From Pedobacter sp. KBW06 (lineage in GTDB: Bacteria; Bacteroidota; Bacteroidia; Sphingobacteriales; Sphingobacteriaceae), in assembly GCF_003852525.1 (NCBI RefSeq), contig NZ_QAJL01000001.1, positions 358,983-422,982 of the forward strand: a stretch of 64,000 bases of DNA, read 5' to 3'. Numbering within the stretch: the stretch's first letter is position 1; each line of letters opens with the position of its first letter. Below the pieces are notes generated by a model that saw only the letters and a program-made list of their open reading frames with translations, did no database searches and was not told the DNA's origin. The position numbers and the translations under genes are program-made. Positions 1 through 64,000 of the stretch are shown one piece after another.

Positions 1-100
1 CACCGTGGACTCACTGTGGAGCATCTCTGGATTCAGCATAAACTTAACTTGGACGAGGCCCTAATTATGATTAACTTCAACTTAACTAAACATAAACAAC

Positions 101-946
101 ATGGCAAGATTTAAAGGAAAATTTCTTGTTGGTTCTATAGGCAACCTCACCTTCAAGAAAAATAAAAAAGAACAGATCGTCCAGACCAAACCTGGAAAGA
201 GAGGCGTAAAACAAACTACAGCCACAAAAAAAGCAGCACTTGTTTTTGGCAAAGCAAGTCAATTCTCCAATTGCGTCAGAACAAGCTTTCGTTCGCTAAC
301 TAAGGGCAATTATGATGGCGAAATGATCAACCGTCTTAACAAGGAGAACTTTGCAATCCTCAGGCAATGTTATCAAACTGAATCGGAAAGTTACGATTTT
401 AAACCGGATAGCTTCAAAAGACTGAATGGTTTTGATTTTAACAGCAAGTCGCCGCTAAAAGATAATTTATGGATAGAACCTTCCGTTCAGGTACAGGAGA
501 AGGAACTTCTGATTCAACTTCCAGATTTTGAAATCCCTGCTGACTTCAAGTTTCCTGGCCTCAGCAATACCTGCAGCCTGATGCTAAAAGTCTACCTTCT
601 ATCTATCAAAACAGGCTTTGAGAAAGGCCAATACCTGGAAATACTGCAAATTTCCAACGACCAGAAAATAGTGCCTGCCCAGGAATGGAAACTGGAAATC
701 CCGGATGGGTGTATCTGTGTTACCGGCATGGCTTTAAATTATTACCGCATTCAAGGGAATTTGATGACTCCGGTAAATCATAAAGAATTTAACCCGGCAG
801 TGATTTTAAACGCGACAGTCAGCAATGGAGAATTTAATCTGCCCTTGGATTCCAGCTGGCAATTTTCCGGATTTAAATTCCAGCCTGATGTCGAAAATGA
901 GAACGCCCCGAACGACCATTCAAGTCCCGAAACTAAACCGGAATAA
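101..946 (+). CDS. DUF6266 family protein
   Basis: A 281-residue protein of unknown function. The N-terminus (MARFKGKFLVGSIGNLTF) and the following lysine-rich stretch match my memory of the DUF6266 family, which is largely confined to Bacteroidota. There is no signal peptide or membrane segment. The first 60 residues are strongly basic, and the rest alternates hydrophobic and polar residues as in a beta-rich fold. The gene stands alone, is followed by a strong terminator at 1014-1047, and has no evident partner. The ATG at 101 is the first in frame and begins the conserved motif. The family assignment is fairly secure; no function should be inferred. Confidence 0.8.
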   Translation: MARFKGKFLVGSIGNLTFKKNKKEQIVQTKPGKRGVKQTTATKKAALVFGKASQFSNCVRTSFRSLTKGNYDGEMINRLNKENFAILRQCYQTESESYDFKPDSFKRLNGFDFNSKSPLKDNLWIEPSVQVQEKELLIQLPDFEIPADFKFPGLSNTCSLMLKVYLLSIKTGFEKGQYLEILQISNDQKIVPAQEWKLEIPDGCICVTGMALNYYRIQGNLMTPVNHKEFNPAVILNATVSNGEFNLPLDSSWQFSGFKFQPDVENENAPNDHSSPETKPE

Positions 947-1013
947 AATGATGATCGCTTCATCACCATTACAAAACAAAGTATACTCCAATAAAAAACT
1001 AAAAAACAGGATT

Positions 1014-1047
1014 GAAACGTTGCTCCAGGTGCAACGTTTCTTTTTTT
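1014..1047 (+). terminator. Rho-independent terminator after the DUF6266 gene
   Basis: A perfect 10-bp stem (GAAACGTTGC / GCAACGTTTC) with a 7-nt loop is followed directly by seven T residues. It separates the DUF6266 gene from the thiamine operon. Confidence 0.93.
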
Positions 1048-1068
1048 CAAAAAAATAATCTAGTTTTA
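1037..1068 (+). promoter_or_regulatory. possible promoter of the thiamine operon
   Basis: TAGTTTTA at 1061-1068 resembles the Bacteroidota -7 box TAnnTTTG with the last base changed. A weak TTTC lies 20 bp upstream inside the terminator T-run. A start about 5-7 bp downstream would fall at the 5' edge of the TPP aptamer (1075), which is the main support. Confidence 0.3.
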
Positions 1069-1074
1069 CAAAAA

Positions 1075-1145
1075 ACTTTAGGGGTGCCTTGCGCTGAGAA
1101 ATACCCTTTGAACCTGATGCAGTTAGTACTGCCGAAGGGAAAAGT
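1075..1145 (+). promoter_or_regulatory. TPP riboswitch (THI element)
   Basis: The conserved aptamer blocks are in the right order: GGGGTGCC, then CTGAGA, then ACCC-TTGAACCTGAT, then a GCAGTTAGTACTGC hairpin, then GGGA. Terminal pairing ACTTT (1075-1079) with AAAGT (1141-1145) closes P1. It lies about 75 nt upstream of thiS and should repress the whole thi operon when thiamine pyrophosphate is abundant. The downstream stretch 1146-1219 holds a small GCAAC-TTAC-GTTGC hairpin but no clear U-tract terminator, so control may be at translation initiation. Confidence 0.96.
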
Positions 1146-1219
1146 AGAAGCAACTTACGTTGCCGTCTTTTCATGCCTGTAAAAAGGTCATGCCTATAGT
1201 TTTTCCAATTTTTTAAAAT

Positions 1220-1423
1220 ATGGAAATAACTGTAAATCAAAAAAACTACCAGCTTAACGACACTTGTTCCGTAGAACAAATGCTAACAGAGGTCCTCAAA
1301 ATTCCTGTTCAGGGAATTGCTGTGGCCATCAACCAAAACATTATTCCTAAAACCGACTGGCCCAAACGGGAACTCCAGGCCGGCGACCGCATCACGGTCA
1401 TCAAAGCCACCCAAGGCGGCTAG
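1220..1423 (+). CDS. thiS: sulfur carrier protein ThiS
   Basis: A 67-residue ubiquitin-like sulfur carrier. After adenylation by ThiF and thiolation, its C-terminal Gly-Gly delivers sulfur for thiazole formation by ThiG. The length is typical, the fold pattern starts with MEITVN, and the chain ends in ATQGG, the essential di-glycine tail. It is the first gene behind the TPP riboswitch, 59 bp ahead of thiC. No Shine-Dalgarno sequence precedes the ATG, only an A/T-rich leader as is usual in this phylum. Confidence 0.95.
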   Translation: MEITVNQKNYQLNDTCSVEQMLTEVLKIPVQGIAVAINQNIIPKTDWPKRELQAGDRITVIKATQGG

Positions 1424-1479
1424 ACTCCACGAAACATACCAATCCAACAAATAAATCTCCAGTAACCAAGAAATCATAA

Positions 1480-3366
<1,887 letters not shown>

Positions 3367-3969
3367 TTGGAACTGATCGTCATTTCTAACCCGCGCTTTT
3401 TTGAAGGAGAAGCTGCACTCATCAACCAACTTTTTGAGTCGGGTATGGAGCGCTTTCACCTGCGGAAAGAGGGGGCAGAAAAACACGAATATGAACAACT
3501 GCTGGGCAACATTAATCCTGAATATCTGGAGCGTGTTGCCCTGCACCAGTTCCATGAACTCGCTGTTGATTTTGGAATCCGAAGGCTCCATTTTCCGGAA
3601 GCACAAAGAAAGGAGGGGCAACACCTGCTCCTTCGCTCTCCGGAAACGACAAACTTAAGCACTTCTATACATAACACAGATCAAATTACTGATTTAGAAA
3701 ATTTTAAATATACTTTTTACGGCCCCGTATTCCAGAGCATCTCCAAAAAAGACTACCCGTCAGTGGTTCCGGATGGATTTAAACTGAGGAATCCGGGAAC
3801 GGTTAAAGTTATCGCCCTTGGCGGAATCACACCTGAAAAAATCAACCTGGTCAGACAGATGGGTTTCGACGGCGCCGCCATTTTAGGCAGCCTCTGGAAC
3901 ATACCGGAACTCGCCTTAAACCATTTCAAAAAGAGCTTAGAAAAATGTCAGCGCACAGACCCTATGTAA
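3367..3969 (+). CDS. ThiE/TenI-like thiamine phosphate synthase family protein
   Basis: A 200-residue TIM-barrel protein related to ThiE and TenI. It starts with TTG immediately after the thiC stop (TAATTG), which puts MELIVISNP at the N-terminus; no ATG lies near enough to preserve the first beta strand. The segment around residues 98-125 (SIHN, then GPVFQS) resembles TenI thiazole tautomerase more than catalytic ThiE, and a second, better ThiE lies downstream at 4697. It is therefore more likely a tautomerase or paralogue than the main synthase. It overlaps thiD by 25 bp. Confidence 0.8.
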   Translation: MELIVISNPRFFEGEAALINQLFESGMERFHLRKEGAEKHEYEQLLGNINPEYLERVALHQFHELAVDFGIRRLHFPEAQRKEGQHLLLRSPETTNLSTSIHNTDQITDLENFKYTFYGPVFQSISKKDYPSVVPDGFKLRNPGTVKVIALGGITPEKINLVRQMGFDGAAILGSLWNIPELALNHFKKSLEKCQRTDPM

Positions 3970-4700
3970 TCAGCATCGCCGGCTTCGACCCCAGTGCCGG
4001 AGCAGGAGTCCTCTCCGACCTGAAGTGCTTCGAAGCACACCGGGTTTACGGATTTGGGGTTTGCTCTGCACTGACGGTGCAGACCGATTCAGATTTTTTA
4101 AAGAACGACTGGCTGACGGCCACACAGATCATCGGCCAGATCGATCCTTTGTTAAAAAAGTTCCCGGTTCCGGTGGCCAAAATCGGATTGATCCGGGACC
4201 TCGATACCCTGGAAGAAGTCTGCATTCATTTGAAGCAGCTCAATCCGCAGATTAAAATTGTCGTAGACCCCATTTTAAAGGCCAGTGCCGGATATAAATT
4301 CCATGAATGGAACCAATACCCGGAAAAACTAAAAAACGTCTTAAAACAGCTCTATTTGATTACGCCTAATTTTCAGGAAATGAAAAGTCTTGGCGAAGGC
4401 AGGGAGGTCCATTCGCTATGCAAAGAATGGTCGGAACAGCTTGCGGTCCTTTTGAAGGGCGGCCATAACCCGGATGCACCCGGCACCGATTTTCTCTATA
4501 CCGGGAAACAATGCCTGGAGCTGAAACCGGAACAGACGGAAGTCTTCCAGAAACACGGTTCGGGATGCGTACTTTCTGCCGCCATCACCGCCCGGCTTGC
4601 CCTGGGAAATCCCCTCGCCGAAGCCTGCCTTCTGGCCAAGCAATACACCTACTTTTTTCTTCACAGTAACACCAGCCTTTTGGGCTACCATTCCTCATGA
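3945..4700 (+). CDS. thiD: hydroxymethylpyrimidine/phosphomethylpyrimidine kinase ThiD
   Basis: A 251-residue ribokinase-fold enzyme that phosphorylates HMP and HMP-P to HMP-PP. Visible signatures are GFDPSAGAG near residue 13, the KGGH segment near 171, and the anion-hole loop GSGCVLSAA near 206, where the usual Thr of GTGC is Ser. It overlaps the preceding gene by 25 bp and the following thiE by 4 bp (ATGA), typical of translational coupling within this operon. Confidence 0.95.
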   Translation: MSAHRPYVISIAGFDPSAGAGVLSDLKCFEAHRVYGFGVCSALTVQTDSDFLKNDWLTATQIIGQIDPLLKKFPVPVAKIGLIRDLDTLEEVCIHLKQLNPQIKIVVDPILKASAGYKFHEWNQYPEKLKNVLKQLYLITPNFQEMKSLGEGREVHSLCKEWSEQLAVLLKGGHNPDAPGTDFLYTGKQCLELKPEQTEVFQKHGSGCVLSAAITARLALGNPLAEACLLAKQYTYFFLHSNTSLLGYHSS

Positions 4701-5350
4701 TAGACAGACTACATTACATCTCCCAATCCAGCGCAGAACTCAGCCATTTAGAGGCCATAGAACAAGTCCTCAATGCCGGCGGAAAATGGATCCAGCTCCG
4801 GGTAAAAGACCAGCCGGAAACGGAAGTTTTAAACCTGGCTAAAGCTGCAAATGAGCTCTGCAAAAAATTTGCAGCCCGTTTAATTATCAATGATTTTCCT
4901 GGCGTTTCCAAGGCCATTTCTGCCCATGGATTACATTTAGGATTAAATGATATGAGCATCACAAACGCCAGATTATTAACTGGTAATAAAATAATCATCG
5001 GTGGAACTGCAAATACTTTTGCAGACATACAAAAAAGAGTTGCAGAAGGGGCCGATTACATTGGTCTTGGCCCCTTCCGCTTCACGGGTACGAAGAAAGT
5101 TTTAAGCCCGGTCCTCGGCCTGGAAGGCTATGCAGAAATCATGAAACAAGTCAAAAAGTCAGGCATTATTTTACCGGTAATTGCCATTGGCGGGATCACT
5201 CCGGAAGACCTTCCGGAGCTCCTGAAAACAGGCCTCTACGGCGTCGCTGTTTCGGGCGCACTGACCCAAAAATCAGATGCCCGGGAGCGGATAAAAAGCA
5301 TGTATGCCGAGCTCGAAAAACACCCTGTTTCCCACACCCTAAACCCTTAA
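4697..5350 (+). CDS. thiE: thiamine phosphate synthase ThiE
   Basis: A TIM-barrel enzyme of 217 residues that couples HMP-PP with the thiazole phosphate. It shows the canonical blocks IQLRVKD near residue 35, LIINDF near 63, HLGLNDM near 76, GGTAN near 95, [13 protein letters not shown] near 118 and IAIGGI near 156. These agree with active ThiE, so this is the likely synthase, in contrast to the shorter homologue at 3367. It starts at an ATGA overlap with thiD and ends 5 bp before thiG. Confidence 0.95.
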
Positions 5351-5355
5351 AGAAA

Positions 5356-6126
5356 ATGTTAAAAATAGCAGACAAAATATTCAGCTCCCGCCTGTTTACC
5401 GGCACCGGAAAGTTCAGTTCTCCGGAAGCCATGGAAGCCGCATTACTCGCCTCCGGCTCGGAACTGGTTACTGTTGCCCTAAAACGGGTAGACCTGAACG
5501 ATGCCGCAGATGACCTTTTAAGGCACCTCAAACACCCGCACCTGAACCTTTTGCCCAACACTTCCGGTGTTCGAAATGCCAAAGAAGCGGTCTTTGCTGC
5601 ACAGATGGCCAGAGAAGCGCTGGAAACAAACTGGGTTAAACTGGAAATCCATCCGGACCCAAAATACCTGATGCCAGACCCCATAGAGACGCTTAAAGCA
5701 ACGGAAGAACTGGCAAAACTAGGCTTCATTGTTCTCCCTTATATCCATGCAGACCCTGTTTTATGTAAACGGCTGGAAGATGCCGGAACAGCTGCAGTGA
5801 TGCCGCTGGGCTCTCCGATAGGCAGTAATAAGGGGCTAAAAACCATAGATTTCCTGGAAATTATCATCAGCCAGAGCAATGTACCTGTTATCATTGATGC
5901 CGGAATCGGCTCTCCTTCTGATGCCGCCAAAGCCATGGAAATTGGTGCAGATGCAGTTTTGGTCAACACCGCTATTGCCGTATCCGGAAACCCGACAAAA
6001 ATGGCAGAAGCCTTTAAAATCGCCGTTCAGGCAGGCAGAATGGCTTATGAGGCGAGATTAGCTGCGATTTATTCACATGCTGTGGCCAGCAGCCCCTTAA
6101 CCGCATTTCTTGACGATGAGTTTTAA
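5356..6126 (+). CDS. thiG: thiazole synthase ThiG
   Basis: A 256-residue TIM-barrel thiazole synthase. It condenses DXP, dehydroglycine and ThiS-thiocarboxylate. Family landmarks are [10 protein letters not shown] at the N-terminus, the VTVALKR segment carrying the Schiff-base lysine, LLPNTSG near 71, [12 protein letters not shown] near 97 and MPLGSPIGS near 151. It is translationally linked to thiH, whose ATG lies inside its last codons. Confidence 0.97.
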
Positions 6127-7228
6127 CGAAATTTTTGAAACCTATAGCTGGGATGAGACCAGCAGGAGCATTTATGCGAAAACAAGCGCAGATGTAGAAC
6201 AGGCATTAAAGGCAACAAAAAGAACTTTGGAGGACTTTAAAGCACTGATCTCCCCTGCTGCTGCACCATATTTGGAAAGAATGGCGCAACTGAGCCAACA
6301 GCTCACTTTAAAGCGGTTTGGAAACACCATCCAGATGTATGTGCCGCTATACCTGTCCAATGAATGCAACAATATCTGTACGTACTGTGGCTTCAGCTAC
6401 GACAATAAGGTGAAACGCAAGACCTTATCTCCGATAGAGATCATGGAGGAAGTTGCAGCGATCAAAGAAATGGGCTACGACCATGTACTGCTGGTGACCG
6501 GTGAAGCCAACCAAAGTGTGCATACCGATTATTTCAAAAAGGTACTGGAGCTGATCAGGCCACATTTTGCACACATCTCAATGGAAGTGCAGCCGCTTGA
6601 CCTTTCCGATTATCAGGAACTGACCCCTTATGGCTTAAATACAGTATTGGTGTACCAGGAAACCTATCATGAGGAAGATTATAAAAAACACCACCCAAAA
6701 GGTAAAAAATCAAACTTTCAGTACCGCCTGGATACACCCGACCGCCTGGGGCAGGCCGGAATTCACAAAATGGGACTAGGCGTACTGATCGGCCTGGAAG
6801 ACTGGCGGACAGATTCCTTCTTCACAGCAGTACACCTGAATTACCTGGAAAAGAAATACTGGCAAAGTAAATACAGCATCTCTTTTCCCAGACTCCGGCC
6901 ATTTAGCGGCGGACTGGAGCCGAAGGTGGTGATGAACGACAGAGAACTCGTCCAGCTCATCTGCGCGTACCGCCTGTTCAACGAAGAAATAGAGTTGTCG
7001 ATCTCGACGAGGGAATCCATCGCGTTCCGGAATAACATCATCAAACTGGGCATCACCTCCATCAGTGCAGGCTCAAAAACCAATCCCGGAGGATATGCCG
7101 TGGAGCCGCAGTCTTTGGAACAGTTTGAAATTTCAGACGAAAGAACAGCTCCGGAAATCGCAGAAATGATTCATCAACAAGGATATGAAGCCGTATGGAA
7201 AGACTGGGACATGAACTTAACAAGGTAA
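6116..7228 (+). CDS. thiH: 2-iminoacetate synthase (tyrosine lyase) ThiH
   Basis: A radical-SAM tyrosine lyase that supplies dehydroglycine to ThiG. The CX3CX2C motif (CNNICTYC, Cys84, Cys88 and Cys91 from the ATG at 6116) binds the [4Fe-4S] cluster. I chose ATG 6116 (MSFNEIF) over an in-frame TTG at 6110 because it has the stronger codon; the effect is only two residues. The use of ThiH rather than the oxygen-dependent ThiO fits the low-oxygen equipment elsewhere in the window. It overlaps thiG by 11 bp. Confidence 0.96.
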
Positions 7229-7232
7229 AACA

Positions 7233-8279
7233 ATGAACAATCAGGAATTTAAACGATACGATCGTCAGATTTTGCTGGAAGAAATGGGCATGGAGGGCCA
7301 GGAAAAGCTACAAAAGGCCTCGGTACTGATCATTGGTGCCGGCGGACTGGGCTGCCCCCTCCTATCCTACCTTACCGGAGCGGGAATAGGAAAAATCGGG
7401 CTGATTGACGGGGATGTGGTAGAGGAAAGCAACCTGCACAGACAGGTGCTTTACCAGCAGGATGACATTGGCAGGAACAAGGCCCAGGCCGCTGCCGAGC
7501 AGCTCAACCGGCTCAATCCACTGGTAGAAATACAGGCCTATCCGCATCATCTGAATGCCCAAAATGCCATAGAAATCATTTTGGATTATGACCTGGTGAT
7601 TGACGGATCTGACAATTTCCCCACACGATACCTGGTCAATGATTCCTGCCTGGCACTGCACAAACCCCTGGTATTTGGTTCAATCTTCCATTTTGAAGGA
7701 CAGGTCTCTGTCTTTAATTATAAGGGAGGGCCGGATTACCGCAAGTGTTACCCGGAGGCTCCGGCAGCAGACGAGGTGCCAAATTGCGGGGAGAGCGGTG
7801 TTCTCGGCCCCCTGCCGGGCATGATCGGAAGCATCATGGCCAATGAGGCCATAAAAATTATCTGTGGCTTTGGAACACCCCTCTCCGGAAAACTACTTAT
7901 ATTGAATGCTTTAAATTATGACATGCAGATTTTTAACATTCAACCGGAAAATCCAGAGAAAAATGAGACAGCCCCGGCAAAAAGCAAGGCCGCAGCCTAT
8001 CAGGAAATCGACATCCGGGAACTCCGGGAATGGCAGGAAAATGCAGAACCTTTCCTGCTGATTGATGTGCGGGAAGCCTACGAATTCGAAGAACATAACA
8101 TCGGAGGAACACACATTTCCCTTTACGATCTGAAAGATAAAATAGACAGCATCCCCTTCCACAACAAGCTTGTTTTATGCTGCGCTTCGGGAGCAAAAAG
8201 CAGAATGGCGGTCAAAATCATCAGCAAAAAAAGAAGAGAAGAATTATTTATAATCAGTTTGTTAGCCAAAAATACCTAA
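7233..8279 (+). CDS. thiF: ThiF/MoeB-type adenylyltransferase with C-terminal rhodanese domain
   Basis: An E1-like enzyme of 348 residues that activates ThiS by adenylation. The nucleotide loop GAGGLGCP lies near residue 36 and the NLHRQ segment near 67. The crossover region has PNCGESG, but the zinc CxxC pairs of MoeB are absent. Residues from about 250 form a rhodanese-like domain with LIDVREAYEFEEHN and the active-site loop CCASGAKS (Cys316/Cys317), so one polypeptide may both adenylate and donate sulfur. It is the last gene of the thi operon. The convergent ABC genes follow after 22 bp, with only a small TCCTGT/ACAGGA hairpin between. Confidence 0.93.
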   Translation: MNNQEFKRYDRQILLEEMGMEGQEKLQKASVLIIGAGGLGCPLLSYLTGAGIGKIGLIDGDVVEESNLHRQVLYQQDDIGRNKAQAAAEQLNRLNPLVEIQAYPHHLNAQNAIEIILDYDLVIDGSDNFPTRYLVNDSCLALHKPLVFGSIFHFEGQVSVFNYKGGPDYRKCYPEAPAADEVPNCGESGVLGPLPGMIGSIMANEAIKIICGFGTPLSGKLLILNALNYDMQIFNIQPENPEKNETAPAKSKAAAYQEIDIRELREWQENAEPFLLIDVREAYEFEEHNIGGTHISLYDLKDKIDSIPFHNKLVLCCASGAKSRMAVKIISKKRREELFIISLLAKNT

Positions 8280-8301
8280 ACTTCCTGTTCAACAGGAGGC
8301 C

Positions 8302-9393
8302 TTAAATTTCCTGCAGGTCTTTTTTGTGGTAAAAGAAAGAAAAATAGCAAAGATATCCCAGTAAGATGAGCAGGCTATAGAGCAGATAATAATGCGCAAG
8401 GACAATAAACATGCTGACGAAAAAGAAGCCGAGTAACCATTTCAGGTATTGATCCTGATCGAGTTTTACCCGGTATAACATCAACTGTAACCCCATTAAT
8501 CCTGATAAACCGAACAGCAATCCAAAACCAATATGCAGGGGCTGAAATCCTGTTCTGTGGACATAGAAAATGATCTCGGGAACAAAGAGCAAGAGCAGGA
8601 CCAGGATGCGATGCCCCATCCTTGAGCCTGGAGTGATGGGCAGACTTCTGGTAAAAGAAAGGCGGTCCAGCTCATTTTTTAAAAGGGCATGAATGAGCAT
8701 ACTGTGCGCCAGTACGGCCGCAAGAATCCCGATCAAGGCCACCCGAATATCTCCGGACACATCGGCAAAGACCCACATAACGGCATTAAAAAGGGCAAAT
8801 GACAAGACTTTACTCCCCAGCAGCATGAGCGTCTGCTCTTTCAGCAAGTAATAAAAAGGCCATGTCCAGTAAGGCTTACTCCATTGGGGGAGGGAGGTTT
8901 TTAAATAAACCTTAGCTGGAACATGGCTATAATTGATGATCCGGAACATATATCCGGATACGGCAAATAATAAGGTAAGGATACAGAGTAAAACCGCGCA
9001 AACACTCACATAATAAGCATAAACCATGCCTATATAAACCAATGGAAGGGCATACAGCAAGATCGGTAAAAATAATACGGCATACAGCTTCAGCCAGAGC
9101 TTAAGCTGGGTTTTTCGCGCTGCTGTGCCCAGGAGGAATACAAAACGATAGCTTTCCAGCTTCAACTGTTTTTTCACAAAAAACAGGCATTTCAGGAGGT
9201 ATAAAGCCCAGCAGACAAAGACCAGAAAAAGAACAAGCGGTGAAGAATAAACCAGCATCATGAGGGTTTTATGATAACTGATGAGCTGTGAAGCCTCCAC
9301 AATTCCAAACAAAAGGTAAAAGCCAAACAGGAATAAACCGGCATGTGAGGCGTAAAACTCTTTGCTTAAAGTCTTTAGAAATAGCTTTAACAT
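8302..9393 (-). CDS. putative ABC transporter permease (polytopic membrane protein)
   Basis: A 363-residue, very hydrophobic protein with roughly nine or ten predicted membrane segments and short basic loops (for example KKQLKLESYR near residue 75). I do not recognise a named family. It overlaps the ATP-binding gene by 7 bp on the same strand, so it is most simply the membrane half of that ABC exporter. The substrate is unknown. Confidence 0.7.
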   Translation of the reverse strand: MLKLFLKTLSKEFYASHAGLFLFGFYLLFGIVEASQLISYHKTLMMLVYSSPLVLFLVFVCWALYLLKCLFFVKKQLKLESYRFVFLLGTAARKTQLKLWLKLYAVLFLPILLYALPLVYIGMVYAYYVSVCAVLLCILTLLFAVSGYMFRIINYSHVPAKVYLKTSLPQWSKPYWTWPFYYLLKEQTLMLLGSKVLSFALFNAVMWVFADVSGDIRVALIGILAAVLAHSMLIHALLKNELDRLSFTRSLPITPGSRMGHRILVLLLLFVPEIIFYVHRTGFQPLHIGFGLLFGLSGLMGLQLMLYRVKLDQDQYLKWLLGFFFVSMFIVLAHYYLLYSLLILLGYLCYFSFFYHKKDLQEI

Positions 9394-10019
9394 GCTTCTA
9401 TTTTCCTGTCTTTAATTTGAAATGTGGCTTTAAGTGCCAGCTGCCCGGGTTCCAGCTCCTGATGGGAAGACAACAGGAAACTACTCCCCTTTTTATGATA
9501 TTGGTTGATCAGACCATAAAGAACCTGAGCGGATTTTGCATCTATGGTAATTAAGGGCTCATCAAGGATATACAACTGAATATCACCGGTAAAAGCACAA
9601 ATAAGAGAGAGCTTTTTTAACATCCCACTGGAATAACTTCCAATCTTATTGTTCATAAAGGCGGTCATGCCGAACTGCTCAATGATGTCCTCAATCACCT
9701 TTCGATCTGCTTTTCTTAACGCAATAATGTATTTTAACAGTTCATTCCCGGTAATAAAAGAAGGATATTGAGGCTCAGCCTCTGCATAACTGATCATTGC
9801 GCGATAGGCAACAGGCTGCTTTTTCAGGCTGATTTGATTTAAACTGAGCGCTCCTTTAAATGGCGTTTGCCCGGAAATCACCCTGAAAAGCGTGGTTTTT
9901 CCGGTCCCGTTTCCCCCTTTAATCCAGTAAATTCCTGAATCCAGGCTCCATTTCTCAAAAGAAAGAATGGTATGCGCTCCGTATTTTTTCTCTATATCTT
10001 CTAAATCTAAGCTGATCAC
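9387..10019 (-). CDS. ABC transporter ATP-binding protein
   Basis: A 210-residue ATPase of the ABC type: Walker A GGNGTGKTT, signature SSGMLKKLSL, Walker B LYILDEPL and the switch histidine in SSHQE. I placed the start at the GTG at 10019 (VISLDLEDI), which gives the first beta strand of the fold and keeps the gene clear of the divergent cvfB promoter. The open frame itself extends upstream to 10262, but that would run through the cvfB start. Paired with the permease at 8302-9393, it is probably a small export system. Confidence 0.85.
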   Translation of the reverse strand: MISLDLEDIEKKYGAHTILSFEKWSLDSGIYWIKGGNGTGKTTLFRVISGQTPFKGALSLNQISLKKQPVAYRAMISYAEAEPQYPSFITGNELLKYIIALRKADRKVIEDIIEQFGMTAFMNNKIGSYSSGMLKKLSLICAFTGDIQLYILDEPLITIDAKSAQVLYGLINQYHKKGSSFLLSSHQELEPGQLALKATFQIKDRKIEAC

Positions 10020-10076
10020 CCGGTATATTTTTAAATTTAGATACACCGCAGACCGATATGTTACTAACGATATCGC

Positions 10077-10084
10077 TACCTTTG
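10077..10084 (+). promoter_or_regulatory. -7 promoter element of the cvfB-like gene
   Basis: TACCTTTG is a perfect match to the Bacteroidota -7 box TAnnTTTG, 20 bp ahead of the ATG at 10104. A matching -33 TTTG is not visible at the usual spacing. Confidence 0.5.
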
Positions 10085-10103
10085 CAAAAATGCCTGCAAG
10101 AAC

Positions 10104-10949
10104 ATGATAGAAATAGGAAGATATAACGATCTCAGAATTATAAATAAAACCGAAAACGGCCTCATACTTACCGAAGGCGAAAAAGAAGTACTTCTCCCTT
10201 ATGTAGATGTCCCTAAAAACATCGAAATCGGAGAGAACATCAATGTTTTCGTATACATGCACAAAGATGGCAGACTAATGGGTACCACCAAAAGGCCTCA
10301 TGCCTGCGTAGGAGATTTTGCCTACCTGACTGTGGTTGATGATGGAGAAGACGGTGCATTTATGGATCTTGGTCTTGATAAAGACATCTATGTCCCTCAG
10401 CGTGAGCAGAAACGCCCGATGTTTAAAGGCGAAAGTCATGTGGTTTACGTATACCTTGACGAAAGTAACGACCGCATGGTGGCTTCTTCCCGTTTAACCA
10501 ATTATGTGGAAGATCAGGACATTGACCTTGAAGAAGGTGATGAAGTAAGTTTACTGATTGTAGACCGCTCTGACCTGGGTTACAATGCCATTGTAGACAA
10601 CAAATACATTGGTTTATTGTACACCAACGAGCTGTTTGACCAACTGAATCCGGGAGAATTCAGAAAAGGATGGATCAAAAAGATCCGTGTGGAAGGAAAA
10701 ATCGATTTGAGCCTTCAACCTATGGGTTACGGCCATATTCTGGAAAATAAGGATGCCATCCTCGACGAACTTAAAGAAAGTGGCGGCGTGATTGCCCTTG
10801 GCGATAAAAGTGCACCGGAGGAGATCTATGACCGCTTTAAGATCAGCAAAAGTGCTTTTAAAAAGGTAATTGGCGGATTGTATAAAGACAGACTGATCAC
10901 GATCTCTGATTATGAAATCAAACTTTTCGTAGATAACGAAGCAGATTAA
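10104..10949 (+). CDS. S1-like RNA-binding protein of the CvfB family
   Basis: A 281-residue cytoplasmic protein with successive S1-like (OB-fold) domains (about 1-60, 65-130 and 140-210) and a C-terminal winged-helix region (about 225-278). The order matches CvfB/YitL proteins, which bind RNA and influence gene expression in Firmicutes. Conserved pieces are GAFMDLGL near 92, NDRMVASSRL near 120 and LLYTNELF near 171. It is divergent from the ABC exporter and ends at a strong bidirectional terminator. The exact regulatory target is unknown. Confidence 0.88.
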   Translation: MIEIGRYNDLRIINKTENGLILTEGEKEVLLPYVDVPKNIEIGENINVFVYMHKDGRLMGTTKRPHACVGDFAYLTVVDDGEDGAFMDLGLDKDIYVPQREQKRPMFKGESHVVYVYLDESNDRMVASSRLTNYVEDQDIDLEEGDEVSLLIVDRSDLGYNAIVDNKYIGLLYTNELFDQLNPGEFRKGWIKKIRVEGKIDLSLQPMGYGHILENKDAILDELKESGGVIALGDKSAPEEIYDRFKISKSAFKKVIGGLYKDRLITISDYEIKLFVDNEAD

Positions 10950-10975
10950 CTGCTGCCGGATTAAACTGAGGTCAT

Positions 10976-11014
10976 AAAAAAGCCGGAATCATAAACATTG
11001 ATTCCGGCTTTTTA
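10976..11014. terminator. bidirectional Rho-independent terminator
   Basis: AAAAAGCCGGAATCA and TGATTCCGGCTTTTT form a near-perfect stem with A-tract and T-tract on either side. It lies between the convergent cvfB-like gene and the PepSY gene and can serve both strands. Confidence 0.92.
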
Positions 11015-11017
11015 GCT

Positions 11018-12238
11018 TTAAACCTCAAGGGCTTCCAGTTGTTTTATTTTTGGAGCCTTATGCTCCTCCCCTTTTTTCCGGGGCAATGCGGGTGCATTTC
11101 CCCCTTTTTTCTTCTTTTTAAACTTCCTGTTGTACCAAATGATAAAACCGGTAACCGGCAGACTGGCAGAGATCAAACTTGCCAGAAAGGCCAGAATTTT
11201 CGTCGGAATCCCCAGTATCGCACCAATGTGCAGGTCGTAATTCATCCTTCTGAGCTTGTCCGCAGCACTGGCATCCTCATATCTTCCTGAAAAAGGAGAG
11301 CCATCTGTAATGGGCTTGAGGCTCAGCTGATCAAAGTTATAACGGTTGGTCTTATACAATGTTCCCGCTTTCAGATAAACTACAAAACCAATGGCATCTG
11401 AGGCCTTTTCAGGCAATGAAACGAGGATATTTTCTGTCCGGTCTGAGGCCACAATCCTGCTGTAAAGCCGGTCTACATCTGTTGGTTTAAAGGTTCCCGT
11501 TGCGGTAGTATCCGAAAGGGCCCTTTTAAATTCCTTCAGAGGCTGCCCTCCGGAACTTAACCAATAGAGGGATTTACTATACCATTTATAGCTGTAAACC
11601 AATCCTGTTAGTGAAATCAGCAATAAAAACAGAAAAGTATAAAACCCGAGCACATTGTGCAGGTCGTAATTTTTCCGCTTAAAACTGGCATTCCACTTAA
11701 TTTTAAAGCTTTTATCACGAATAGATTTGATCCATTTCTTTGGCCACCATAAGATGATCCCGGAAACGAGTAACAGCACAAAAATCAGCACTGCTGCCCC
11801 AACGATGGGCCTTCCGACAGGATAAGGTAACCACAATGCACGATGTCCATTTAAGATGAAACGGAAGAAATCCGGGTTACTTTTCCTGTTTTTCTTTTCC
11901 GTATGAATCAGTTCCCCTGTATATGGGTTCATAAAAACCACCACACTAACTCCCTTCTTCCGGTTAAAATTGCTGACGGTAACTGCTTCATCTTTTTGTC
12001 CGTAGCGAATGGAATTAGGTTTCAGCCCGCCCATTTTCGGGGTAGCCAGAGCAGTTAGCTGCGTAGGAAACAGGAAAGCCTCCTGCCGGGGTTTTACAAA
12101 TTGCCAGGGCTCATATAAGCTTCTGATCTCTTTTTCAAACACATAAATACAGCCGGTAATGCTCACTATAAACACAATCAGGCCCGAACCAAGTCCGAGC
12201 CATAAGTGTAAAAAGGCGTTGATCTTTTTAAAAGTCAT
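11018..12238 (-). CDS. PepSY-associated TM helix protein (iron-regulated membrane protein type)
   Basis: A 406-residue inner-membrane protein with a first helix at residues 10-33, a second near 140-165, others near 195-218 and 358-382, and PepSY-like periplasmic stretches between. It ends in a lysine-rich cytoplasmic tail. Members of this family sit beside siderophore receptors and are thought to help reduce or release iron in the periplasm. Its ATG overlaps the stop of the TonB-dependent receptor (TAATG), so the two are translationally coupled. Function follows from family and context. Confidence 0.88.
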   Translation of the reverse strand: MTFKKINAFLHLWLGLGSGLIVFIVSITGCIYVFEKEIRSLYEPWQFVKPRQEAFLFPTQLTALATPKMGGLKPNSIRYGQKDEAVTVSNFNRKKGVSVVVFMNPYTGELIHTEKKNRKSNPDFFRFILNGHRALWLPYPVGRPIVGAAVLIFVLLLVSGIILWWPKKWIKSIRDKSFKIKWNASFKRKNYDLHNVLGFYTFLFLLLISLTGLVYSYKWYSKSLYWLSSGGQPLKEFKRALSDTTATGTFKPTDVDRLYSRIVASDRTENILVSLPEKASDAIGFVVYLKAGTLYKTNRYNFDQLSLKPITDGSPFSGRYEDASAADKLRRMNYDLHIGAILGIPTKILAFLASLISASLPVTGFIIWYNRKFKKKKKGGNAPALPRKKGEEHKAPKIKQLEALEV

Positions 12239-14637
12239 TATTTAAATTTATATAGCGCGGTAATTCTTGCGTTTCTAGGCATGTCGTAAATCCAGGTATA
12301 GTATCCGGACGCGTTTGCAGGGGCAGTTCCCTGGGTAAACAACCTGCGGTCGAGCACATTATTAACTACGGTAGAAATGCTGAATTTTCCTTTAGTATAA
12401 GAAACTCCGGCATCAAAACGGATGTAATCAGGAAGATTTGGCTTCGTAAATCCCTGTCCGGCAATACGTTTTCCCTGATACTGATATCCTCCTGAAAGTC
12501 CGAAACCATTCAATAAAGCGCCTTGTTTTTTATAGGTATAGCTCAACCAGCCATTGCTGATGTGTCTGGCTGAATTTGTTAAATAAGTACCTTTAAGGTT
12601 TTTATTCAATGCCTGATCTTTGGTCACTTTAGGCTCTGTATAGGCATAATTTAAGGTCACGTTTAATCCTTCCACCAGTTCTCCTACCACATCGATTTCT
12701 ATCCCTTTAGACTGAATTTCACCGAGTTGAACTTTGTATCCTGCCGGATCTCCGGGAAATCTTGGATCTTCGGTAAGGACGTTCTTCTTAGTAATCTGAT
12801 AGGCCGTTATTGAGGTATTCCATTTTCCGTCAAACCAGTCTTTCTTGAATCCGATTTCAATATTATTTCCTCTTAAAGGCTTAAAGATCTCTCCTTCTTT
12901 ATTGGCGCCCGGCTGAGGCAGGAAACTCTGATCAAATAAAGTATAAACAGACATGTTTTTTGTGATGGAATAGCTCAAACCCGCTCTCGGAGAAAATGCA
13001 TTATCAGACAACTGTGCTGCATTGGTCTTTCCAACCGTCACTGCATGGGTAAACCTTCCGGCAAGTGTCAGGCGTAATTTTTCCTCCAGAAAACGAAGTT
13101 CATCCTGAACATAAACTCCGGTATAGCTCACATTTGTTGCATAGATGTTGTTTCCGGAACGCACCTGAATGCTCTTTGAACGGTCAAATACCGGGATGTT
13201 TGCTGCAGGAATTCCATAAATCGGATTGTAAATATTAAAAGGCACATTACCTGCCAATTGAAGATCCGGTGTGGTGGAACTGCTAAAGTCACCCCATGTT
13301 TTCAGGTTTCCCATATCCAAACCACCTAAAACCCGATGCACGACATCTCCGGTTTTAAATTCTCCCTGTAAACTGAACTGTGCATTTTTATTAATCGCCA
13401 GCTCATCACCAATATTGTAATAACGCTTCATGTTTCCCTGATCGTCCAGCGAAGAAAGCCATACCGATCCCCCTTCTAAGGAATAATTCAGATAGGCCAG
13501 TTGCGCATTGAAAGTCCAGTCGTTATTTAGCTTATGGTTTAAATAAAGGGTAACGTTATGGTCATTCAGTTTTGCAGGATCTAAAGCAGGATCTCCCAGG
13601 AAAAAGCTTGGAGGAACATCACCGAAGCCTTTTTTAGAGAAACCATAATTTCCCAATGCCTGCGCTTCTACATGCTGACGGGTATATTCTGCCGTAAATT
13701 TGGTATTACTATCTATCTGATAACTGATTACCGGAGCGATCACATATTTATCAGTATAATTGTATTTATTAAAACTTCCCTTAGTTTGTCCGGCAACATT
13801 CAAACGAAACAGCAATTTACCGTCCTGACTCAGCTTGGTATCCAGGTCGACCGCCGCACGGGCAAGGTTATAACCACCTGCACTGACACTTACAGAACTG
13901 TTGTTCTGACCTGTAGGTTTCTTGGTGACAATATTATACATTCCACCGGGTTCGCCGTTGGCCATCATAAAACTGGCCGGGCCTTTCACAAATTCAATGC
14001 GGTCAATGGTGGCTGCATCGTCTGCCAATGGGCCCCATGGTGTTTTCATATTCATCCCGTTACGGAAAGCAGGAATGGTGGTTCCACGCATATAGATATT
14101 GGCGTATTGTGCATCCCAATGGCCTACCCTGATTGCGCCACTGACATTTCTCGTCACCCCGTCCACGATATCAAAAGCCATCTGATCGGCCATCACCTGA
14201 CTGGTCACCACGCGAATGTTCTGAGGCAATTCCAGCAAAGGCGTCTGTAAACGCAGGGAAGAAGAGACTTTATCTACTTTAAATTTCTTTTTATTACCTG
14301 AAATCTGAACGACATCCAGCTGAGACAAGTTCTCTTTCAATGAGAAATCAACAATAAGGGTTGATTTTCCGGTCACGATGATTTGCTTTTCTTTTGTCAG
14401 CAGTCCAACTCCGGAAACAACGATGGTATGTGTTCCTGCAGGAACCTTTCGGATGTGGTATTCACCATCCTCATTCGTGATTACACCAATGGAAGTACCT
14501 GCCAGTTTTACGGAGATATTGCTCGCTACACTCCCATCTGCTGTAGTGATCCGTCCTTTAATACTACTGGATTGTTGCGCCAGTACGCCGGAACTGAGTA
14601 AGAGAAAAAATAGGAGATTCAGTAAAGATTTCTGCAT
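12238..14637 (-). CDS. TonB-dependent siderophore receptor
   Basis: A 799-residue outer-membrane receptor. Residues 1-20 are a signal peptide (cleavage after VLAQ), 25-105 a carboxypeptidase-regulatory-like beta sandwich, 125-240 the plug domain (SLRLQTPLLELPQNIRVVT, then FVKGPASFMMANGEPGG), and the rest a 22-strand barrel ending in ALYKFK. The plug motif RIEFVKGP with GEPGG is typical of FhuA/FpvA-type ferric-siderophore receptors. It is coupled to the PepSY protein. No convincing Fur box was identified upstream, so iron regulation is assumed, not seen. Confidence 0.92.
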   Translation of the reverse strand: MQKSLLNLLFFLLLSSGVLAQQSSSIKGRITTADGSVASNISVKLAGTSIGVITNEDGEYHIRKVPAGTHTIVVSGVGLLTKEKQIIVTGKSTLIVDFSLKENLSQLDVVQISGNKKKFKVDKVSSSLRLQTPLLELPQNIRVVTSQVMADQMAFDIVDGVTRNVSGAIRVGHWDAQYANIYMRGTTIPAFRNGMNMKTPWGPLADDAATIDRIEFVKGPASFMMANGEPGGMYNIVTKKPTGQNNSSVSVSAGGYNLARAAVDLDTKLSQDGKLLFRLNVAGQTKGSFNKYNYTDKYVIAPVISYQIDSNTKFTAEYTRQHVEAQALGNYGFSKKGFGDVPPSFFLGDPALDPAKLNDHNVTLYLNHKLNNDWTFNAQLAYLNYSLEGGSVWLSSLDDQGNMKRYYNIGDELAINKNAQFSLQGEFKTGDVVHRVLGGLDMGNLKTWGDFSSSTTPDLQLAGNVPFNIYNPIYGIPAANIPVFDRSKSIQVRSGNNIYATNVSYTGVYVQDELRFLEEKLRLTLAGRFTHAVTVGKTNAAQLSDNAFSPRAGLSYSITKNMSVYTLFDQSFLPQPGANKEGEIFKPLRGNNIEIGFKKDWFDGKWNTSITAYQITKKNVLTEDPRFPGDPAGYKVQLGEIQSKGIEIDVVGELVEGLNVTLNYAYTEPKVTKDQALNKNLKGTYLTNSARHISNGWLSYTYKKQGALLNGFGLSGGYQYQGKRIAGQGFTKPNLPDYIRFDAGVSYTKGKFSISTVVNNVLDRRLFTQGTAPANASGYYTWIYDMPRNARITALYKFK

Positions 14638-14731
14638 ATATTGCGCTTTATTAAGATTAATTATAAATAAAACGCAAAGAAAGCTAAATGCAGGTTATCT
14701 TCCTAATAATATTTAAAAAACCTTTTAGCAT

Positions 14732-14774
14732 TTTGCTTTTGCCCCGGCTAATCAGCTGGCGGGACAAAAGCAAA
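14732..14774 (-). terminator. long hairpin downstream of the glycosidase-like gene
   Basis: TTGCTTTTG pairs with CAAAAGCAA and an inner CCGGCT/AGCTGG stem closes on AATC, giving a long interrupted hairpin just past the stop of the gene at 14783. The T-tract on the minus strand is displaced by about 10 nt, so terminator activity is likely but not certain. Confidence 0.5.
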
Positions 14775-14782
14775 GGCAGGAT

Positions 14783-16852
14783 CTAAACTTTAAGTAAGAG
14801 GGTAGTACCGTTTTTAAGTAGGTATTGTTTGACTTTTCCTTCCTTTTTGATGCTGATCCGCATGCGGTTCTTACCTATTCTGGAAATCTCCATATCAAAC
14901 GTACTTCCAAAGGAATGAATGTTGCGCAAAGCCATCTGATTCCATCCTTCCGGCATCCTCGGCGTACAATTAAAACGGTCAAAACCCAGCGGGCGAATGC
15001 CAAACAGGCCTTCGGTAAAGACCCGGCAATACAGGCCGCTTTCTGCGGATAAATGTCGTTGTCCGCCTTCCGGAAAGGCTTCTACAGGATATGGAACGTG
15101 TTCGCCCAGCAGGCGTCTTCTGGAATAATACCTGAGGTAAGCCATGGCTTCTTCGGTCTCTCCGGCGGATAGAATCCCCCTTAAAGCGTATAAAGTGGCC
15201 CGATCCCAGAAGGTCTTGTCTCCGGATTGTGTCAGGAGGCCATCGCTGGTGAATAACCTGGAGGAAAACAATGCCTTAATGGTCCCTTCTTTCCGGTCTT
15301 CAATGCCCACTGTAAGTGGCATACAAATCCAGGAACGCAATACCTCATTGCCTTTGTAATACCTGTAGGTCTCGAATCCTTCTACATTGGCAGAAAAATA
15401 CCGGCTTATTGCAAGCCTCAGTGTTTCTGCCTGTTTCCGGTAGGCCTGCTGTGTCTTTACGCCTTTATTGAGCAAAGGAGCCAGCTCTGCAGCCGAGATC
15501 AAAGCATCATAATACAAACAGCTGGTCGACAGGTTGGCATCTCCGGCAGGAAATCTCCCTTCCAGTTCATCGCTTTTAGAGGCCACTACCCCATCTTTAT
15601 TCAGCTTTCGCCTGGAATATTCCAGGCACCATTCAATTAAAGGCCACAATACACGTGCGGAATCAATGTTTCCATTCGCAAGAGCGTAACGGGAAGCACC
15701 ATAGGCGATCATGGCCTGATCACCACGGTCGCCGGCCCCGTTCCAAAAGCCCTCTCCTTCCGCAATAATCGAGCTGGGAATGGGTTTGTATTCAGGGTTC
15801 ATATAGGTGGCAAACATGCGGTAGGCATTCATGGCCGATTTATTTCCGAGGTCGTCACCTAAAAATGCAAAAAAGGGATTTACATACTCTGCCTGGTCAT
15901 TTGCCCAGATGGCTGCGTAATAAGAAAGACCACCCGGACCATGCATCAGGCCCCCTTTCGTGTTAAAAATACTTTCTGTCGCCCTGAGTTTGGCAAAGGC
16001 AAAAGCCGTGTTTAAAATGGGTTCCGGAGTGATCAGCTGCAGTTTTTGAGCGATTTCTCCGATGCGGGCCTGTCTTTTGGATTCTTCCGCAAGCACATCA
16101 ATGTCAACTGTAGCTGCTGCATTGGCAGCGGCCTGATAGCTGATCGAAAAGCTGATAGAATCACCGGGTTTAACGAGTTGTTTTCCGCTTGCAGCGGAGC
16201 GGAGGATGATGTGATGTGGCTTCAGGTAGGCCCTGGAGGTATCAATCAGGATGTCCCTAAACTGATGGACCATTGAAATCCTGACCGGCTTAAGTCCTTG
16301 ATTTACAAAAACCAACTGTTCTATAGCGATAGGCTGACTAACCGCAGGAAACAATGTTCTTTTCATTGTAACAAGTCCTTTTTCGCCTGTCTTACTGTAA
16401 ACCTCCATCCTTCCGTCGAGCCGGATTCCGGTCAGGACATTTGAAAAACCTTTCAGTTGATGGCCGTTAAAGAGTTCCTCTTTCATCGGTTTTCCATCTA
16501 CAAAAATCTGTGGAAGCTCCTCATCCCTGATCACCTGCATCAGACTGGAGTGGGTATCATTGGGCTTCATTCTAAAGGTTGGAAACACCACCGTACGCTT
16601 CAAATGAAGCCTTTTTTCTGCATCTACTTCGTATTGCAGCCATAGAGAAACCTTCTGTCCGCTCATTTCAATATGATCGGCATGGGGCAAGCGGTCTGTA
16701 ATTTTCCAAAAGATACTGCCGTCCTTTCGGATCTCCCAGCGGTCTGTCTGAACCGGCAGGTCCAGCTGTTGGGCAAAAACCAGGTTCCGGATGGTCATCA
16801 GGACCAATAGGCTTAAACAGATCTTCAAGGGCTTCAATTTAATTTTCATCAT
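14783..16852 (-). CDS. secreted six-hairpin glycosidase-like protein
   Basis: A 689-residue protein with a signal peptide (residues 1-27, cleavage after VFAQ), an N-terminal beta-sandwich of about 250 residues and a helical (alpha/alpha)6-barrel-like domain. The barrel holds IWANDQAEYVNPFF near 303, GEGFWNGAGDRGDQ near 355 and LPYPVEAFPEGGQRH-like residues near 610. The layout resembles clan GH-L/GH-M style glycosidases (GH78/GH63-like), but I cannot name a family. Acidic residues in WNGAGDRGD and VEAFPEGG are candidate catalytic positions. It lies behind a GntR regulator and a SusCD pair, suggesting a periplasmic role in sugar release. Confidence 0.65.
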   Translation of the reverse strand: MMKIKLKPLKICLSLLVLMTIRNLVFAQQLDLPVQTDRWEIRKDGSIFWKITDRLPHADHIEMSGQKVSLWLQYEVDAEKRLHLKRTVVFPTFRMKPNDTHSSLMQVIRDEELPQIFVDGKPMKEELFNGHQLKGFSNVLTGIRLDGRMEVYSKTGEKGLVTMKRTLFPAVSQPIAIEQLVFVNQGLKPVRISMVHQFRDILIDTSRAYLKPHHIILRSAASGKQLVKPGDSISFSISYQAAANAAATVDIDVLAEESKRQARIGEIAQKLQLITPEPILNTAFAFAKLRATESIFNTKGGLMHGPGGLSYYAAIWANDQAEYVNPFFAFLGDDLGNKSAMNAYRMFATYMNPEYKPIPSSIIAEGEGFWNGAGDRGDQAMIAYGASRYALANGNIDSARVLWPLIEWCLEYSRRKLNKDGVVASKSDELEGRFPAGDANLSTSCLYYDALISAAELAPLLNKGVKTQQAYRKQAETLRLAISRYFSANVEGFETYRYYKGNEVLRSWICMPLTVGIEDRKEGTIKALFSSRLFTSDGLLTQSGDKTFWDRATLYALRGILSAGETEEAMAYLRYYSRRRLLGEHVPYPVEAFPEGGQRHLSAESGLYCRVFTEGLFGIRPLGFDRFNCTPRMPEGWNQMALRNIHSFGSTFDMEISRIGKNRMRISIKKEGKVKQYLLKNGTTLLLKV

Positions 16853-16945
16853 TTCAATGTGTTAAATGGGTTAAAATAAAAAAATCACAACATCGCCTGT
16901 GCAATGGCCAAGGCCATTACCGGTTATTAACTGAAAATGAAATTG

Positions 16946-17962
16946 TTAAAGAGATTTCCGCCTCTTGAGTACCGTAGGTATCACCTCCCGGATTCTTTCC
17001 TGACCAACAACAAATTGTGCTGCTTTCTGTGCCATCAGGTTAAAATCTGTAGAGTAAGTTGTGATGCCCCCGCAAATGATTTCCTTAATGGGGTCATCGT
17101 CCTGAGATAAAATACCGACGTCCTTTCCGAGTACAATACCTTGATTTTCACAATCTTTAAGCATCATCCACAGCTGCCTGTCGTTACAAATAAAATAGAC
17201 TTTCCCCTGCTCTACCGAACCGGGCAGATATTCCTTTTTTACCTGATATTTGATATCATAATCCTTTACAAACCTTTTAAAGGCTTTCATGATTTCAATC
17301 GGCAGGTCTGAATTGGGCCGGGAAAAGAAGACCATTTCATCAAATTTTCTGATCGTATCCAGCAATTCGACAAATACCCGGTAACTGGATTCCTCAAACT
17401 CCTGACTGAGGTAGGAAAAATCCCCCTGCATGGGTTCAAAACGGTCTATCATCAGCATTTTATGAAGCGGAAGCAGTTTTAGGATCTTTGCTGTTTTAGG
17501 ATGAGGCATCGGCGTTACGACATACATTCCATATTTCCCGCTGATGTTATTGATGATGCTTTCGAAAGTATCAATATTCTGGTGATGAAAGAAAACATCA
17601 ATCTGAATGTTCGGCACAAGAAGGTCTCTAAAGGCATTGTAAAAGGTTTCCTGAATGGAATCAAAGGCATATAAGACCAGTGCAAGCTTTAAAGGCTGAC
17701 CGGTATCTACATTAGAAATGTAATAACCCATTCCTCTTTTAGATTCTATGATCCCGCGCTCAATCAGCTCCTTATACCCTTTCACGATGGTTTCCCGGGC
17801 AAATCCGGTTTCCCTGATCATGACGTTTACAGAAGGAAGCTGATCCCCTTTCACCAGAATCTTACTGTCAATTGAGTTAATAAAGCCCTGAACCAACTGC
17901 TCGTGTTTAGAATAACCCGGAATTACTTCCAGCTCTTGTATTTTCTCAAAAACATTCCTCAT
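16946..17962 (-). CDS. GntR-family regulator with LacI-type sensor domain
   Basis: A 338-residue transcription factor. Residues 15-85 form a winged helix of the GntR class (GDQLPSVNVMIRETGFARETIVKGYKEL region, with GIIESKRGMGYYI as the wing). Residues 92-330 resemble a periplasmic-binding-protein sensor as in LacI and are likely to bind a sugar. This N-terminal GntR plus sugar-sensor layout is common in Bacteroidota carbohydrate loci. It sits between susD and the glycosidase-like gene and is the obvious candidate to bind the operator-like repeats in the susC leader at 22839-22869. Confidence 0.9.
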   Translation of the reverse strand: MRNVFEKIQELEVIPGYSKHEQLVQGFINSIDSKILVKGDQLPSVNVMIRETGFARETIVKGYKELIERGIIESKRGMGYYISNVDTGQPLKLALVLYAFDSIQETFYNAFRDLLVPNIQIDVFFHHQNIDTFESIINNISGKYGMYVVTPMPHPKTAKILKLLPLHKMLMIDRFEPMQGDFSYLSQEFEESSYRVFVELLDTIRKFDEMVFFSRPNSDLPIEIMKAFKRFVKDYDIKYQVKKEYLPGSVEQGKVYFICNDRQLWMMLKDCENQGIVLGKDVGILSQDDDPIKEIICGGITTYSTDFNLMAQKAAQFVVGQERIREVIPTVLKRRKSL

Positions 17963-18024
17963 ATATCTTATCTAATTGCGGGCCTGATCAGGATCAGGAA
18001 AACAAATTTAACATTCCAATTATT

Positions 18025-18060
18025 AAAAACGTTACGGCATGGATACGCCGTAACGTTTTT
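18025..18060 (-). terminator. Rho-independent terminator after susD
   Basis: AAAAACGTTACGGC and GCCGTAACGTTTTT pair over 14 bp around a short loop. The minus-strand T-run follows the stem, ending the susC-susD transcript before the GntR gene. The flanking A and T tracts would allow either direction. Confidence 0.9.
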
Positions 18061-18067
18061 CTTCAGA

Positions 18068-19696
18068 TTAATATCCGGGGTTCTGGCTTAGCAATTTATT
18101 CTTTTGTGTTTCGTATCTGGGAATGGGAAACAAATAATTGGCTTCCAGAAACTTGCGCGGCTGCAAATCAAAGTAATCATAGCTAAAGGAACCGTTCTGG
18201 TTTTTAGTGATGTTCACTGCCCGGATTGGCTTATTCTCTGAAGCAGCGGCAATTTTCCACCTGCGTACATCATAAAAACGATGTCCTTCAAAGCATAATT
18301 CTATCTCCCGTTCATGTCTGATCGCATCCCTGAGCGCGGTAGATCCGGCAGTAACTGGAGGCATATTTACCGATGGCCTGCTGCGAACCAGGTTAAGATA
18401 GTTCCTCGCTTCGGGTTCATTTCCCAGTTCATATTGGATTTCTGCATAATTTAAATAGACTTCTGCCAGGCGAAAGATGACCCAGTTTTGTGTACTTCCG
18501 GTCGCATCCATATCATGCGTTTCATCCGCATATTTGCGCCAGTTGTATCCCGTCAGACTGGCGTTCCAGTTCTCCACGGGGCTCTGCGGGCTATCTAAAC
18601 CACCTTTAAAGTACTCTGCTTTCCGTCCCTTAAATGGCGTTCCGTTGAAAATAATCGTGGCATCAAAACGGGGATCCCGATTTAAATACGGATTGGTGGG
18701 GTCATATCCCGATGCCGGATCATTAATCATCTTTCCGTTTTTCATCTCAAAATCGTCGACAAGGTTCTGGGAAGGTGCATAAACAGACCAGCCATGGTAT
18801 CCGTTTGGTGCGATCATCACATCAAGTGAAGATTCCCAATCTGTACCATTCATCCCGTAAGACAGGATAATTTCGCGGTTGAACTTTTCTAAAAACAGTT
18901 GTTTATAGTCTGATCCGGCGTATAACCCAAAGCCAGGTGCATCGAGCATGGCTTTGGTGGCATCGGCTGCTGCCTGCCATTTCGCCCTGTCGCCGGAGGG
19001 GTTGTTCAAGGCGCTTGCGGCATAAAGCAATGCCCTGGATTTCAAGGCGAGAACGGCTCCTTTGGTTGCCCGGCCCAGGTCTTTACCGCTGTAACTGTCC
19101 GGCAACATGGGAATCGCCTCATCGAGTTCCTTTACAACAAAGGCCATACATTCTGCGTATGAATTTCTCGCTGCAAGGAAATCAGGGTCAGAAAGGCTAT
19201 AGACTTTAGTGATCAGTGGTACACCACCATAGCGGGAAATGAGGTTAAAATAACACCAGGCCCTGATAAACTTCATCTCGCCGGTCATCCTTTTTTTGAT
19301 TCCCTCATCCCCTTTCACTGCTCCTATCTTCTCAAAAAAGGAGTTACAATCCCGTATAAAGCCATAATCCGGGGTCCAGCTGTCCATAGAAAGGTTGTCG
19401 GGACTAATTTCTCCTTTATTCCATAAAAAGACACTTTCGTAGTTAAACTTGGAGTAACCTTCATCAGATGCGGCGGACAAACCCGGGCCATTTACTGCTG
19501 CCCCCCAGTTATAAAAGTGCGGTAAAGCGCGGTATTTGGAGTTGATAAAGGTCTGTATCAGGTTCAGATCTGTCCAGACATCGAGCTCTGAATAGGTATC
19601 CAGGGGCTTTCTGTCCAGAAAATCCTTTTTACAGGAATTCAGGTTTGTTAAAAGCAATAAGCCCAAAAAGCATATAGATATAGTTTTCATCTTCAT
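18068..19696 (-). CDS. SusD/RagB-family glycan-binding lipoprotein
   Basis: A 542-residue surface lipoprotein. The signal peptide ends in a lipobox with Cys22 (NLNSCKKDF). A TPR-rich helical core and the C-terminal HEREIELCFEGHRFYDVRRW block (residues about 463-483) are diagnostic of SusD proteins. It forms the lid of the SusC channel and captures the oligosaccharide. It lies 17 bp behind susC. The substrate cannot be read from sequence. Confidence 0.95.
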   Translation of the reverse strand: MKMKTISICFLGLLLLTNLNSCKKDFLDRKPLDTYSELDVWTDLNLIQTFINSKYRALPHFYNWGAAVNGPGLSAASDEGYSKFNYESVFLWNKGEISPDNLSMDSWTPDYGFIRDCNSFFEKIGAVKGDEGIKKRMTGEMKFIRAWCYFNLISRYGGVPLITKVYSLSDPDFLAARNSYAECMAFVVKELDEAIPMLPDSYSGKDLGRATKGAVLALKSRALLYAASALNNPSGDRAKWQAAADATKAMLDAPGFGLYAGSDYKQLFLEKFNREIILSYGMNGTDWESSLDVMIAPNGYHGWSVYAPSQNLVDDFEMKNGKMINDPASGYDPTNPYLNRDPRFDATIIFNGTPFKGRKAEYFKGGLDSPQSPVENWNASLTGYNWRKYADETHDMDATGSTQNWVIFRLAEVYLNYAEIQYELGNEPEARNYLNLVRSRPSVNMPPVTAGSTALRDAIRHEREIELCFEGHRFYDVRRWKIAAASENKPIRAVNITKNQNGSFSYDYFDLQPRKFLEANYLFPIPRYETQKNKLLSQNPGY

Positions 19697-19713
19697 TATT
19701 GTTTCATTTAGGA

Positions 19714-22700
19714 TTAAAGAGAGATATTGATTCCTGCGCTTACAATTCTGGTTTGCGGGTAATAACTTCCGGTTACGGCATTGAGTTCAGGATCATAATC
19801 CCTGATCTTGCTGAACACGAACAGGTTACTGCCGTTCACAAAGAGGCGCAGGTGCTGCAGGCTTAACCTAGAGGTCAGCTCTTTAGGAAAAGTATAAGAA
19901 AGCTCTACATTTTTGAGCCTTAGAAATGCGGCATTACGGAGCCAGAAGTCGGAATAGCGGTTATTTATGGCATCATTACGGTCAAATGAGGCAGGATATT
20001 TCCCTCCCGGATTATTGACACTCCAGCGGTCTTCAAACAACCAAACGGGAGGTGTGATGGCATTGCCCTGCTGTGGTAAAATCAGCTGCCGGGCCTTTCC
20101 CTGGCCTTGCAGGAGGATGTCCAGTCCAATTCCTTTGTATTGAAATCCGGCAGTAAAGGCAAATACACTACTGGGTGTCGGGCTTTCAAAGATGCGGATC
20201 CTGTCGTCGGAAGTGATCTTTTGATCTCCGTTGATGTCTCTATAGCGGATGTCACCGGGTTTGGTGCCTGCCAAATGCACAGAATTGTCGATCTCTGCCT
20301 GTGTCCGGTAGATTCCCTCTGCCTGATAAACCAGCCAGGAATCCATGGCATGCCCCTGGATTTTTTGCCATTCCGGTACATTGGCTGCCTCGTCCATAAA
20401 CACGACTTTATTCTTCGTGAAAGTATAATTCCCACCAAGCTGATAAGAGAAATCCTTATTGATGGCATGTCTGTATGTCAATTCCAGCTCAAAACCCCTG
20501 TTGTTTACTTTTCCGATATTTTCTGTCGGCAACTTCCCTGTCAGCCCGGTGCTCGAAGGAACTGAAGCATTCCGGGCAATGAGGATGCGGTCACGTTTGG
20601 AGACAAAATAGTCTGCATTGAAGTTCAAATCCCCGTTAAAGAAGGAAGACTCTATCCCCACATTGGTATTGTTGGCCACCTCCCAGGTGATTCCGGGATT
20701 GGGGGCTACTCCTGCAGACAAGCCCTGCTGTTTCTCGCTATCCGGCCCAAAGTAAAAGCCACCATCCAGGTTATACTGCTGTAAATTCTGATAAGGTGCA
20801 ATTTTATCATTCCCAAGTTTACCCCATGAAGCCTTCAGTTTCAGCTGGTTTACAAAGCTGACATTCTGCTTAAAGAACTCCTCTTCAGAGATTCTCCATC
20901 CCAGGGAAATTCCTGGAAAAGTGCCCCATTGTTTGCCTTTAGGAAAGTTGAAAGAGCCATCATGACGTAGAATGACTTCCGCAAGATACCGCTCCTTATA
21001 ACTGTAGGTAAAACGGCCAAAGAAATTTCTGCGTGCAGATTGCGAGGCCACACTGCCGTTGTTCTTGTCTTTGTCCCCACCTATAAATATCTGGTCAATT
21101 TTGCTGCTTAAATAACCTGTACGGTAAGCACTGATTCCTTCATCATAGTTTTCGCTTTGCTCAAATGCAGCGAAAGCCGTCACCTGATGTCTGCCAAAGC
21201 TCCTTTCATAACCCAGTTTCAGGTTGTAAGTCGAGAGCTGGTAGTTTCTGAAATCTTCGTTCAGGTTAATTGGCCCTTCCGTATCCCTCAGGTTCACATA
21301 TTCCTGTGTATTTTTGTTATAACGAAAGGCATCCCAGTTGTCATAGAGCTTCTTGCCATTGCGAAAGCGGAAATCAAAAGCGGCAAGTCCGGAAAGGTAC
21401 AGGCCCTGAGTGATGTATGGCATTTTAAGATTAAAGGAGGCATCTGAAAGCAGGGAATAATCCTTCGTTTTATTATAACCTGTCGCCCCTGAAGCCATTA
21501 ATACCGGGTTACGTCCACCGGCAAGCCCAGGCCCGGGAAGACCATTTGGGTAATAGGCAGGCAAAGTCGGATAGGCCGAAAGCACTTCTGCAAAGATCGA
21601 CCCGCTGCTATAGTTGGAATAACGCCTGTCTTCGATCCGACCTGCAACATTCAATGACAGCTTCAGGTGATCGCTCACCTGAGAACTGACATTGGAACGC
21701 AGGTTGTATTGTTTGTATTTCGTGGCAGATTTATGAAAGATCCCATCCTGATTCAGGTACTCTCCGGAAATAAAATGGTCTATCTTTTCGCTTCCGCCAC
21801 TCAAACTAATGGCATGACGGGTCTGCGGGGAGAAATCCTTTAGCACTGCATCATACCAGTCTGTATTGGGAAAATTCAGGGGATCGGTTCCATCTTTATA
21901 CTTCTGTACATCTGCATCTGAATACTGATGCGGCTGTCCCAAACGGTCGTTTACCTCATTGATATAAGTGGCGTACTGCCCGGCATCCACCAATTTCGGC
22001 AATTGTGTAGGCTGGGTAAAGCCATAACTCCCGGTATAAGTAACCGTCGGCTTTCCAACTTTCCCTCTTTTGGTCGTAATCAGGATCACACCATTGGCTG
22101 CCTGGGCACCGTAAATCGCGGCAGAAGCATCCTTCAGCACGGTAATACTTTCCACATCATCAGGATTGATCCTTTCAAATGCCCCCCTGTTGGCTACCCC
22201 ATCGATTACCATCAGCGGACTATTGTCGTTCAATGTTCCTTTACCCCGAATCAGCAAGGTGGAAAAATCATTGCCCGGTTCTCCGGAACGGTTGGAAGCG
22301 ATCACCCCCGGAATACGTCCTGCAATGGCATTACTCAGATTGGCCGCAGGGCTTTGTCGCAAAACATCCCCTTTTAAGGTGGCAACAGATCCGGTTACCG
22401 TTACCTTTTTCTGCTGGCCATACCCAACCACGACAATCTCTTCCAATATTTTTTGATCTACCTGAAGCTGTACATTAACTTTTGCTCCCCCATTTACCGC
22501 AACTTCCCGGCTGATGTACCCTGTAAATGAAAACAGCAATACGCCTTTCCCGGAAACATTGATGCTGTAATTTCCGGATCCATCAGAAGAAACAGCAGCC
22601 CCTGTTCCTTTAACCGTAACGGAAACTCCCGGCAGCCCCCCACCGGTTTCGTCTGTTACTTTTCCCGTTACCCGTTCTGTTGTTTTCTGTACAGACTGGG

Positions 22701-22788
22701 CATTAACGACATTGTTAATGCCCATCTGCCCTCCACATACAGCGCATAGCATTAATACTTTAAGGGTCATTTTTAATTTCATACGCAT
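19714..22788 (-). CDS. SusC/RagA-family TonB-linked outer-membrane receptor
   Basis: A 1024-residue receptor with a signal peptide (about 1-30), a carboxypeptidase-regulatory-like domain (about 38-115), a TonB-box region EEIVVVGYGQQKK near 117, a plug with ANGVILITTKRG near 231, and a barrel ending in INISL. It lacks an STN domain, so it is not expected to signal through a FecR-type anti-sigma factor, in contrast to the second SusC of the window. It transports an oligosaccharide with its SusD partner. Expression probably depends on the promoter at 22877-22907 and the GntR regulator. Confidence 0.95.
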   Translation of the reverse strand: MRMKLKMTLKVLMLCAVCGGQMGINNVVNAQSVQKTTERVTGKVTDETGGGLPGVSVTVKGTGAAVSSDGSGNYSINVSGKGVLLFSFTGYISREVAVNGGAKVNVQLQVDQKILEEIVVVGYGQQKKVTVTGSVATLKGDVLRQSPAANLSNAIAGRIPGVIASNRSGEPGNDFSTLLIRGKGTLNDNSPLMVIDGVANRGAFERINPDDVESITVLKDASAAIYGAQAANGVILITTKRGKVGKPTVTYTGSYGFTQPTQLPKLVDAGQYATYINEVNDRLGQPHQYSDADVQKYKDGTDPLNFPNTDWYDAVLKDFSPQTRHAISLSGGSEKIDHFISGEYLNQDGIFHKSATKYKQYNLRSNVSSQVSDHLKLSLNVAGRIEDRRYSNYSSGSIFAEVLSAYPTLPAYYPNGLPGPGLAGGRNPVLMASGATGYNKTKDYSLLSDASFNLKMPYITQGLYLSGLAAFDFRFRNGKKLYDNWDAFRYNKNTQEYVNLRDTEGPINLNEDFRNYQLSTYNLKLGYERSFGRHQVTAFAAFEQSENYDEGISAYRTGYLSSKIDQIFIGGDKDKNNGSVASQSARRNFFGRFTYSYKERYLAEVILRHDGSFNFPKGKQWGTFPGISLGWRISEEEFFKQNVSFVNQLKLKASWGKLGNDKIAPYQNLQQYNLDGGFYFGPDSEKQQGLSAGVAPNPGITWEVANNTNVGIESSFFNGDLNFNADYFVSKRDRILIARNASVPSSTGLTGKLPTENIGKVNNRGFELELTYRHAINKDFSYQLGGNYTFTKNKVVFMDEAANVPEWQKIQGHAMDSWLVYQAEGIYRTQAEIDNSVHLAGTKPGDIRYRDINGDQKITSDDRIRIFESPTPSSVFAFTAGFQYKGIGLDILLQGQGKARQLILPQQGNAITPPVWLFEDRWSVNNPGGKYPASFDRNDAINNRYSDFWLRNAAFLRLKNVELSYTFPKELTSRLSLQHLRLFVNGSNLFVFSKIRDYDPELNAVTGSYYPQTRIVSAGINISL

Positions 22789-22838
22789 TTTTGATTAGTT
22801 GGTTTGGTTTATATTTTGGTTGATATTGTGATTAAACT

Positions 22839-22869
22839 TACAGTACCGTACTATTCTATACTGTTCTAT
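22839..22869 (-). promoter_or_regulatory. candidate operator repeats in the susC leader
   Basis: The odd palindrome AGTACCGTACT (22842-22852) is followed by two 10-bp direct repeats, ACTATTCTAT (22850-22859) and ACTGTTCTAT (22860-22869). An outer pair ACAGTA/TACTGT (22840-22845, 22859-22864) is nested with them. On the minus strand these start a few bases after the predicted transcription start, where a repressor would block transcription. GTAC half-sites resemble operators of GntR-class regulators; assignment to the nearby GntR protein is inference. Confidence 0.5.
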
Positions 22870-22876
22870 ATTATCA

Positions 22877-22907
22877 CAAACATATAAACATTTTTACACT
22901 TCCCAAA
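22877..22907 (-). promoter_or_regulatory. Bacteroidota-type promoter of susC
   Basis: On the minus strand a TTTG (-33, complement of 22904-22907) is separated by exactly 19 bp from TATGTTTG (-7, complement of 22877-22884). Both match the consensus. Transcription would start near 22872, leaving an 84-nt leader that contains the operator-like repeats. Confidence 0.8.
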
Positions 22908-22948
22908 TTTTATTTCAGGAAGTGCCAACAACCTTGTATTCAGCGCAT

Positions 22949-22978
22949 AAAAAAAGCCGTATCTAAATGATACGGCTT
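22949..22978 (-). terminator. Rho-independent terminator downstream of the superoxide dismutase gene
   Basis: AAGCCGTATC and GATACGGCTT form a perfect 10-bp stem around TAAAT, followed on the minus strand by a seven-T run. It lies about 150 nt past the sod stop and blocks read-through into the susC promoter. Confidence 0.9.
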
Positions 22979-23049
22979 AAAATATTGTCCCTAAAAGAAT
23001 CCTTCATATACGTTCTCCTTTATACATTATCCAGGTTTGGCGCAGGAAA

Positions 23050-23133
23050 AAGTATGCGTTCTGTGAGCGGACCTCGAAATACCTGCCCTTTTTCAGGGCA
23101 GGTATTTCAGTCTGCGAACAGACATGCTTACTT
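23050..23133. repeat. long stable imperfect hairpin at the end of the superoxide dismutase gene
   Basis: The core GAAATACCTGCCCT (23076-23089) pairs perfectly with AGGGCAGGTATTTC (23095-23108) around TTTTC. Flanking segments extend it: CGGAC/GTCTG, TCTGT/ACAGA and an outer AGTATGCG/CATGCTTACT block reach into the last sod codons. There is no adjacent T-run, so it is not a plain terminator. It could be an mRNA-stabilising stem or a dispersed palindromic repeat. The rest of the 339-bp gap to susC holds the terminator, the susC promoter and the operator repeats. Confidence 0.6.
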
Positions 23134-23796
23134 TTTCACTTCATTAAACCTTCTCTCCACCTCTGCCCAGTTCACTACAGTCCACCATGCATTGATATAA
23201 TCCGGGCGTTTGTTCTGATATTTCAAATAATAAGCATGTTCCCAAACGTCCAGTGCGAGAATTGGTTTCCCTTTCTCCGCCACTACATCCATCAAAGGAT
23301 TGTCCTGATTTGCCGTAGTGGTAATTTTCAATTTTCCATTCTGAACAATCAGCCATGCCCATCCTGAGCCAAACCTTTTGGCTGCAGAATCTGCGAAGGC
23401 GGCTTTAAACTTATCCATAGTACCAAAGGCAGCATTCATTTCTTTCAAAAATGCCGGGGAAACAGGCTTTGGTTTAGGTGCCATGACCAGCCAAAACAAG
23501 CTATGGTTAAAATGTCCACCTGCATTATTTCTAATTACAGCAGGATACTTAGATACCTGTGCAAGCAGGTCTGCCAATGATTTTCCTTCAGCGGAAGCTC
23601 CTTTCAAGGCTGCATTGAGGTTATTTACATAAGCAGCATGGTGTTTACCATGATGAATTTCCATCGTTTGCTTATCGATAGCAGGTTCCAATGCATTGGT
23701 AGCATATGGAAGTGTCGGCAATTTAAATTGCGCGCTCACCACTTGTGTGCTGAGCAACAATAAAGTAACGGGTAAAAAGCTTTTTAATAATTTCAT
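23128..23796 (-). CDS. exported Fe/Mn-family superoxide dismutase (Mn-type residues)
   Basis: A 222-residue enzyme converting superoxide to peroxide and oxygen. Metal ligands are His48 (IHHGKHH), His98 (NHSLFW), Asp183 and His187 (DVWEHAYY). GGHFNHSLFW and TANQDNP agree with manganese enzymes more than iron ones. Unlike cytoplasmic relatives it begins with a 22-residue signal peptide (LLLLSTQVVSAQ), which places it in the periplasm or outside. It is transcribed alone from a strong promoter and ends in an unusual hairpin. Confidence 0.95.
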   Translation of the reverse strand: MKLLKSFLPVTLLLLSTQVVSAQFKLPTLPYATNALEPAIDKQTMEIHHGKHHAAYVNNLNAALKGASAEGKSLADLLAQVSKYPAVIRNNAGGHFNHSLFWLVMAPKPKPVSPAFLKEMNAAFGTMDKFKAAFADSAAKRFGSGWAWLIVQNGKLKITTTANQDNPLMDVVAEKGKPILALDVWEHAYYLKYQNKRPDYINAWWTVVNWAEVERRFNEVKK

Positions 23797-23830
23797 TTGA
23801 TGATATAATTTGTAATATATAGAACGTGTT

Positions 23831-23861
23831 CAAACTTACTTTGTTTCCTGCGCTTTACAAA
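23831..23861 (-). promoter_or_regulatory. Bacteroidota-type promoter of the superoxide dismutase gene
   Basis: A TTTG (complement of 23858-23861), 19 bp, then TAAGTTTG (complement of 23831-23838): a perfect -33/-7 pair. The start would lie about 30 nt ahead of the ATG. Confidence 0.85.
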
Positions 23862-23879
23862 AGAACCGGATATTTCAGG

Positions 23880-26495
23880 TTAAAAATTAAAACCTACTGA
23901 AAAATAAGGCATTGTTGCTTCCTTAGAGAAACCTACTGTGCCCTGAATCAGGATCTGATCTCCCGGCATAATGTACAGACCACCACCATAACCATGGTGC
24001 CATCTGCCACTGGATTCTCCAGGTTGCCAAACCCGGCCTACATCGTTAAAACCGATCATTCCTACTGTCCCCGGAACCAGGTAAGAGGTAAAATTGAAGA
24101 GTTTTAACCTCAGGTCCAGGTTATGATAGGCACCTGTACGTCCTGTAAACCTCCTGCTGTTGAATCCACGAAGGCTGTTTACCCCTCCCAGCTGAATATT
24201 TTGAAAGAATGCAGGATTACCTACAGTTGTTCCTCCACCAATCCGATTCGCGATCACCAATCCGGATTTCCCGGGATTGAGGTAAAAGCGAAATTCCGAA
24301 GTCAGAATGCCATAGCGCTGATCATCACCGGTAACCCTTTGCTGGGCAGAAAGTGTGGTTTTCCAGAAAACCCCTTTTTTAGGAATGGCGATATTATCCC
24401 TTGTATCGTAAGACCATCCGGCGGTTAATCCGGCATAGAAGCGGTTAGAAAAGACATCCTGTCCGGGATTGGCCAGGTCATAATCAAAGAGGAAACGTTC
24501 GTCATTTTCTGAACGCTCACTTGCATAATAAGACAGCAGTAATCCACCTTCTACGCTCCAGAATTTATCGAGGTCTCTTTTGAGTTTAATATTGGCATTC
24601 AAATAGTTATAACGGTTCCGGTAATAAGAAATCCCATCTTCTTTATCGTTCTCCTCCTCATGATGATCATCTTCCCGATCTTTCACATAGGCGGTATTGT
24701 TCCCCAGGCCAAAGAAGTTACTTAAATTATTGGGGCCCAACATATTGACCGTTACCTTGAGGTCGTTGTTACCTATTGCTTTCTTGAAATCGCCTGCATA
24801 ATCCAGAATAAAAGATTTCCTGCCGGTAGAGTAATGTGCCCAAATCTCTTGTTTAGAGGCATAAGGTTCTTTTCTAAATCCTTGTTTCTCTATGATGTAG
24901 CCCAGGCCAATCTGTACGCCCTGATCAATGTTATAGTTCAGGTCAAACAAGATCCCGGACCTGTCGTACAGAAATCCGGTTTTATTAAACTGGTTTACGG
25001 CGGTATCCTTTGCCAGTCTGAGTTTCGCAAATCCCTGTTCCGGAAGCTGGTTTATCTCATCTTTACGGTCGTAAATAAAAAGACCTGATTTGTTGCTTAC
25101 GTTTTCTGCTACCTTAAACTGATCTTCCTCATCCCCACCGATCATCCTTACTTTTATAGTAGAGTTGGCCTTGCCATGAACATCAAAAACATCCTTTCCT
25201 CCCAATCCGAACAACCTGATTTCCTTAGTCACCTTTGGGTCGAAAGTGCGGTCAAAGAACAGACGGCCTTTTGTGCCATCTTTCTTAATGTTGTACACAT
25301 GCAGCCTGACCATGCCATTTTCCTGATGTTTCACATCAAAATATTCCGTTTTTTCTGATCCGGGAACATCTACATTGATGGATAAAAATCGGTAATATTT
25401 CAGCGCCAGGGTTTCCAGCTGGTCTCTCCTTGAGGTAAAATTGCCAATCAGCTCCGCGCCGCATTGTTTAAATATCGGCTCCGGCATCTCTCTGAAAGAT
25501 TTGGCGATCAGTTCATCGGTCATTTTAGACTGCACTACTTTCACTTGCTCTTTCCAATCCTGTTCTGTCAGTTCATTTAAAAAGAAGCGGTCAAAATACC
25601 GTTCATTAAAGTTCCAATGCTCCACATCTCTGATCGTTGGGGAGTAAGGTTGTAAGTGTGATTTCAGCCATTGATGGGTAAGCACCCAGGGAAACACGCC
25701 TGAAGTTTTATAAAATACTTTATCACGGTCTCTGGGAACGGGACTATAAGTCGTTCCGTCCGGAGTTTTATCTACAGACCAGCGCCAGTTGTCTTCATGT
25801 CTGTCCCAATCACCCAATAAGAAATCCAGTAAACGGGCCCTGAGCGTCATTTTCTGATCTGCATGGGTATCGTTGTCTTTAAGAATCTTTTTTTGTGCTT
25901 TTTCTGTATTGTCGGTTTTCTCTTCAAAAGGAGATCTTTCTTCAAACACATAGGCCGCGTTGGCGAAGTCTTTCCGGTATTCGCCCAGTCCGGGATCATC
26001 TCCTACATATACAATTTCCGGTTTTGCATGGGCCAGGTCTAATGCTCCGGCCAGTGTTGGAACGATTAACGAAGCAAAAGGATGGTTGGTAGAGACCTGA
26101 TCTTGTGTAATGTCTTTTGCAATGGTGGCCCTCAGGTTTTCCGGCAAACTTCTATCGGCATACTTCTGAACGGTCCTCAAGACCCATTCTTTCCCGGAAA
26201 CATCCTTTAGACGCAGGGACCGGGTTTGCATTCCGCCACCAAGCTTGGTAATCGTGAGCCCTCCTTTTTCTTTCTGAAGGTCCATGATGCGCAATTTTAC
26301 CGGCGTTGCCCATATTTTGCGATAGCTTTCTCCCAGCCAGAAGCGGTGAAAGCCACTTACTTTATCATATTCAGGAGCAATAGCCACTGTAATTGAATCT
26401 GCTTTACCTGCATTTTGTGCAATGCCAGGCGAAGCAATGGCTACAAGAGCCAGGTTTACTAATAATGCCGCTTGCAGCTCCTTTTTAAAACGCAT
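23880..26495 (-). CDS. outer-membrane Omp85-like barrel with N-terminal kinase-like domain
   Basis: An 871-residue exported protein (signal peptide about 1-27). The C-terminal half from about 500 is a BamA/TamA-like barrel with GGVNSLRGFNSRRF near 775 and a final SVGFNF. The N-terminal half contains a glycine-rich turn GGGMQTRSL (86-94), a basic VLRTVQKY strand (105-112), GDWDRHEDNW (228-237) and PRDRD (254-258). In order and spacing these look like the nucleotide loop, ATP-binding lysine or arginine, catalytic loop and metal aspartate of atypical kinases (HipA, Fam20C or PI-kinase type). POTRA domains are not obvious. It is the last gene of the polyphosphate kinase operon. The barrel is certain; kinase activity is inference. 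Confidence 0.8.
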   Translation of the reverse strand: MRFKKELQAALLVNLALVAIASPGIAQNAGKADSITVAIAPEYDKVSGFHRFWLGESYRKIWATPVKLRIMDLQKEKGGLTITKLGGGMQTRSLRLKDVSGKEWVLRTVQKYADRSLPENLRATIAKDITQDQVSTNHPFASLIVPTLAGALDLAHAKPEIVYVGDDPGLGEYRKDFANAAYVFEERSPFEEKTDNTEKAQKKILKDNDTHADQKMTLRARLLDFLLGDWDRHEDNWRWSVDKTPDGTTYSPVPRDRDKVFYKTSGVFPWVLTHQWLKSHLQPYSPTIRDVEHWNFNERYFDRFFLNELTEQDWKEQVKVVQSKMTDELIAKSFREMPEPIFKQCGAELIGNFTSRRDQLETLALKYYRFLSINVDVPGSEKTEYFDVKHQENGMVRLHVYNIKKDGTKGRLFFDRTFDPKVTKEIRLFGLGGKDVFDVHGKANSTIKVRMIGGDEEDQFKVAENVSNKSGLFIYDRKDEINQLPEQGFAKLRLAKDTAVNQFNKTGFLYDRSGILFDLNYNIDQGVQIGLGYIIEKQGFRKEPYASKQEIWAHYSTGRKSFILDYAGDFKKAIGNNDLKVTVNMLGPNNLSNFFGLGNNTAYVKDREDDHHEEENDKEDGISYYRNRYNYLNANIKLKRDLDKFWSVEGGLLLSYYASERSENDERFLFDYDLANPGQDVFSNRFYAGLTAGWSYDTRDNIAIPKKGVFWKTTLSAQQRVTGDDQRYGILTSEFRFYLNPGKSGLVIANRIGGGTTVGNPAFFQNIQLGGVNSLRGFNSRRFTGRTGAYHNLDLRLKLFNFTSYLVPGTVGMIGFNDVGRVWQPGESSGRWHHGYGGGLYIMPGDQILIQGTVGFSKEATMPYFSVGFNF

Positions 26496-26503
26496 GGTTG
26501 ATG

Positions 26504-28864
26504 TTAATGTTTAAGCGTTACCCCTATTCTAAGGGCCTTTAATCCTTCTACTCCTTGTAGCTCTTCAATATCAAGATACTCAAGATCGTCATTTAAAAGA
26601 CCAATATCCTGAAGAGTTTTAATATATCCTACATATTCGTGTGCTTCCCAGCTATTAAAGTACACAATTGCGATCTTTCCGGGTTGGGTAATCCGCTCCA
26701 TCGTATCTTTAATATGTGCTTTATCGATCCGTTTTTTGACCATCTGGTAGCGGATATTATAACTTCCTTCCACATCAAAACGTTGCTCATCGATCCTGAA
26801 ACTAATGTCTATCAATTTTTCATAGACAAAGATCAGCTGTGTCGTTTCCAGCGGCAGAGAGAAATAAGGTGCCAGACTAAAGGTCGTCTGTGCCACTTCT
26901 GCCAGGACTTTCAGTTGTTTGAGGCGAAATTCATGCAGGATCTCTTCCGAAAACTCTTTATCCGGCGCAATTGAGGGGCCCAGGTAAATGTCAAACTCTA
27001 CCCCATCTGTTCTGAATTTCTCAAAATAGCAAGGGTAAATGCGTTGAATTTCTCTGTTAAACTCATCCAAATGCCTGGTTACTGCCAGGTTGATCATCTG
27101 AAGGCTTTTTTCATAGCGGTCCCTGTGTTCGTAGCTCTTTCCATCAACCGCTGTGAGCCTGAAATACTCGTCCACGGTTTCTGTCAGCTCGGGATAGCTC
27201 TCCATTAAATGCGTCAGTGCATATGGAATCTGGCGTTGCAGGTAATCTTCTGTTTTCAGGATCTCGCGGTCAGAAAGTTCTTCAAACTGTTCTTTATTCC
27301 AGATCTGATATTGTTGCGGAATGTCCTCATCCGGCAGCTGACAAACCTTTTCCTTCACTGCATCCAGCGTTTTTTCCAGGATTTCGAAATGAACATATAA
27401 GTCTTTTCTAATCGCCATATTGCGGAGGATACTGGAATTCCGGATGTCTACCGCACCATAAAAAGGGTGTACATCTTTAAAGAAAACGGGTTCTACGGGC
27501 AGGTTTCTCGCCTTACCTCCGGATTGAAGGTAATGGTAGGCCGCCTGATGGAAACGCCATTCCACAGAAGGCTGCAGGGCCGTAAATTTATCGGTTACGA
27601 TATCGGAGATCTCCTGGTTGAAGTCGGTAATGATGTCCTGATATAGTTGTGCCAGTAATGGGAAGGCCATGTCGATCTTGGTCAGGGTACTTCCGTTAAA
27701 CTGGGTCGGATCTTCAGTATAGAGTTCCAGGCATCCCACCAGTTTTGCATTATAATATAAAGGAAAGAGCCCATAAGCTTTGATTCCTTTTGCCCAAAGG
27801 AGGCGCAGCATCGGGTATTTCTCCTGGTCTTCCAGGGTAATTTCCGGAAAGATCATCGTCCTTGGGTTGCTCAGGTACTCTTCAATAAGGTTCAGTTCAT
27901 CCTCATATCTCCAGCCATCTTCTTCGGCCAGTTTGATCAGTGTACTGTAGAAACCTGATTTTTCATTTACCAGGAGCTTATTGTTCAGCTTAGTATAAGG
28001 CAGCATTCCAAATTCCAGCTTTTCAGTTCCCACCAGGGTCTTTAAAGCCGTAGCAATTTCTTTACTGTGGTTTACATCCTTAGACTCATGGTGTTCGATG
28101 ATGATGTTTTTGATCGATTCCAGCACGTATTCACCCGTCACATCCACCATCGTCACAATAGAAATTCCTTCTATGGTAAAGATTTCCGGTGGAATTAACT
28201 TCGTTAGAATGTCCAGGGTATTGTTTTCATCCTGAATATAGTCTTTTACAATATTGAGGTCGTATTCCGGCATTTCCACATTTGCGGTAATCTCCAGAAA
28301 TCTGGTATCTATAATTAAACGGTAATACTTGGGCAGTTTTGTCTCCGGATCGATGATCGATTTAACCGTAAACTCATTAGCCGTCAGAGAGAAATTGTAA
28401 AAACGGCGGAGTACCAGGTTATAAAATGCCGATAAGAGGCTCTTCTCCATTTCCAGCTTCGAAGGCAGACTTAAATCCGCTTTCAATGTGCAGGTGGAAG
28501 GCTCCAGCAATATATTATAAAAAGCATTTGTCCCATAATGAAAGCAAGGCATCAATGGTGTACTGATGGCCCATAAATGCTCTTTCTCTTCATTTATAAT
28601 CGGTGATAATGCCGTATAGATCAATTCAAAAAGCACATTATACCGATGGACATTTTCCTTCGGGATTGGCTGCTGTAATTCAGGAAACTGCTTGAACTGC
28701 TCGAGAATGTATTTATAAAAGTTGATTTTTGCGGTTTTCTCCGTATTTGCCATGTTCTCTACATAGGCAATAAAAGGCCTTAGCGAGAGTTTTATGTCTG
28801 CGCCAACCGGTCTTTCCCCTGATCCAACAATACTATTATTTAAATCCAGCGTGATCGCTTGCAT
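26504..28864 (-). CDS. GAF-domain-containing protein of unknown function
   Basis: A 786-residue cytoplasmic protein without signal peptide or membrane segments. A GAF-like module lies around residues 300-430, with RTMIFPEITLEDQEKYPMLR near 352 and GLFPLYYNAKLVGCLELY near 377. The remainder is helical and I do not recognise it. No catalytic motif of a kinase, cyclase or phosphodiesterase was seen, so it is probably a sensor or scaffold. It lies 8 bp ahead of the kinase-like barrel gene and 25 bp behind the propeller lipoprotein, in the polyphosphate kinase operon. Confidence 0.75.
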   Translation of the reverse strand: MQAITLDLNNSIVGSGERPVGADIKLSLRPFIAYVENMANTEKTAKINFYKYILEQFKQFPELQQPIPKENVHRYNVLFELIYTALSPIINEEKEHLWAISTPLMPCFHYGTNAFYNILLEPSTCTLKADLSLPSKLEMEKSLLSAFYNLVLRRFYNFSLTANEFTVKSIIDPETKLPKYYRLIIDTRFLEITANVEMPEYDLNIVKDYIQDENNTLDILTKLIPPEIFTIEGISIVTMVDVTGEYVLESIKNIIIEHHESKDVNHSKEIATALKTLVGTEKLEFGMLPYTKLNNKLLVNEKSGFYSTLIKLAEEDGWRYEDELNLIEEYLSNPRTMIFPEITLEDQEKYPMLRLLWAKGIKAYGLFPLYYNAKLVGCLELYTEDPTQFNGSTLTKIDMAFPLLAQLYQDIITDFNQEISDIVTDKFTALQPSVEWRFHQAAYHYLQSGGKARNLPVEPVFFKDVHPFYGAVDIRNSSILRNMAIRKDLYVHFEILEKTLDAVKEKVCQLPDEDIPQQYQIWNKEQFEELSDREILKTEDYLQRQIPYALTHLMESYPELTETVDEYFRLTAVDGKSYEHRDRYEKSLQMINLAVTRHLDEFNREIQRIYPCYFEKFRTDGVEFDIYLGPSIAPDKEFSEEILHEFRLKQLKVLAEVAQTTFSLAPYFSLPLETTQLIFVYEKLIDISFRIDEQRFDVEGSYNIRYQMVKKRIDKAHIKDTMERITQPGKIAIVYFNSWEAHEYVGYIKTLQDIGLLNDDLEYLDIEELQGVEGLKALRIGVTLKH

Positions 28865-28889
28865 CTGTTGTATTATTTATTTTTCCGTA

Positions 28890-29768
28890 CTATTTGCCTG
28901 TGGCAGTATACTTAAACTTGAGGATGTTGCCATTGGTCAGCTCATCTCCCTCGTTCGAAATATACAGGTTCAGGTCTTTGTCGAAGGCTATCCCCTCCGG
29001 TTGGTTGTAGAGTGAAGAGCTCAGGCGGTGAATTGCTTTCACTTTCCAGTTTTCATCTGCAATCAATAACAATTTATTGGCCGATGCGAGAATGTACCAT
29101 TCTTTGGTCTTCGGGTTTTTGGTCAGTGCAGAAGGGCTTAAACTAGCTTTAAGCTTAGGGTTCATCGCTTTGATCTGCTCCAGGTCGATGCTGAAAGTAC
29201 TTTCCGGAATCAGGCTATCGATTTCAGCTTTATAATTGAGTACATAACCTGTTGTCGTTTTCTTCTTCTTATCTACCGGGCATGATTTACACAATATATA
29301 AACCTTGCTGTTTTCTTCGTCGGCATATAAGCTTTCATACTCTCCTTTCGGGACCAGTCCTTTGCTGTGTTTCACGTGTTCTGCCTCTTCTTTAACCGCT
29401 TCCGCAAAGGGAAAGGAGAAAAGATGCCCATTGCTTTTCAATACAAAGATCTTTTCTTTTAAGATCGCGATGTCTTCATAATCCCCCTTAGCTGCAAAAC
29501 GCACATTTTTCTGGTCTTTGATGTCCCATTTCTGGCGAAATACCTTTCCATCTTCATCCTGAATGGAATAAACGGTATCCGGCTGCCCTTTATAAAAAGT
29601 GATGCCGGAAATTTCCAGCAGGCTTTCGGGCATGTTGAACTTATCAGGTTTCTCCAGGTTGTAACCTGCGGGGCTGCTGAATTTAGAGGCTACGGGTTTG
29701 CAGGCATAAAAAATTAATAAGGCCAGCAACGGAAGAATATAGAATAGTTTAGTATAGACTTTTTTCAT
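28890..29768 (-). CDS. SdiA-regulated-type beta-propeller lipoprotein
   Basis: A 292-residue protein with a lipoprotein signal (lipobox Cys23 in LLIFYACKP) and a propeller made of repeated strands, such as LLEISGITFYKGQPDTVYSIQDEDG near 50, YEDIAILKEKIFVLKS near 96 and NQPEGIAFDKDLNLYISNEGDEL near 255. The pattern fits the SdiA-regulated/phytase-like esterase superfamily, whose natural substrates are often unknown. It sits 12 bp behind ppk, so a link to phosphate esters or polyphosphate outside the cytoplasm is possible but not shown. Confidence 0.82.
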   Translation of the reverse strand: MKKVYTKLFYILPLLALLIFYACKPVASKFSSPAGYNLEKPDKFNMPESLLEISGITFYKGQPDTVYSIQDEDGKVFRQKWDIKDQKNVRFAAKGDYEDIAILKEKIFVLKSNGHLFSFPFAEAVKEEAEHVKHSKGLVPKGEYESLYADEENSKVYILCKSCPVDKKKKTTTGYVLNYKAEIDSLIPESTFSIDLEQIKAMNPKLKASLSPSALTKNPKTKEWYILASANKLLLIADENWKVKAIHRLSSSLYNQPEGIAFDKDLNLYISNEGDELTNGNILKFKYTATGK

Positions 29769-29780
29769 AAAATACGTTCA

Positions 29781-31778
29781 TTAATTAACATTGAACTTTT
29801 GTAACAACTGGTAAATGGCTTCCTGAGAACGCAATGGGTTTGGGCCATTAAGCGCTTCATTCTGCATCGTCGCACTGATATTTACCGCCTGCACATTATC
29901 CTGAAGCTGCAAGGTAATAATTTCCATAATCAGACGTTTCAAATCAGCGTCATATAACGGAAAACACACCTCAATCCGGCTATAAATATTTCTATTCATC
30001 CAGTCGGCGGAGCCCATATAGATGTCGTTTTCTCCATTATTGTGGAAGATAAAGATCCTTCCATGTTCCAGATAACGGTCAACAATCCTCCTTACAGTAA
30101 TGTTTTCGCTCAGTCCGGCTTGTCCTGGAACCAGGCAGCAAATGCCACGGATGATGAGCTGGATCTTTACCCCTGCCTGTGATGCTTCATAGAGCTTAGT
30201 GATGAGCACCTGTTCTTCCAGGTTGTTCATTTTGATGACAATGCTGGCAGGCAATCCTTGCTCTGCATGGTCAATTTCCCTTTGAATCAGGTCAAGAAAG
30301 ACCTTTTGCAGGTTAAACTGTGCCACCAGCAGGTGTTCAAATGAGATCTGATCTTCATCGGCAGGAGTTTTCTTCTTCTTGCTTAAAAAGCCGAATAAAG
30401 ATTCCAGTTCCTGCAGCATCGGCTGATGTGCAGTCAGCAAAATATGATCGGTATAGAATTTCGCCGTGCTTTCGTTTAAATTACCCGTTGCCAGTAAACC
30501 AAGGTATTGAGTTTCTCCTTCAATAGTACGTTTGACCAGGCCTACTTTGGCATGGACTTTCAGGTCCAGATTGCTATAGACAATCCTTACCCCCGCCGCC
30601 TTCATCTGCTTGGCCCATTTGATGTTGTTTGCTTCATCAAAACGCGCTTTCAGTTCTACCAGGACCACAACTTTCTTTCCGTTTTTCGCGGCAGTCATCA
30701 GTGCATTGACGATCCTGGAATTGCTGGCTACCCGATAAAGGGTTACATAAATCTCCTCTACGGAAACATCATTTGAAGCTTCATTGAAAAAGCGGAGTAC
30801 CGCGTCGTAATTCTGGTACGGAACATTGATTAAAATGTCTTTCCGCAGGATATGGTTAAAAAGCGTGTCTTTTTCTGCAATTCGCTCTGCCACCGCAGCA
30901 GGCCATTTCGGGTATCCGAACTGTTTGCCATCCAATGGAAAGTTATTGAGGTCTTTTAAATTATGGTAAGTTCCGCCTTCCACCACTGCTGCTTTATGCA
31001 GGTTCAGGGCATGGATCACGCGGTATATGTTTCTCAACGGGATTCCCGGTTCATAAAGAAAGCGGGTAGCAAAACCAAAATCACGGGTCTCCAGCTGTTT
31101 TTCCAGGGCAATGGTGATGTCTTCGGCATACTCCTGCCCTATCTTTAAAGCGGCATTCCGGGTGATCTTCAGGTTATAAGCACCATGGATCACATCATGA
31201 GGAAACAGATAAGCCAGGTGATGTTTGATGATGTCTTCCAGAAACACCACATATTGTTCTTCTCCGGCAGGAATCGCATACAGGCGCTGCAAGACCTCCG
31301 AAGGAATACTGATCAGCTCCATGCGTTCCGTACCTTGCTGATCCCTTAAAATGATAACCTGGTAGAGTTTATTGTTTTCGGCAAAGAAGTCCGTCAGGTC
31401 GCGGTCAATACAAACCGAGTGAATATAAGCAAGCACTTCATTAAAGAAGATGTCTGAAACCTGCGCGGAAATGGATGCAGGAATAGGTTTATTGTATAAC
31501 CAATGGATATTTTGAGCTTCCAGTTCAGGCAGGATCTGTTTCACCATGATCTCGCCAAACTTTTGCTGCTGCTGGTTGATCTTCTGTTTCGCCAGCTCAA
31601 AGTCCCACATCAGGACCGGCATTCTCACCCTGTAAAACTCATCCAGATTGGAAGAATAGATCGAGAGAAATTTAATGCGTTCCAGAATGGGCACTGTAGC
31701 TTTGGAAGCTTCCATCAGCACCCGTTCATTAAAGCTCAGCCAGCTTAAATCCCGGTTAAAAAATACAGCAGACTCCAT
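29781..31778 (-). CDS. ppk1: polyphosphate kinase 1
   Basis: A 665-residue enzyme that polymerises the gamma-phosphate of ATP into polyphosphate, reversibly. All four PPK1 regions are visible: the N-terminal block FFNRDLSWLSFNERVL (6-21), the head domain, and two phospholipase-D-like halves with the phosphorylated histidine in LKVHAKVGL (His409) and the second histidine motif FHNNGENDIYMGSADWMNRN near 590. Length is normal. It is translated almost directly after the HD-PycTM gene (1-bp gap), so the two products are made together. Confidence 0.95.
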   Translation of the reverse strand: MESAVFFNRDLSWLSFNERVLMEASKATVPILERIKFLSIYSSNLDEFYRVRMPVLMWDFELAKQKINQQQQKFGEIMVKQILPELEAQNIHWLYNKPIPASISAQVSDIFFNEVLAYIHSVCIDRDLTDFFAENNKLYQVIILRDQQGTERMELISIPSEVLQRLYAIPAGEEQYVVFLEDIIKHHLAYLFPHDVIHGAYNLKITRNAALKIGQEYAEDITIALEKQLETRDFGFATRFLYEPGIPLRNIYRVIHALNLHKAAVVEGGTYHNLKDLNNFPLDGKQFGYPKWPAAVAERIAEKDTLFNHILRKDILINVPYQNYDAVLRFFNEASNDVSVEEIYVTLYRVASNSRIVNALMTAAKNGKKVVVLVELKARFDEANNIKWAKQMKAAGVRIVYSNLDLKVHAKVGLVKRTIEGETQYLGLLATGNLNESTAKFYTDHILLTAHQPMLQELESLFGFLSKKKKTPADEDQISFEHLLVAQFNLQKVFLDLIQREIDHAEQGLPASIVIKMNNLEEQVLITKLYEASQAGVKIQLIIRGICCLVPGQAGLSENITVRRIVDRYLEHGRIFIFHNNGENDIYMGSADWMNRNIYSRIEVCFPLYDADLKRLIMEIITLQLQDNVQAVNISATMQNEALNGPNPLRSQEAIYQLLQKFNVN

Positions 31779-31779
31779 A

Positions 31780-32991
31780 TTATAAAGTAACCAGGAACGA
31801 AGCCAGGATAAAGGCCACTACTGAGATGACAATTCCAAACATAAATACGTTATAGGCGATCCTTAAAAGACGGTATTTACGACCAAGAACTACCCCCTGG
31901 GAGTAAAGGTCTTTGATCAGACTTCCATAAAGGAAATCGCGGTCTTCCATCATTTTTATCATTCCTCCTTCATAATCAGGAAGGCTCATGCGGTAAAAGT
32001 TACCGAAGAACAAAAGGTTGACCTTTTTATTATTGATGTCTTCAGGTGTAAATACCCCTGTTGGGATAGAAGGGCGTGTTGCGAGAATGGAAAACACCAT
32101 GGTCACCACGCAAATCACCAGTAATATTAAGGTAGGAATGATCAGGTGCGGGTTGTCTTCGAGTTTTCTTAACAGAATACTCAGGATCACCGACAATATA
32201 ATGGAGTTGGTAGAAATCATGATGTGCGCCTTATTGTCGGCCATATCACTCAGGCGCTGATGGTTGGTAGAAGTGATCCGGAACATGGTTTCAATTCCCC
32301 TTTCCGGCCTGTCGCTCTTTTTCTTTTTATCTTTTTTCGTTTCCGAAGGTTCAACAGGCTCACTGGCCACAGCAACAACTGCCGTTTCCTTCTGTGCGGC
32401 TACTGCTTTATGCTCCAATTCGGCCAGGTTCTCCGCTTTTTTTGCATTCAGGAGGTTCTGACAATAAGCGGTATGGTAATGGTGTGCTTTAAAAAGAGCG
32501 ATGGTTTTCAATCTCCATTCATCTTTATCCAGTGCCCGGTCGCAGAAAGCTTCCGCTTCCTTACGCATGAGTTTGTTTCTTTCTTTAAAGCTGTTGCTGC
32601 CTAAATGATAAAGGTCTGCATCGCAAACGATCTGTTCCAAAAGTCCTTCAGGGCTCTGGGGCATTTTGGTGGCCAGGATACAATTGATCACTTTATCAAT
32701 CACTTCTGCGCTAACGCCTTTCTCTTTCAGGAATTCCGTAGCGAGGCCTGCCCCGCTGGCCTCATGTTGCTGACAATCGAAAAAGTAACCAAGGTCGTGG
32801 AACCAGCTGGCAGCGGTAACAATAAAAAAATCTTCATCTGAAAGCTGATAGTGATTGGCGATTTTCACCGCATTCTCTACAACCTGTTCGGTATGGTTTA
32901 GGTTATGATATATAAGTCTGACATCGTTTTTTGCATGGAATACGTTGGCAACGTGCGATCTCAACTGGTCTAATATTTCCCTATAATTCAT
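31780..32991 (-). CDS. HD phosphohydrolase fused to a Pycsar-effector-like (DUF5706) membrane domain
   Basis: A 403-residue protein in two parts. Residues 1-180 are an HD-domain phosphohydrolase: His33, the HD pair His65-Asp66 in WFHDLGY, and Asp124/Asp126 in CDADLYHLG. A charged Lys-rich linker (185-230) leads to residues 232-403, which match my memory of the PycTM/DUF5706 family: ADNKAHIMISTNSIILSV (251-268), a second helix near 284-304 and a last helix near 380-402. PycTM effectors respond to cyclic pyrimidine nucleotides in Pycsar defence, but no pyrimidine cyclase is encoded nearby. It is the first gene of the polyphosphate kinase operon. Confidence 0.85.
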   Translation of the reverse strand: MNYREILDQLRSHVANVFHAKNDVRLIYHNLNHTEQVVENAVKIANHYQLSDEDFFIVTAASWFHDLGYFFDCQQHEASGAGLATEFLKEKGVSAEVIDKVINCILATKMPQSPEGLLEQIVCDADLYHLGSNSFKERNKLMRKEAEAFCDRALDKDEWRLKTIALFKAHHYHTAYCQNLLNAKKAENLAELEHKAVAAQKETAVVAVASEPVEPSETKKDKKKKSDRPERGIETMFRITSTNHQRLSDMADNKAHIMISTNSIILSVILSILLRKLEDNPHLIIPTLILLVICVVTMVFSILATRPSIPTGVFTPEDINNKKVNLLFFGNFYRMSLPDYEGGMIKMMEDRDFLYGSLIKDLYSQGVVLGRKYRLLRIAYNVFMFGIVISVVAFILASFLVTL

Positions 32992-33322
32992 CTGGTATGC
33001 TATTGTTTTTCTTAGTAAATACTTCTTTTCATGGCTTAAGAAACCATCATAAGCCTGTTTTATCCTCTTTTACAGGTTACAGACTGAGACTGATTTCTTA
33101 ATCTATCACTCGCTCTTACTTGTTGGTTGATGATATAAATATGGGGGTTTTAATTTTCATATTTAAAATTACTTTAAAAGATGTCATAACTTCTATTTTT
33201 CATCAGGATTATATTTGTTTTTTAAAGGTAATGAAGCGAAGATAAGCATAGTCATTCCTGTTTGTAAGAGGTATGCTTATGATGGTTTCGGAATGGTTTC
33301 TGATCTGTATCAAGGGAGAAAG
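32992..33322. other. intergenic region between the ppk operon and ccoI
   Basis: About 330 A/T-rich bases between divergent operons. Apart from the CRP/FNR-type site that begins at 33323, I see no gene, stable hairpin, tRNA or clear TAnnTTTG promoter for the minus-strand operon. The promoter of the HD-PycTM gene must lie here but is not recognisable to me. Confidence 0.5.
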
Positions 33323-33365
33323 TGACGCTCGTCATATTTATCTATAACCGGAAGCCGGAACTTTG
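33323..33365 (+). promoter_or_regulatory. FixK/FNR-type site and -7 element of ccoI (class II geometry)
   Basis: TGACGCTCGTCA (33323-33334) is a TGA-N6-TCA box preceded by AAAG. GAACTTTG (33358-33365), one mismatch from TAnnTTTG, begins 29.5 bp from the box centre. This places the box near -41 to the start, the class II activator position, and predicts a start near 33370, 14 nt ahead of the ATG at 33384. Confidence 0.65.
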
Positions 33366-33383
33366 GAAATATCGAATTTCCTT

Positions 33384-35783
33384 ATGTTAGCACAGAAAAC
33401 CATAGCCCAGGAAACCCAATGTTACCATTGTGGTGACGACCTCCCAAAAAGCCCTTACACGCTGGACGACAAGCCTTTTTGCTGTCTGGGATGCCAGGGT
33501 GTTTATCAGCTTTTATCGAGGCATGACCTTGGGAACTATTACGCTTACAACGATGTTCCGGGGCAAACACAAAAGAACGGAGCGCAGCATTTTGAGTACC
33601 TGGATGAAGCAGGTATTGCTGCCAATCTGCTGGATTACAGTGATGAAAAAATCAGTGTCATTACCTTATATATTCCTGCCATCCATTGCAGCTCCTGTAT
33701 CTGGCTACTGGAACATCTCCATAAAATAAAGCCCGGCATTCTTCAATCCAGGATCGATTTCCTGAAAAAGCAGGTGGTGGTCACCTATAAAAACAAGGAA
33801 TTGTCCCTGCGGCAACTTGTGGAAACCTTATCAGCCATTGGCTATGAGCCCCTGATCAGTTTACAGGATGTGGTAAAAAAGCAGAAATCTGACCATTCTG
33901 AAAGGAACCTGATCACTAAAATTGCGGTCGCGGGTTTCTGCTTTGGCAATGTCATGCTGCTTAGCTTCCCGGATTATTTCGGAATTACAAACCTGGATCA
34001 GGAGTTCAAATCTTTCTTCGGATGGATGAACCTCGCTTTTTCCATCCCTGTCGTATTTTATAGCGGGAGGGATTACTTTATCTCGGCCTGGAACAATTTA
34101 AAAAACGGCATCTTAAACCTTGATTTTCCGCTTGCTTTAGGGATTGCCGTGATGTTTATCCGCTCTATTGCAGAAATCGGGAGCAATACAGGAGCCGGTT
34201 TCGTAGATACGCTCTGCGGACTGGTATTTTTCCTGCTCGTTGGGAAATGGATGCAACAGCATACTTATCACCACCTTTCCTTTGAACGTGATTACCGTTC
34301 TTATTTCCCGGTTGCCGTTACGCTGATCGGAAAAGATGGCGAAAAACCGATTCCATTGAATGAGCTGAAGGTTGCAGACCGCATCCTGATCCGCAGCAAC
34401 GAGATCATTCCGGCAGATGCCATCTTATTAAAAGGAGATGCAGAAATGGATTTCAGCTTCGTAACAGGCGAATCCCAGCCGGTAAAAAAGGTATTGGGAG
34501 AAGTGGTGTATGCTGGCGGCCGACAACTTTCCGGCGCACTGGAACTGGAAGTCGTAAAGCCTGTTTCTCAAAGTTACCTCACCCAATTGTGGAACAATGA
34601 AGCCTTTTTTGGAGAGAAAAACCGCATCAGAACCTTTAGCGACCGGGCGAGTAAATACTTCAGCATTGTGCTGCTGAGTATTGCCATCGGCGCGGCGGCT
34701 TTCTGGATGTTTAAAGGAGATACCGGAAAAGCGGTGGCTTCCTTTACTGCGGTGCTCATTATTGCCTGCCCCTGTGCCCTGGCTTTAAGTTCTCCATTTA
34801 CACTTGCTGCCGTACTGAGCATTTTCGACAAGAATAAATTCTACCTGAAGAATACCGCCGTGATCGAAGAACTGGCCCGCATCAATACCTATGTATTTGA
34901 TAAAACAGGGACGATCACCAATCCCGATGTCAGCGGATTTACCTTTGAAGGATCTGTTACCGAAGAGGAGAAACAGCTGATCAATGACCTCGCCAGAAAC
35001 TCCGGACATCCCCTGAGCAGGGAGCTGGTCAAATGGCTGAACAGGCCTGCGAAATATACCGTTGGAAAATACATGGAAAAAGTAGGCCGCGGAATTACGG
35101 GAACGGTCAACGGCAATACCTTAAAACTGGGAAGTGCTTCCTTCCTGGGCTTAGAGATGCAACAGCCGGCAAAAGGAGCAGTCGTACATATCATTATCAA
35201 TGAGCAGTACCGGGGTTTCTTTTGTTCTGAACAACAGTGGAGGTCTGGGTTCAAAGAGCTGATTTTTAAGCTGGGTAAAGCCGCGGACCTTCACCTGCTC
35301 TCCGGTGATCAGGATCAGGACAAACAAACACTGATCCCCTTTTTCCCCCGTGCACAACAGATGCATTTTAAGCAAAGTCCGCAAAATAAGCTGGACTATA
35401 TTGTTCGGCTTCAATCCTCCGGCAGGAAAGTCTTAATGTTTGGAGACGGCCTGAATGATGCCGGAGCTTTAAAACAGAGCGATCTTGGTGTTGCGGTAAC
35501 GGACAACATCAATAACTTCTCTCCGGGTTGTGACGCCATTCTCGACGGAAGGAGCTTCTATAAGATCCCGCAATTTATTCAGCAGGCAAAAGATGCGGTA
35601 AAAGTGATTCACATGAGCTTTGCGATTTCCCTGACCTATAATGCGCTGGGCTTGTACTTTGCCGTTCAGGGCATGCTTTCTCCACTGATTGCAGCGGTGC
35701 TAATGCCGATTAGTACCGTTACGATCATTCTATTCACCAGCATTGCAGCAAGACTGTACGCGAAGAAAAACCAATTGCTATGA
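33384..35783 (+). CDS. ccoI: cbb3-oxidase copper-transporting P-type ATPase CcoI
   Basis: A 799-residue P1B ATPase that moves copper to the periplasm for cbb3 assembly. An N-terminal cysteine segment (CYHCGDDL, then CCLGCQGVY) precedes a heavy-metal-associated domain with Cys102 and Cys105 (CSSC). The transmembrane CPC motif is Cys462-Pro-Cys464 and the phosphorylated Asp506 lies in DKTGT. An in-frame TTG at 33363 exists, but the ATG at 33384 (MLAQKT) is preferred because the predicted transcription start lies between them. It overlaps ccoS by 4 bp. Confidence 0.95.
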   Translation: MLAQKTIAQETQCYHCGDDLPKSPYTLDDKPFCCLGCQGVYQLLSRHDLGNYYAYNDVPGQTQKNGAQHFEYLDEAGIAANLLDYSDEKISVITLYIPAIHCSSCIWLLEHLHKIKPGILQSRIDFLKKQVVVTYKNKELSLRQLVETLSAIGYEPLISLQDVVKKQKSDHSERNLITKIAVAGFCFGNVMLLSFPDYFGITNLDQEFKSFFGWMNLAFSIPVVFYSGRDYFISAWNNLKNGILNLDFPLALGIAVMFIRSIAEIGSNTGAGFVDTLCGLVFFLLVGKWMQQHTYHHLSFERDYRSYFPVAVTLIGKDGEKPIPLNELKVADRILIRSNEIIPADAILLKGDAEMDFSFVTGESQPVKKVLGEVVYAGGRQLSGALELEVVKPVSQSYLTQLWNNEAFFGEKNRIRTFSDRASKYFSIVLLSIAIGAAAFWMFKGDTGKAVASFTAVLIIACPCALALSSPFTLAAVLSIFDKNKFYLKNTAVIEELARINTYVFDKTGTITNPDVSGFTFEGSVTEEEKQLINDLARNSGHPLSRELVKWLNRPAKYTVGKYMEKVGRGITGTVNGNTLKLGSASFLGLEMQQPAKGAVVHIIINEQYRGFFCSEQQWRSGFKELIFKLGKAADLHLLSGDQDQDKQTLIPFFPRAQQMHFKQSPQNKLDYIVRLQSSGRKVLMFGDGLNDAGALKQSDLGVAVTDNINNFSPGCDAILDGRSFYKIPQFIQQAKDAVKVIHMSFAISLTYNALGLYFAVQGMLSPLIAAVLMPISTVTIILFTSIAARLYAKKNQLL

Positions 35784-35965
35784 ACATCATTTACTTTCTG
35801 ATCGGATGCAGCATCCTGCTTGCACTGATCTTCCTGCTGGCCTTTTTCTGGGCCAGCCGAACGGGGCAGAACGATGATACCTATACCCCTTCGGTGCGCA
35901 TCCTGTTCGATGATGAGGTCCAGCCTGTAAAGGAGGACATAAAAAGTGACGAAGATCACACTTAG
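35780..35965 (+). CDS. ccoS: cbb3-type oxidase assembly protein CcoS
   Basis: A 61-residue single-pass membrane protein (helix about 4-25, FLLAFFWASRTGQNDD after it) needed in other bacteria for copper and heme insertion into cbb3 oxidase. The short acidic C-terminus (VRILFDDEVQ) is typical. It overlaps ccoI by ATGA. Its last codons contain the CRP/FNR-type box that controls ccoN, so the coding and regulatory sequences overlap. Confidence 0.93.
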   Translation: MNIIYFLIGCSILLALIFLLAFFWASRTGQNDDTYTPSVRILFDDEVQPVKEDIKSDEDHT

Positions 35966-36011
35966 TGGAAATCCCTGTCATTCTATAGTCACACACACCG
36001 CCCTAATTTTA
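35947..36011 (+). promoter_or_regulatory. FixK/FNR-type site and -7 element of the ccoN operon (class I geometry)
   Basis: TGACGAAGATCA (35947-35958) is a TGA-N6-TCA box with the left flank AAAAAG. TAATTTTA (36004-36011), close to TAnnTTTG, starts 51.5 bp from the box centre, giving a box position near -62 and a leader of about 27 nt to the ATG at 36043. The hemN-operon promoter has the same box sequence at the same distance. Confidence 0.7.
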
Positions 36012-36042
36012 CAAACAATAAACAACCACTCATTATTTTAAC

Positions 36043-38154
36043 ATGACTGATAAATTTTACTACGACAACAAAATCGTCAGGAACTTCGCAGTTGCCACCA
36101 TCGTCTGGGGCATCATCGGAATGACGGTCGGATTGCTCATCGCCATGCAGCTCTTCAAGCCTGCATTAAACATGGGCTCCCAGTACACGACTTTCGGCCG
36201 GATCAGGCCATTACACACCAATGCGGTGATCTTTGCTTTTGTGGGTAACGCCATTTTTATGGGCGTTTATTACTCCCTGCAGCGACTCCTTAAAGCGAGG
36301 ATGTTCAGTGATGTACTCAGTAAAATACACTTCTGGGGATGGCAGCTGATCATTGTCTCGGCGGTGATTACCCTTCCATTAGGATTCACTTCCTCCCACG
36401 AATACGCAGAGCTGGAATGGCCGATAGATATTGCCATTACGCTGATCTGGGTCGTCTTTGGGGTCAATATGTTTGGTACGATTATCAAAAGGAGAGAAAA
36501 ACACATGTATGTGGCCATCTGGTTTTACATCGCCACATTTGTCACAGTTGCGGTATTGCACATCGTGAACTCTTTCCAGCTTCCGGTATCTGCTTTTAAA
36601 AGTTACTATTTATATGCAGGGGTTCAGGATGCACTGGTGCAATGGTGGTATGGCCACAATGCGGTTGCTTTCTTCCTGACCACCCCTTACCTGGGAATGA
36701 TGTATTATTTCCTTCCAAAAATGGCCCAGCGCCCGGTATACTCTTATAAACTGAGTATCCTTCACTTCTGGTCATTGATCTTCATCTATATCTGGGCTGG
36801 CCCACACCATTTATTATATACGTCTTTACCAAGCTGGGCCCAATCGTTGGGTGTTGCGTTCTCGATCATGCTGATTGCACCGAGCTGGGGTGGTATGATC
36901 AACGGACTGCTGACCCTGCGCGGTGCATGGGACAGGGTAAGAGAAGATTCCAGGCTTAAATTTATGGTGGTCGGCATTACCGCTTATGGTATGGCCACCT
37001 TTGAAGGACCGATGCTTGCCTTAAAACAAATCAATGCGATTGCCCACTATACCGACTGGATAGTAGCACACGTACACGTAGGTGCCTTAGGCTGGAATGG
37101 TTTCTTAACCTTCGGAATTTTATACTGGTTGATCCCCCGCATTTACAGAACGGAATTATACTCTAAAAAACTGGTTTCCTTCCACTTCTGGATTGGCACA
37201 CTGGGAATTATATTTTATGCAGTGCCTTTATATTTCGCCGGTTTCACACAAGGTCTGATGTGGAAAGAATTCAACGCCGATGGAATGCTCAGGTATCCAA
37301 ACTTCCTGGAAACGATCATACAGATCCTTCCGATGTATGTATTGAGAGCGATCGGTGGTGCTTTATACCTTGCCGGTGTGATCGTGATGACATACAACCT
37401 GATCAGAACGGTTCGTCTCGGAAAACTGGTTGCCAATGAGCCTGCTGAAGCAATGCCACTGGCGAAAGATTATGTTCCTCAGGGATCTGAGAAAAAATTA
37501 CACCGGGTGCTGGAACGTAAACCAATGGTATTCATGGTGCTTTCCTTAGTGGTGATCCTGATTGGTGGAATGATCGAAATGATGCCCACCTTTACGATCA
37601 AATCTAATATCCCTACCATTGCCAGCGTGCAGCCTTATACTCCTCTGGAGTTACAGGGACGTGATTTATACATCCGTGAAGGTTGTGTGAGCTGTCACTC
37701 TCAAATGATCCGTCCTTTCCGTTCAGAAACAGAAAGATATGGAGAATACAGTAAAGCAGGAGAGTTTGTATACGACCATCCACATTTATGGGGATCCAAA
37801 AGAACCGGACCAGATTTACAGCGTGAAGGTGGCAAATATGGCAATGTATGGCATTACAACCACATGCTGGACCCACAGACCATGTCGCCGGGAAGTATCA
37901 TGCCTCCTTACGAATGGCTGATTACCCAAAAACTCGACACGACGACAACCATCAGCAAGATCAATGCGATGCGCAGTCTGGGTGTTCCTTACGAAGAGGG
38001 TTATGAGCATACGGCCAACAGCGACCTGGACATTCAGGCCAAAGCCATTGCGGCAGACCTTCAGAAGAACAACATCAAAGTGAAAAGTGATAAAGAAATC
38101 GTTGCGCTGATTGCCTATCTGCAACGTTTGGGAACGGATATTAAAGCAAAGTAA
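36043..38154 (+). CDS. ccoNO: cbb3-type cytochrome c oxidase, fused subunits I and II (CcoNO)
   Basis: A 703-residue fusion. Residues 1-480 form CcoN with about 12 to 14 membrane helices and the heme/CuB histidines (LHTNAVIF near 51, WWYGHNAVAFF near 200, WAGPHHLLYTSLP near 247, VHVGALGWNG near 345). Residues about 495-703 are CcoO, a membrane-anchored mono-heme cytochrome c with CVSCH at 548-552. The N-O fusion is characteristic of Bacteroidota. The enzyme reduces oxygen to water with high affinity while pumping protons. Transcription probably starts at its own FNR-type promoter. Confidence 0.97.
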   Translation: MTDKFYYDNKIVRNFAVATIVWGIIGMTVGLLIAMQLFKPALNMGSQYTTFGRIRPLHTNAVIFAFVGNAIFMGVYYSLQRLLKARMFSDVLSKIHFWGWQLIIVSAVITLPLGFTSSHEYAELEWPIDIAITLIWVVFGVNMFGTIIKRREKHMYVAIWFYIATFVTVAVLHIVNSFQLPVSAFKSYYLYAGVQDALVQWWYGHNAVAFFLTTPYLGMMYYFLPKMAQRPVYSYKLSILHFWSLIFIYIWAGPHHLLYTSLPSWAQSLGVAFSIMLIAPSWGGMINGLLTLRGAWDRVREDSRLKFMVVGITAYGMATFEGPMLALKQINAIAHYTDWIVAHVHVGALGWNGFLTFGILYWLIPRIYRTELYSKKLVSFHFWIGTLGIIFYAVPLYFAGFTQGLMWKEFNADGMLRYPNFLETIIQILPMYVLRAIGGALYLAGVIVMTYNLIRTVRLGKLVANEPAEAMPLAKDYVPQGSEKKLHRVLERKPMVFMVLSLVVILIGGMIEMMPTFTIKSNIPTIASVQPYTPLELQGRDLYIREGCVSCHSQMIRPFRSETERYGEYSKAGEFVYDHPHLWGSKRTGPDLQREGGKYGNVWHYNHMLDPQTMSPGSIMPPYEWLITQKLDTTTTISKINAMRSLGVPYEEGYEHTANSDLDIQAKAIAADLQKNNIKVKSDKEIVALIAYLQRLGTDIKAK

Positions 38155-38172
38155 AATCTAAACAACAACACC

Positions 38173-38337
38173 ATGTTTAAGCAATTTTTAAATCAAGTAG
38201 ATGGAAGCCAGGTGTATTTACTCACTTCTCTGGGGATTTTCATGCTCTTTTTCTTACTGGTCGGCATTCTCCTGCTGACCATGAAAAAAGACGAAATAAA
38301 ATATATGAGTGAATTACCTTTAAAAGACGACGAGTAA
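38173..38337 (+). CDS. ccoQ: cbb3 oxidase small subunit CcoQ-like
   Basis: A 54-residue protein (MFKQFLNQVDGS start) with one membrane helix at about residues 16-37 and a short charged tail (MKKDEIKYMSEL). Position between ccoNO and ccoP and size identify it as the CcoQ-type stabilising subunit. The stop TAA overlaps the ATG of ccoP by one base (TAATG). It starts 18 bp after the ccoNO stop. Confidence 0.85.
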   Translation: MFKQFLNQVDGSQVYLLTSLGIFMLFFLLVGILLLTMKKDEIKYMSELPLKDDE

Positions 38338-39131
38338 TGACAGATCTACTTATCTGGGCCCTGCTATTTGTTGCAGCGCTCATCCTTATCGTTTCCTTAC
38401 AGGTATTGAAGGTCATCAAAATCTTTATTAAGGAAAGCATCAGCCCTTCCCCATTTGCAACTGAAGAAGAGAAAGAACAATTCCGCTTACTGGCCGCAAA
38501 GCGTGAGGCGGAGGAAAAAGCAAAACCTTCCATCTGGACCAAACTCATGGGCTTAAAACCTATGGCAGAGGAGAAAGACCTGATGATGGACCATGAATTT
38601 GACGGCATCGCGGAGCTGGACAACCCTACCCCGGCCTGGTTTAGCGTACTGTTTTACGGAACCATCATTTTCGCCATCGGATATATGCTCAATTATCATG
38701 TCTTCAACTGGGGAAAATCACAGGAAGAAGAATATGCGATCGAACTCCAGCAGGCCGCAGACGACCGCCTTGCCTTTCTTCAGAAACCAGGTGCCGCAGG
38801 CCCTCAGATCAATGAAAGCAATATCGAACAAAGCAATGATAAAGAGGTGATCCAAAAAGGAGCTGCCTTATTTAAAACCGTTTGTACGCCTTGTCACGGG
38901 GCAAATGGAGAAGGCGGCGTTGGCCCCAACCTGACCGATGAATTCTGGCTGCACGGCGGAGGCGTAAAAGACGTGTTCAAAACGATCAAATATGGTGTTC
39001 CTGAGAAAGGAATGGTAGCCTGGGAGAAATCCATGAATGCCAAACAAATCTCAGACATCACCAATTATGTATTGTCATTAAAAGGAAGTAATCCTGCAGG
39101 CGCGAAAGCACCACAGGGCAAAAAAGATTAA
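38337..39131 (+). CDS. ccoP: cbb3 oxidase cytochrome c subunit CcoP (single heme motif)
   Basis: A 264-residue membrane-anchored cytochrome c: a first helix at residues 2-24, a second near 101-120 (VLFYGTIIFAIGYML) and a soluble cytochrome domain with CTPCH at Cys183/Cys186/His187. Proteobacterial CcoP carries two heme motifs; only one CxxCH is present here, as in other Bacteroidota as far as I recall. It passes electrons to CcoO. It is coupled to ccoQ and lies 1 bp ahead of ccoG. Confidence 0.93.
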   Translation: MTDLLIWALLFVAALILIVSLQVLKVIKIFIKESISPSPFATEEEKEQFRLLAAKREAEEKAKPSIWTKLMGLKPMAEEKDLMMDHEFDGIAELDNPTPAWFSVLFYGTIIFAIGYMLNYHVFNWGKSQEEEYAIELQQAADDRLAFLQKPGAAGPQINESNIEQSNDKEVIQKGAALFKTVCTPCHGANGEGGVGPNLTDEFWLHGGGVKDVFKTIKYGVPEKGMVAWEKSMNAKQISDITNYVLSLKGSNPAGAKAPQGKKD

Positions 39132-39132
39132 T

Positions 39133-40533
39133 ATGTCGTCGCAAAGTCCCGGACAATTCAGAGATCAGATCTCCACCCTTACCGATGATGGTAAAAGCCG
39201 TAAGTGGCTTTATCCTCATGTGATCAAGGGGAAATTATATCAATACCGCTCCATCGTCAGTTATTTTTTCCTGACATTACTATTTGCTGCCCCATTTCTT
39301 AAGTTAAATGGGGAGCAATTGGTCCTTTTAAATGTACTGGAACGGAAGTTTGTATTCTTTGGTGTCATCTTCTGGCCTCAGGACTTCTACCTCTTCGTAT
39401 TGGCTTTGCTGATTTTCATTGTATTCATCGTACTGTTTACCGTCGTCTTTGGACGGGTATTTTGCGGATGGGCCTGCCCGCAGACGATCTTTCTGGAAAT
39501 GATTTTCCGGAAGATAGAGATCTGGATTGAGGGCGACCACCATAAACGTAAAAAACTGGATGATGGTCCTTTGACCGGACAAAAGGTCTTTAAAAAAGGG
39601 TTAAAACATGGGATCTACCTGGCAATTTCTTTTCTGATTGCCAACATCTTCCTCTCCTACCTGATCGGTTCTTCTGTGCTGATCAGCATCATGACGGAAC
39701 CGGTATCCATGCATCTAAGCGGCTTTATCGCCATCTGCGTATTTACCATCGTGTTTTACCTGGTATTTTCCAGAATGCGGGAACTGGTGTGTACCGTGGT
39801 TTGCCCTTATGGCCGTCTGCAAGGCGTATTACTGGACAACCAGAGCATCATCGTTGCTTATGATTATGAACGCGGGGAACCTCGCGGGAAGCGCGTTAAA
39901 GAAGCAGAAAACCAAATCGGCGACTGTATCGACTGCAAACTTTGCGTACAGGTCTGCCCTACCGGAATCGACATCAGGAATGGTACTCAGCTGGAATGCG
40001 TGAACTGTACGGCCTGTATCGATGCCTGTGATATGGTGATGGAAAAAATCAGCCGCCCAACACGCCTGATCGGGTTTAAATCTGATGATGAGATCAAGTT
40101 CAAACAGGGTTTCCATCTCAATAAAAGGGTGTATGCCTATACCGGGGTACTGCTGGTTTTAATGGCGGTCCTGAGCTACCTTTTAATCGTGAGAAGTGAG
40201 GTCAAAACCACGATTTTACGTGCAGGGGGCACGCTTTATCAGATGCGGGAGAAAGAAAAGGAAGTCAGCAATCTATACAATGCAGAGCTGATCAATAAAA
40301 CTAATAAATCATTGAAGTTTGAGATCATTCCGGATGATCCGTCCACCAAAATTCAGTATATCCAGAAACAGGATTCCATCGCCTATGGCGGTGTGGCAAA
40401 GCTGACTTTCTTTGTGATCATGCCTCAATCGGCTTTGAAGAAATACAAGTCAGACATCGGTTTCAAACTGATATCGGATGGAAAGGTCCTGGATAGATTT
40501 GAAACTACATTTATAGCACCAATAAACGATTAA
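39133..40533 (+). CDS. ccoG: cbb3 accessory iron-sulfur protein CcoG (FixG/RdxA)
   Basis: A 466-residue membrane protein with about five helices, the NosR/FixG-like motif CGWACPQT near residue 114, and two ferredoxin-type clusters: CIDCKLCVQVCPTGID near 260 and CVNCTACIDACDMVM near 288. A periplasmic immunoglobulin-like domain follows the last helix. CcoG is thought to reduce copper for cbb3 assembly. It starts 1 bp after ccoP. Confidence 0.95.
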   Translation: MSSQSPGQFRDQISTLTDDGKSRKWLYPHVIKGKLYQYRSIVSYFFLTLLFAAPFLKLNGEQLVLLNVLERKFVFFGVIFWPQDFYLFVLALLIFIVFIVLFTVVFGRVFCGWACPQTIFLEMIFRKIEIWIEGDHHKRKKLDDGPLTGQKVFKKGLKHGIYLAISFLIANIFLSYLIGSSVLISIMTEPVSMHLSGFIAICVFTIVFYLVFSRMRELVCTVVCPYGRLQGVLLDNQSIIVAYDYERGEPRGKRVKEAENQIGDCIDCKLCVQVCPTGIDIRNGTQLECVNCTACIDACDMVMEKISRPTRLIGFKSDDEIKFKQGFHLNKRVYAYTGVLLVLMAVLSYLLIVRSEVKTTILRAGGTLYQMREKEKEVSNLYNAELINKTNKSLKFEIIPDDPSTKIQYIQKQDSIAYGGVAKLTFFVIMPQSALKKYKSDIGFKLISDGKVLDRFETTFIAPIND

Positions 40534-40537
40534 GCAT

Positions 40538-40969
40538 ATGGAATGGAACTGGGGAACAAAATTAGTGATGGGTATGGTCTCGTTTATGACCTTCATTGTC
40601 GTACTGGCAGTGATGATGTTTAACAGCAAACCTGATGCCCTTGTAGATAATGATTATTATGAGAAAGGGCTCAATTACAATGCAGATTATAACCTGAAAG
40701 AACAGGTGAAGGCAGACCATGCCGCACCGGAGATCCTTGTTTTACCCGGAGAAATCCTGCTTAAGTTTAAAGCTGCCGCTGAGGGAAAAGTAAAAATCGT
40801 CCGCCCATCGGATAAACGCATGGACAAGGTGGTTAATTTCAAAACAGATGCAGCATACAGATCGGCCATCCCTTCGAAAGAAATTGCCAAAGGAAGATGG
40901 AAACTGATCATTACATGGAATAGTGCAGGTAAATCCTATTTGGATGAGCAGGAGGTCATGGTAAAATGA
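40538..40969 (+). CDS. ccoH: cbb3 accessory protein CcoH (FixH)
   Basis: A 143-residue protein with one N-terminal membrane helix (about 8-28), the conserved DNDYYEKGLNYN block near 38 and a periplasmic beta-rich domain. It matches FixH/CcoH, required for stability of CcoI and the oxidase. The stop overlaps the ATG of the next gene (ATGA), so it is co-translated with the SafE-like protein. Confidence 0.92.
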   Translation: MEWNWGTKLVMGMVSFMTFIVVLAVMMFNSKPDALVDNDYYEKGLNYNADYNLKEQVKADHAAPEILVLPGEILLKFKAAAEGKVKIVRPSDKRMDKVVNFKTDAAYRSAIPSKEIAKGRWKLIITWNSAGKSYLDEQEVMVK

Positions 40970-41652
40970 GTACGGAAAGACTTGCTTTCATGATCGGACT
41001 GCTGGGGAGCGTACATTGCATAGGTATGTGCGGTCCCCTTGCCTTCGCTGTGCCCTCCCTGAAACAGGGCTGGGCATTTCTGGTGTTGGACAAGCTGTTG
41101 TATCAGCTGGGAAGGATCATTTCTTACTGTTTTCTGGGCCTGATGATTGGCCTGATCGGACAACAGATCTGGATGGCCGGCTTTCAGCAGGGGCTTAGTA
41201 TTTTCAGTGGTGTATTGATTGTGATGGCGGCCTCTTCCAGGTTATTCAAATTCCAGGTCTTTAAGAACACACCTTCGCTCTTTTTAAAGCCTTTCCACAA
41301 GGCCTTTAACTATGCCTTGAAGCATCAGGCCAACCACCTGATCATTGGCCTGATCAATGGATTTCTACCTTGTGGTTTTGTCTACCTGGCCATGGCAGGA
41401 GCCTTAAATACAGGAAATGTAAGCAGTTCCATGACCTATATGTTCTGGTTCGGAATGGGCACCCTTCCCCTGATGTTTATCGCAACGCTAAGTATGGGTT
41501 TTACGGGAGCATTGCTGCGCAGGAGGATCAACAGGGTGATTCCTTATTTTATGCTTTGCCTGGGCATCTGGTTTATCTTCAGGGGACTGGAATTAAACAT
41601 CCCCTATCTGAGTCCGGCAGGAAGCGGACAGGGAGTTGCAGAATGCAGGTAA
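40966..41652 (+). CDS. sulfite exporter TauE/SafE family (DsbD-like) membrane protein
   Basis: A 228-residue protein with six predicted helices. Paired cysteine motifs HCIGMCGP near residue 17 and LPCGFVY near 134 are those of the UreH/DsbD-like branch. In cbb3 operons such proteins are suspected to handle copper or thiol reduction during assembly. It follows ccoH with a 4-bp overlap and precedes the hemoglobin gene by 33 bp. Family is secure, exact role inferred. Confidence 0.88.
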   Translation: MSTERLAFMIGLLGSVHCIGMCGPLAFAVPSLKQGWAFLVLDKLLYQLGRIISYCFLGLMIGLIGQQIWMAGFQQGLSIFSGVLIVMAASSRLFKFQVFKNTPSLFLKPFHKAFNYALKHQANHLIIGLINGFLPCGFVYLAMAGALNTGNVSSSMTYMFWFGMGTLPLMFIATLSMGFTGALLRRRINRVIPYFMLCLGIWFIFRGLELNIPYLSPAGSGQGVAECR

Positions 41653-41685
41653 TTCTCTTTTTGTCCCATTAAACGTAAATTTGTA

Positions 41686-42072
41686 ATGAAAAATATGAGA
41701 GATATAAAAGACAGCAATGACATCCGCTTACTGGTAGATGCTTTCTATAGCAATGCACTGATTGATCCGGTGATCGGTCCGGTATTTAAAGCGGCAGATT
41801 TTTCTTTGGAAAGACACATTCCGGTGATGGTTACTTTCTGGGAAACGATCTTATTGGATGTGGTGACCTATAAAGGAAATCCAATGTTAAAGCACATTGC
41901 CTTAAGTAAAGAAGTGCCCCTGCATCCGGAACATTTTGATCAATGGATGAAAATATGGACAGCGACCATCAACGCTAATTTTGAAGGGCCGGTAGCAGAA
42001 AATGCCATTTCCAGGGCCTCTTCTATCGGTCAGCTGATGCAATATAAGATCAAACAAAGCAGCTCGCTTTAA
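41686..42072 (+). CDS. group III truncated hemoglobin
   Basis: A 128-residue globin with the compact helical pattern of group III truncated hemoglobins: LVDAFYSNALIDPVIGPVF near 15, FWETILLDVVTYKGNP near 54, and the proximal-histidine region HPEHFDQWMKIW near 78. These proteins bind oxygen or nitric oxide and are linked to microaerobic or nitrosative conditions. An alternative ATG at 41695 (MRDIKDS) would shorten it by three residues. The terminator arms begin inside its last codons. Confidence 0.92.
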   Translation: MKNMRDIKDSNDIRLLVDAFYSNALIDPVIGPVFKAADFSLERHIPVMVTFWETILLDVVTYKGNPMLKHIALSKEVPLHPEHFDQWMKIWTATINANFEGPVAENAISRASSIGQLMQYKIKQSSSL

Positions 42073-42126
42073 ACGTTTCAAATCCCTTTTGCAAGGTAAT
42101 TATTGCGTTCAAAGCGAGCTGTTTTT
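42060..42126 (+). terminator. terminator overlapping the 3' end of the truncated hemoglobin gene
   Basis: CAGCTCGCTTT (42060-42070) pairs with AAAGCGAGCTG (42111-42121) and is extended by AAACG/CGTT; five T residues follow. The stem starts inside the coding region, so translation of the last codons could affect its folding. Confidence 0.75.
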
Positions 42127-42221
42127 AATGCTTTATTTTCTTTTAGCCTATTTGCTATTTACTAATGCCGGTGCTTTTGTTCATTAAACGTTCAGGCAGT
42201 TCTTATCAGCTGACACCCCGA

Positions 42222-43580
42222 TTATCCGGTAAGACTAAACAGCTGTGTGGTAGGCTGATTGGCCCACAATCTCGCATCCAGCGCCATACAGATATTCCTT
42301 AAAAATCTTTTACCCAGGGGAGTTACCCTCAGGTTCTCCTCCGACAATAAGACAAGGCCGTCCAATGCCAGCCAGCGCATGCGCTTTAATCCTTCGTTCA
42401 ATGCGGCAGACTGCTCTTCAGTCCGGCTCCAGGAAGTATATCCCCTGCACATGATGTTTAAGATATGTTTACGGATCATCAGGTCTTCCTCTGTCAGTAA
42501 ATGTCCTTTAAATACGGGCAGTTCTCCTTCATTTACGATCCTGATGTAATCCTCTACTTTTTTTACGTTTTGGGCAAAGGCAGACCAGGTATCACTGATC
42601 GATGAAACTCCCAATCCGACCATTAAACGACTGTATTGATGGGTGTACCCCATAAAGTTCCGGTGCAGGTTTCCTTTGATCTCCGCGCCGTATAAACTGT
42701 CTGTAGCCAGTGTAAAATGGTCCATACCAACATCGATATAACCTCCGTCTTTTAGTTTTTTACGGCCCAGTTCATAGAGTTCCTGCTTCATTTTTGGAGA
42801 AGGCAGATCGGCTTCTGTATAACGTCTTTGCCCGGGTTTTACCCAGGGCACATGCGCATAACTGTAAAAAGCGATGCGGTCTGGTCTTAATTTCAAAACT
42901 GCATCGAGGGTATCGGACAAACCTGCCGGATTTTGTTTAGGCAAGCCATAAATAAGGTCGTAATTGATCGAGGTATATCCCGATTCCCTGGCTTTAAGGG
43001 TCACCTCTTCTACCTGTTCATAGCTTTGAATCCTGTTGATGATCAGTTGTACTGTAGGATCAAAATCCTGAATTCCCAGACTCAGCCTTCTGAATCCAAG
43101 TCTGTTCAAAGTGCTCAGATGTTCCGGATTGGTATTTCCGGGATGGGCTTCAAAACTAAATTCTGCATCCTCATGGAGGTCTGCATATTGCAGGATCCCT
43201 TCAATCAGAACCTGTAGGTTTTCGGCACTGAAGAATGTTGGTGTACCGCCCCCCAGGTGTAATTCTTTGATTTTTGGCCTGCTGACAAACAGATTCAGGT
43301 ACAATTGCCATTCTTTCAGAACAGCTGCGATATAAGGCTCTTCCACCTGATGGTTCTTTGTGATCCTGGTATTGCAACCGCAATAAGTACAGAGACTTTC
43401 ACAAAAAGGAAGGTGGATGTATACGCTGATTCCGTCTGAATCATTGCTTTCTTTAAAAGATTGTGCTGCAGCCTGAGCCCATTTTTCCGCATTAAAATCA
43501 GTCAGGTCCCAGTAAGGAACGGTAGGATAACTGGTATAGCGTGGTGCAGCAACATGGTATTTTGAAACGATGCTGTCCAT
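42222..43580 (-). CDS. hemN: oxygen-independent coproporphyrinogen III oxidase HemN
   Basis: A 452-residue radical-SAM enzyme that converts coproporphyrinogen III to protoporphyrinogen IX without oxygen. CESLCTYCGC near residue 56 is the CX3CX2C cluster motif with the extra HemN cysteine, and GGGTPTF near 109 follows. The start is the ATG at 43580 (MDSIVSKYHVAAPRYTSYP), the conserved N-terminus; the longer open frame to 43769 runs through the previous gene and is not credible. It lies 1 bp behind the D-lactate-dehydrogenase-like gene and shares its FNR-type promoter. Confidence 0.95.
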   Translation of the reverse strand: MDSIVSKYHVAAPRYTSYPTVPYWDLTDFNAEKWAQAAAQSFKESNDSDGISVYIHLPFCESLCTYCGCNTRITKNHQVEEPYIAAVLKEWQLYLNLFVSRPKIKELHLGGGTPTFFSAENLQVLIEGILQYADLHEDAEFSFEAHPGNTNPEHLSTLNRLGFRRLSLGIQDFDPTVQLIINRIQSYEQVEEVTLKARESGYTSINYDLIYGLPKQNPAGLSDTLDAVLKLRPDRIAFYSYAHVPWVKPGQRRYTEADLPSPKMKQELYELGRKKLKDGGYIDVGMDHFTLATDSLYGAEIKGNLHRNFMGYTHQYSRLMVGLGVSSISDTWSAFAQNVKKVEDYIRIVNEGELPVFKGHLLTEEDLMIRKHILNIMCRGYTSWSRTEEQSAALNEGLKRMRWLALDGLVLLSEENLRVTPLGKRFLRNICMALDARLWANQPTTQLFSLTG

Positions 43581-43581
43581 A

Positions 43582-44055
43582 TTAATGCTGATGAGGTTGT
43601 CCTTTGATGTGCACCTTGCTTCCTGCCTGATCACATGATCTTGAACAGACACAGGCATCGCCGAGGCAACGGTTTTGCTGCCAGTTGTCCAGGTTGATGA
43701 TGGTTTCAGTGGCCAGGGCCATTGGCAGCTCCCTCTCGCTGAGGCCGGATAAGGAAGCCAATGGAACATTGGCGATCTTAAGGCTTCTTAAAGCAGCGGC
43801 TTCGGTATCAATATGTGTGGTATCCGTAGAGCGTGTGGCAATAAATTTCACCCCAAGGTCGGCCAGCTTATTGATCACCAGGGCAGAAACATTGTCCTCT
43901 TCGTTGAAAACAATTACCGCCTCTTTACCTTCGGCATAAGAAACTGTTTCCAGGCCCAGCGAATTGGAAATCAGCGTGATCTCATGTTTTTTATTGTTGG
44001 CAATGGCCAGCGGTTCTTTTTCAAAAGATTTTATACTATATGCGACAACTCTCAT
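43582..44055 (-). CDS. truncated D-lactate-dehydrogenase-like protein with cysteine tail
   Basis: A 157-residue protein. Residues 1-125 align by eye with the first substrate-binding lobe of D-lactate dehydrogenase: MRVVAYSIKSFEKEPL, then VKFIATRSTDTTHID (69-83) and PLASLSGLSERELPMAL (98-114), in place of the usual VRVPAYDPEAVAEHA. The Rossmann NAD-binding domain is missing altogether. A short tail carries Cys130, Cys135, Cys137 and Cys141 (CX4CXCX3C) and then a His-rich end. It is not simply a decayed gene: it is intact, directly ahead of hemN, and has a well-formed promoter. The function is unknown; a metal- or cluster-binding regulator is possible. Confidence 0.7.
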   Translation of the reverse strand: MRVVAYSIKSFEKEPLAIANNKKHEITLISNSLGLETVSYAEGKEAVIVFNEEDNVSALVINKLADLGVKFIATRSTDTTHIDTEAAALRSLKIANVPLASLSGLSERELPMALATETIINLDNWQQNRCLGDACVCSRSCDQAGSKVHIKGQPHQH

Positions 44056-44076
44056 GCGGTTCGATTATTTAATAAT

Positions 44077-44141
44077 CAAAGTTAGCATGAAGGCATGGCG
44101 GGGAGAATGAGTTCGGTCAGCCGAAAAAGTGATCTTCGTCA
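44077..44141 (-). promoter_or_regulatory. FixK/FNR-type site and -7 element of the hemN operon (class I geometry)
   Basis: On the minus strand TGACGAAGATCA (44141 to 44130) is followed, 51.5 bp from its centre, by TAACTTTG (44084 to 44077), a perfect TAnnTTTG box. The box sits near -62 and the leader is about 17 nt. Its first TGA is also the stop codon of the regulator gene at 44139. Confidence 0.75.
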
Positions 44142-45197
44142 GTTTTTCATTTGCTGCAGCCGGATCTGGTCAAGGATAACGATCTGGCTTCCTTTCCTTT
44201 CAATAATCCCTTCATCTTTGAAGTCACTGAGGATCCGGCTTACCGTTTCTGTGGCCATTCCTGCCATTGCAGCAAGGTTATCCCTGGAAATGCGCAGGGT
44301 TAGCTCAGGCCCTTCCTGCTCCTGTTTACAAAGCCTGGCCAATACTTCCGCCATGCGCTTTCTAACAGAATGATAGGCCAGCTGCAGCAATTGTTCTTCT
44401 TTTTCCTGAAGGTTATTGGAGAGGATCTCTATAAACTGTCTGGCTACATCCGGATAACGGTGGAGCAAATCTTCCATTAAGTCCTTTGGCAGCATGCAAA
44501 CAGTACTGTCTTCCATCGCCTCTGCCGTTTCTGTGTATGGGGCATTGAGCAATAAGGAAGTGATCCCAAAGTATTCTTCATGGCCATACATCCCGGTTAA
44601 CAATTCCCTTCCGTCTTCGCTCAGCTTGAAGGTTTTCACTTTTCCCTGCATCACAAGATAAACGCCGGAAACATTGTCTCCTTCGTAATAAACGATCTGT
44701 TTTTTCTTAATCGCCCTGACTTTACGTGCAGCAATGATTTTCTCCAGCTCCTGCAAACCAGAAGTATTGCTGAACAGCGCGCTGAGTTTTTCCAGCGACT
44801 GGCTATAGAAATGTTGTTGTTTTTCTTTTTTGCTGAGCCTGCTTTCTATTGCATTCATCAGTTCTACATCATCAAAAGGTTTGGTGAGGTAATCATCAGC
44901 GCCCATTTCCATGCCTTTACGCATGTCCAGACGTTCCGCTTTTGCGGTCAGAAAGATAAAAGGGGTAGCGGCAGTATTTTCATTTTTATTGAGCAAATAC
45001 AATACGCCATAGCCATCCAGCTCGGGCATCATGATGTCACATAAGATCAGGTCCGGCAGGTGCGTTCCCGCCAGTTCAACGCCTATCCTGCCATTGCTGG
45101 CCTGCAATACTTCATAATTGGCAAGCTCCAGAATTTCGGCAGTGCTTTCCCGGATGTCGTCGTTATCTTCTATAATGAGTATCTGTATCTTCTTCAT
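44139..45197 (-). CDS. response regulator with CRP/FNR DNA-binding output (FixJ-FixK-like fusion)
   Basis: A 352-residue regulator. Residues 3-120 are a receiver with Asp11/Asp12, phospho-acceptor Asp54 (CDIMMPE) and Lys106. Residues 155-245 form a cyclic-nucleotide-binding-type beta roll, and 275-345 a CRP-type winged helix with recognition segment TETVSRIL (Glu317, Ser320, Arg321), expected to read TGA half-sites. The N-terminal cysteine cluster of FNR is absent, so oxygen information probably comes from the heme-PAS kinase encoded 19 bp upstream in the same operon. Probable targets are the four TGA-N6-TCA promoters in this window. Confidence 0.92.
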   Translation of the reverse strand: MKKIQILIIEDNDDIRESTAEILELANYEVLQASNGRIGVELAGTHLPDLILCDIMMPELDGYGVLYLLNKNENTAATPFIFLTAKAERLDMRKGMEMGADDYLTKPFDDVELMNAIESRLSKKEKQQHFYSQSLEKLSALFSNTSGLQELEKIIAARKVRAIKKKQIVYYEGDNVSGVYLVMQGKVKTFKLSEDGRELLTGMYGHEEYFGITSLLLNAPYTETAEAMEDSTVCMLPKDLMEDLLHRYPDVARQFIEILSNNLQEKEEQLLQLAYHSVRKRMAEVLARLCKQEQEGPELTLRISRDNLAAMAGMATETVSRILSDFKDEGIIERKGSQIVILDQIRLQQMKN

Positions 45198-45216
45198 TTG
45201 TGTTTATTCGTAATTG

Positions 45217-46401
45217 TTATTTATGGAAGGACAGGACAAATTTAGTCCCGGTATGAATGCTGCTTTCAAAGTATAAATCTCCCTTCATTAGGGAGGCATA
45301 ACGGTGAACAATGTTTAAGCCCAGACCTGTTCCGGGGATGTTACCGGTATTGTGCGCACGGAAAAAGGGTTGAAATAAATACTTATGGTCTGATTCCGGA
45401 ATCCCGATCCCATTGTCTTTGATGGTCACCACACATTGCTGGTCGTTGATTTCCGTGTTGAATTCTATGAAGGTATTTTCTCCTGAATATTTGATGGCAT
45501 TGGAGATCAGGTTGATCATACAGTTTTTCAGGAGGTTTGGATCAAGCAAGACCATACTTTGCAGTCCGGTATGCTGGTAAATGATGTTCTGGTCCTGCTT
45601 GGCGATCATCTGCATCTCTTCTGTAATCTCTTCCGAAAGTTTCACGAGGTCAAATGCAGTAAATGTCGGCTCTACCCTTCCTGCTTCCAGACGTTCCAGA
45701 GACAGGAAATCATTCAGAATGGTAGTTAAGTTTCCTACCGCATTTTTGATTTTACTGACATGCTTTCTGATATTGGTATTGTCATAAGGTTCCGCGTACT
45801 TATCGATCAGAGAGGCTGAAAGTTGTACGGAGCTCAGCGGTGTCCTGAATTCATGAGAAGCCATAGAAACAAACCTGCTTTTCAATTGATTGAGTTCTTT
45901 CTCTTTTTCTAAAGAAAGGCTCACTTCTTCTTTTGCCTCACTCAATGCCTGTACGGTTTTCTTGAGCGATTTTGTCCGTTCTTCTACCAGTTCTTCCAGC
46001 TCCGCAGCATATTCGCGCAATCGTTCTTCGGCTTCTTTCTCCCTGGAGAGGTCATGTATAAATCCGGTATAGATGATCCGGTCATCATACTGAACCTCAC
46101 TTACGGCGAGTCTGAAAGGAAAAGTAGAACCATCTTTTCTTAGTCCTTTTACTTCTCTTCCCTTGCCGATGATGCGTTTTTCTCCGGTGGTCTGGTATCT
46201 GGAAATATAGCCGTCATGCCCGCTTCTGTCTGGTTCAGGCATCAGAACGGAAATATTTTTTCCTTCCACCTCTTCCAGCGAATAACCAAATAACCGCAAT
46301 GCTGCCGGATTAAGGCTCTCTATCCTGCCCCGGTTATCAATGGTAATGATCCCATCAATCGCCGTTTCAATGATCGCCTTAAGTAACCTCGCCTTTTCCA
46401 T
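45217..46401 (-). CDS. FixL-like PAS-sensor histidine kinase
   Basis: A 394-residue kinase. Residues 5-120 are a PAS domain strikingly like heme-binding FixL: LMPEPDRSGHDGYISRY (53-69) with His62 at the heme-ligand position, then IIGKGREV (77-84) with Arg82 at the place of the oxygen-sensing arginine. A coiled coil (about 120-170) leads to the phospho-acceptor His183 (ASHEFRTPLS), N box NLISNAIKYSG, and G boxes DNGIGI and GTGLGL. No membrane helices are present, so it senses a cytoplasmic signal, most likely oxygen. Its partner is the receiver-CRP protein downstream. Confidence 0.93.
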   Translation of the reverse strand: MEKARLLKAIIETAIDGIITIDNRGRIESLNPAALRLFGYSLEEVEGKNISVLMPEPDRSGHDGYISRYQTTGEKRIIGKGREVKGLRKDGSTFPFRLAVSEVQYDDRIIYTGFIHDLSREKEAEERLREYAAELEELVEERTKSLKKTVQALSEAKEEVSLSLEKEKELNQLKSRFVSMASHEFRTPLSSVQLSASLIDKYAEPYDNTNIRKHVSKIKNAVGNLTTILNDFLSLERLEAGRVEPTFTAFDLVKLSEEITEEMQMIAKQDQNIIYQHTGLQSMVLLDPNLLKNCMINLISNAIKYSGENTFIEFNTEINDQQCVVTIKDNGIGIPESDHKYLFQPFFRAHNTGNIPGTGLGLNIVHRYASLMKGDLYFESSIHTGTKFVLSFHK

Positions 46402-46414
46402 GTTTTACTTTTTA

Positions 46415-46422
46415 CAAATATA
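46415..46422 (-). promoter_or_regulatory. -7 element of the kinase-regulator operon
   Basis: TATATTTG on the minus strand is a perfect TAnnTTTG box, giving a very short leader to the ATG at 46401. The shared TGA-N6-TCA site at 46469-46480 is centred 52.5 bp away, close to the class I distance, so the operon may regulate itself. Confidence 0.6.
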
Positions 46423-46468
46423 GTCAATACGATTGCAGGAGGCAGATAACCTAAATCATGCAAAAGTG

Positions 46469-46511
46469 TGACTAATATCATGTTTTTAAAATTAAATAGT
46501 CTGTTCTTTTG
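46469..46511 (+). promoter_or_regulatory. FixK/FNR-type site and -7 element of the gene at 46538 (class II geometry)
   Basis: TGACTAATATCA (46469-46480) with an AAAAGTG flank, then TTCTTTTG (46504-46511), one mismatch from TAnnTTTG, 29.5 bp from the box centre. This is exactly the spacing seen at ccoI. The predicted start lies about 22 nt ahead of the ATG. Confidence 0.65.
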
Positions 46512-46537
46512 CGATTCACCCCGCTATTTTATATTAA

Positions 46538-48307
46538 ATGAACCATACTTTTCACATCCCCGTACTAGGCTTAGGCTATTCCATTGACACTCCTTTAAAA
46601 GTAGCCAGATACGGCATCTCTTCCGTTGTCTCCATTGTGGATGATGAACTGACGGAGCGCATGAGGAAGTACCATCAGGAAAATACAACAAAAGGATATA
46701 CCTTAATTGAGAAAAAAGAGGAAGACAGCAGGGCGAGGAGGATTACCGCCTACCTGAACCTTTTGGACATACTCGTTAAGGAGCAGTTCAAAACATTGAA
46801 AACACAAACCTTTGAGGAAGGAACCGAGCTGTCCCGGTATTTTGAGCTTTTGCCGGATACTGCTCCGATAAAACAAAAGTATATGCAAATGAAGGCTTTA
46901 GAAGCGGGAATATCCAGAGATACTCTTCAAAAAGAACTGCTGGCCTCCATGACTCCGGGAGCCATAGATGTCAACATCATGTCTAAAGTTGATAAAGCCA
47001 ATTATAAGGCCAATCAGGAATATGCCGGTGATGATTTCACCGATGCCCTGGCCGCTATGCGTGGTTTTGCCAATAGTACACTGGATTCCTCAGTGATCAT
47101 TTCCGCAGGTTTAAACCCCAGGCTATATGCTTACATGGAAAAATGCACTGCGTTTTTTCCAGATGCCGGAGGGAAACTTCAAAAGAAAATCATCCTTAAA
47201 GTGAGCGACTTCCGATCGGCCCTGATCCAGGCAAAGATGCTGGCTAAAAAAGGCTTATGGGTCTCCGAATTTAGGGTAGAATCGGGTTTGAACTGCGGAG
47301 GCCATGCCTTTGCTACGGAAGGCTTCCTGTTGGGACCTATCCTGGAAGAATTCAAACAAAAGCGTACCGAACTTGCGGAAGAACTCTATCAGATGTACAG
47401 TGCAGCCCTGATCGGCAAAGGCCTTCCGGAAATGGCAAAACCAATCCAGCGCATTACTGCCCAGGGAGGAATCGGCACCGCCGAAGAGCATGAGTTCCTG
47501 CTCAACTATTATCAGCTGGATGCGGCGGGTTGGGGAAGTCCGTTTTTACTGGTTCCCGAAGCGACAAATGTAGATGAAGAAACTTTGAACGATCTGGTTA
47601 CCGCAAGGGCGGATGATTATTACCTGAGCAACTCTTCCCCATTGGGCGTACTTTTCAATAATTTCAAAAAAAGTACCGCAGAGCAACAGAGACTGCAGCG
47701 CATAGAGAAAGGGCGGCCGGGAAGCCCATGCACGAAGAAATTTCTATGTACCAATACCGAATTCACGGAGCTGCCCATCTGTACGGCATCAAGAGAATAT
47801 CAAAACCTAAAGATAAAACAACTGAAAGACCAGCAGCTGCCCAAGGAAGATTACGACAAACAGTTTGATTCCATTACAGAGAAAGTATGCCTGTGTGAAG
47901 GTTTATGTGCTTCGACCTACATTAAGGCCGGGATATTAAAACCAAGGGAAAACAGGGCAGTGAGCATTTGTCCGGGTCCAAATCTGGCTTTCTTTCATGC
48001 CAAATATTCCCTTAAAGAGATGATCAATCACATTTATGGAAGAGAGAATTTGCTTTCAGAGGTCCTGCGTCCCAACCTGTTCATCAATGAACTCAACTTA
48101 TATGTGGACTATCTGAAGAAAGACATCGCCGCCCAGCTGGAGGAATTTAATGCTAAAAAAGACAAATATTTCAGCAAGTTTAAAGCGCAGTTACTGAATG
48201 GGATCGATTATTACAAAGCGCTCATTCCTGAATTAAAATTCCAGGATAGCTTGTCTGTAGAGGAAATGCTCAAACAACTCCAGCTCGCAGAGCAACGCTT
48301 AAGCTAG
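46538..48307 (+). CDS. cysteine-rich protein of unknown function, possible TIM-barrel flavoprotein
   Basis: A 589-residue cytoplasmic protein that I recognise only as a conserved Bacteroidota hypothetical. Residues 8-30 (LGLGYSIDTPLKVARYGI) and 244-262 (FRVESGLNCGGHAFATEGF) read like beta-alpha units. QGGIGTAEEHEFL (309-321) resembles a phosphate-binding loop of a nitronate-monooxygenase- or DHOD-like barrel. The C-terminal third has Cys398, Cys404, Cys415, Cys451, Cys453, Cys457 and Cys478, enough for an iron-sulfur cluster. It is divergent from the oxygen-sensing kinase and has a class II FNR-type promoter. The fold and cofactor are inference. Confidence 0.75.
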   Translation: MNHTFHIPVLGLGYSIDTPLKVARYGISSVVSIVDDELTERMRKYHQENTTKGYTLIEKKEEDSRARRITAYLNLLDILVKEQFKTLKTQTFEEGTELSRYFELLPDTAPIKQKYMQMKALEAGISRDTLQKELLASMTPGAIDVNIMSKVDKANYKANQEYAGDDFTDALAAMRGFANSTLDSSVIISAGLNPRLYAYMEKCTAFFPDAGGKLQKKIILKVSDFRSALIQAKMLAKKGLWVSEFRVESGLNCGGHAFATEGFLLGPILEEFKQKRTELAEELYQMYSAALIGKGLPEMAKPIQRITAQGGIGTAEEHEFLLNYYQLDAAGWGSPFLLVPEATNVDEETLNDLVTARADDYYLSNSSPLGVLFNNFKKSTAEQQRLQRIEKGRPGSPCTKKFLCTNTEFTELPICTASREYQNLKIKQLKDQQLPKEDYDKQFDSITEKVCLCEGLCASTYIKAGILKPRENRAVSICPGPNLAFFHAKYSLKEMINHIYGRENLLSEVLRPNLFINELNLYVDYLKKDIAAQLEEFNAKKDKYFSKFKAQLLNGIDYYKALIPELKFQDSLSVEEMLKQLQLAEQRLS

Positions 48308-48323
48308 ATTGAGCTTTAATTTA

Positions 48324-48384
48324 TTAAGCCAGGGATCGAACAAGAATTAGGTGCATTTCTTCCCCCCTTCTTTCCCTGGTTTAA
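48324..48384 (+). repeat. inverted repeat after the gene at 46538
   Basis: TTAAGCCAGGGA (48324-48335) and TCCCTGGTTTAA (48373-48384) can pair over 12 bp with one G-U, around a 37-nt pyrimidine-rich loop. It may end the preceding transcript, although no T-run follows directly. The rest of this 230-bp gap holds only the promoter described next. Confidence 0.4.
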
Positions 48385-48482
48385 CTATTCCTGTTTTTGA
48401 TTGGCTTGCTCCTGGTTTCTCCCAAACAGACCAGATCTGCTCCACGCATTAAGTCATCCGCATTTCAGTTTACAAATAACAA

Positions 48483-48513
48483 TTGCAATATTGTTGCATT
48501 TAATATATGTTTG
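48483..48513 (+). promoter_or_regulatory. promoter with candidate metal-repressor operator
   Basis: TATGTTTG (48506-48513) is a perfect -7 box, 25 bp ahead of the ATG at 48538. The palindrome TGCAA-TATTG-TTGCA (48484-48498) fills the space between -33 and -7, the classic position for a repressor. Because the operon encodes a COG0523 metallochaperone and FolE, a Zur-type zinc regulator is the best guess. Confidence 0.5.
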
Positions 48514-48537
48514 CAGGATCCAATTGCATTGATAAAC

Positions 48538-48999
48538 ATGAAAAGCCGCCTACCCCTTATTATGGCCCTGTTGTTTTTTACAACCTGCGCCCTTGCCCAA
48601 AAAAGAGCGCACAACCCCTCTGATGTCATCCGCTCCATGAACTGGGACATTATTGGCTCCGTGAATTTTGAACTGAACAAGCAAAATAAAATCCTTCCAG
48701 TGTACGGAGAGATGATCAGGAGGTTTGCAGACCGTAATTTCAGTTTAAAAGGTTATATCATTCCCATTAAGGCAGGACTGAAACAGCAGCAATTCCTGTT
48801 TTCTCCATTGCCCATCAATCAATGTTTCTTTTGCGGCCAAAACGGAGTTCCTGCCATGATTTTAGTGAACATGGCCAGCCCGATAGCCTATACCACCAAA
48901 CCGGTCCTCATTGAGGGAATTCTGAAGCTGGAAGTTGTTGATGCCGCAACCGCAGCGCCAATCAGCCTCCAGAAAGCAACCGCATCCCAGGCCAAATAA
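48538..48999 (+). CDS. exported DUF3299-like protein
   Basis: A 153-residue protein with a signal peptide (MKSRLPLIMALLFFTTCALAQ, cleavage after ALAQ). Features are GYIIPIKAGLKQQQFLFSP near 71 and NQCFFCGQNG near 94, with a CxxC pair, in the style of DUF3299 proteins, which are often found near metal transporters. I chose ATG 48538 because it opens the signal peptide and follows the promoter by a normal leader; an upstream ATG at 48397 would start before the promoter. It heads a short operon with folE and the COG0523 gene. The function is unknown, with a metal role suggested by context. Confidence 0.75.
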   Translation: MKSRLPLIMALLFFTTCALAQKRAHNPSDVIRSMNWDIIGSVNFELNKQNKILPVYGEMIRRFADRNFSLKGYIIPIKAGLKQQQFLFSPLPINQCFFCGQNGVPAMILVNMASPIAYTTKPVLIEGILKLEVVDAATAAPISLQKATASQAK

Positions 49000-49058
49000 A
49001 ACAGATTATTCCCTGATAAAAAGGACCATTACCTGTCAAAATATCAAACCATCATAAA

Positions 49059-49739
49059 ATGGAACATTTACTGAGCAGCTACGAAGCTGAAGGGGAAGCG
49101 CATTTCTCCGCAAACACCCAAACCCCGTTAAGGGCTGATGCCTTCTTAAAAACCGATGAAGAAAAGATTCTGGCCATCAGCGGGCATTTTGCCGCAATTA
49201 TGGAAGAGCTTGGTTTAGACCTGAATGACGACAGCTTGCGGGGAACGCCATACCGTGTAGCCAAAATGTATGTTAAAGAATTGTTTTCAGGACTGAACCC
49301 GGCCAATAAACCGGGCATCTCTATTTTCGAAAACAAATACGGCTACCATCAGATGCTGATTGAACAGGACATTGAGTTTATCTCTGCCTGTGAACATCAT
49401 TTCCTGCCCATGCCTGGAAAAGCACACATTGCCTATATTCCGAATGGCAAGGTGATCGGTCTTTCCAAGATCAACAGAATCGTAAAATACTACGCCAAAA
49501 GGCCACAGGTACAGGAACGGCTCAACAAACAAATCTTCCGGGAGCTTCAGGAGGTCCTGAATACTTCAGACATCATCGTGGTCATCACTGCACAACACAT
49601 GTGCGTGAGTATGCGTGGCGTGGAAGACCAGAGCAGCAGGACGACCACAATCAGTTATGGCGGAAAATTCGAAGAGAAAGAAACGAGGAAGGATTTTTTC
49701 CAGATGTTAAACATCGGCACTGATACCCTTCTCAGATGA
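49059..49739 (+). CDS. folE: GTP cyclohydrolase I FolE
   Basis: A 226-residue enzyme that makes dihydroneopterin triphosphate from GTP, the first step towards folate-type pterins. Zinc ligands Cys111, His114 (CEHH) and Cys182 (QHMC) and the motif GLSKINRIV (134-142) are intact. Since FolE needs zinc, its location next to a COG0523 zinc-chaperone gene suggests a copy meant for low-zinc conditions, although whether another folE exists cannot be seen here. It overlaps the next gene by ATGA. Confidence 0.95.
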   Translation: MEHLLSSYEAEGEAHFSANTQTPLRADAFLKTDEEKILAISGHFAAIMEELGLDLNDDSLRGTPYRVAKMYVKELFSGLNPANKPGISIFENKYGYHQMLIEQDIEFISACEHHFLPMPGKAHIAYIPNGKVIGLSKINRIVKYYAKRPQVQERLNKQIFRELQEVLNTSDIIVVITAQHMCVSMRGVEDQSSRTTTISYGGKFEEKETRKDFFQMLNIGTDTLLR

Positions 49740-50758
49740 AAGACATCAAAGAAGTCAGTATTTTAACGGGTTTTCTGGGCTCAGGAAAAACAACCCTGGT
49801 CAACGCGATCATTTCCGGAAAAGCAAAAACCCGTTTTGCAATTATAGAAAATGAAATCGGCGAAGAAAGCATTGATGCAGAACTGCTCATTAAGGGGGAT
49901 GACAATATTGTGGAACTCAATAATGGTTGTTTATGTTGTTCCTTAAATGACAACCTCTACGACATCCTCAATCAGCTATGGCTTAGAAAATCGTCCTGGG
50001 ACCAGTTGCTGATCGAAGCCACCGGCATCGCTGATCCTGCCAATATTGCCAGGCCATTTCTGACCAATGAATTGGTTCAGGAAAGTTTTCAATTGAAAAG
50101 GGTCATTTGTGTTGTGGATGCCGAGCTGATTGAAGATCAGCTGAAAGAAACAGAAGTAGCGATCCAGCAAATTGCGTTCAGCGACGTCATTCTGCTCAAT
50201 AAATCTGAAAAAGTAAGTCCTGCTTATCTTCGGGAATTGCAGGCAATTTTAAAGACCTTAAATCCATTTGCAGAGATCTTAGTGGCCTTAGAGAACGATT
50301 TCAGGATTGAGATCCTCTTTAACAGAGAAAGGTTTGCCAATTTTTACAGCAATCCTAAACCTTTTCTAACGCCTAAAGGCATGTTCAACCTGATTCCTGC
50401 GGAAAGTGAAGCAACACCGCAGTTTGGTTTGGGCAGCTCCCATCGCCGGCACCAGCATAGTGACATTGAAACCATTTTGCTGAGGTATCCGGAAAATATG
50501 GACATTGAAGCCATTCAGCACCGGATGATGGTTTTTCTGCTGACACAATCTATTGGTGTTTACCGGATAAAGGGGATTCTTTTTAATGCAAACTATACTG
50601 ATCGCGTGATTTTGCAGACGGTTGGAAAGGGAATGTCTGTCAGCAAAGGCCAGCCCTGGCTGGAGGGGGATAAAAAAGAAAGTAAAATTGTGGTCATTGG
50701 CAAACGCCTTTCCCTTTATGGCTTCGACAGAATGTTTCGCAGCTGTCTGGAAGGCTGA
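49736..50758 (+). CDS. CobW/COG0523-family metallochaperone GTPase
   Basis: A 340-residue P-loop GTPase: Walker A GFLGSGKTT (12-20), the metal-binding GCLCC motif (Gly64, Cys65, Cys67, Cys68), a NKSEK guanine-specificity segment, and a C-terminal CobW domain (about 235-335). COG0523 proteins deliver zinc or other metals to client enzymes, and FolE-linked members are typical zinc-starvation proteins. Translational coupling to folE suggests FolE is the client. Confidence 0.92.
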   Translation: MKDIKEVSILTGFLGSGKTTLVNAIISGKAKTRFAIIENEIGEESIDAELLIKGDDNIVELNNGCLCCSLNDNLYDILNQLWLRKSSWDQLLIEATGIADPANIARPFLTNELVQESFQLKRVICVVDAELIEDQLKETEVAIQQIAFSDVILLNKSEKVSPAYLRELQAILKTLNPFAEILVALENDFRIEILFNRERFANFYSNPKPFLTPKGMFNLIPAESEATPQFGLGSSHRRHQHSDIETILLRYPENMDIEAIQHRMMVFLLTQSIGVYRIKGILFNANYTDRVILQTVGKGMSVSKGQPWLEGDKKESKIVVIGKRLSLYGFDRMFRSCLEG

Positions 50759-50826
50759 TGGATTCAACTTATTTTTTTCTTATATTAGGTAGAAAGAAAA
50801 ATCCGCTACAATAACCAATAAATGCC

Positions 50827-51021
50827 ATGGAAAAAGAAGCTATGAAATCATTACTGGAAATTATTGACCAGCAAGTTAGTTCCTCAATTTTGGGAGGAAT
50901 GGAAGAACAGTACGAAGAATTGGAAAGATTGGGCTACATCCGGATCAACAGGTCCAGTGTCCAGCACTCCTCTTCTATTACCCCGGAGGGGATGGAATTT
51001 TTATATCATGACAAGGAATAG
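50827..51021 (+). CDS. small hypothetical protein
   Basis: A 64-residue acidic protein (MEKEAMKSLLEIIDQQ start). The C-terminal half (LERLGYIRINR, then SITPEGMEFLYH) resembles the wing of a small winged-helix domain, but too little is present to claim DNA binding. The start could also be the internal ATG at 50842. No promoter is evident and it is 68 bp past the metallochaperone gene, so it could be the end of that operon. Confidence 0.5.
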   Translation: MEKEAMKSLLEIIDQQVSSSILGGMEEQYEELERLGYIRINRSSVQHSSSITPEGMEFLYHDKE

Positions 51022-51054
51022 CGCATGGCGCCCTAAAGCCTCGCTAAATCGATT

Positions 51055-51083
51055 ACAATTGTCATGAAATTGTTTTTATTTTT
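51055..51083 (+). terminator. weak terminator after the small hypothetical gene
   Basis: ACAATT pairs with AATTGT over six bases, followed by TTTTATTTTT. The stem is short, so confidence is limited. Confidence 0.4.
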
Positions 51084-51139
51084 AAACCTGAAAACTTTTT
51101 AACAACATTCGCCGTTATATGATCAGTTTGTTTGGTTTA

Positions 51140-51206
51140 GGTTGATCTGTGGTGGGTCAACCACATTATAACAGGGATAGATCTCTCCGATTTATCCCTG
51201 TTTTTA
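51140..51206. terminator. tandem hairpins between convergent genes
   Basis: GGTTGA/TCAACC (51140-51145, 51157-51162), which competes with TGTGGT/ACCACA, is followed by AACAGGGATA (51170-51179) pairing with TTATCCCTGTT and a five-T run. The second hairpin is a good terminator for the plus strand and probably also protects against read-through of the minus-strand hexosaminidase gene. Confidence 0.7.
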
Positions 51207-51225
51207 TTTCAGGTCTTTTTTAAGC

Positions 51226-53748
51226 TTATTTGATCAGAATTGTCCTGCCCCCTCTTCCTGCCCCGTCAAAAGCACGCAGTTTTACTGTTCCTTTAAAAGG
51301 GATCGCTGTTTTATAAATCAGGCTGTTTTTTCCTGGTTCAGTTCCGTCAGTGGTATAGCGAATGGTAAAGCCCGGAAGCTGCAGGTTCGCCTCCAGCTGT
51401 CCGTTGCCGGTCTGCACACCGGGAGTTGGAATTCTGTATTGATAACCGCCCGAATAATATGTTAAACGCGGAAGTTCTTTCTTACCTAAAACATTGACAA
51501 ATTCCGACCATGCCTGATCATATGCTGCTTTCTCCTTTGCGGCATCTGTTGTCGTTGCCCATTCCGGATCTTTAGCCCAGGCCCTTTCGGCAAGGCCTAA
51601 AAGTTTTGGCAACATCATGTACTCCAGTTGTGCTGGTGTTTTTATCGTTTCACTCCACAATGGCGCCTGTAAACCGACAATATTTGATTTTCCTTTTTCT
51701 GTAAGCCGCTCTTTATCTTTAAAAACACTCAGGTCAACAGGGTTCCCCTGCTCATCTTCTTTTACGTTTTTATAATAGTCGTAAGGGATAAAGTAAAAAG
51801 GTTTGTCTACGTCCACATAACCACCCCAGTTCTGTCCTCTTTCTTCAAAGCTTGGATTTACCGCAAGGTCAATGTAGAAATTGGTTACCGGCGTTAAAAC
51901 AACTTTATATCCTGCATTCGCCATTTTATAGGCCAGGTCTTCATTACCGGTCAGGTTGTTCCAAACATCCGCATGAAAGTTTTCATTTACGAAACGGGGT
52001 TCCGGCAGCATTTTCCTTTCGCCGTTCACCTCCATTTTACGGAGTCCGATTTCTTCCCATCCCGACAGGTATAACCCTCTGGCCTTTAACAGCTGGTTCA
52101 TTTTACTGAAATAGTAATACCAAAGCGCATCCGTTCCTTTAACCTCAGGATCTGTTTTTGACAGTTGATCCGCAGCGGCTGATTTTTCCCAGACTCCTGC
52201 AGGAACTTCGTCCCCTCCGAAATGAATTGTAGTCAGGGGTGCCCCTGCTTCTTTGTGCATGGCAATCAGCTCATCGGTTACCTTTTCCAGAAAAGCATAA
52301 GTAGAAGGCAGTGCTACATTGACCACATTGTCGTCAAAGCCCTGGACAGAACGGTATTTAGACTGGTCATTCAGGTCTCTTAACAAGTAACGTTCCGCCT
52401 CCGCTTTCTGACCGGCTTTCATCAACCTGGAATACCTGGCGTCCATTGATTTGATCGCTGCACGGGCATGTCCCGGAGTTTCAATTTCAGGAATGACCAG
52501 GATATGTCTTGCAGTAGCATATTTAAGAATTTCTACATAATCTGCTTTGGTAAAAAATCCGCTTCCGGAATTTGTTCCTGCAGCGGCTGCTGATCCATAA
52601 GAAGGAAGGATACTTTTTTGCTCCCCCTGGCTATGTCCACGCTGTGCCCCTACAGCAGTAAGCTCCGGCAATCCCGGAATTTCCAGTCGCCAGCCCTCAT
52701 CTTCCGTTAAATGAAAATGGAAGACGTTGAGTTTATACAGGGCCATCAGGTCCAGGACCTTCAATACTTCTGATTTGGGCTGAAAATTTCTGCCTACATC
52801 CATCATAAAACCTCTGAATCCGAACCTGGGTGCATCTTTAACCCTGGCTGCAGGAAGGCTGATGACCGTTTGCACACTTGCCCAGGCTTTTGCAGGGAAC
52901 ATCGTTTTTAACGACTGGATCGCATAAAATGCGCCCGCTGCGTCTCCGGCTTTGATCACTATTTTCTCTGATCTGATGCTGAGTTCATAAGCTTCTTTAG
53001 CCATAGAACTTTCCTGTTCGAAGAAAATCCCTCCCTTTTCAGAAGCTTTAACCACAACCGGTGTCTTTCCTAAAATTTTGGCAAGCTCATCAGCAAATCC
53101 CTTTGCTTCTTTTTCAAAAACACCTCCTGTCACCAATTGAACAGCCGCGCTGAGTTTAAAAGCCCCCTCCTGCTTCGCGTAGCTGACCGGAGTTGGAAAC
53201 ACTGCCGGCAAATCGCTTTCAGCAATGTCTTTAATTCCTGTATTTCGCTGGTAAATTTTCGCTGCCAGTTCCTGTTCTTCTTTTAAATGCGCCGGGAATG
53301 GTTTGTAGGTCAGTTTAGAGATGGACTCCCCATGATCAGGATTTTTATCCCAGACCAGATAGAATCCCTGTGGACGTTCGGTCACATTGTTCATTGATTC
53401 CAGGGCCAGCTGAAGTTGAAGCTCCGCTCCGGCAGGAACCGTTTTAAAGGCTTTCAATGGAGATAGACAGAACAGATCTCCGTTGACATGTTTTATAGTG
53501 GCTATTGTCGAATCCTTAGCCCATGTTTTCACCACTCTGGAGTTGAAATAAATTTTCCATCCTGAGGCGGGAAGCTCAGCTTTACCATTGTTTTTGAGGC
53601 GCAAAACTGACTGGATCCTGCCGTCATTCCTGCTCAGGACTTCCAGGTTAATGCTAAGGTCTGCGGCTTTTAAGCTGGCCTTTTTTTGTGCAAACCCGGG
53701 TTTCATTACGGCCAGAATCAATAAAGAGCCGATCACATATTGTTTCAT
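51226..53748 (-). CDS. beta-N-acetylhexosaminidase (GH20)
   Basis: An 840-residue exported enzyme (signal peptide 1-20, cleavage after GFAQ). An N-terminal chitobiase-type carbohydrate-binding domain (about 28-165) comes first, then a GH20b domain, then the GH20 barrel with the catalytic pair Asp513-Glu514 in HFGGDEVPAG and GFMMDVGRNFQP near 315. A C-terminal chitobiase-like domain ends the chain. It removes terminal GlcNAc or GalNAc from glycans. It lies 47 bp behind the NagX-like gene in the FecI/FecR-SusCD locus, so N-acetylhexosamine-containing glycans are the likely substrate. Confidence 0.93.
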   Translation of the reverse strand: MKQYVIGSLLILAVMKPGFAQKKASLKAADLSINLEVLSRNDGRIQSVLRLKNNGKAELPASGWKIYFNSRVVKTWAKDSTIATIKHVNGDLFCLSPLKAFKTVPAGAELQLQLALESMNNVTERPQGFYLVWDKNPDHGESISKLTYKPFPAHLKEEQELAAKIYQRNTGIKDIAESDLPAVFPTPVSYAKQEGAFKLSAAVQLVTGGVFEKEAKGFADELAKILGKTPVVVKASEKGGIFFEQESSMAKEAYELSIRSEKIVIKAGDAAGAFYAIQSLKTMFPAKAWASVQTVISLPAARVKDAPRFGFRGFMMDVGRNFQPKSEVLKVLDLMALYKLNVFHFHLTEDEGWRLEIPGLPELTAVGAQRGHSQGEQKSILPSYGSAAAAGTNSGSGFFTKADYVEILKYATARHILVIPEIETPGHARAAIKSMDARYSRLMKAGQKAEAERYLLRDLNDQSKYRSVQGFDDNVVNVALPSTYAFLEKVTDELIAMHKEAGAPLTTIHFGGDEVPAGVWEKSAAADQLSKTDPEVKGTDALWYYYFSKMNQLLKARGLYLSGWEEIGLRKMEVNGERKMLPEPRFVNENFHADVWNNLTGNEDLAYKMANAGYKVVLTPVTNFYIDLAVNPSFEERGQNWGGYVDVDKPFYFIPYDYYKNVKEDEQGNPVDLSVFKDKERLTEKGKSNIVGLQAPLWSETIKTPAQLEYMMLPKLLGLAERAWAKDPEWATTTDAAKEKAAYDQAWSEFVNVLGKKELPRLTYYSGGYQYRIPTPGVQTGNGQLEANLQLPGFTIRYTTDGTEPGKNSLIYKTAIPFKGTVKLRAFDGAGRGGRTILIK

Positions 53749-53795
53749 TTAAATTATCTTATGAGGTGATGTATTGCATTTTATTTATAAAATCA

Positions 53796-54917
53796 TCAGA
53801 CACGAATGTATATTTTCTTCCGGTCAAGAACATATCCTACCAGCCAGCAGACCAGCATAAAGCTAATCGCAAAGAGCAAAGACCCAATAGGTCCCGGGGC
53901 TATGGCCTGGAAAAACACCGTATTGATCCATCCGCTAAAATCAGATTTAGGGAATATCGTGTTGATGATGATCAGCAACAGATCGGCAACGATATAAATA
54001 AACAAGGGATTTTTACCGAATACGGTAAAGAAGCCGGTCCATTTGATCGATTGTTTCACTTCAATGATGTAAATCAACCCTGCGATGATGATCAGGTCCA
54101 GTCCGCAGGTGATCAGCACAAATGAACTTGTCCATAATTTTTTATTGATCGGGAAAACTGAATTCCAGCACCATGCCAGGAAAACGAGCAATACCCCCGC
54201 CAGCAGTAATTTAGCAATGCTTTCAAAACCTTTTCCTTTTTCCTGAATAAAGCGGCCTGCATAATAACCGATGATCACGTTTACACAGGAAGGAATGGTG
54301 CTGAGGATCCCTTCAGGATCAAAGGCAATCCCTTCGCCATGGTAGAGGTGCGTATCTCCAAGAAGGAACAGGTCGAGGTACTGACCTGCATTTCCGGTCA
54401 TACTGAAAGGCTCGGCCGGATTTCCGAAAAACAGCAATACCAGCCAGTAACCGATCAGAAACAGGACACTGAGAACGATGACCCATCTTGTAGACAGGTA
54501 ATGAATCATGAGGGACACCATTCCATAACACAGACCGATGCGTTGTAATACGCCCAGAATTCTTGTATTTCCGATTGGGGAAAGGCTGATTCCTCCGGCA
54601 TCATTGTAATGAAAAAACGGGAACCAGTACATCAGGTATCCGATCAGAAAAATCAGCAAGGTTCGTTTAAATATTTTGCCCAGCACTTCCTGATCTTTCA
54701 TCAGTCCGAACTTTTTCATAGAGAAGCTCATGGCATTCCCTACGGCAAAGAGGAAAGAAGGGAAAACCAGATCTGTTGGGGTAAATCCATGCCAGGCTGC
54801 ATGTTCCAGCATGGCAAATGGCTGGGCGCCGCTTCCCGGAGTATTAACGATGATCATGAAACAGACTGTCATTCCCCGAAAAACATCGAGTGATAAAAAA
54901 CGTTGTGGTTGGTTCAT
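53796..54917 (-). CDS. NagX/HGSNAT-like acyltransferase-family membrane protein
   Basis: A 373-residue polytopic protein with about ten helices. The N-terminal block SLDVFRGMTVCFMIIVN, followed by WHGFTPTDLVFPSFLFAVG near 44, is diagnostic of the DUF5009/HGSNAT group related to lysosomal heparan-alpha-glucosaminide N-acetyltransferase and to NagX. Such proteins accompany amino-sugar utilisation genes. Its position between SusD and GH20 supports a role with N-acetylhexosamines. Transport versus acetyl transfer is not settled by sequence. Confidence 0.88.
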   Translation of the reverse strand: MNQPQRFLSLDVFRGMTVCFMIIVNTPGSGAQPFAMLEHAAWHGFTPTDLVFPSFLFAVGNAMSFSMKKFGLMKDQEVLGKIFKRTLLIFLIGYLMYWFPFFHYNDAGGISLSPIGNTRILGVLQRIGLCYGMVSLMIHYLSTRWVIVLSVLFLIGYWLVLLFFGNPAEPFSMTGNAGQYLDLFLLGDTHLYHGEGIAFDPEGILSTIPSCVNVIIGYYAGRFIQEKGKGFESIAKLLLAGVLLVFLAWCWNSVFPINKKLWTSSFVLITCGLDLIIIAGLIYIIEVKQSIKWTGFFTVFGKNPLFIYIVADLLLIIINTIFPKSDFSGWINTVFFQAIAPGPIGSLLFAISFMLVCWLVGYVLDRKKIYIRV

Positions 54918-54947
54918 TTGAAGAGGAAGTTACAAATAAATATAATA

Positions 54948-54978
54948 AATGAGGTAGGGGCATCCGCCCCTACTCATT
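54948..54978 (-). terminator. intercistronic hairpin between susD and the NagX-like gene
   Basis: AATGAG-G-TAGGGGC pairs with GCCCCTA-CTCATT, a 13-bp stem with one bulge, and a T-rich tail follows on the minus strand. It probably trims or attenuates transcripts so that susCD mRNA is made in excess over the downstream genes. Confidence 0.65.
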
Positions 54979-55010
54979 ATAGGGATAAAAAGTGGGGAAA
55001 CAATTTTTCC

Positions 55011-56798
55011 CTAGTTATAACCGGCATTTTGTTTCAACACCGCCGCGCCATTGGCCTGGCTCAAATCAATTTGCCGTTGTGGAATCGGATAATATTCGCT
55101 TTTACCTTTAATATATTTTCCATTTCTTACATCAGAAGTCAGCTTACCCTGGAAGTTAAAGTAGGCGTTCAGCTCCTGATCGGCGATGCCCCAGCGTACC
55201 AGGTCAAAGAAACGGTGCCCTTCCATCGCCAGCTCTATCTTTCTTTCAAAATAGATGGCGCTTAAAGCATAGTCTTTTCCTTTTCCGGAGAAATCACCAA
55301 TCGGATATTCATTTACCTTATAATTGGCTGCCGGGATATTGGAGAATCCTTCCATCGGCTTTGCATCGTTTTTATACTTGTACACCCATCCTGCCGGATT
55401 TGCTGCACGTGCCCTAACCAGGTTTACATAGCCTTCCGCTTTACTCAGGCTTCCTGCCTGAGCCTCCGCCTCTGCCCCCATCAGCAAGACATCTGCAAAC
55501 CTGATGACCAGGTAATTGATGGCTGAACCTGGTGCCCAGGTGGTGAGATCGGCATCGGTTGCCTGTGATTCCTGCCAGTAAATGTTCTTTTTGGGGCCAT
55601 AAGGTCCGCCATACCGCTGATCTCTGATCCATGGTTCTCCAGGATAGATTCCCCAGTCCAGGTAGGGAACACCACGTCTTCCGGCGGTCCAGTCGATCCT
55701 GGGATCCAATGTACCTGCATCCGGAACAAAGGCCTCATTTCCTTTGATCCCCATATCGTTCTTCACCGCAAAATCATTGTAGTTGTTCAGATAAGGAAGT
55801 CCGTTGGCCGCATTGGTTCTAAAATGGTTGACCATATCAATAGAAGGCTGGAAAAATCCGCAGCAGCCAAAAGGGCTGTTTCCATAAGGGAAGTTCAGCA
55901 TGTCTCCATTATTCCCGTTAGACGGGCCGTTTGGATCCACATTAGCCGCCATTTGAATGGCAAAAACCACCTCAGAGTTGTCTTCTTTACTCGGCTTAAA
56001 ATTGTCTGAAAACTCAGCATTCAACTGATACTTTTTACCGGTAGTGGTTACCCCCTGAGAGATAACGATATCAAACAATCCCTGAGCTTCCGGAAATTTA
56101 TGCTGGTATAAATAGGCTTTTGCAAGGTAAGCACCTGCGGCCCATTTATTGGCCCTTCCCATCTCTGTTTGGGTAGCCGGCAGATTTTCATAGGCATATT
56201 TAAGATCCTCATTGATTTTAACCCAGATGTCAGTATTATTTGGCTGGTTAAAGATCGTGGTCGTTTCGTCGATCCAGGGCACCATATTCCATAGTTTCTT
56301 CAGTTCGAAATAATAATGTGCACGAAGGAATCTCGCCTGACCAGCGATATTTTTACCGTCGGCATCATTGATGTCGGTCGCCTTCGCCATTACTTTCAAC
56401 ACGTTATTGGTCCGGGTTACCCCTTCATATAAGGCTTTCCATTTCCCATTGAAATAGGCATTGGTCGCATCTGAATAGAAATTCGCAATAGGATCTACAG
56501 CAGGCTGATCTGCCCCATCACTTCCTTTGGAAGCATCCCCACCGGTGATGGAACCAAAGACCCAGTTGCTTGGGGAGGCATGCCATGCCTCTCCTCCGCC
56601 TAAACCCTGATTTGAACCTTGTTGTCCGTCTAATGCAGCATAGGCACCAATTAACAAACCGTTCACCCCATTTTTATTGGCTAAAATTTCCTCTGTCAAA
56701 GAGCCCAGTGGTGGTTGCTCCAATGCCTTTTTGCAGGAGAAAAATAACTGCGTTGTAAAGCACAATACAGTTAACAAAATGTATGTTGATCTTTTCAT
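55011..56798 (-). CDS. SusD/RagB-family glycan-binding lipoprotein
   Basis: A 595-residue lipoprotein. I moved the start to the ATG at 56798 (MKRSTYILLTVL), which gives a proper signal peptide and lipobox Cys22 (LFFSCKK); 18 extra upstream codons are open but would precede the signal. The C-terminal block YFERKIELAMEGHRFFDLVRWG is the SusD signature. It binds the substrate at the cell surface with the SusC partner encoded 74 bp upstream. Confidence 0.95.
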   Translation of the reverse strand: MKRSTYILLTVLCFTTQLFFSCKKALEQPPLGSLTEEILANKNGVNGLLIGAYAALDGQQGSNQGLGGGEAWHASPSNWVFGSITGGDASKGSDGADQPAVDPIANFYSDATNAYFNGKWKALYEGVTRTNNVLKVMAKATDINDADGKNIAGQARFLRAHYYFELKKLWNMVPWIDETTTIFNQPNNTDIWVKINEDLKYAYENLPATQTEMGRANKWAAGAYLAKAYLYQHKFPEAQGLFDIVISQGVTTTGKKYQLNAEFSDNFKPSKEDNSEVVFAIQMAANVDPNGPSNGNNGDMLNFPYGNSPFGCCGFFQPSIDMVNHFRTNAANGLPYLNNYNDFAVKNDMGIKGNEAFVPDAGTLDPRIDWTAGRRGVPYLDWGIYPGEPWIRDQRYGGPYGPKKNIYWQESQATDADLTTWAPGSAINYLVIRFADVLLMGAEAEAQAGSLSKAEGYVNLVRARAANPAGWVYKYKNDAKPMEGFSNIPAANYKVNEYPIGDFSGKGKDYALSAIYFERKIELAMEGHRFFDLVRWGIADQELNAYFNFQGKLTSDVRNGKYIKGKSEYYPIPQRQIDLSQANGAAVLKQNAGYN

Positions 56799-56872
56799 CG
56801 GAATATAATTATTGTTTAATGGTGATGAAACTGTCATAAATGATGGTTTCATCTGTCTAAAACATTAAATGG

Positions 56873-59800
56873 TTAAAAATTTAAATTTAATCCCAACAGG
56901 AAAGTACGCTGACTTGGATATGCACCTTCATCTACTCCATAAGCAGTCTGGCTTCCCGTTGCACTGGAAGTACCAATCTCAGGATCCAGTCCTGAATACT
57001 TGGTAATCGTAAACAGGTTGGCTCCGGAAACATAAACACGAAGCTTTCCAACTCCGATTTTCTGAAGTGTTTTTGCAGAGAAGGTATAACCGATCTGTGC
57101 ATTTTTTAGTCGCAGGTAAGATCCACTTTCTACAAAATAAGAATTTGGAACACCGTTAGAACTGAAAGACTGGTTCTTTTCCTGAATGGGCGCTTTAGCG
57201 TTCATATTAGATGGTGTCCAGGAATCATACAATGCTGTATGGCTCTTTGCCCCTCCAAATGAAGAAGAAAAATCCGTCCACCATTTCACCTGATTCCAGA
57301 TCGAATTGCCCTGTGCACCGTAGAAGAACATACTCAGATCGAAATCTTTATAAGTCAACCCCAGGTTCAGGCCGTAACTAAAATCAGGATTTGCATTTCC
57401 TAAGAAAGTACGGTCATCGGCAGTAATTAATCCGTCACCATTCACATCTTCATACTTAAAACGGCCTGGAGCAACAGCACTTTGATATACTGAATTGACA
57501 TCACCGGTAATGCCTCTTGCTTTTACATCTGCCGCATCAATTTCTGCCTGAGAATTCCAGAAACCTGCTACTTTATAACCAAAAAATTCACTTACAGAAC
57601 GACCTACTTTATTGCGGATGATCATGCTGCCATCAAAACGGCGCGGATCTTCATCATAATAATCTGCATCTGCTGAAATCTTTTTAATGAGGTTATTGTA
57701 AGTGGTCAGTGTCGCTGTTGCATTAAATTTCAAGTCCTTACCGATATTGGTATGTGCAGAGATGGCCAGATCCAATCCATCGTTTTTCATTTCGCCGATG
57801 TTCACATAAGGCTGTCTTGAAGCACCATTGGAAGCGATCATTTCCGGATTATACAACAGGTCTTTAATCGTTTTACGGTAGTAATCAGCGGAGATTTCAA
57901 ACTTCCCACCAAATAAAGTCGCATCTACCCCAATGTTTGAATTGGTATTTTTCTCCCATTTTGCACCAGGGTTACCCGTCGCATTTTTATAGAAGCCGGA
58001 AACCACATTGTTTCCCCCACCTATCGCATAGTAAGAAGGCGCAATAGCACTGCTAAAAGTATTGAATCCGTTTCCATTGGTCACGTTCAGCTGATTCCCC
58101 ATGACACCATATCCTCCTCTGATTTTCAAATCGGTAAGCCATTTCACATCTTTAAGGAAAGATTCCTGAGAGATTCTCCATCCCCCGCTTACAGAAGGAA
58201 ACCAGCCATATACATTTTCCGTGAATTTAGACGAACCGTCTCTCCTCAGCGTTGCACCGATCAGGTACCTGTCGTTGAAGCTATAGTCTAAACGTCCGAT
58301 CAAAGAGAACATCGCACTGGCTTCCCGCTCACTGGAAGAATCTTTTGGACCACTTCCGGTATTCAGATTGGTAAAGTTGGGATCAAAAGAGAAATAGCCT
58401 TTATTGCTCCCGCTCAGTGTGTTGTCACGATTCCTAAGGTATTCTGTACCCACTACGGCTTTTACACTATGTCTGTCAAAGACTTTCGTAAAAGCAAGCG
58501 TGTTTGTCCAGGTATATTCAAAACCTGTATATGAAGATTCGGAATAGGTATTGGTTATGTTATTCTCAGAATTTTCATATTGAGGATGAACAAATGATCT
58601 GGAATCACCGGAATAGTTGGCACCTCCAAATGAACTGCGAAGGGTAAGTGATGCCGGCAGGTCGACTTCAACAAAAACATTTCCAAACAACCTGTTATCA
58701 GTTGCCCTGTTATTTTTTGTTCTGTTCAACATGGCTACCGGATTATAGCCATCGCCCAATCCACCACCAAAAGAACCGCCATAATTCCCCATAATGTCAT
58801 ATACCGGAATGATCGGTTGCTGACGGAAGGCATGACCAATGGCATTATCGCCCGTCAACCCGCCGATTTTAGGGTTATTTTTAATGGAATAAGCAATGTT
58901 CTCACCTATCCTGATTTTTTTACCAATGTTGTACTGCGTATTGGAACGTACGGTATACCTGGTGAGAAAAGTTTCCATCAAGGTACCTTCCTGGTTAAAA
59001 TAATTGGCAGAAAAAAGGTAACTCCCCTGATCTGAACCTCCGCTCACCGCTACGTTATGACTTGTAATTGGCGCCGGACTGAAAATTTCTTCATACCAGT
59101 TTGTTCCGTTTTTATTGGACCGGGTGATCCTGTTAAAACCGGCATACTCTGCAGGGGTGAAAAAAGGTTTTACATTATACAAAGAAGGATTTGTTCCCGG
59201 ATCGCCTTCCTTTGCTCCCCTTGGTAAAATGTAATCAGGGACAACATAAGTAGGGCCATTTCCGTAGAGCGCATCATTGAGGTCGGTTTCTCCGGAGTTG
59301 ATCAGCATCTGGCGCTTTAAATCTGCCATTTCCTGAGGGTTCAGGATATCCCATACGTTTCCGCTTTTAGGACGCTGCGTTCCATAATAGGCATCGTAGT
59401 TCACCTGGATCTTTCCTTTTCCTTTTTTAGTCGTCAGAATGATTACTCCATTTGCAGCTCTGGAACCATAAATTGAGGCTGAGCCCGCATCTTTAAGCAC
59501 CTGCGCCGATTCAATGTCGTTAGGGTTGATGTCGGAAGTACTTTGGGTAGGCACTCCATCTACTACATATAGCGGACTGTTGTTTCCGAAAGTATTGATC
59601 CCCCGGATTTTCACCTGAGGCTCTTCGCCCGGTTGTCCGGAACCCAGTACGGTTACGCCGGATGCCTGTCCCTGTAACAGGTTGTTCACTGATGAAACCG
59701 GTTGTTTGATCATGGAAGAAACGTTCACCACCGAGACTGCTCCCGTCAGGTCCTTTTTCTTTTGTGTGGAATACCCCACTACCACCACCTCACCGAGGGA

Positions 59801-60430
59801 GGTGGCTTCTTCTTCCAGCTGGACATTGACCGTAGTTTTTCCTGCAGCAGCAACCTCCTTGGTTTTGAAACCGATGTACGTAAAAACCAAAACCGCATCT
59901 GCTGACGTTGTGGTAATCGCATAATTACCATTGGCATCCGTCATTGCACCAATGGAAGTTCCTTTTATTTTTACACTTACGCCGGGCAGGGTTTCTCCCT
60001 TGGTGGAGCTCACCTGTCCTTTGATGACGATCTGTGGTTTTTTCGCTTCTGCTTCCGCAGCGGCAAAGCTGTCTTTATCGTATAATAAAATGTGCTGATC
60101 CACCACCCGATAAGTGATGTTAAGGCCAGCGAGCGTTTCCGACAGGATGTCTCCCAGACGTTTATTAACTACGTTTACAGAGACGATCCGCTCAGATCTG
60201 ATCATGGAAGGGCTATAAATAAACTTTACCTTAGTCTGGTTTTGGATTTCCTTTAAGATCTGTTTTATTTTACCTTCAGTAATATTGATAGAAATTTCTT
60301 TGTTCAGGATTCCCTGTGCCTCTACTTTTTTTGCAAAGGTGCTACAGGTAAATAAGATCACAAGAAATATTTGGCTTACAGATATTCTCATTGCTGTTAT
60401 TATTAAAGCAACAAATCGCTTTTTATTCAT
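56873..60430 (-). CDS. SusC-family TonB-linked receptor with STN signalling domain
   Basis: An 1185-residue receptor from the ATG at 60430 (MNKKRFVAL); an upstream in-frame ATG would add 20 non-signal residues. After the signal peptide, an STN domain (about 45-120, with ISINITEGKIKQILKEIQNQ) marks it as a transducer that reports substrate to the FecR anti-sigma protein. A carboxypeptidase-regulatory-like domain, TonB box EVVVVGYSTQKKKDL, plug and barrel follow. The upstream FecI/FecR genes are thus its signalling partners. Confidence 0.95.
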   Translation of the reverse strand: MNKKRFVALIITAMRISVSQIFLVILFTCSTFAKKVEAQGILNKEISINITEGKIKQILKEIQNQTKVKFIYSPSMIRSERIVSVNVVNKRLGDILSETLAGLNITYRVVDQHILLYDKDSFAAAEAEAKKPQIVIKGQVSSTKGETLPGVSVKIKGTSIGAMTDANGNYAITTTSADAVLVFTYIGFKTKEVAAAGKTTVNVQLEEEATSLGEVVVVGYSTQKKKDLTGAVSVVNVSSMIKQPVSSVNNLLQGQASGVTVLGSGQPGEEPQVKIRGINTFGNNSPLYVVDGVPTQSTSDINPNDIESAQVLKDAGSASIYGSRAANGVIILTTKKGKGKIQVNYDAYYGTQRPKSGNVWDILNPQEMADLKRQMLINSGETDLNDALYGNGPTYVVPDYILPRGAKEGDPGTNPSLYNVKPFFTPAEYAGFNRITRSNKNGTNWYEEIFSPAPITSHNVAVSGGSDQGSYLFSANYFNQEGTLMETFLTRYTVRSNTQYNIGKKIRIGENIAYSIKNNPKIGGLTGDNAIGHAFRQQPIIPVYDIMGNYGGSFGGGLGDGYNPVAMLNRTKNNRATDNRLFGNVFVEVDLPASLTLRSSFGGANYSGDSRSFVHPQYENSENNITNTYSESSYTGFEYTWTNTLAFTKVFDRHSVKAVVGTEYLRNRDNTLSGSNKGYFSFDPNFTNLNTGSGPKDSSSEREASAMFSLIGRLDYSFNDRYLIGATLRRDGSSKFTENVYGWFPSVSGGWRISQESFLKDVKWLTDLKIRGGYGVMGNQLNVTNGNGFNTFSSAIAPSYYAIGGGNNVVSGFYKNATGNPGAKWEKNTNSNIGVDATLFGGKFEISADYYRKTIKDLLYNPEMIASNGASRQPYVNIGEMKNDGLDLAISAHTNIGKDLKFNATATLTTYNNLIKKISADADYYDEDPRRFDGSMIIRNKVGRSVSEFFGYKVAGFWNSQAEIDAADVKARGITGDVNSVYQSAVAPGRFKYEDVNGDGLITADDRTFLGNANPDFSYGLNLGLTYKDFDLSMFFYGAQGNSIWNQVKWWTDFSSSFGGAKSHTALYDSWTPSNMNAKAPIQEKNQSFSSNGVPNSYFVESGSYLRLKNAQIGYTFSAKTLQKIGVGKLRVYVSGANLFTITKYSGLDPEIGTSSATGSQTAYGVDEGAYPSQRTFLLGLNLNF

Positions 60431-60486
60431 ACCTTTAGAAGTTTTGTTCGTTAATGTGAAAATTTCGTTCAGAATCAATTTAACTG

Positions 60487-60643
60487 GCAATGTCCCGCAA
60501 CATTGTCAGTTTTTTTTTGGAGTTGGTCTAGTAAAAGTTTCTCTTTTTCATAAGCTGTTGGTTTGGTTGGTTGGTTAGTTGATTGGTTAATTAAATTGCT
60601 AATGTTCATTCAGATCTCATGATCTCCTGCAAGGTCCCGCAAC
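60487..60643 (-). repeat. direct repeat pair in the leader of the STN-SusC gene
   Basis: GCAATGTCCCGCAAC (60487-60501) and GCAAGGTCCCGCAAC (60629-60643) differ at one of 15 positions and lie 142 bp apart between fecR and susC. The first copy sits in a 12-bp hairpin AACTGGCAATGT/ACATTGTCAGTT. The stretch between them is rich in GGTTGGTT on the plus strand, which is CA-rich in the mRNA. Confidence 0.6.
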
Positions 60644-60686
60644 GCTGCTGGTTTAGATCTTTTGACCTGTTATTTCTTATCGTTTG

Positions 60687-61736
60687 TTATTTCTTATTCT
60701 TAATGATGATGCTTGTTCCTGAGACTTCATAGGTCGCTTTGATGGACTCGCACAGGAAATCCAGTTTGTTGTATAAGCTCTGTTCAGAAAGATCACCGGT
60801 AAACGTATTGTTATATAAAGCCTTATTTTCTACAATAAAATCGATCTCATAGGTCTTTTTAAGTTGTGCAATCACCTCAGACAATGGTGCATCGTTGAAC
60901 GCAAAAGCATCTTTAACCTCGGCACCACGCAGTTCTGCCGATACCGGCTCAGGATTGCTGACCAGCATTTTTTCAAATACTTTCTCATCACTAACGAATA
61001 CCGCCTTTTGATTGGGGGTTAAGAAAATGGCTTTATCTGTGCCCAGGATTCCTTTCACAATGGCCAGTCTGCCGGAAACCGGAGAAACCTGAACTTTCCC
61101 GGTATGAACAGAAACTTCGGTTGATTTACCTGATGCACTTGTTCTGATCATGAAACTCGTCCCAAGCACTTTGGTGATCACATCTTTACTATACACCATA
61201 AATGGCCTGGAAGCATCTTTACTGATCTGGAAAAATCCTGCCCCTTCAAGGGTCACTTCCCTCACATCAGGACTAAAATGAGCCGGATATTTAATTACCG
61301 TATTTTTTTCGAGGATAACAGAGCTGCCGTCTTCAAAAGTAATTTTCTCGGGCTTTCCCGAAGTATTGGTACATTCTTTAATGCCCTGTACGGATTGAAC
61401 GGCCAGGAATGTTGGAATGCGGCTTTCTTCTTTAAAAAACACATAACCGGTGATCAGAATAAAACCGGCAACCGCAGCAGCAATTCCAGTCCACATTCCT
61501 GCAGTGCGCCTGCGCTGCTTTGCGAAAACAGGACTTGCCATTTCCGGAGCAGAGATGTCCACATGAATCCGGTCCCAAAGCTTTTGCTCCATGGTATTGA
61601 TTTCCCTGGAGTTAATTTCGTCGAGGTCTTCTTTGTCGAGCATTCCGTAAAGTTCTTCAACGATTCGTTTTTCCTCGTCTGTACATGTTCCCTGGAGGTA
61701 TCTGTCCAATAAAAGATGAAATGCTTCTCTGCTCAT
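60687..61736 (-). CDS. FecR-family anti-sigma factor
   Basis: A 349-residue protein with an N-terminal cytoplasmic helical domain (about 1-80), one membrane helix (about 80-102, GIAAAVAGFILITGYVFF) and a periplasmic FecR domain (residues about 125-225, with FEDGSSVILEKNTVIKYP). The C-terminal DUF4974-like domain (YKLDFLCESIKATYEV region) contacts the receptor STN domain. It holds the ECF sigma factor inactive until the receptor is occupied. It is encoded between that sigma factor and the STN-SusC gene. Confidence 0.95.
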   Translation of the reverse strand: MSREAFHLLLDRYLQGTCTDEEKRIVEELYGMLDKEDLDEINSREINTMEQKLWDRIHVDISAPEMASPVFAKQRRRTAGMWTGIAAAVAGFILITGYVFFKEESRIPTFLAVQSVQGIKECTNTSGKPEKITFEDGSSVILEKNTVIKYPAHFSPDVREVTLEGAGFFQISKDASRPFMVYSKDVITKVLGTSFMIRTSASGKSTEVSVHTGKVQVSPVSGRLAIVKGILGTDKAIFLTPNQKAVFVSDEKVFEKMLVSNPEPVSAELRGAEVKDAFAFNDAPLSEVIAQLKKTYEIDFIVENKALYNNTFTGDLSEQSLYNKLDFLCESIKATYEVSGTSIIIKNKK

Positions 61737-61809
61737 TATTATAGCTTTTAAACTATATGTAAGCTAAAGGCAGGCGATCCCTAAAGAAAATAAAAATATT
61801 TTTCCGTTT

Positions 61810-62388
61810 TTATAAAAACAGACTGAGAAGGACTGGCAAAAAGAGGTAATCTTTCAAATGAAAACGCATCGATTTGAGGGATTGGGTGATGTGGTACTCT
61901 ACTGCTTTTTCGGAGATGTTCAGCTCCCTGGAGATGTCTTTTACAGAATAATGCTCCAGTCTGCTCAGCTTAAACACCTCTCCTGTTTTCTTGGGCAACC
62001 GGGCGATCCCATCGCTTAGCGCGCCAGACAATTCATTGAGCATCAACAGGTAATCGGTATTTTCTACCGTATCATTCTTCAGAACTTTCAGGTGATCCTG
62101 ATAGTTCTCCCTTACCAGCTGAGATTTATAATGATTAATGATGCTGTATTTCAGGCCTCCAAAAAGATAATTACTGATGGAAACAATGGTTACGGTCTCC
62201 CTTCTGCGCCAAAGGTCTACAAAAAGATTTTGTGTGAGTTCTTCAGCAAGCTCCTTATAATGTGTTTTTTTATAAGCCACCTGGAAGACCCCTTTCCAGT
62301 AACGGGTATAAATCTCCCTGAACGCACGTTCGCTGCCGTCTTTAAAAAGAACGACCAGTTCATCATCGGTGAGGACTGAAAGGTTCAT
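61810..62388 (-). CDS. FecI-like ECF RNA polymerase sigma factor
   Basis: A 192-residue ECF sigma factor from the ATG at 62388 (MNLSVLTDDELV); the longer frame to 62445 adds 19 residues unlike the family. Region 2 is seen around DGSERAFREIYTRYWKGVFQVAY and region 4 around LPKKTGEVFKLSRLEHYSVKDISRELNISEKAVEYHI. It directs transcription of the adjacent SusCD locus when released from FecR. It has its own TAnnTTTG promoter element. Confidence 0.94.
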   Translation of the reverse strand: MNLSVLTDDELVVLFKDGSERAFREIYTRYWKGVFQVAYKKTHYKELAEELTQNLFVDLWRRRETVTIVSISNYLFGGLKYSIINHYKSQLVRENYQDHLKVLKNDTVENTDYLLMLNELSGALSDGIARLPKKTGEVFKLSRLEHYSVKDISRELNISEKAVEYHITQSLKSMRFHLKDYLFLPVLLSLFL

Positions 62389-62423
62389 ATGGCAGTTAGG
62401 GTGGTTAGTTGGTCTGGTTCTAA

Positions 62424-62431
62424 CAAATTTA
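62424..62431 (-). promoter_or_regulatory. -7 promoter element of the sigma factor gene
   Basis: TAAATTTG on the minus strand is a perfect TAnnTTTG match, 35 nt from the ATG at 62388. A -33 TTTG at the correct spacing is not clear. Confidence 0.5.
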
Positions 62432-62479
62432 ACAATAAAAGTCAAACGGCGATAAAAAATTATCTGCCCCTAACTAACC

Positions 62480-62517
62480 AATCACTCAGCAGGATTGACA
62501 GTGCCTGCTGAGTGATT
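62480..62517 (-). terminator. perfect 14-bp hairpin after the gene at 62523
   Basis: AATCACTCAGCAGG and CCTGCTGAGTGATT pair perfectly around a 10-nt loop. It lies directly downstream of the minus-strand gene. There is no U-run, only GGTTAGTT, so it may be a processing or protecting stem rather than an intrinsic terminator. Confidence 0.6.
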
Positions 62518-62522
62518 TTAAC

Positions 62523-63458
62523 CTAAAAGGGTAAAGACATATGTACCATTACCCGGTTTCCGGCTTTCGCCCTTCCTCCTGCGAGGTCCTGGGAACGCAC
62601 ATTCTGGTAATTGGCACCAAAGGAAAGTCCCTTCATCGCCACTTCTACCCCTGCAACAGCGGATAAGGAATAACCTCCGGAGACATCCACATTGTACTTA
62701 TTGTTTTCTACATCTTTATCGGCAGTCTCATATAAAACACCTGCATTGGGCGCTACAGTAACCACATTTGCCAGTCTGAATTTATAATAGGCCAGCATAT
62801 TTGCCGTCAGCTTATTTCCATACCGGTAATTGTATTTGTTTTCCGTATTGATCTTATAGTTCACATTTGTGTTCAAACCCAGGTCATTGTAACGGATGTC
62901 GTAGGCCGCATTGAGGGTAAAATCAGTGCTCGCGGTCCCCAGCTGGAAGTTGTTCGGAGATTCCTGGATCGCCAGTCTTTCCGAAGGCTCATATTTCCCC
63001 GTAGGCACTTTTACCCCGCCTCCAATCCAAACCGATTGCACGAGCAGGCGTTCCCCAAGGGTTCCGCTTTTGTCGAGCAGTTTATAATATCCCATCAGTG
63101 CAATGTCTCCAAGGCCATTTTTAGTACCATTGCCGGTCTGACTTTCCCTTTTATTGAAATTATAAGGCACAAAAGCCAAAATCCGAAAGCGGCTTCCGAT
63201 GTTCCAGCCCCCCCAGAGCTCTGCACTCTGGTAAGTTTCATCGGCAGTGATCGGTGTTCTTTGTCCGAGTGGGCCCAGGTGTGTCTGTAAACTCTTGTGC
63301 TGATACCTCAGCCCTATAAATCTTTTGTTAAACTCGGGCAGGATGCCCAGGTAATAACTTCCTACCCCACAGCCACAAATGTCACAGGCTAAGCTGGCAA
63401 ATGTAGTGGAGCACAACAGCATCAGGCTAATTATTATTTTCTTCTTCATCATTGTCAT
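62523..63458 (-). CDS. outer-membrane beta-barrel protein with N-terminal CDICGCG motif
   Basis: A 311-residue exported protein (signal peptide to about residue 23). The mature end is CDICGCGVGSYYLGILPEF, a cysteine cluster followed by about 12 amphipathic strands ending in VHMSLPF, an outer-membrane barrel. I do not know a characterised relative. It lies 26 bp behind a di-heme peroxidase gene on the same strand, so the pair probably acts together. A heme, copper or iron role is speculation. Confidence 0.75.
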   Translation of the reverse strand: MTMMKKKIIISLMLLCSTTFASLACDICGCGVGSYYLGILPEFNKRFIGLRYQHKSLQTHLGPLGQRTPITADETYQSAELWGGWNIGSRFRILAFVPYNFNKRESQTGNGTKNGLGDIALMGYYKLLDKSGTLGERLLVQSVWIGGGVKVPTGKYEPSERLAIQESPNNFQLGTASTDFTLNAAYDIRYNDLGLNTNVNYKINTENKYNYRYGNKLTANMLAYYKFRLANVVTVAPNAGVLYETADKDVENNKYNVDVSGGYSLSAVAGVEVAMKGLSFGANYQNVRSQDLAGGRAKAGNRVMVHMSLPF

Positions 63459-63484
63459 CGTTGTTTGATCGTTATAAAACCTTG

Positions 63485-64000
63485 TTATTGTTCAGACAAA
63501 AGCTTGTTATTGATAAATTCCTCATCATTTAAAGTGGCTAAGAATGCAGTCAGCTTCGTCTTGTCATTTTCTGTTAAAGCAATTCCCCGGCGGTCTCCCT
63601 GCTGAAGTAAGGGATCGAGATTGAGGGTGGCCTGAACTTCTGAATTGTAATGTTCCAGTACGCCCCCAAGACTCAAAAACCGTCCGTCGTGCATGTAAGG
63701 AGCAGTATACCTCAGGTTCCTCAAAGAAGGCACCTTAAACTTATACTTATCCGTACTGATGAGGGTAGCGAGGTATAAACCCTGATCATTGATCGGGCTG
63801 GGCCCTAAGCCATTGTTCCGGAAAGTGCCATCGGTAAACAGCGGTTCGCTATGGCAGGAAGCACATTTCTGCTTAAACAAAGTATAGCCCTCCTGTTCCT
63901 CGGCTGTAAAAACCGCATTTCCTTCTTTTCTCATCACCTTATCATATTTGGAATTGCTGCTGACACACAGGAGCATGAACTGCGACAAAGCCTTCATAAA
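63485..64000 (-). CDS. di-heme cytochrome c peroxidase (CCP/MauG family), partial
   Basis: The C-terminal 170 or more residues of a periplasmic peroxidase; the gene begins beyond the right edge, since the codon before the first visible Met is open. The second heme motif CASCHSEP lies near residue 47 of the visible part, and YKFKVPSLRNLRYTAPYMHDGRF near 84 is typical of the family, with the conserved Met-His-Asp. SQFMLLCVSSNSKYDK is the usual block before that heme. It reduces hydrogen peroxide or oxidises a substrate protein. Confidence 0.92.
   Translation of the reverse strand, partial: FMKALSQFMLLCVSSNSKYDKVMRKEGNAVFTAEEQEGYTLFKQKCASCHSEPLFTDGTFRNNGLGPSPINDQGLYLATLISTDKYKFKVPSLRNLRYTAPYMHDGRFLSLGGVLEHYNSEVQATLNLDPLLQQGDRRGIALTENDKTKLTAFLATLNDEEFINNKLLSEQ

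Follow-up and report, generated by a model that had tools for sequence, protein, structure and literature searches.

A predicted two-component oxygen switch in Pedobacter that joins a FixL-type heme-PAS kinase to a receiver-fused FNR-type regulator at paired-box promoters

A stretch of 64,000 nucleotides of the Pedobacter sp. KBW06 genome (the window) contains a kinase-regulator gene pair that is, very probably, a two-component oxygen switch acting on box pairs at promoters of low-oxygen respiration genes. The two proteins carry the domains and key residues of such a system, their genes co-occur across genomes, and a conserved promoter pattern connects them with a coherent predicted regulon. 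An earlier note on this DNA had read the genes as a FixL-type kinase and a receiver-FNR fusion, and the computationally testable parts of that reading were supported. The two genes and their domains are:

45217..46401, minus strand: sensor histidine kinase, 394 aa, with one PAS domain, HisKA and HATPase
46051..46383, minus strand: FixL-type PAS domain, residues 7-117, with His62, Arg68 and Arg82
44139..45197, minus strand: response regulator, receiver plus CRP/FNR output, 352 aa
44847..45185, minus strand: receiver domain, residues 5-117, with the predicted phospho-acceptor Asp54
44154..44720, minus strand: cNMP-binding fold (160-247) and Crp-type HTH (280-348), recognition helix ETVSR

In the domain profile search, the PAS domain of the kinase started at residue 7 (7-117) and was followed by HisKA (174-241) and HATPase (287-392). 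The H-box reads SHEFRTPL and contains the phospho-acceptor candidate His183; the H-box of rhizobial FixL is different. Sequence searches with the PAS domain retrieved solved FixL chains (1dp6, E 1.7e-34; 8js5, E 5.1e-34). Identical residues were found at 60 of 124 positions in the comparison with Bradyrhizobium FixL and at 60 of 112 with Sinorhizobium FixL, and His62, Arg68 and Arg82 align by sequence under the heme residues of the solved domains. Thus, the proposed heme-PAS signature with His62 and Arg82 was confirmed at about half identity. The modelling of the PAS domain that had been suggested was in agreement, as the predicted kinase model superposed on 8js5 with 1.8 A over 134 columns (46% identity). 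The designation of the kinase as FixL-like held for the sensor domain but not for the whole protein, which scored 175.5 bits with the FixL model NF041777, below the cut-off of 850. Judging from sequence, the closeness to FixL is limited to the sensor domain.

The regulator was resolved by the domain profile search into Response_reg (5-117), cNMP_binding (160-247) and HTH_Crp_2 (280-348). The residues E10, D11, D54, T84 and K106 were the same in all 30 homologues aligned, and by these residues the N-terminal part is a complete two-component receiver with an acidic pair, a predicted phospho-Asp, Thr/Ser and Lys. The cNMP-binding fold and the Crp-type HTH make the protein a member of the CRP/FNR superfamily. 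Because its only cysteines are at positions 53, 234 and 290, it lacks an N-terminal FNR-type cluster, in line with the earlier proposal of a receiver fused to an output without FNR cysteines. The regulator remained below the cut-offs of the FNR model NF008365 (100.1 bits, cut-off 228) and of the FixK model NF050806 (90.8 bits, cut-off 300). It differs from a stand-alone FixK by its N-terminal receiver, while the iron-sulfur cysteines are missing as in FixK, and from FixJ by an output of cNMP_binding and HTH_Crp_2 instead of a LuxR/GerE-type HTH. No solved structure matching both the receiver and the CRP half was present among the 60 of 346 sequence search matches listed, and the 50 matches listed in the fold search were CRP/FNR-type chains only. 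The inter-domain confidence of the regulator model was low (pTM 0.42; residues 134-144 under 50), and therefore no geometry of the receiver is claimed.

From these features we infer the following course of events. Heme would be held in the FixL-type PAS domain with His62 as the axial ligand and Arg82 contacting O2. The O2-bound kinase would be off, and upon a fall in oxygen the deoxy-heme kinase would autophosphorylate at His183 and donate the phosphoryl group to Asp54. The regulator carrying this residue, a protein of the FNR/FixK type, would use its receiver as input in place of an iron-sulfur cluster. The phosphorylated regulator would then bind two boxes 22 bp apart and directly activate, rather than repress, sigma-A promoters. 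The predicted regulon comprises the genes of the cbb3 oxidase, hemN, the operon of the pair itself and stress genes. The targets in the window and their neighbours are:

33384..35783, plus strand: ccoI-type cation-transporting P-ATPase gene, predicted target
35780-35965: CcoS-like ORF, read by eye
36043..38154, plus strand: ccoNO, fused cbb3 oxidase subunits I/II, predicted target
38173-38337: CcoQ-like ORF, 54 aa, named by eye
38337..40969, plus strand: ccoP, ccoG and ccoH
42222..43580, minus strand: hemN, oxygen-independent coproporphyrinogen III oxidase, predicted target (TIGR00538, 422.5 bits, cut-off 325)
43582..44055, minus strand: first gene of the hemN unit, 157-aa protein, N-terminal part of a D-2-hydroxyacid dehydrogenase domain
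46538..48307, plus strand: gene of a 589-aa protein on the divergent promoter, predicted target

The homologues of fixNOQP/GHIS and hemN that had been named as neighbours were thereby recovered, those of CcoQ and CcoS by eye. Their promoters share a pattern of two TGA-N6-TCA boxes 22 bp apart, followed 27 nt further on by a Bacteroidota -7 element:

33301..33365, plus strand: ccoI promoter; boxes 33301-33312 and 33323-33334 (22 bp apart); TTTG 33362-33365, 27 nt past box 2
35947..36011, plus strand: ccoNO promoter; box 35947-35958, located in the 3' end of the CcoS-like ORF; degenerate box 35969-35980; TAATTTTA ending at 36011
44077..44141, minus strand: hemN-unit promoter; boxes 44141-44130 and 44119-44108; TAACTTTG ending at 44077
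46415..46511: divergent promoter of the kinase-regulator operon (minus) and the 589-aa gene (plus); boxes 46480-46469 and 46458-46447 (one mismatch); TATATTTG ending at 46415 (minus, 28 nt) and TTTG 46508-46511 (plus, 27 nt)

These four paired-box regions serve five transcription units. Four boxes had been announced without coordinates; the four regions were found as pairs, but in two of them one box is degenerate. It counts against box 44141-44130 that its TGA doubles as the stop codon of the regulator gene. The window contained no excess of single TGA-N6-TCA sites (25 versus 21.5 expected; 22 of 100 shuffles reached 25), and raw counting was dropped as evidence. The boxes of the window are distinct solely as 22-bp promoter pairs and by their conservation, and the earlier claim of such sites stands for the conserved pairs at the cco, hemN and own promoters but not for single boxes. 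With a start position borrowed from another flavobacterium, the boxes would be centred near -63.5 and -41.5, the latter being the position of a class II activator. This assignment follows from the fixed 27 nt to TTTG together with the location of TAnnTTTG at -12 to -5 in the Flavobacterium psychrophilum start-site map (PMC9723704). According to the same source, the cbb3 oxidase and heme-synthesis enzymes of F. psychrophilum are up under oxygen limitation.

The pattern extends beyond the window. The Pedobacter genome contains five perfect tandem sites versus one for a reversed control, and each of the five is followed by TTTG/A at a distance of 27 nt. Outside the window, the pattern precedes usp, yceI, ompW, ctaA and acetyl-CoA hydrolase genes, as seen at the 21 of 31 matches whose adjoining genes were inspected. 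The perfect FNR consensus TTGAY-N4-RTCAA was rejected, with 46 sites in the genome versus 31 for the reversed control and zero in the window. In relatives, kinase promoters were grouped, by reading, according to the recognition helix of the regulator. The 45 promoters of the E..SR group held 63 box sites versus 3-9 for nine control patterns, and at least one box was present in 33 of these 45 promoters and in 19 of 27 of the other group (together 52 of 72); no box was found within 300 bp in 12 of the 45. Among the six testable ccoI promoters of the E..SR group, the one in the window alone has boxes.

Spacing was nearly uniform. A distance of 22 bp was found in 24, 26, 7 and 6 pairs of four promoter classes, and every other spacing in at most five each. 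TTTG was located exactly 27 nt past box 2 in 38 of these 63 pairs, a set that leaves out the 23-bp pairs (3 and 5) and contained zero duplicates to be removed. Genome-wide tandem sites of the family were examined at 28 of 30 loci, leaving out L177 and L179 near contig ends; four of the loci (L173-L176) are close relatives of each other. Away from regulator genes, TTTG/A was found at 26-28 nt in 14 of 21 sites, compared with 9.5% of random positions. The remaining seven of the 28 lie next to a regulator gene, and six of them fit the distance.

A search for the same fusion across Bacteroidota had been proposed, and it revealed that the pair is widespread in the class of the window and not peculiar to its own genome. 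The kinase (E<=1e-70) was detected in 42 of 395 Bacteroidota genomes, all 42 of which have the regulator. The two genes lie within 107 bp of each other in 36 of these pairs, 257 bp apart in one and 8.9-16.7 kb apart in five. The regulator was found in 59 genomes, 17 of them without a kinase match at this threshold; in three of the 59 (G388, G392, G396), the match covers the receiver only. Perfect box pairs averaged 3.85 per genome with and 0.50 without the regulator, and at least one pair occurred in 47 of 59 versus 105 of 336 genomes, counts that are not independent because the genomes are related. A perfect pair was missing from 12 of the 59 regulator-bearing genomes. The 336 regulator-less genomes contained 169 pairs, above the control of 33 (summed by hand). 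Some of them keep the boxes and encode stand-alone FNR-like proteins that carry cysteines near the N-terminus, which looks like an exchange of the sensor. Two receiver-less FNR-like proteins, L253 and L254, are accompanied by the same 22-bp pairs, and L253 lies beside ccoI and ccoNO; their N-terminal cysteines suggest direct sensing. It is conceivable, at slightly less than an even chance, that Bacteroidota share one low-oxygen promoter code with boxes near -63.5 and -41.5 (22 bp apart) and have exchanged the sensor that reads it. Many lineages would use the FixL-type heme kinase together with the receiver-FNR fusion, others would have the same framework equipped with a different PAS domain, and elsewhere the code would be read by stand-alone FNR-like proteins bearing N-terminal cysteines.

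The box pairs might be read mainly by another CRP/FNR protein, for example L006, a stand-alone 240-aa FNR-like protein among the 33 Pedobacter proteins with a cNMP-binding match, with the kinase-regulator pair as merely one target. As L006 is present, the fusion regulator may not be the sole protein that binds the boxes. Matches of the L006 type were detected in 59 of 395 genomes, although at least four of these are, by coordinates, the fusion regulator itself. In fusion-less genomes, 1.24 tandem sites per genome were found with such a match versus 0.41 without, and a site with two mismatches (L248) lies upstream of L006, oriented away from it. However, in fusion-bearing genomes the match made little difference (3.76 pairs with, 3.89 without; 4.0 and 3.8 after four self-matches had been moved by hand), and the box occurs in 52 of 72 kinase promoters, so that we consider this reading improbable. 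A different possibility concerns the number 22: the spacing, near-invariant at these promoters, could be set by receiver-receiver contacts of adjacent regulator dimers, and receivers commonly dimerise on phosphorylation. This would add to the oxygen switch and is compatible with it, but L253 and L254 keep the spacing without a receiver, and receivers therefore seem not to be needed for it; we regard the idea as unlikely, if less so than a leading role of L006.

The two-component layout could also be correct while the PAS domain senses NO, CO, redox state or another ligand, or binds no heme; the MPxP...H motif is also present in PAS domains for which no heme binding is known. Where the regulator of a locus carries an E..SR helix, the His and Arg are kept in 74 of 78 distinct PAS sequences (identical sequences counted once, multiple copies within one kinase counted apart), but the heme His is lost in three kinases with E..SR partners (L049, L098, L108). 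In loci with other helices, mostly E..IR, the pair is missing from 23 of 45 PAS sequences, and in most of them the PAS domain has strongly diverged while the promoter pattern is the same. Nine of the loci checked gave no PAS match (L017, L055, L071, L094, L099, L103, L104, L118, L130). Because of these losses, part of the family may not sense O2 in the FixL fashion. For the Pedobacter kinase, a ligand other than O2 or a PAS domain without heme appears as doubtful as the L006 reading, in view of the roughly 50% identity to FixL, the retention of His and Arg in 74 of 78, predicted targets that suit low-oxygen respiration, and the co-occurrence of cysteine-bearing FNR-like proteins with the same boxes in some regulator-less genomes.

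The proposed oxygen switch resembles several known systems. The FNR recognition helix is E..SR, and FNR, ANR and FnrN share with the regulator the output fold, this helix, the TGA-N6-TCA site and targets such as hemN, cco and ompW; in contrast, the regulator has no N-terminal cysteine cluster, and a phosphorylation receiver is its input. The stand-alone L253 and L254 share the 22-bp tandem boxes but have N-terminal cysteines and no receiver. In a literature search by titles and the starts of abstracts, mostly outside subscription journals, no description of the kinase-regulator pair was found, and no paper on FixL in Pedobacter; reviews of response-regulator outputs are likely to mention receiver-CRP fusions. 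With FixL-FixJ-FixK of Rhizobiales and Caulobacter, the pair has in common a FixL-type heme-PAS kinase, a final FNR-type regulator without iron-sulfur cysteines, and cco and hemN as targets (PMC4999443). However, it comprises two proteins instead of three, has no FixJ-type output but a receiver fused to the FNR-type half, and is associated with paired boxes predicted to lie at about -63.5 and -41.5 of sigma-A promoters. The hFixL-FxkR-FixK system of Rhizobium etli and leguminosarum likewise combines a FixL-type input with an FNR-type regulator at the end; it uses three proteins (PMC4999443, PMC7888657), whereas here the kinase and the FNR-type regulator would be linked directly.

If the proposed switch is real, many Bacteroidota would regulate their high-affinity respiration by oxygen along a path of two proteins from heme to DNA, which is shorter than that of rhizobia. 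The precision of the promoter pattern allows low-oxygen regulons to be predicted in many genomes. Moreover, because inputs from the heme kinase, from other PAS domains and from cysteine-bearing FNR-like proteins have apparently been exchanged on one promoter code, the way in which a network changes its sensor while keeping its targets would become directly testable.

The kinase and regulator genes proposed in the earlier note both exist at the positions assigned to them. The features discussed are:

45217-46401 (-): kinase, FixL-type PAS histidine kinase
44139-45197 (-): regulator, receiver plus CRP/FNR output
43582-44055 (-): 157-aa gene, first gene of the hemN unit
42222-43580 (-): hemN, oxygen-independent coproporphyrinogen III oxidase
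46538-48307 (+): 589-aa gene
41686-42072 (+): gene for a 128-aa protein

The kinase contains the Pfam domains PAS, HisKA and HATPase_c; among its best 25 of 89 NCBIfam families, the FixL model covers a part of the protein and scores below cut-off. The best solved relatives of the PAS domain are FixL heme domains (1dp6, E 1.7e-34; 8js5, E 5.1e-34; 1d06, E 4.7e-33). The proposed FixL heme-PAS signature was confirmed by sequence alignment, in which His62, Arg68 and Arg82 fall under the heme residues of FixL, and the same register was obtained with two PDB chains that have Ala where the kinase has Arg68 and Arg82. Identity was 60 of 124 positions with the Bradyrhizobium FixL and 60 of 112 with the Sinorhizobium FixL. 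The kinase model (mean pLDDT 79.6, 58-66 around the pocket loop) could be superposed on 8js5 with a deviation of 1.8 A across 134 columns. His and Arg at the heme positions were absent from the genome's other PAS matches in the two alignments made (loci L011 and L012).

For the regulator, Pfam returned Response_reg, cNMP_binding and HTH_Crp_2, and the NCBIfam FNR and FixK models matched partially, below their cut-offs, among the best 25 of 108 families. The postulated fusion of a receiver to a CRP/FNR output was borne out, the receiver active site (E10, D11, D54, T84, K106) being invariant in 30 of 30 sequences. The recognition helix reads ETVSR, and the FNR cluster cysteines are indeed lacking, with Cys at 53, 234 and 290 only.

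The TGA-N6-TCA boxes had been proposed as binding sites. As single sites they are not enriched in the window (25 vs 21.5 expected). We therefore compared the 300-bp regions ahead of gene starts across named relatives, retaining 80 of 585 loci, and found the boxes concentrated at certain promoters, where they form pairs. When the regulator had an E..SR recognition helix like that of the window, 63 sites were found upstream of the kinase (45 promoters, 33 with at least one box; nine control patterns, 3 to 9 sites) and 72 upstream of the first gene of the hemN unit (37 of 42 promoters; controls, 0 to 10). Among loci with other helices, mostly E..IR, 19 of 27 kinase promoters had boxes. At ccoNO, boxes were present in 14/15 promoters of the E..SR group and 9/10 of the other group, and at ccoI in 1/6 (the window's own) and 8/8, respectively. 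The centre-to-centre spacing was 22 bp in 24 kinase, 26 hemN unit, 7 ccoI and 6 ccoNO pairs; 23 bp occurred 3 and 5 times, and no other spacing within 60 bp was seen more than twice. The first half-site at the hemN unit is partly accounted for by coding, because its TGA is the stop codon of the regulator.

The pairs have a fixed distance to a promoter element. Of 63 pairs, 38 have a TTTG beginning exactly 27 nt beyond the second box and 4 have it at 26 nt, and no other offset is represented more than twice; the full TAnnTTTG occupies the 27-nt position in 27 of the 63. For 33 of 97 single boxes, TTTG likewise lies 27 or 28 nt beyond the place, 22 bp further along, that a degenerate second box would occupy. 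Excerpts of two papers identify TAnnTTTG with the -7 element of Bacteroidota: PMC9723704 maps it to positions -12 to -5 in Flavobacterium psychrophilum, and PMC7366714 also gives the consensus. The fixed distance and the mapped element would thus place the box centres at about -41.5 and -63.5. The former is the usual position of class II activators. In the family search, TTTG or TTTA at 26-28 nt accompanied 20 of 28 tandem sites (one per genome) vs 9.5% of random positions, and 14 of the 21 sites not adjoining a regulator gene. Within the window, the pattern recurs at the promoters of ccoI and the hemN unit, at ccoNO, where the second box is degenerate, and at the divergent promoter shared by the kinase and the 589-aa gene; the predicted leaders are 9 to 27 nt long. 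The divergent promoter has one box with one mismatch, and its -7 element lies at 28 nt one way and 27 nt the other.

The whole genome contains 5 perfect tandem sites (reversed control, 1), two of them in the window and all with TTTG or TTTA at 27 nt, and 37 sites with at most one mismatch (control, 9). Including the -7 element and allowing up to two mismatches, 19 forward and 12 reverse matches were obtained (control, 4 and 2). Intergenic matches precede ccoI, ccoNO and the hemN unit as well as the 589-aa gene. Others lie ahead of three genes for Usp proteins, two for YceI (one of them second in its unit), OmpW, an acetyl-CoA hydrolase gene, a gene of the MCRA family and a PTPS gene with COX15/CtaA after it; further two-mismatch matches precede genes at L234, L247, L248 and L250. 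Four matches within reading frames are probably noise. In E. coli, OmpW is a member of the FNR regulon (excerpt of PMC4886647).

Three neighbouring genes deserve mention. The 589-aa protein, which has cysteine-rich stretches and uses the divergent box-pair promoter, had no match in Pfam or NCBIfam; by visual count, its gene lies close to the kinase and regulator in 18 of the 80 named loci. Of a D-2-hydroxyacid dehydrogenase domain, the short 157-aa product contains just the N-terminal part, together with a tail rich in cysteine; its gene separates the regulator gene from hemN, as it also does in many relatives. The 128-aa protein, which we take to resemble a truncated globin, had no match in a Pfam search at E 0.05.

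At E<=1e-40, the regulator was detected in 86 of the 121 genomes searched in the family and in 59 of the 395 searched across the phylum; in 3 of the 59 the match spans only the receiver. All 42 phylum genomes with the kinase (E<=1e-70) are among these 59, and the two genes are at most 107 bp apart in 36, 257 bp in one and 8.9-16.7 kb in five. Perfect tandem boxes numbered 273 in the family (control, 9), 238 of them in the 86 regulator genomes and 35 in the 35 others. Across the phylum there were 396 (control, 37): 227 came from the 59 regulator genomes (3.85 each) and 169 from the 336 without the regulator (0.50 each). At least one site occurred in 47/59 vs 105/336 genomes (Fisher p 4e-12, kinship ignored). 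Genomes G501 and G014 have 29 and 18 perfect pairs, suggesting an enlarged regulon, and G014 also has three kinase matches. One regulator lies on a contig (L118) whose label names a Bifidobacterium breve metagenome assembly; this bin is probably mislabelled or contaminated.

The sensor domain may have been exchanged in part of the family. At E..SR loci, His and Arg are kept in 74 of 78 distinct PAS sequences; Arg is lost in L067. The kinases of L049, L098 and L108, all of the same family, have lost the heme His and are candidates for heme-free variants. Loci with other helices retain both residues in 22 of 45 PAS sequences. In the named set, 21 of 27 such loci have a PAS domain 28-40% and a transmitter 44-53% identical to the window's, and the remaining six have a FixL-type PAS domain (58-66%), which in four sits on a kinase separate from the best transmitter match. 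These PAS differences may reflect faster divergence of the domain, not exchange. At L131, L136, L137 and L139, a kinase with FixL-type PAS domains lies about 2 kb from a second, regulator-adjoining kinase, so that two sensors possibly act on one regulator.

Genomes lacking the fusion contained 1.24 tandem boxes each when they had a match to L006, a stand-alone 240-aa FNR-like protein of the Pedobacter genome, vs 0.41 without one. We compared 40 such proteins, encoded by 39 genomes; the fusion is also present in one of those genomes. A C-x2-C-x4-10-C motif is present in 7 of the 40, all seven from tandem-box genomes; 8 of the other 33 are from such genomes, and many of the 33 still have C-x2-C. 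At L253, in a genome without the fusion, one such protein (N-terminal cysteines CQSC...C) is encoded beside ccoI and ccoNO; the box pair upstream of ccoNO has TTTG/A at 27 nt, and a second pair, after the FNR-like gene, lacks it. The cysteine-bearing proteins may bind an Fe-S cluster. Several genomes of genus g80 (family f18) have 1-3 perfect tandem sites and match neither the fusion regulator nor L006.

FixL, FixJ and FixK themselves are known, as is, from an excerpt of PMC4999443, a three-protein hFixL-FxkR variant. In the literature searched, we found neither the pairing of a FixL-type kinase with a receiver-CRP/FNR fusion nor the paired-box promoter pattern described. In the simplest reading, a heme kinase inhibited by O2 would target an FNR-type activator directly; by analogy with FixL and FNR we presume heme binding, phosphotransfer, promoter binding and the sign of control. 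Oxygen limitation raises cbb3 oxidase and heme-synthesis enzymes in a related flavobacterium, according to an excerpt of PMC9723704 that does not name the kinase-regulator system, and this induction is consistent with activation at low O2.
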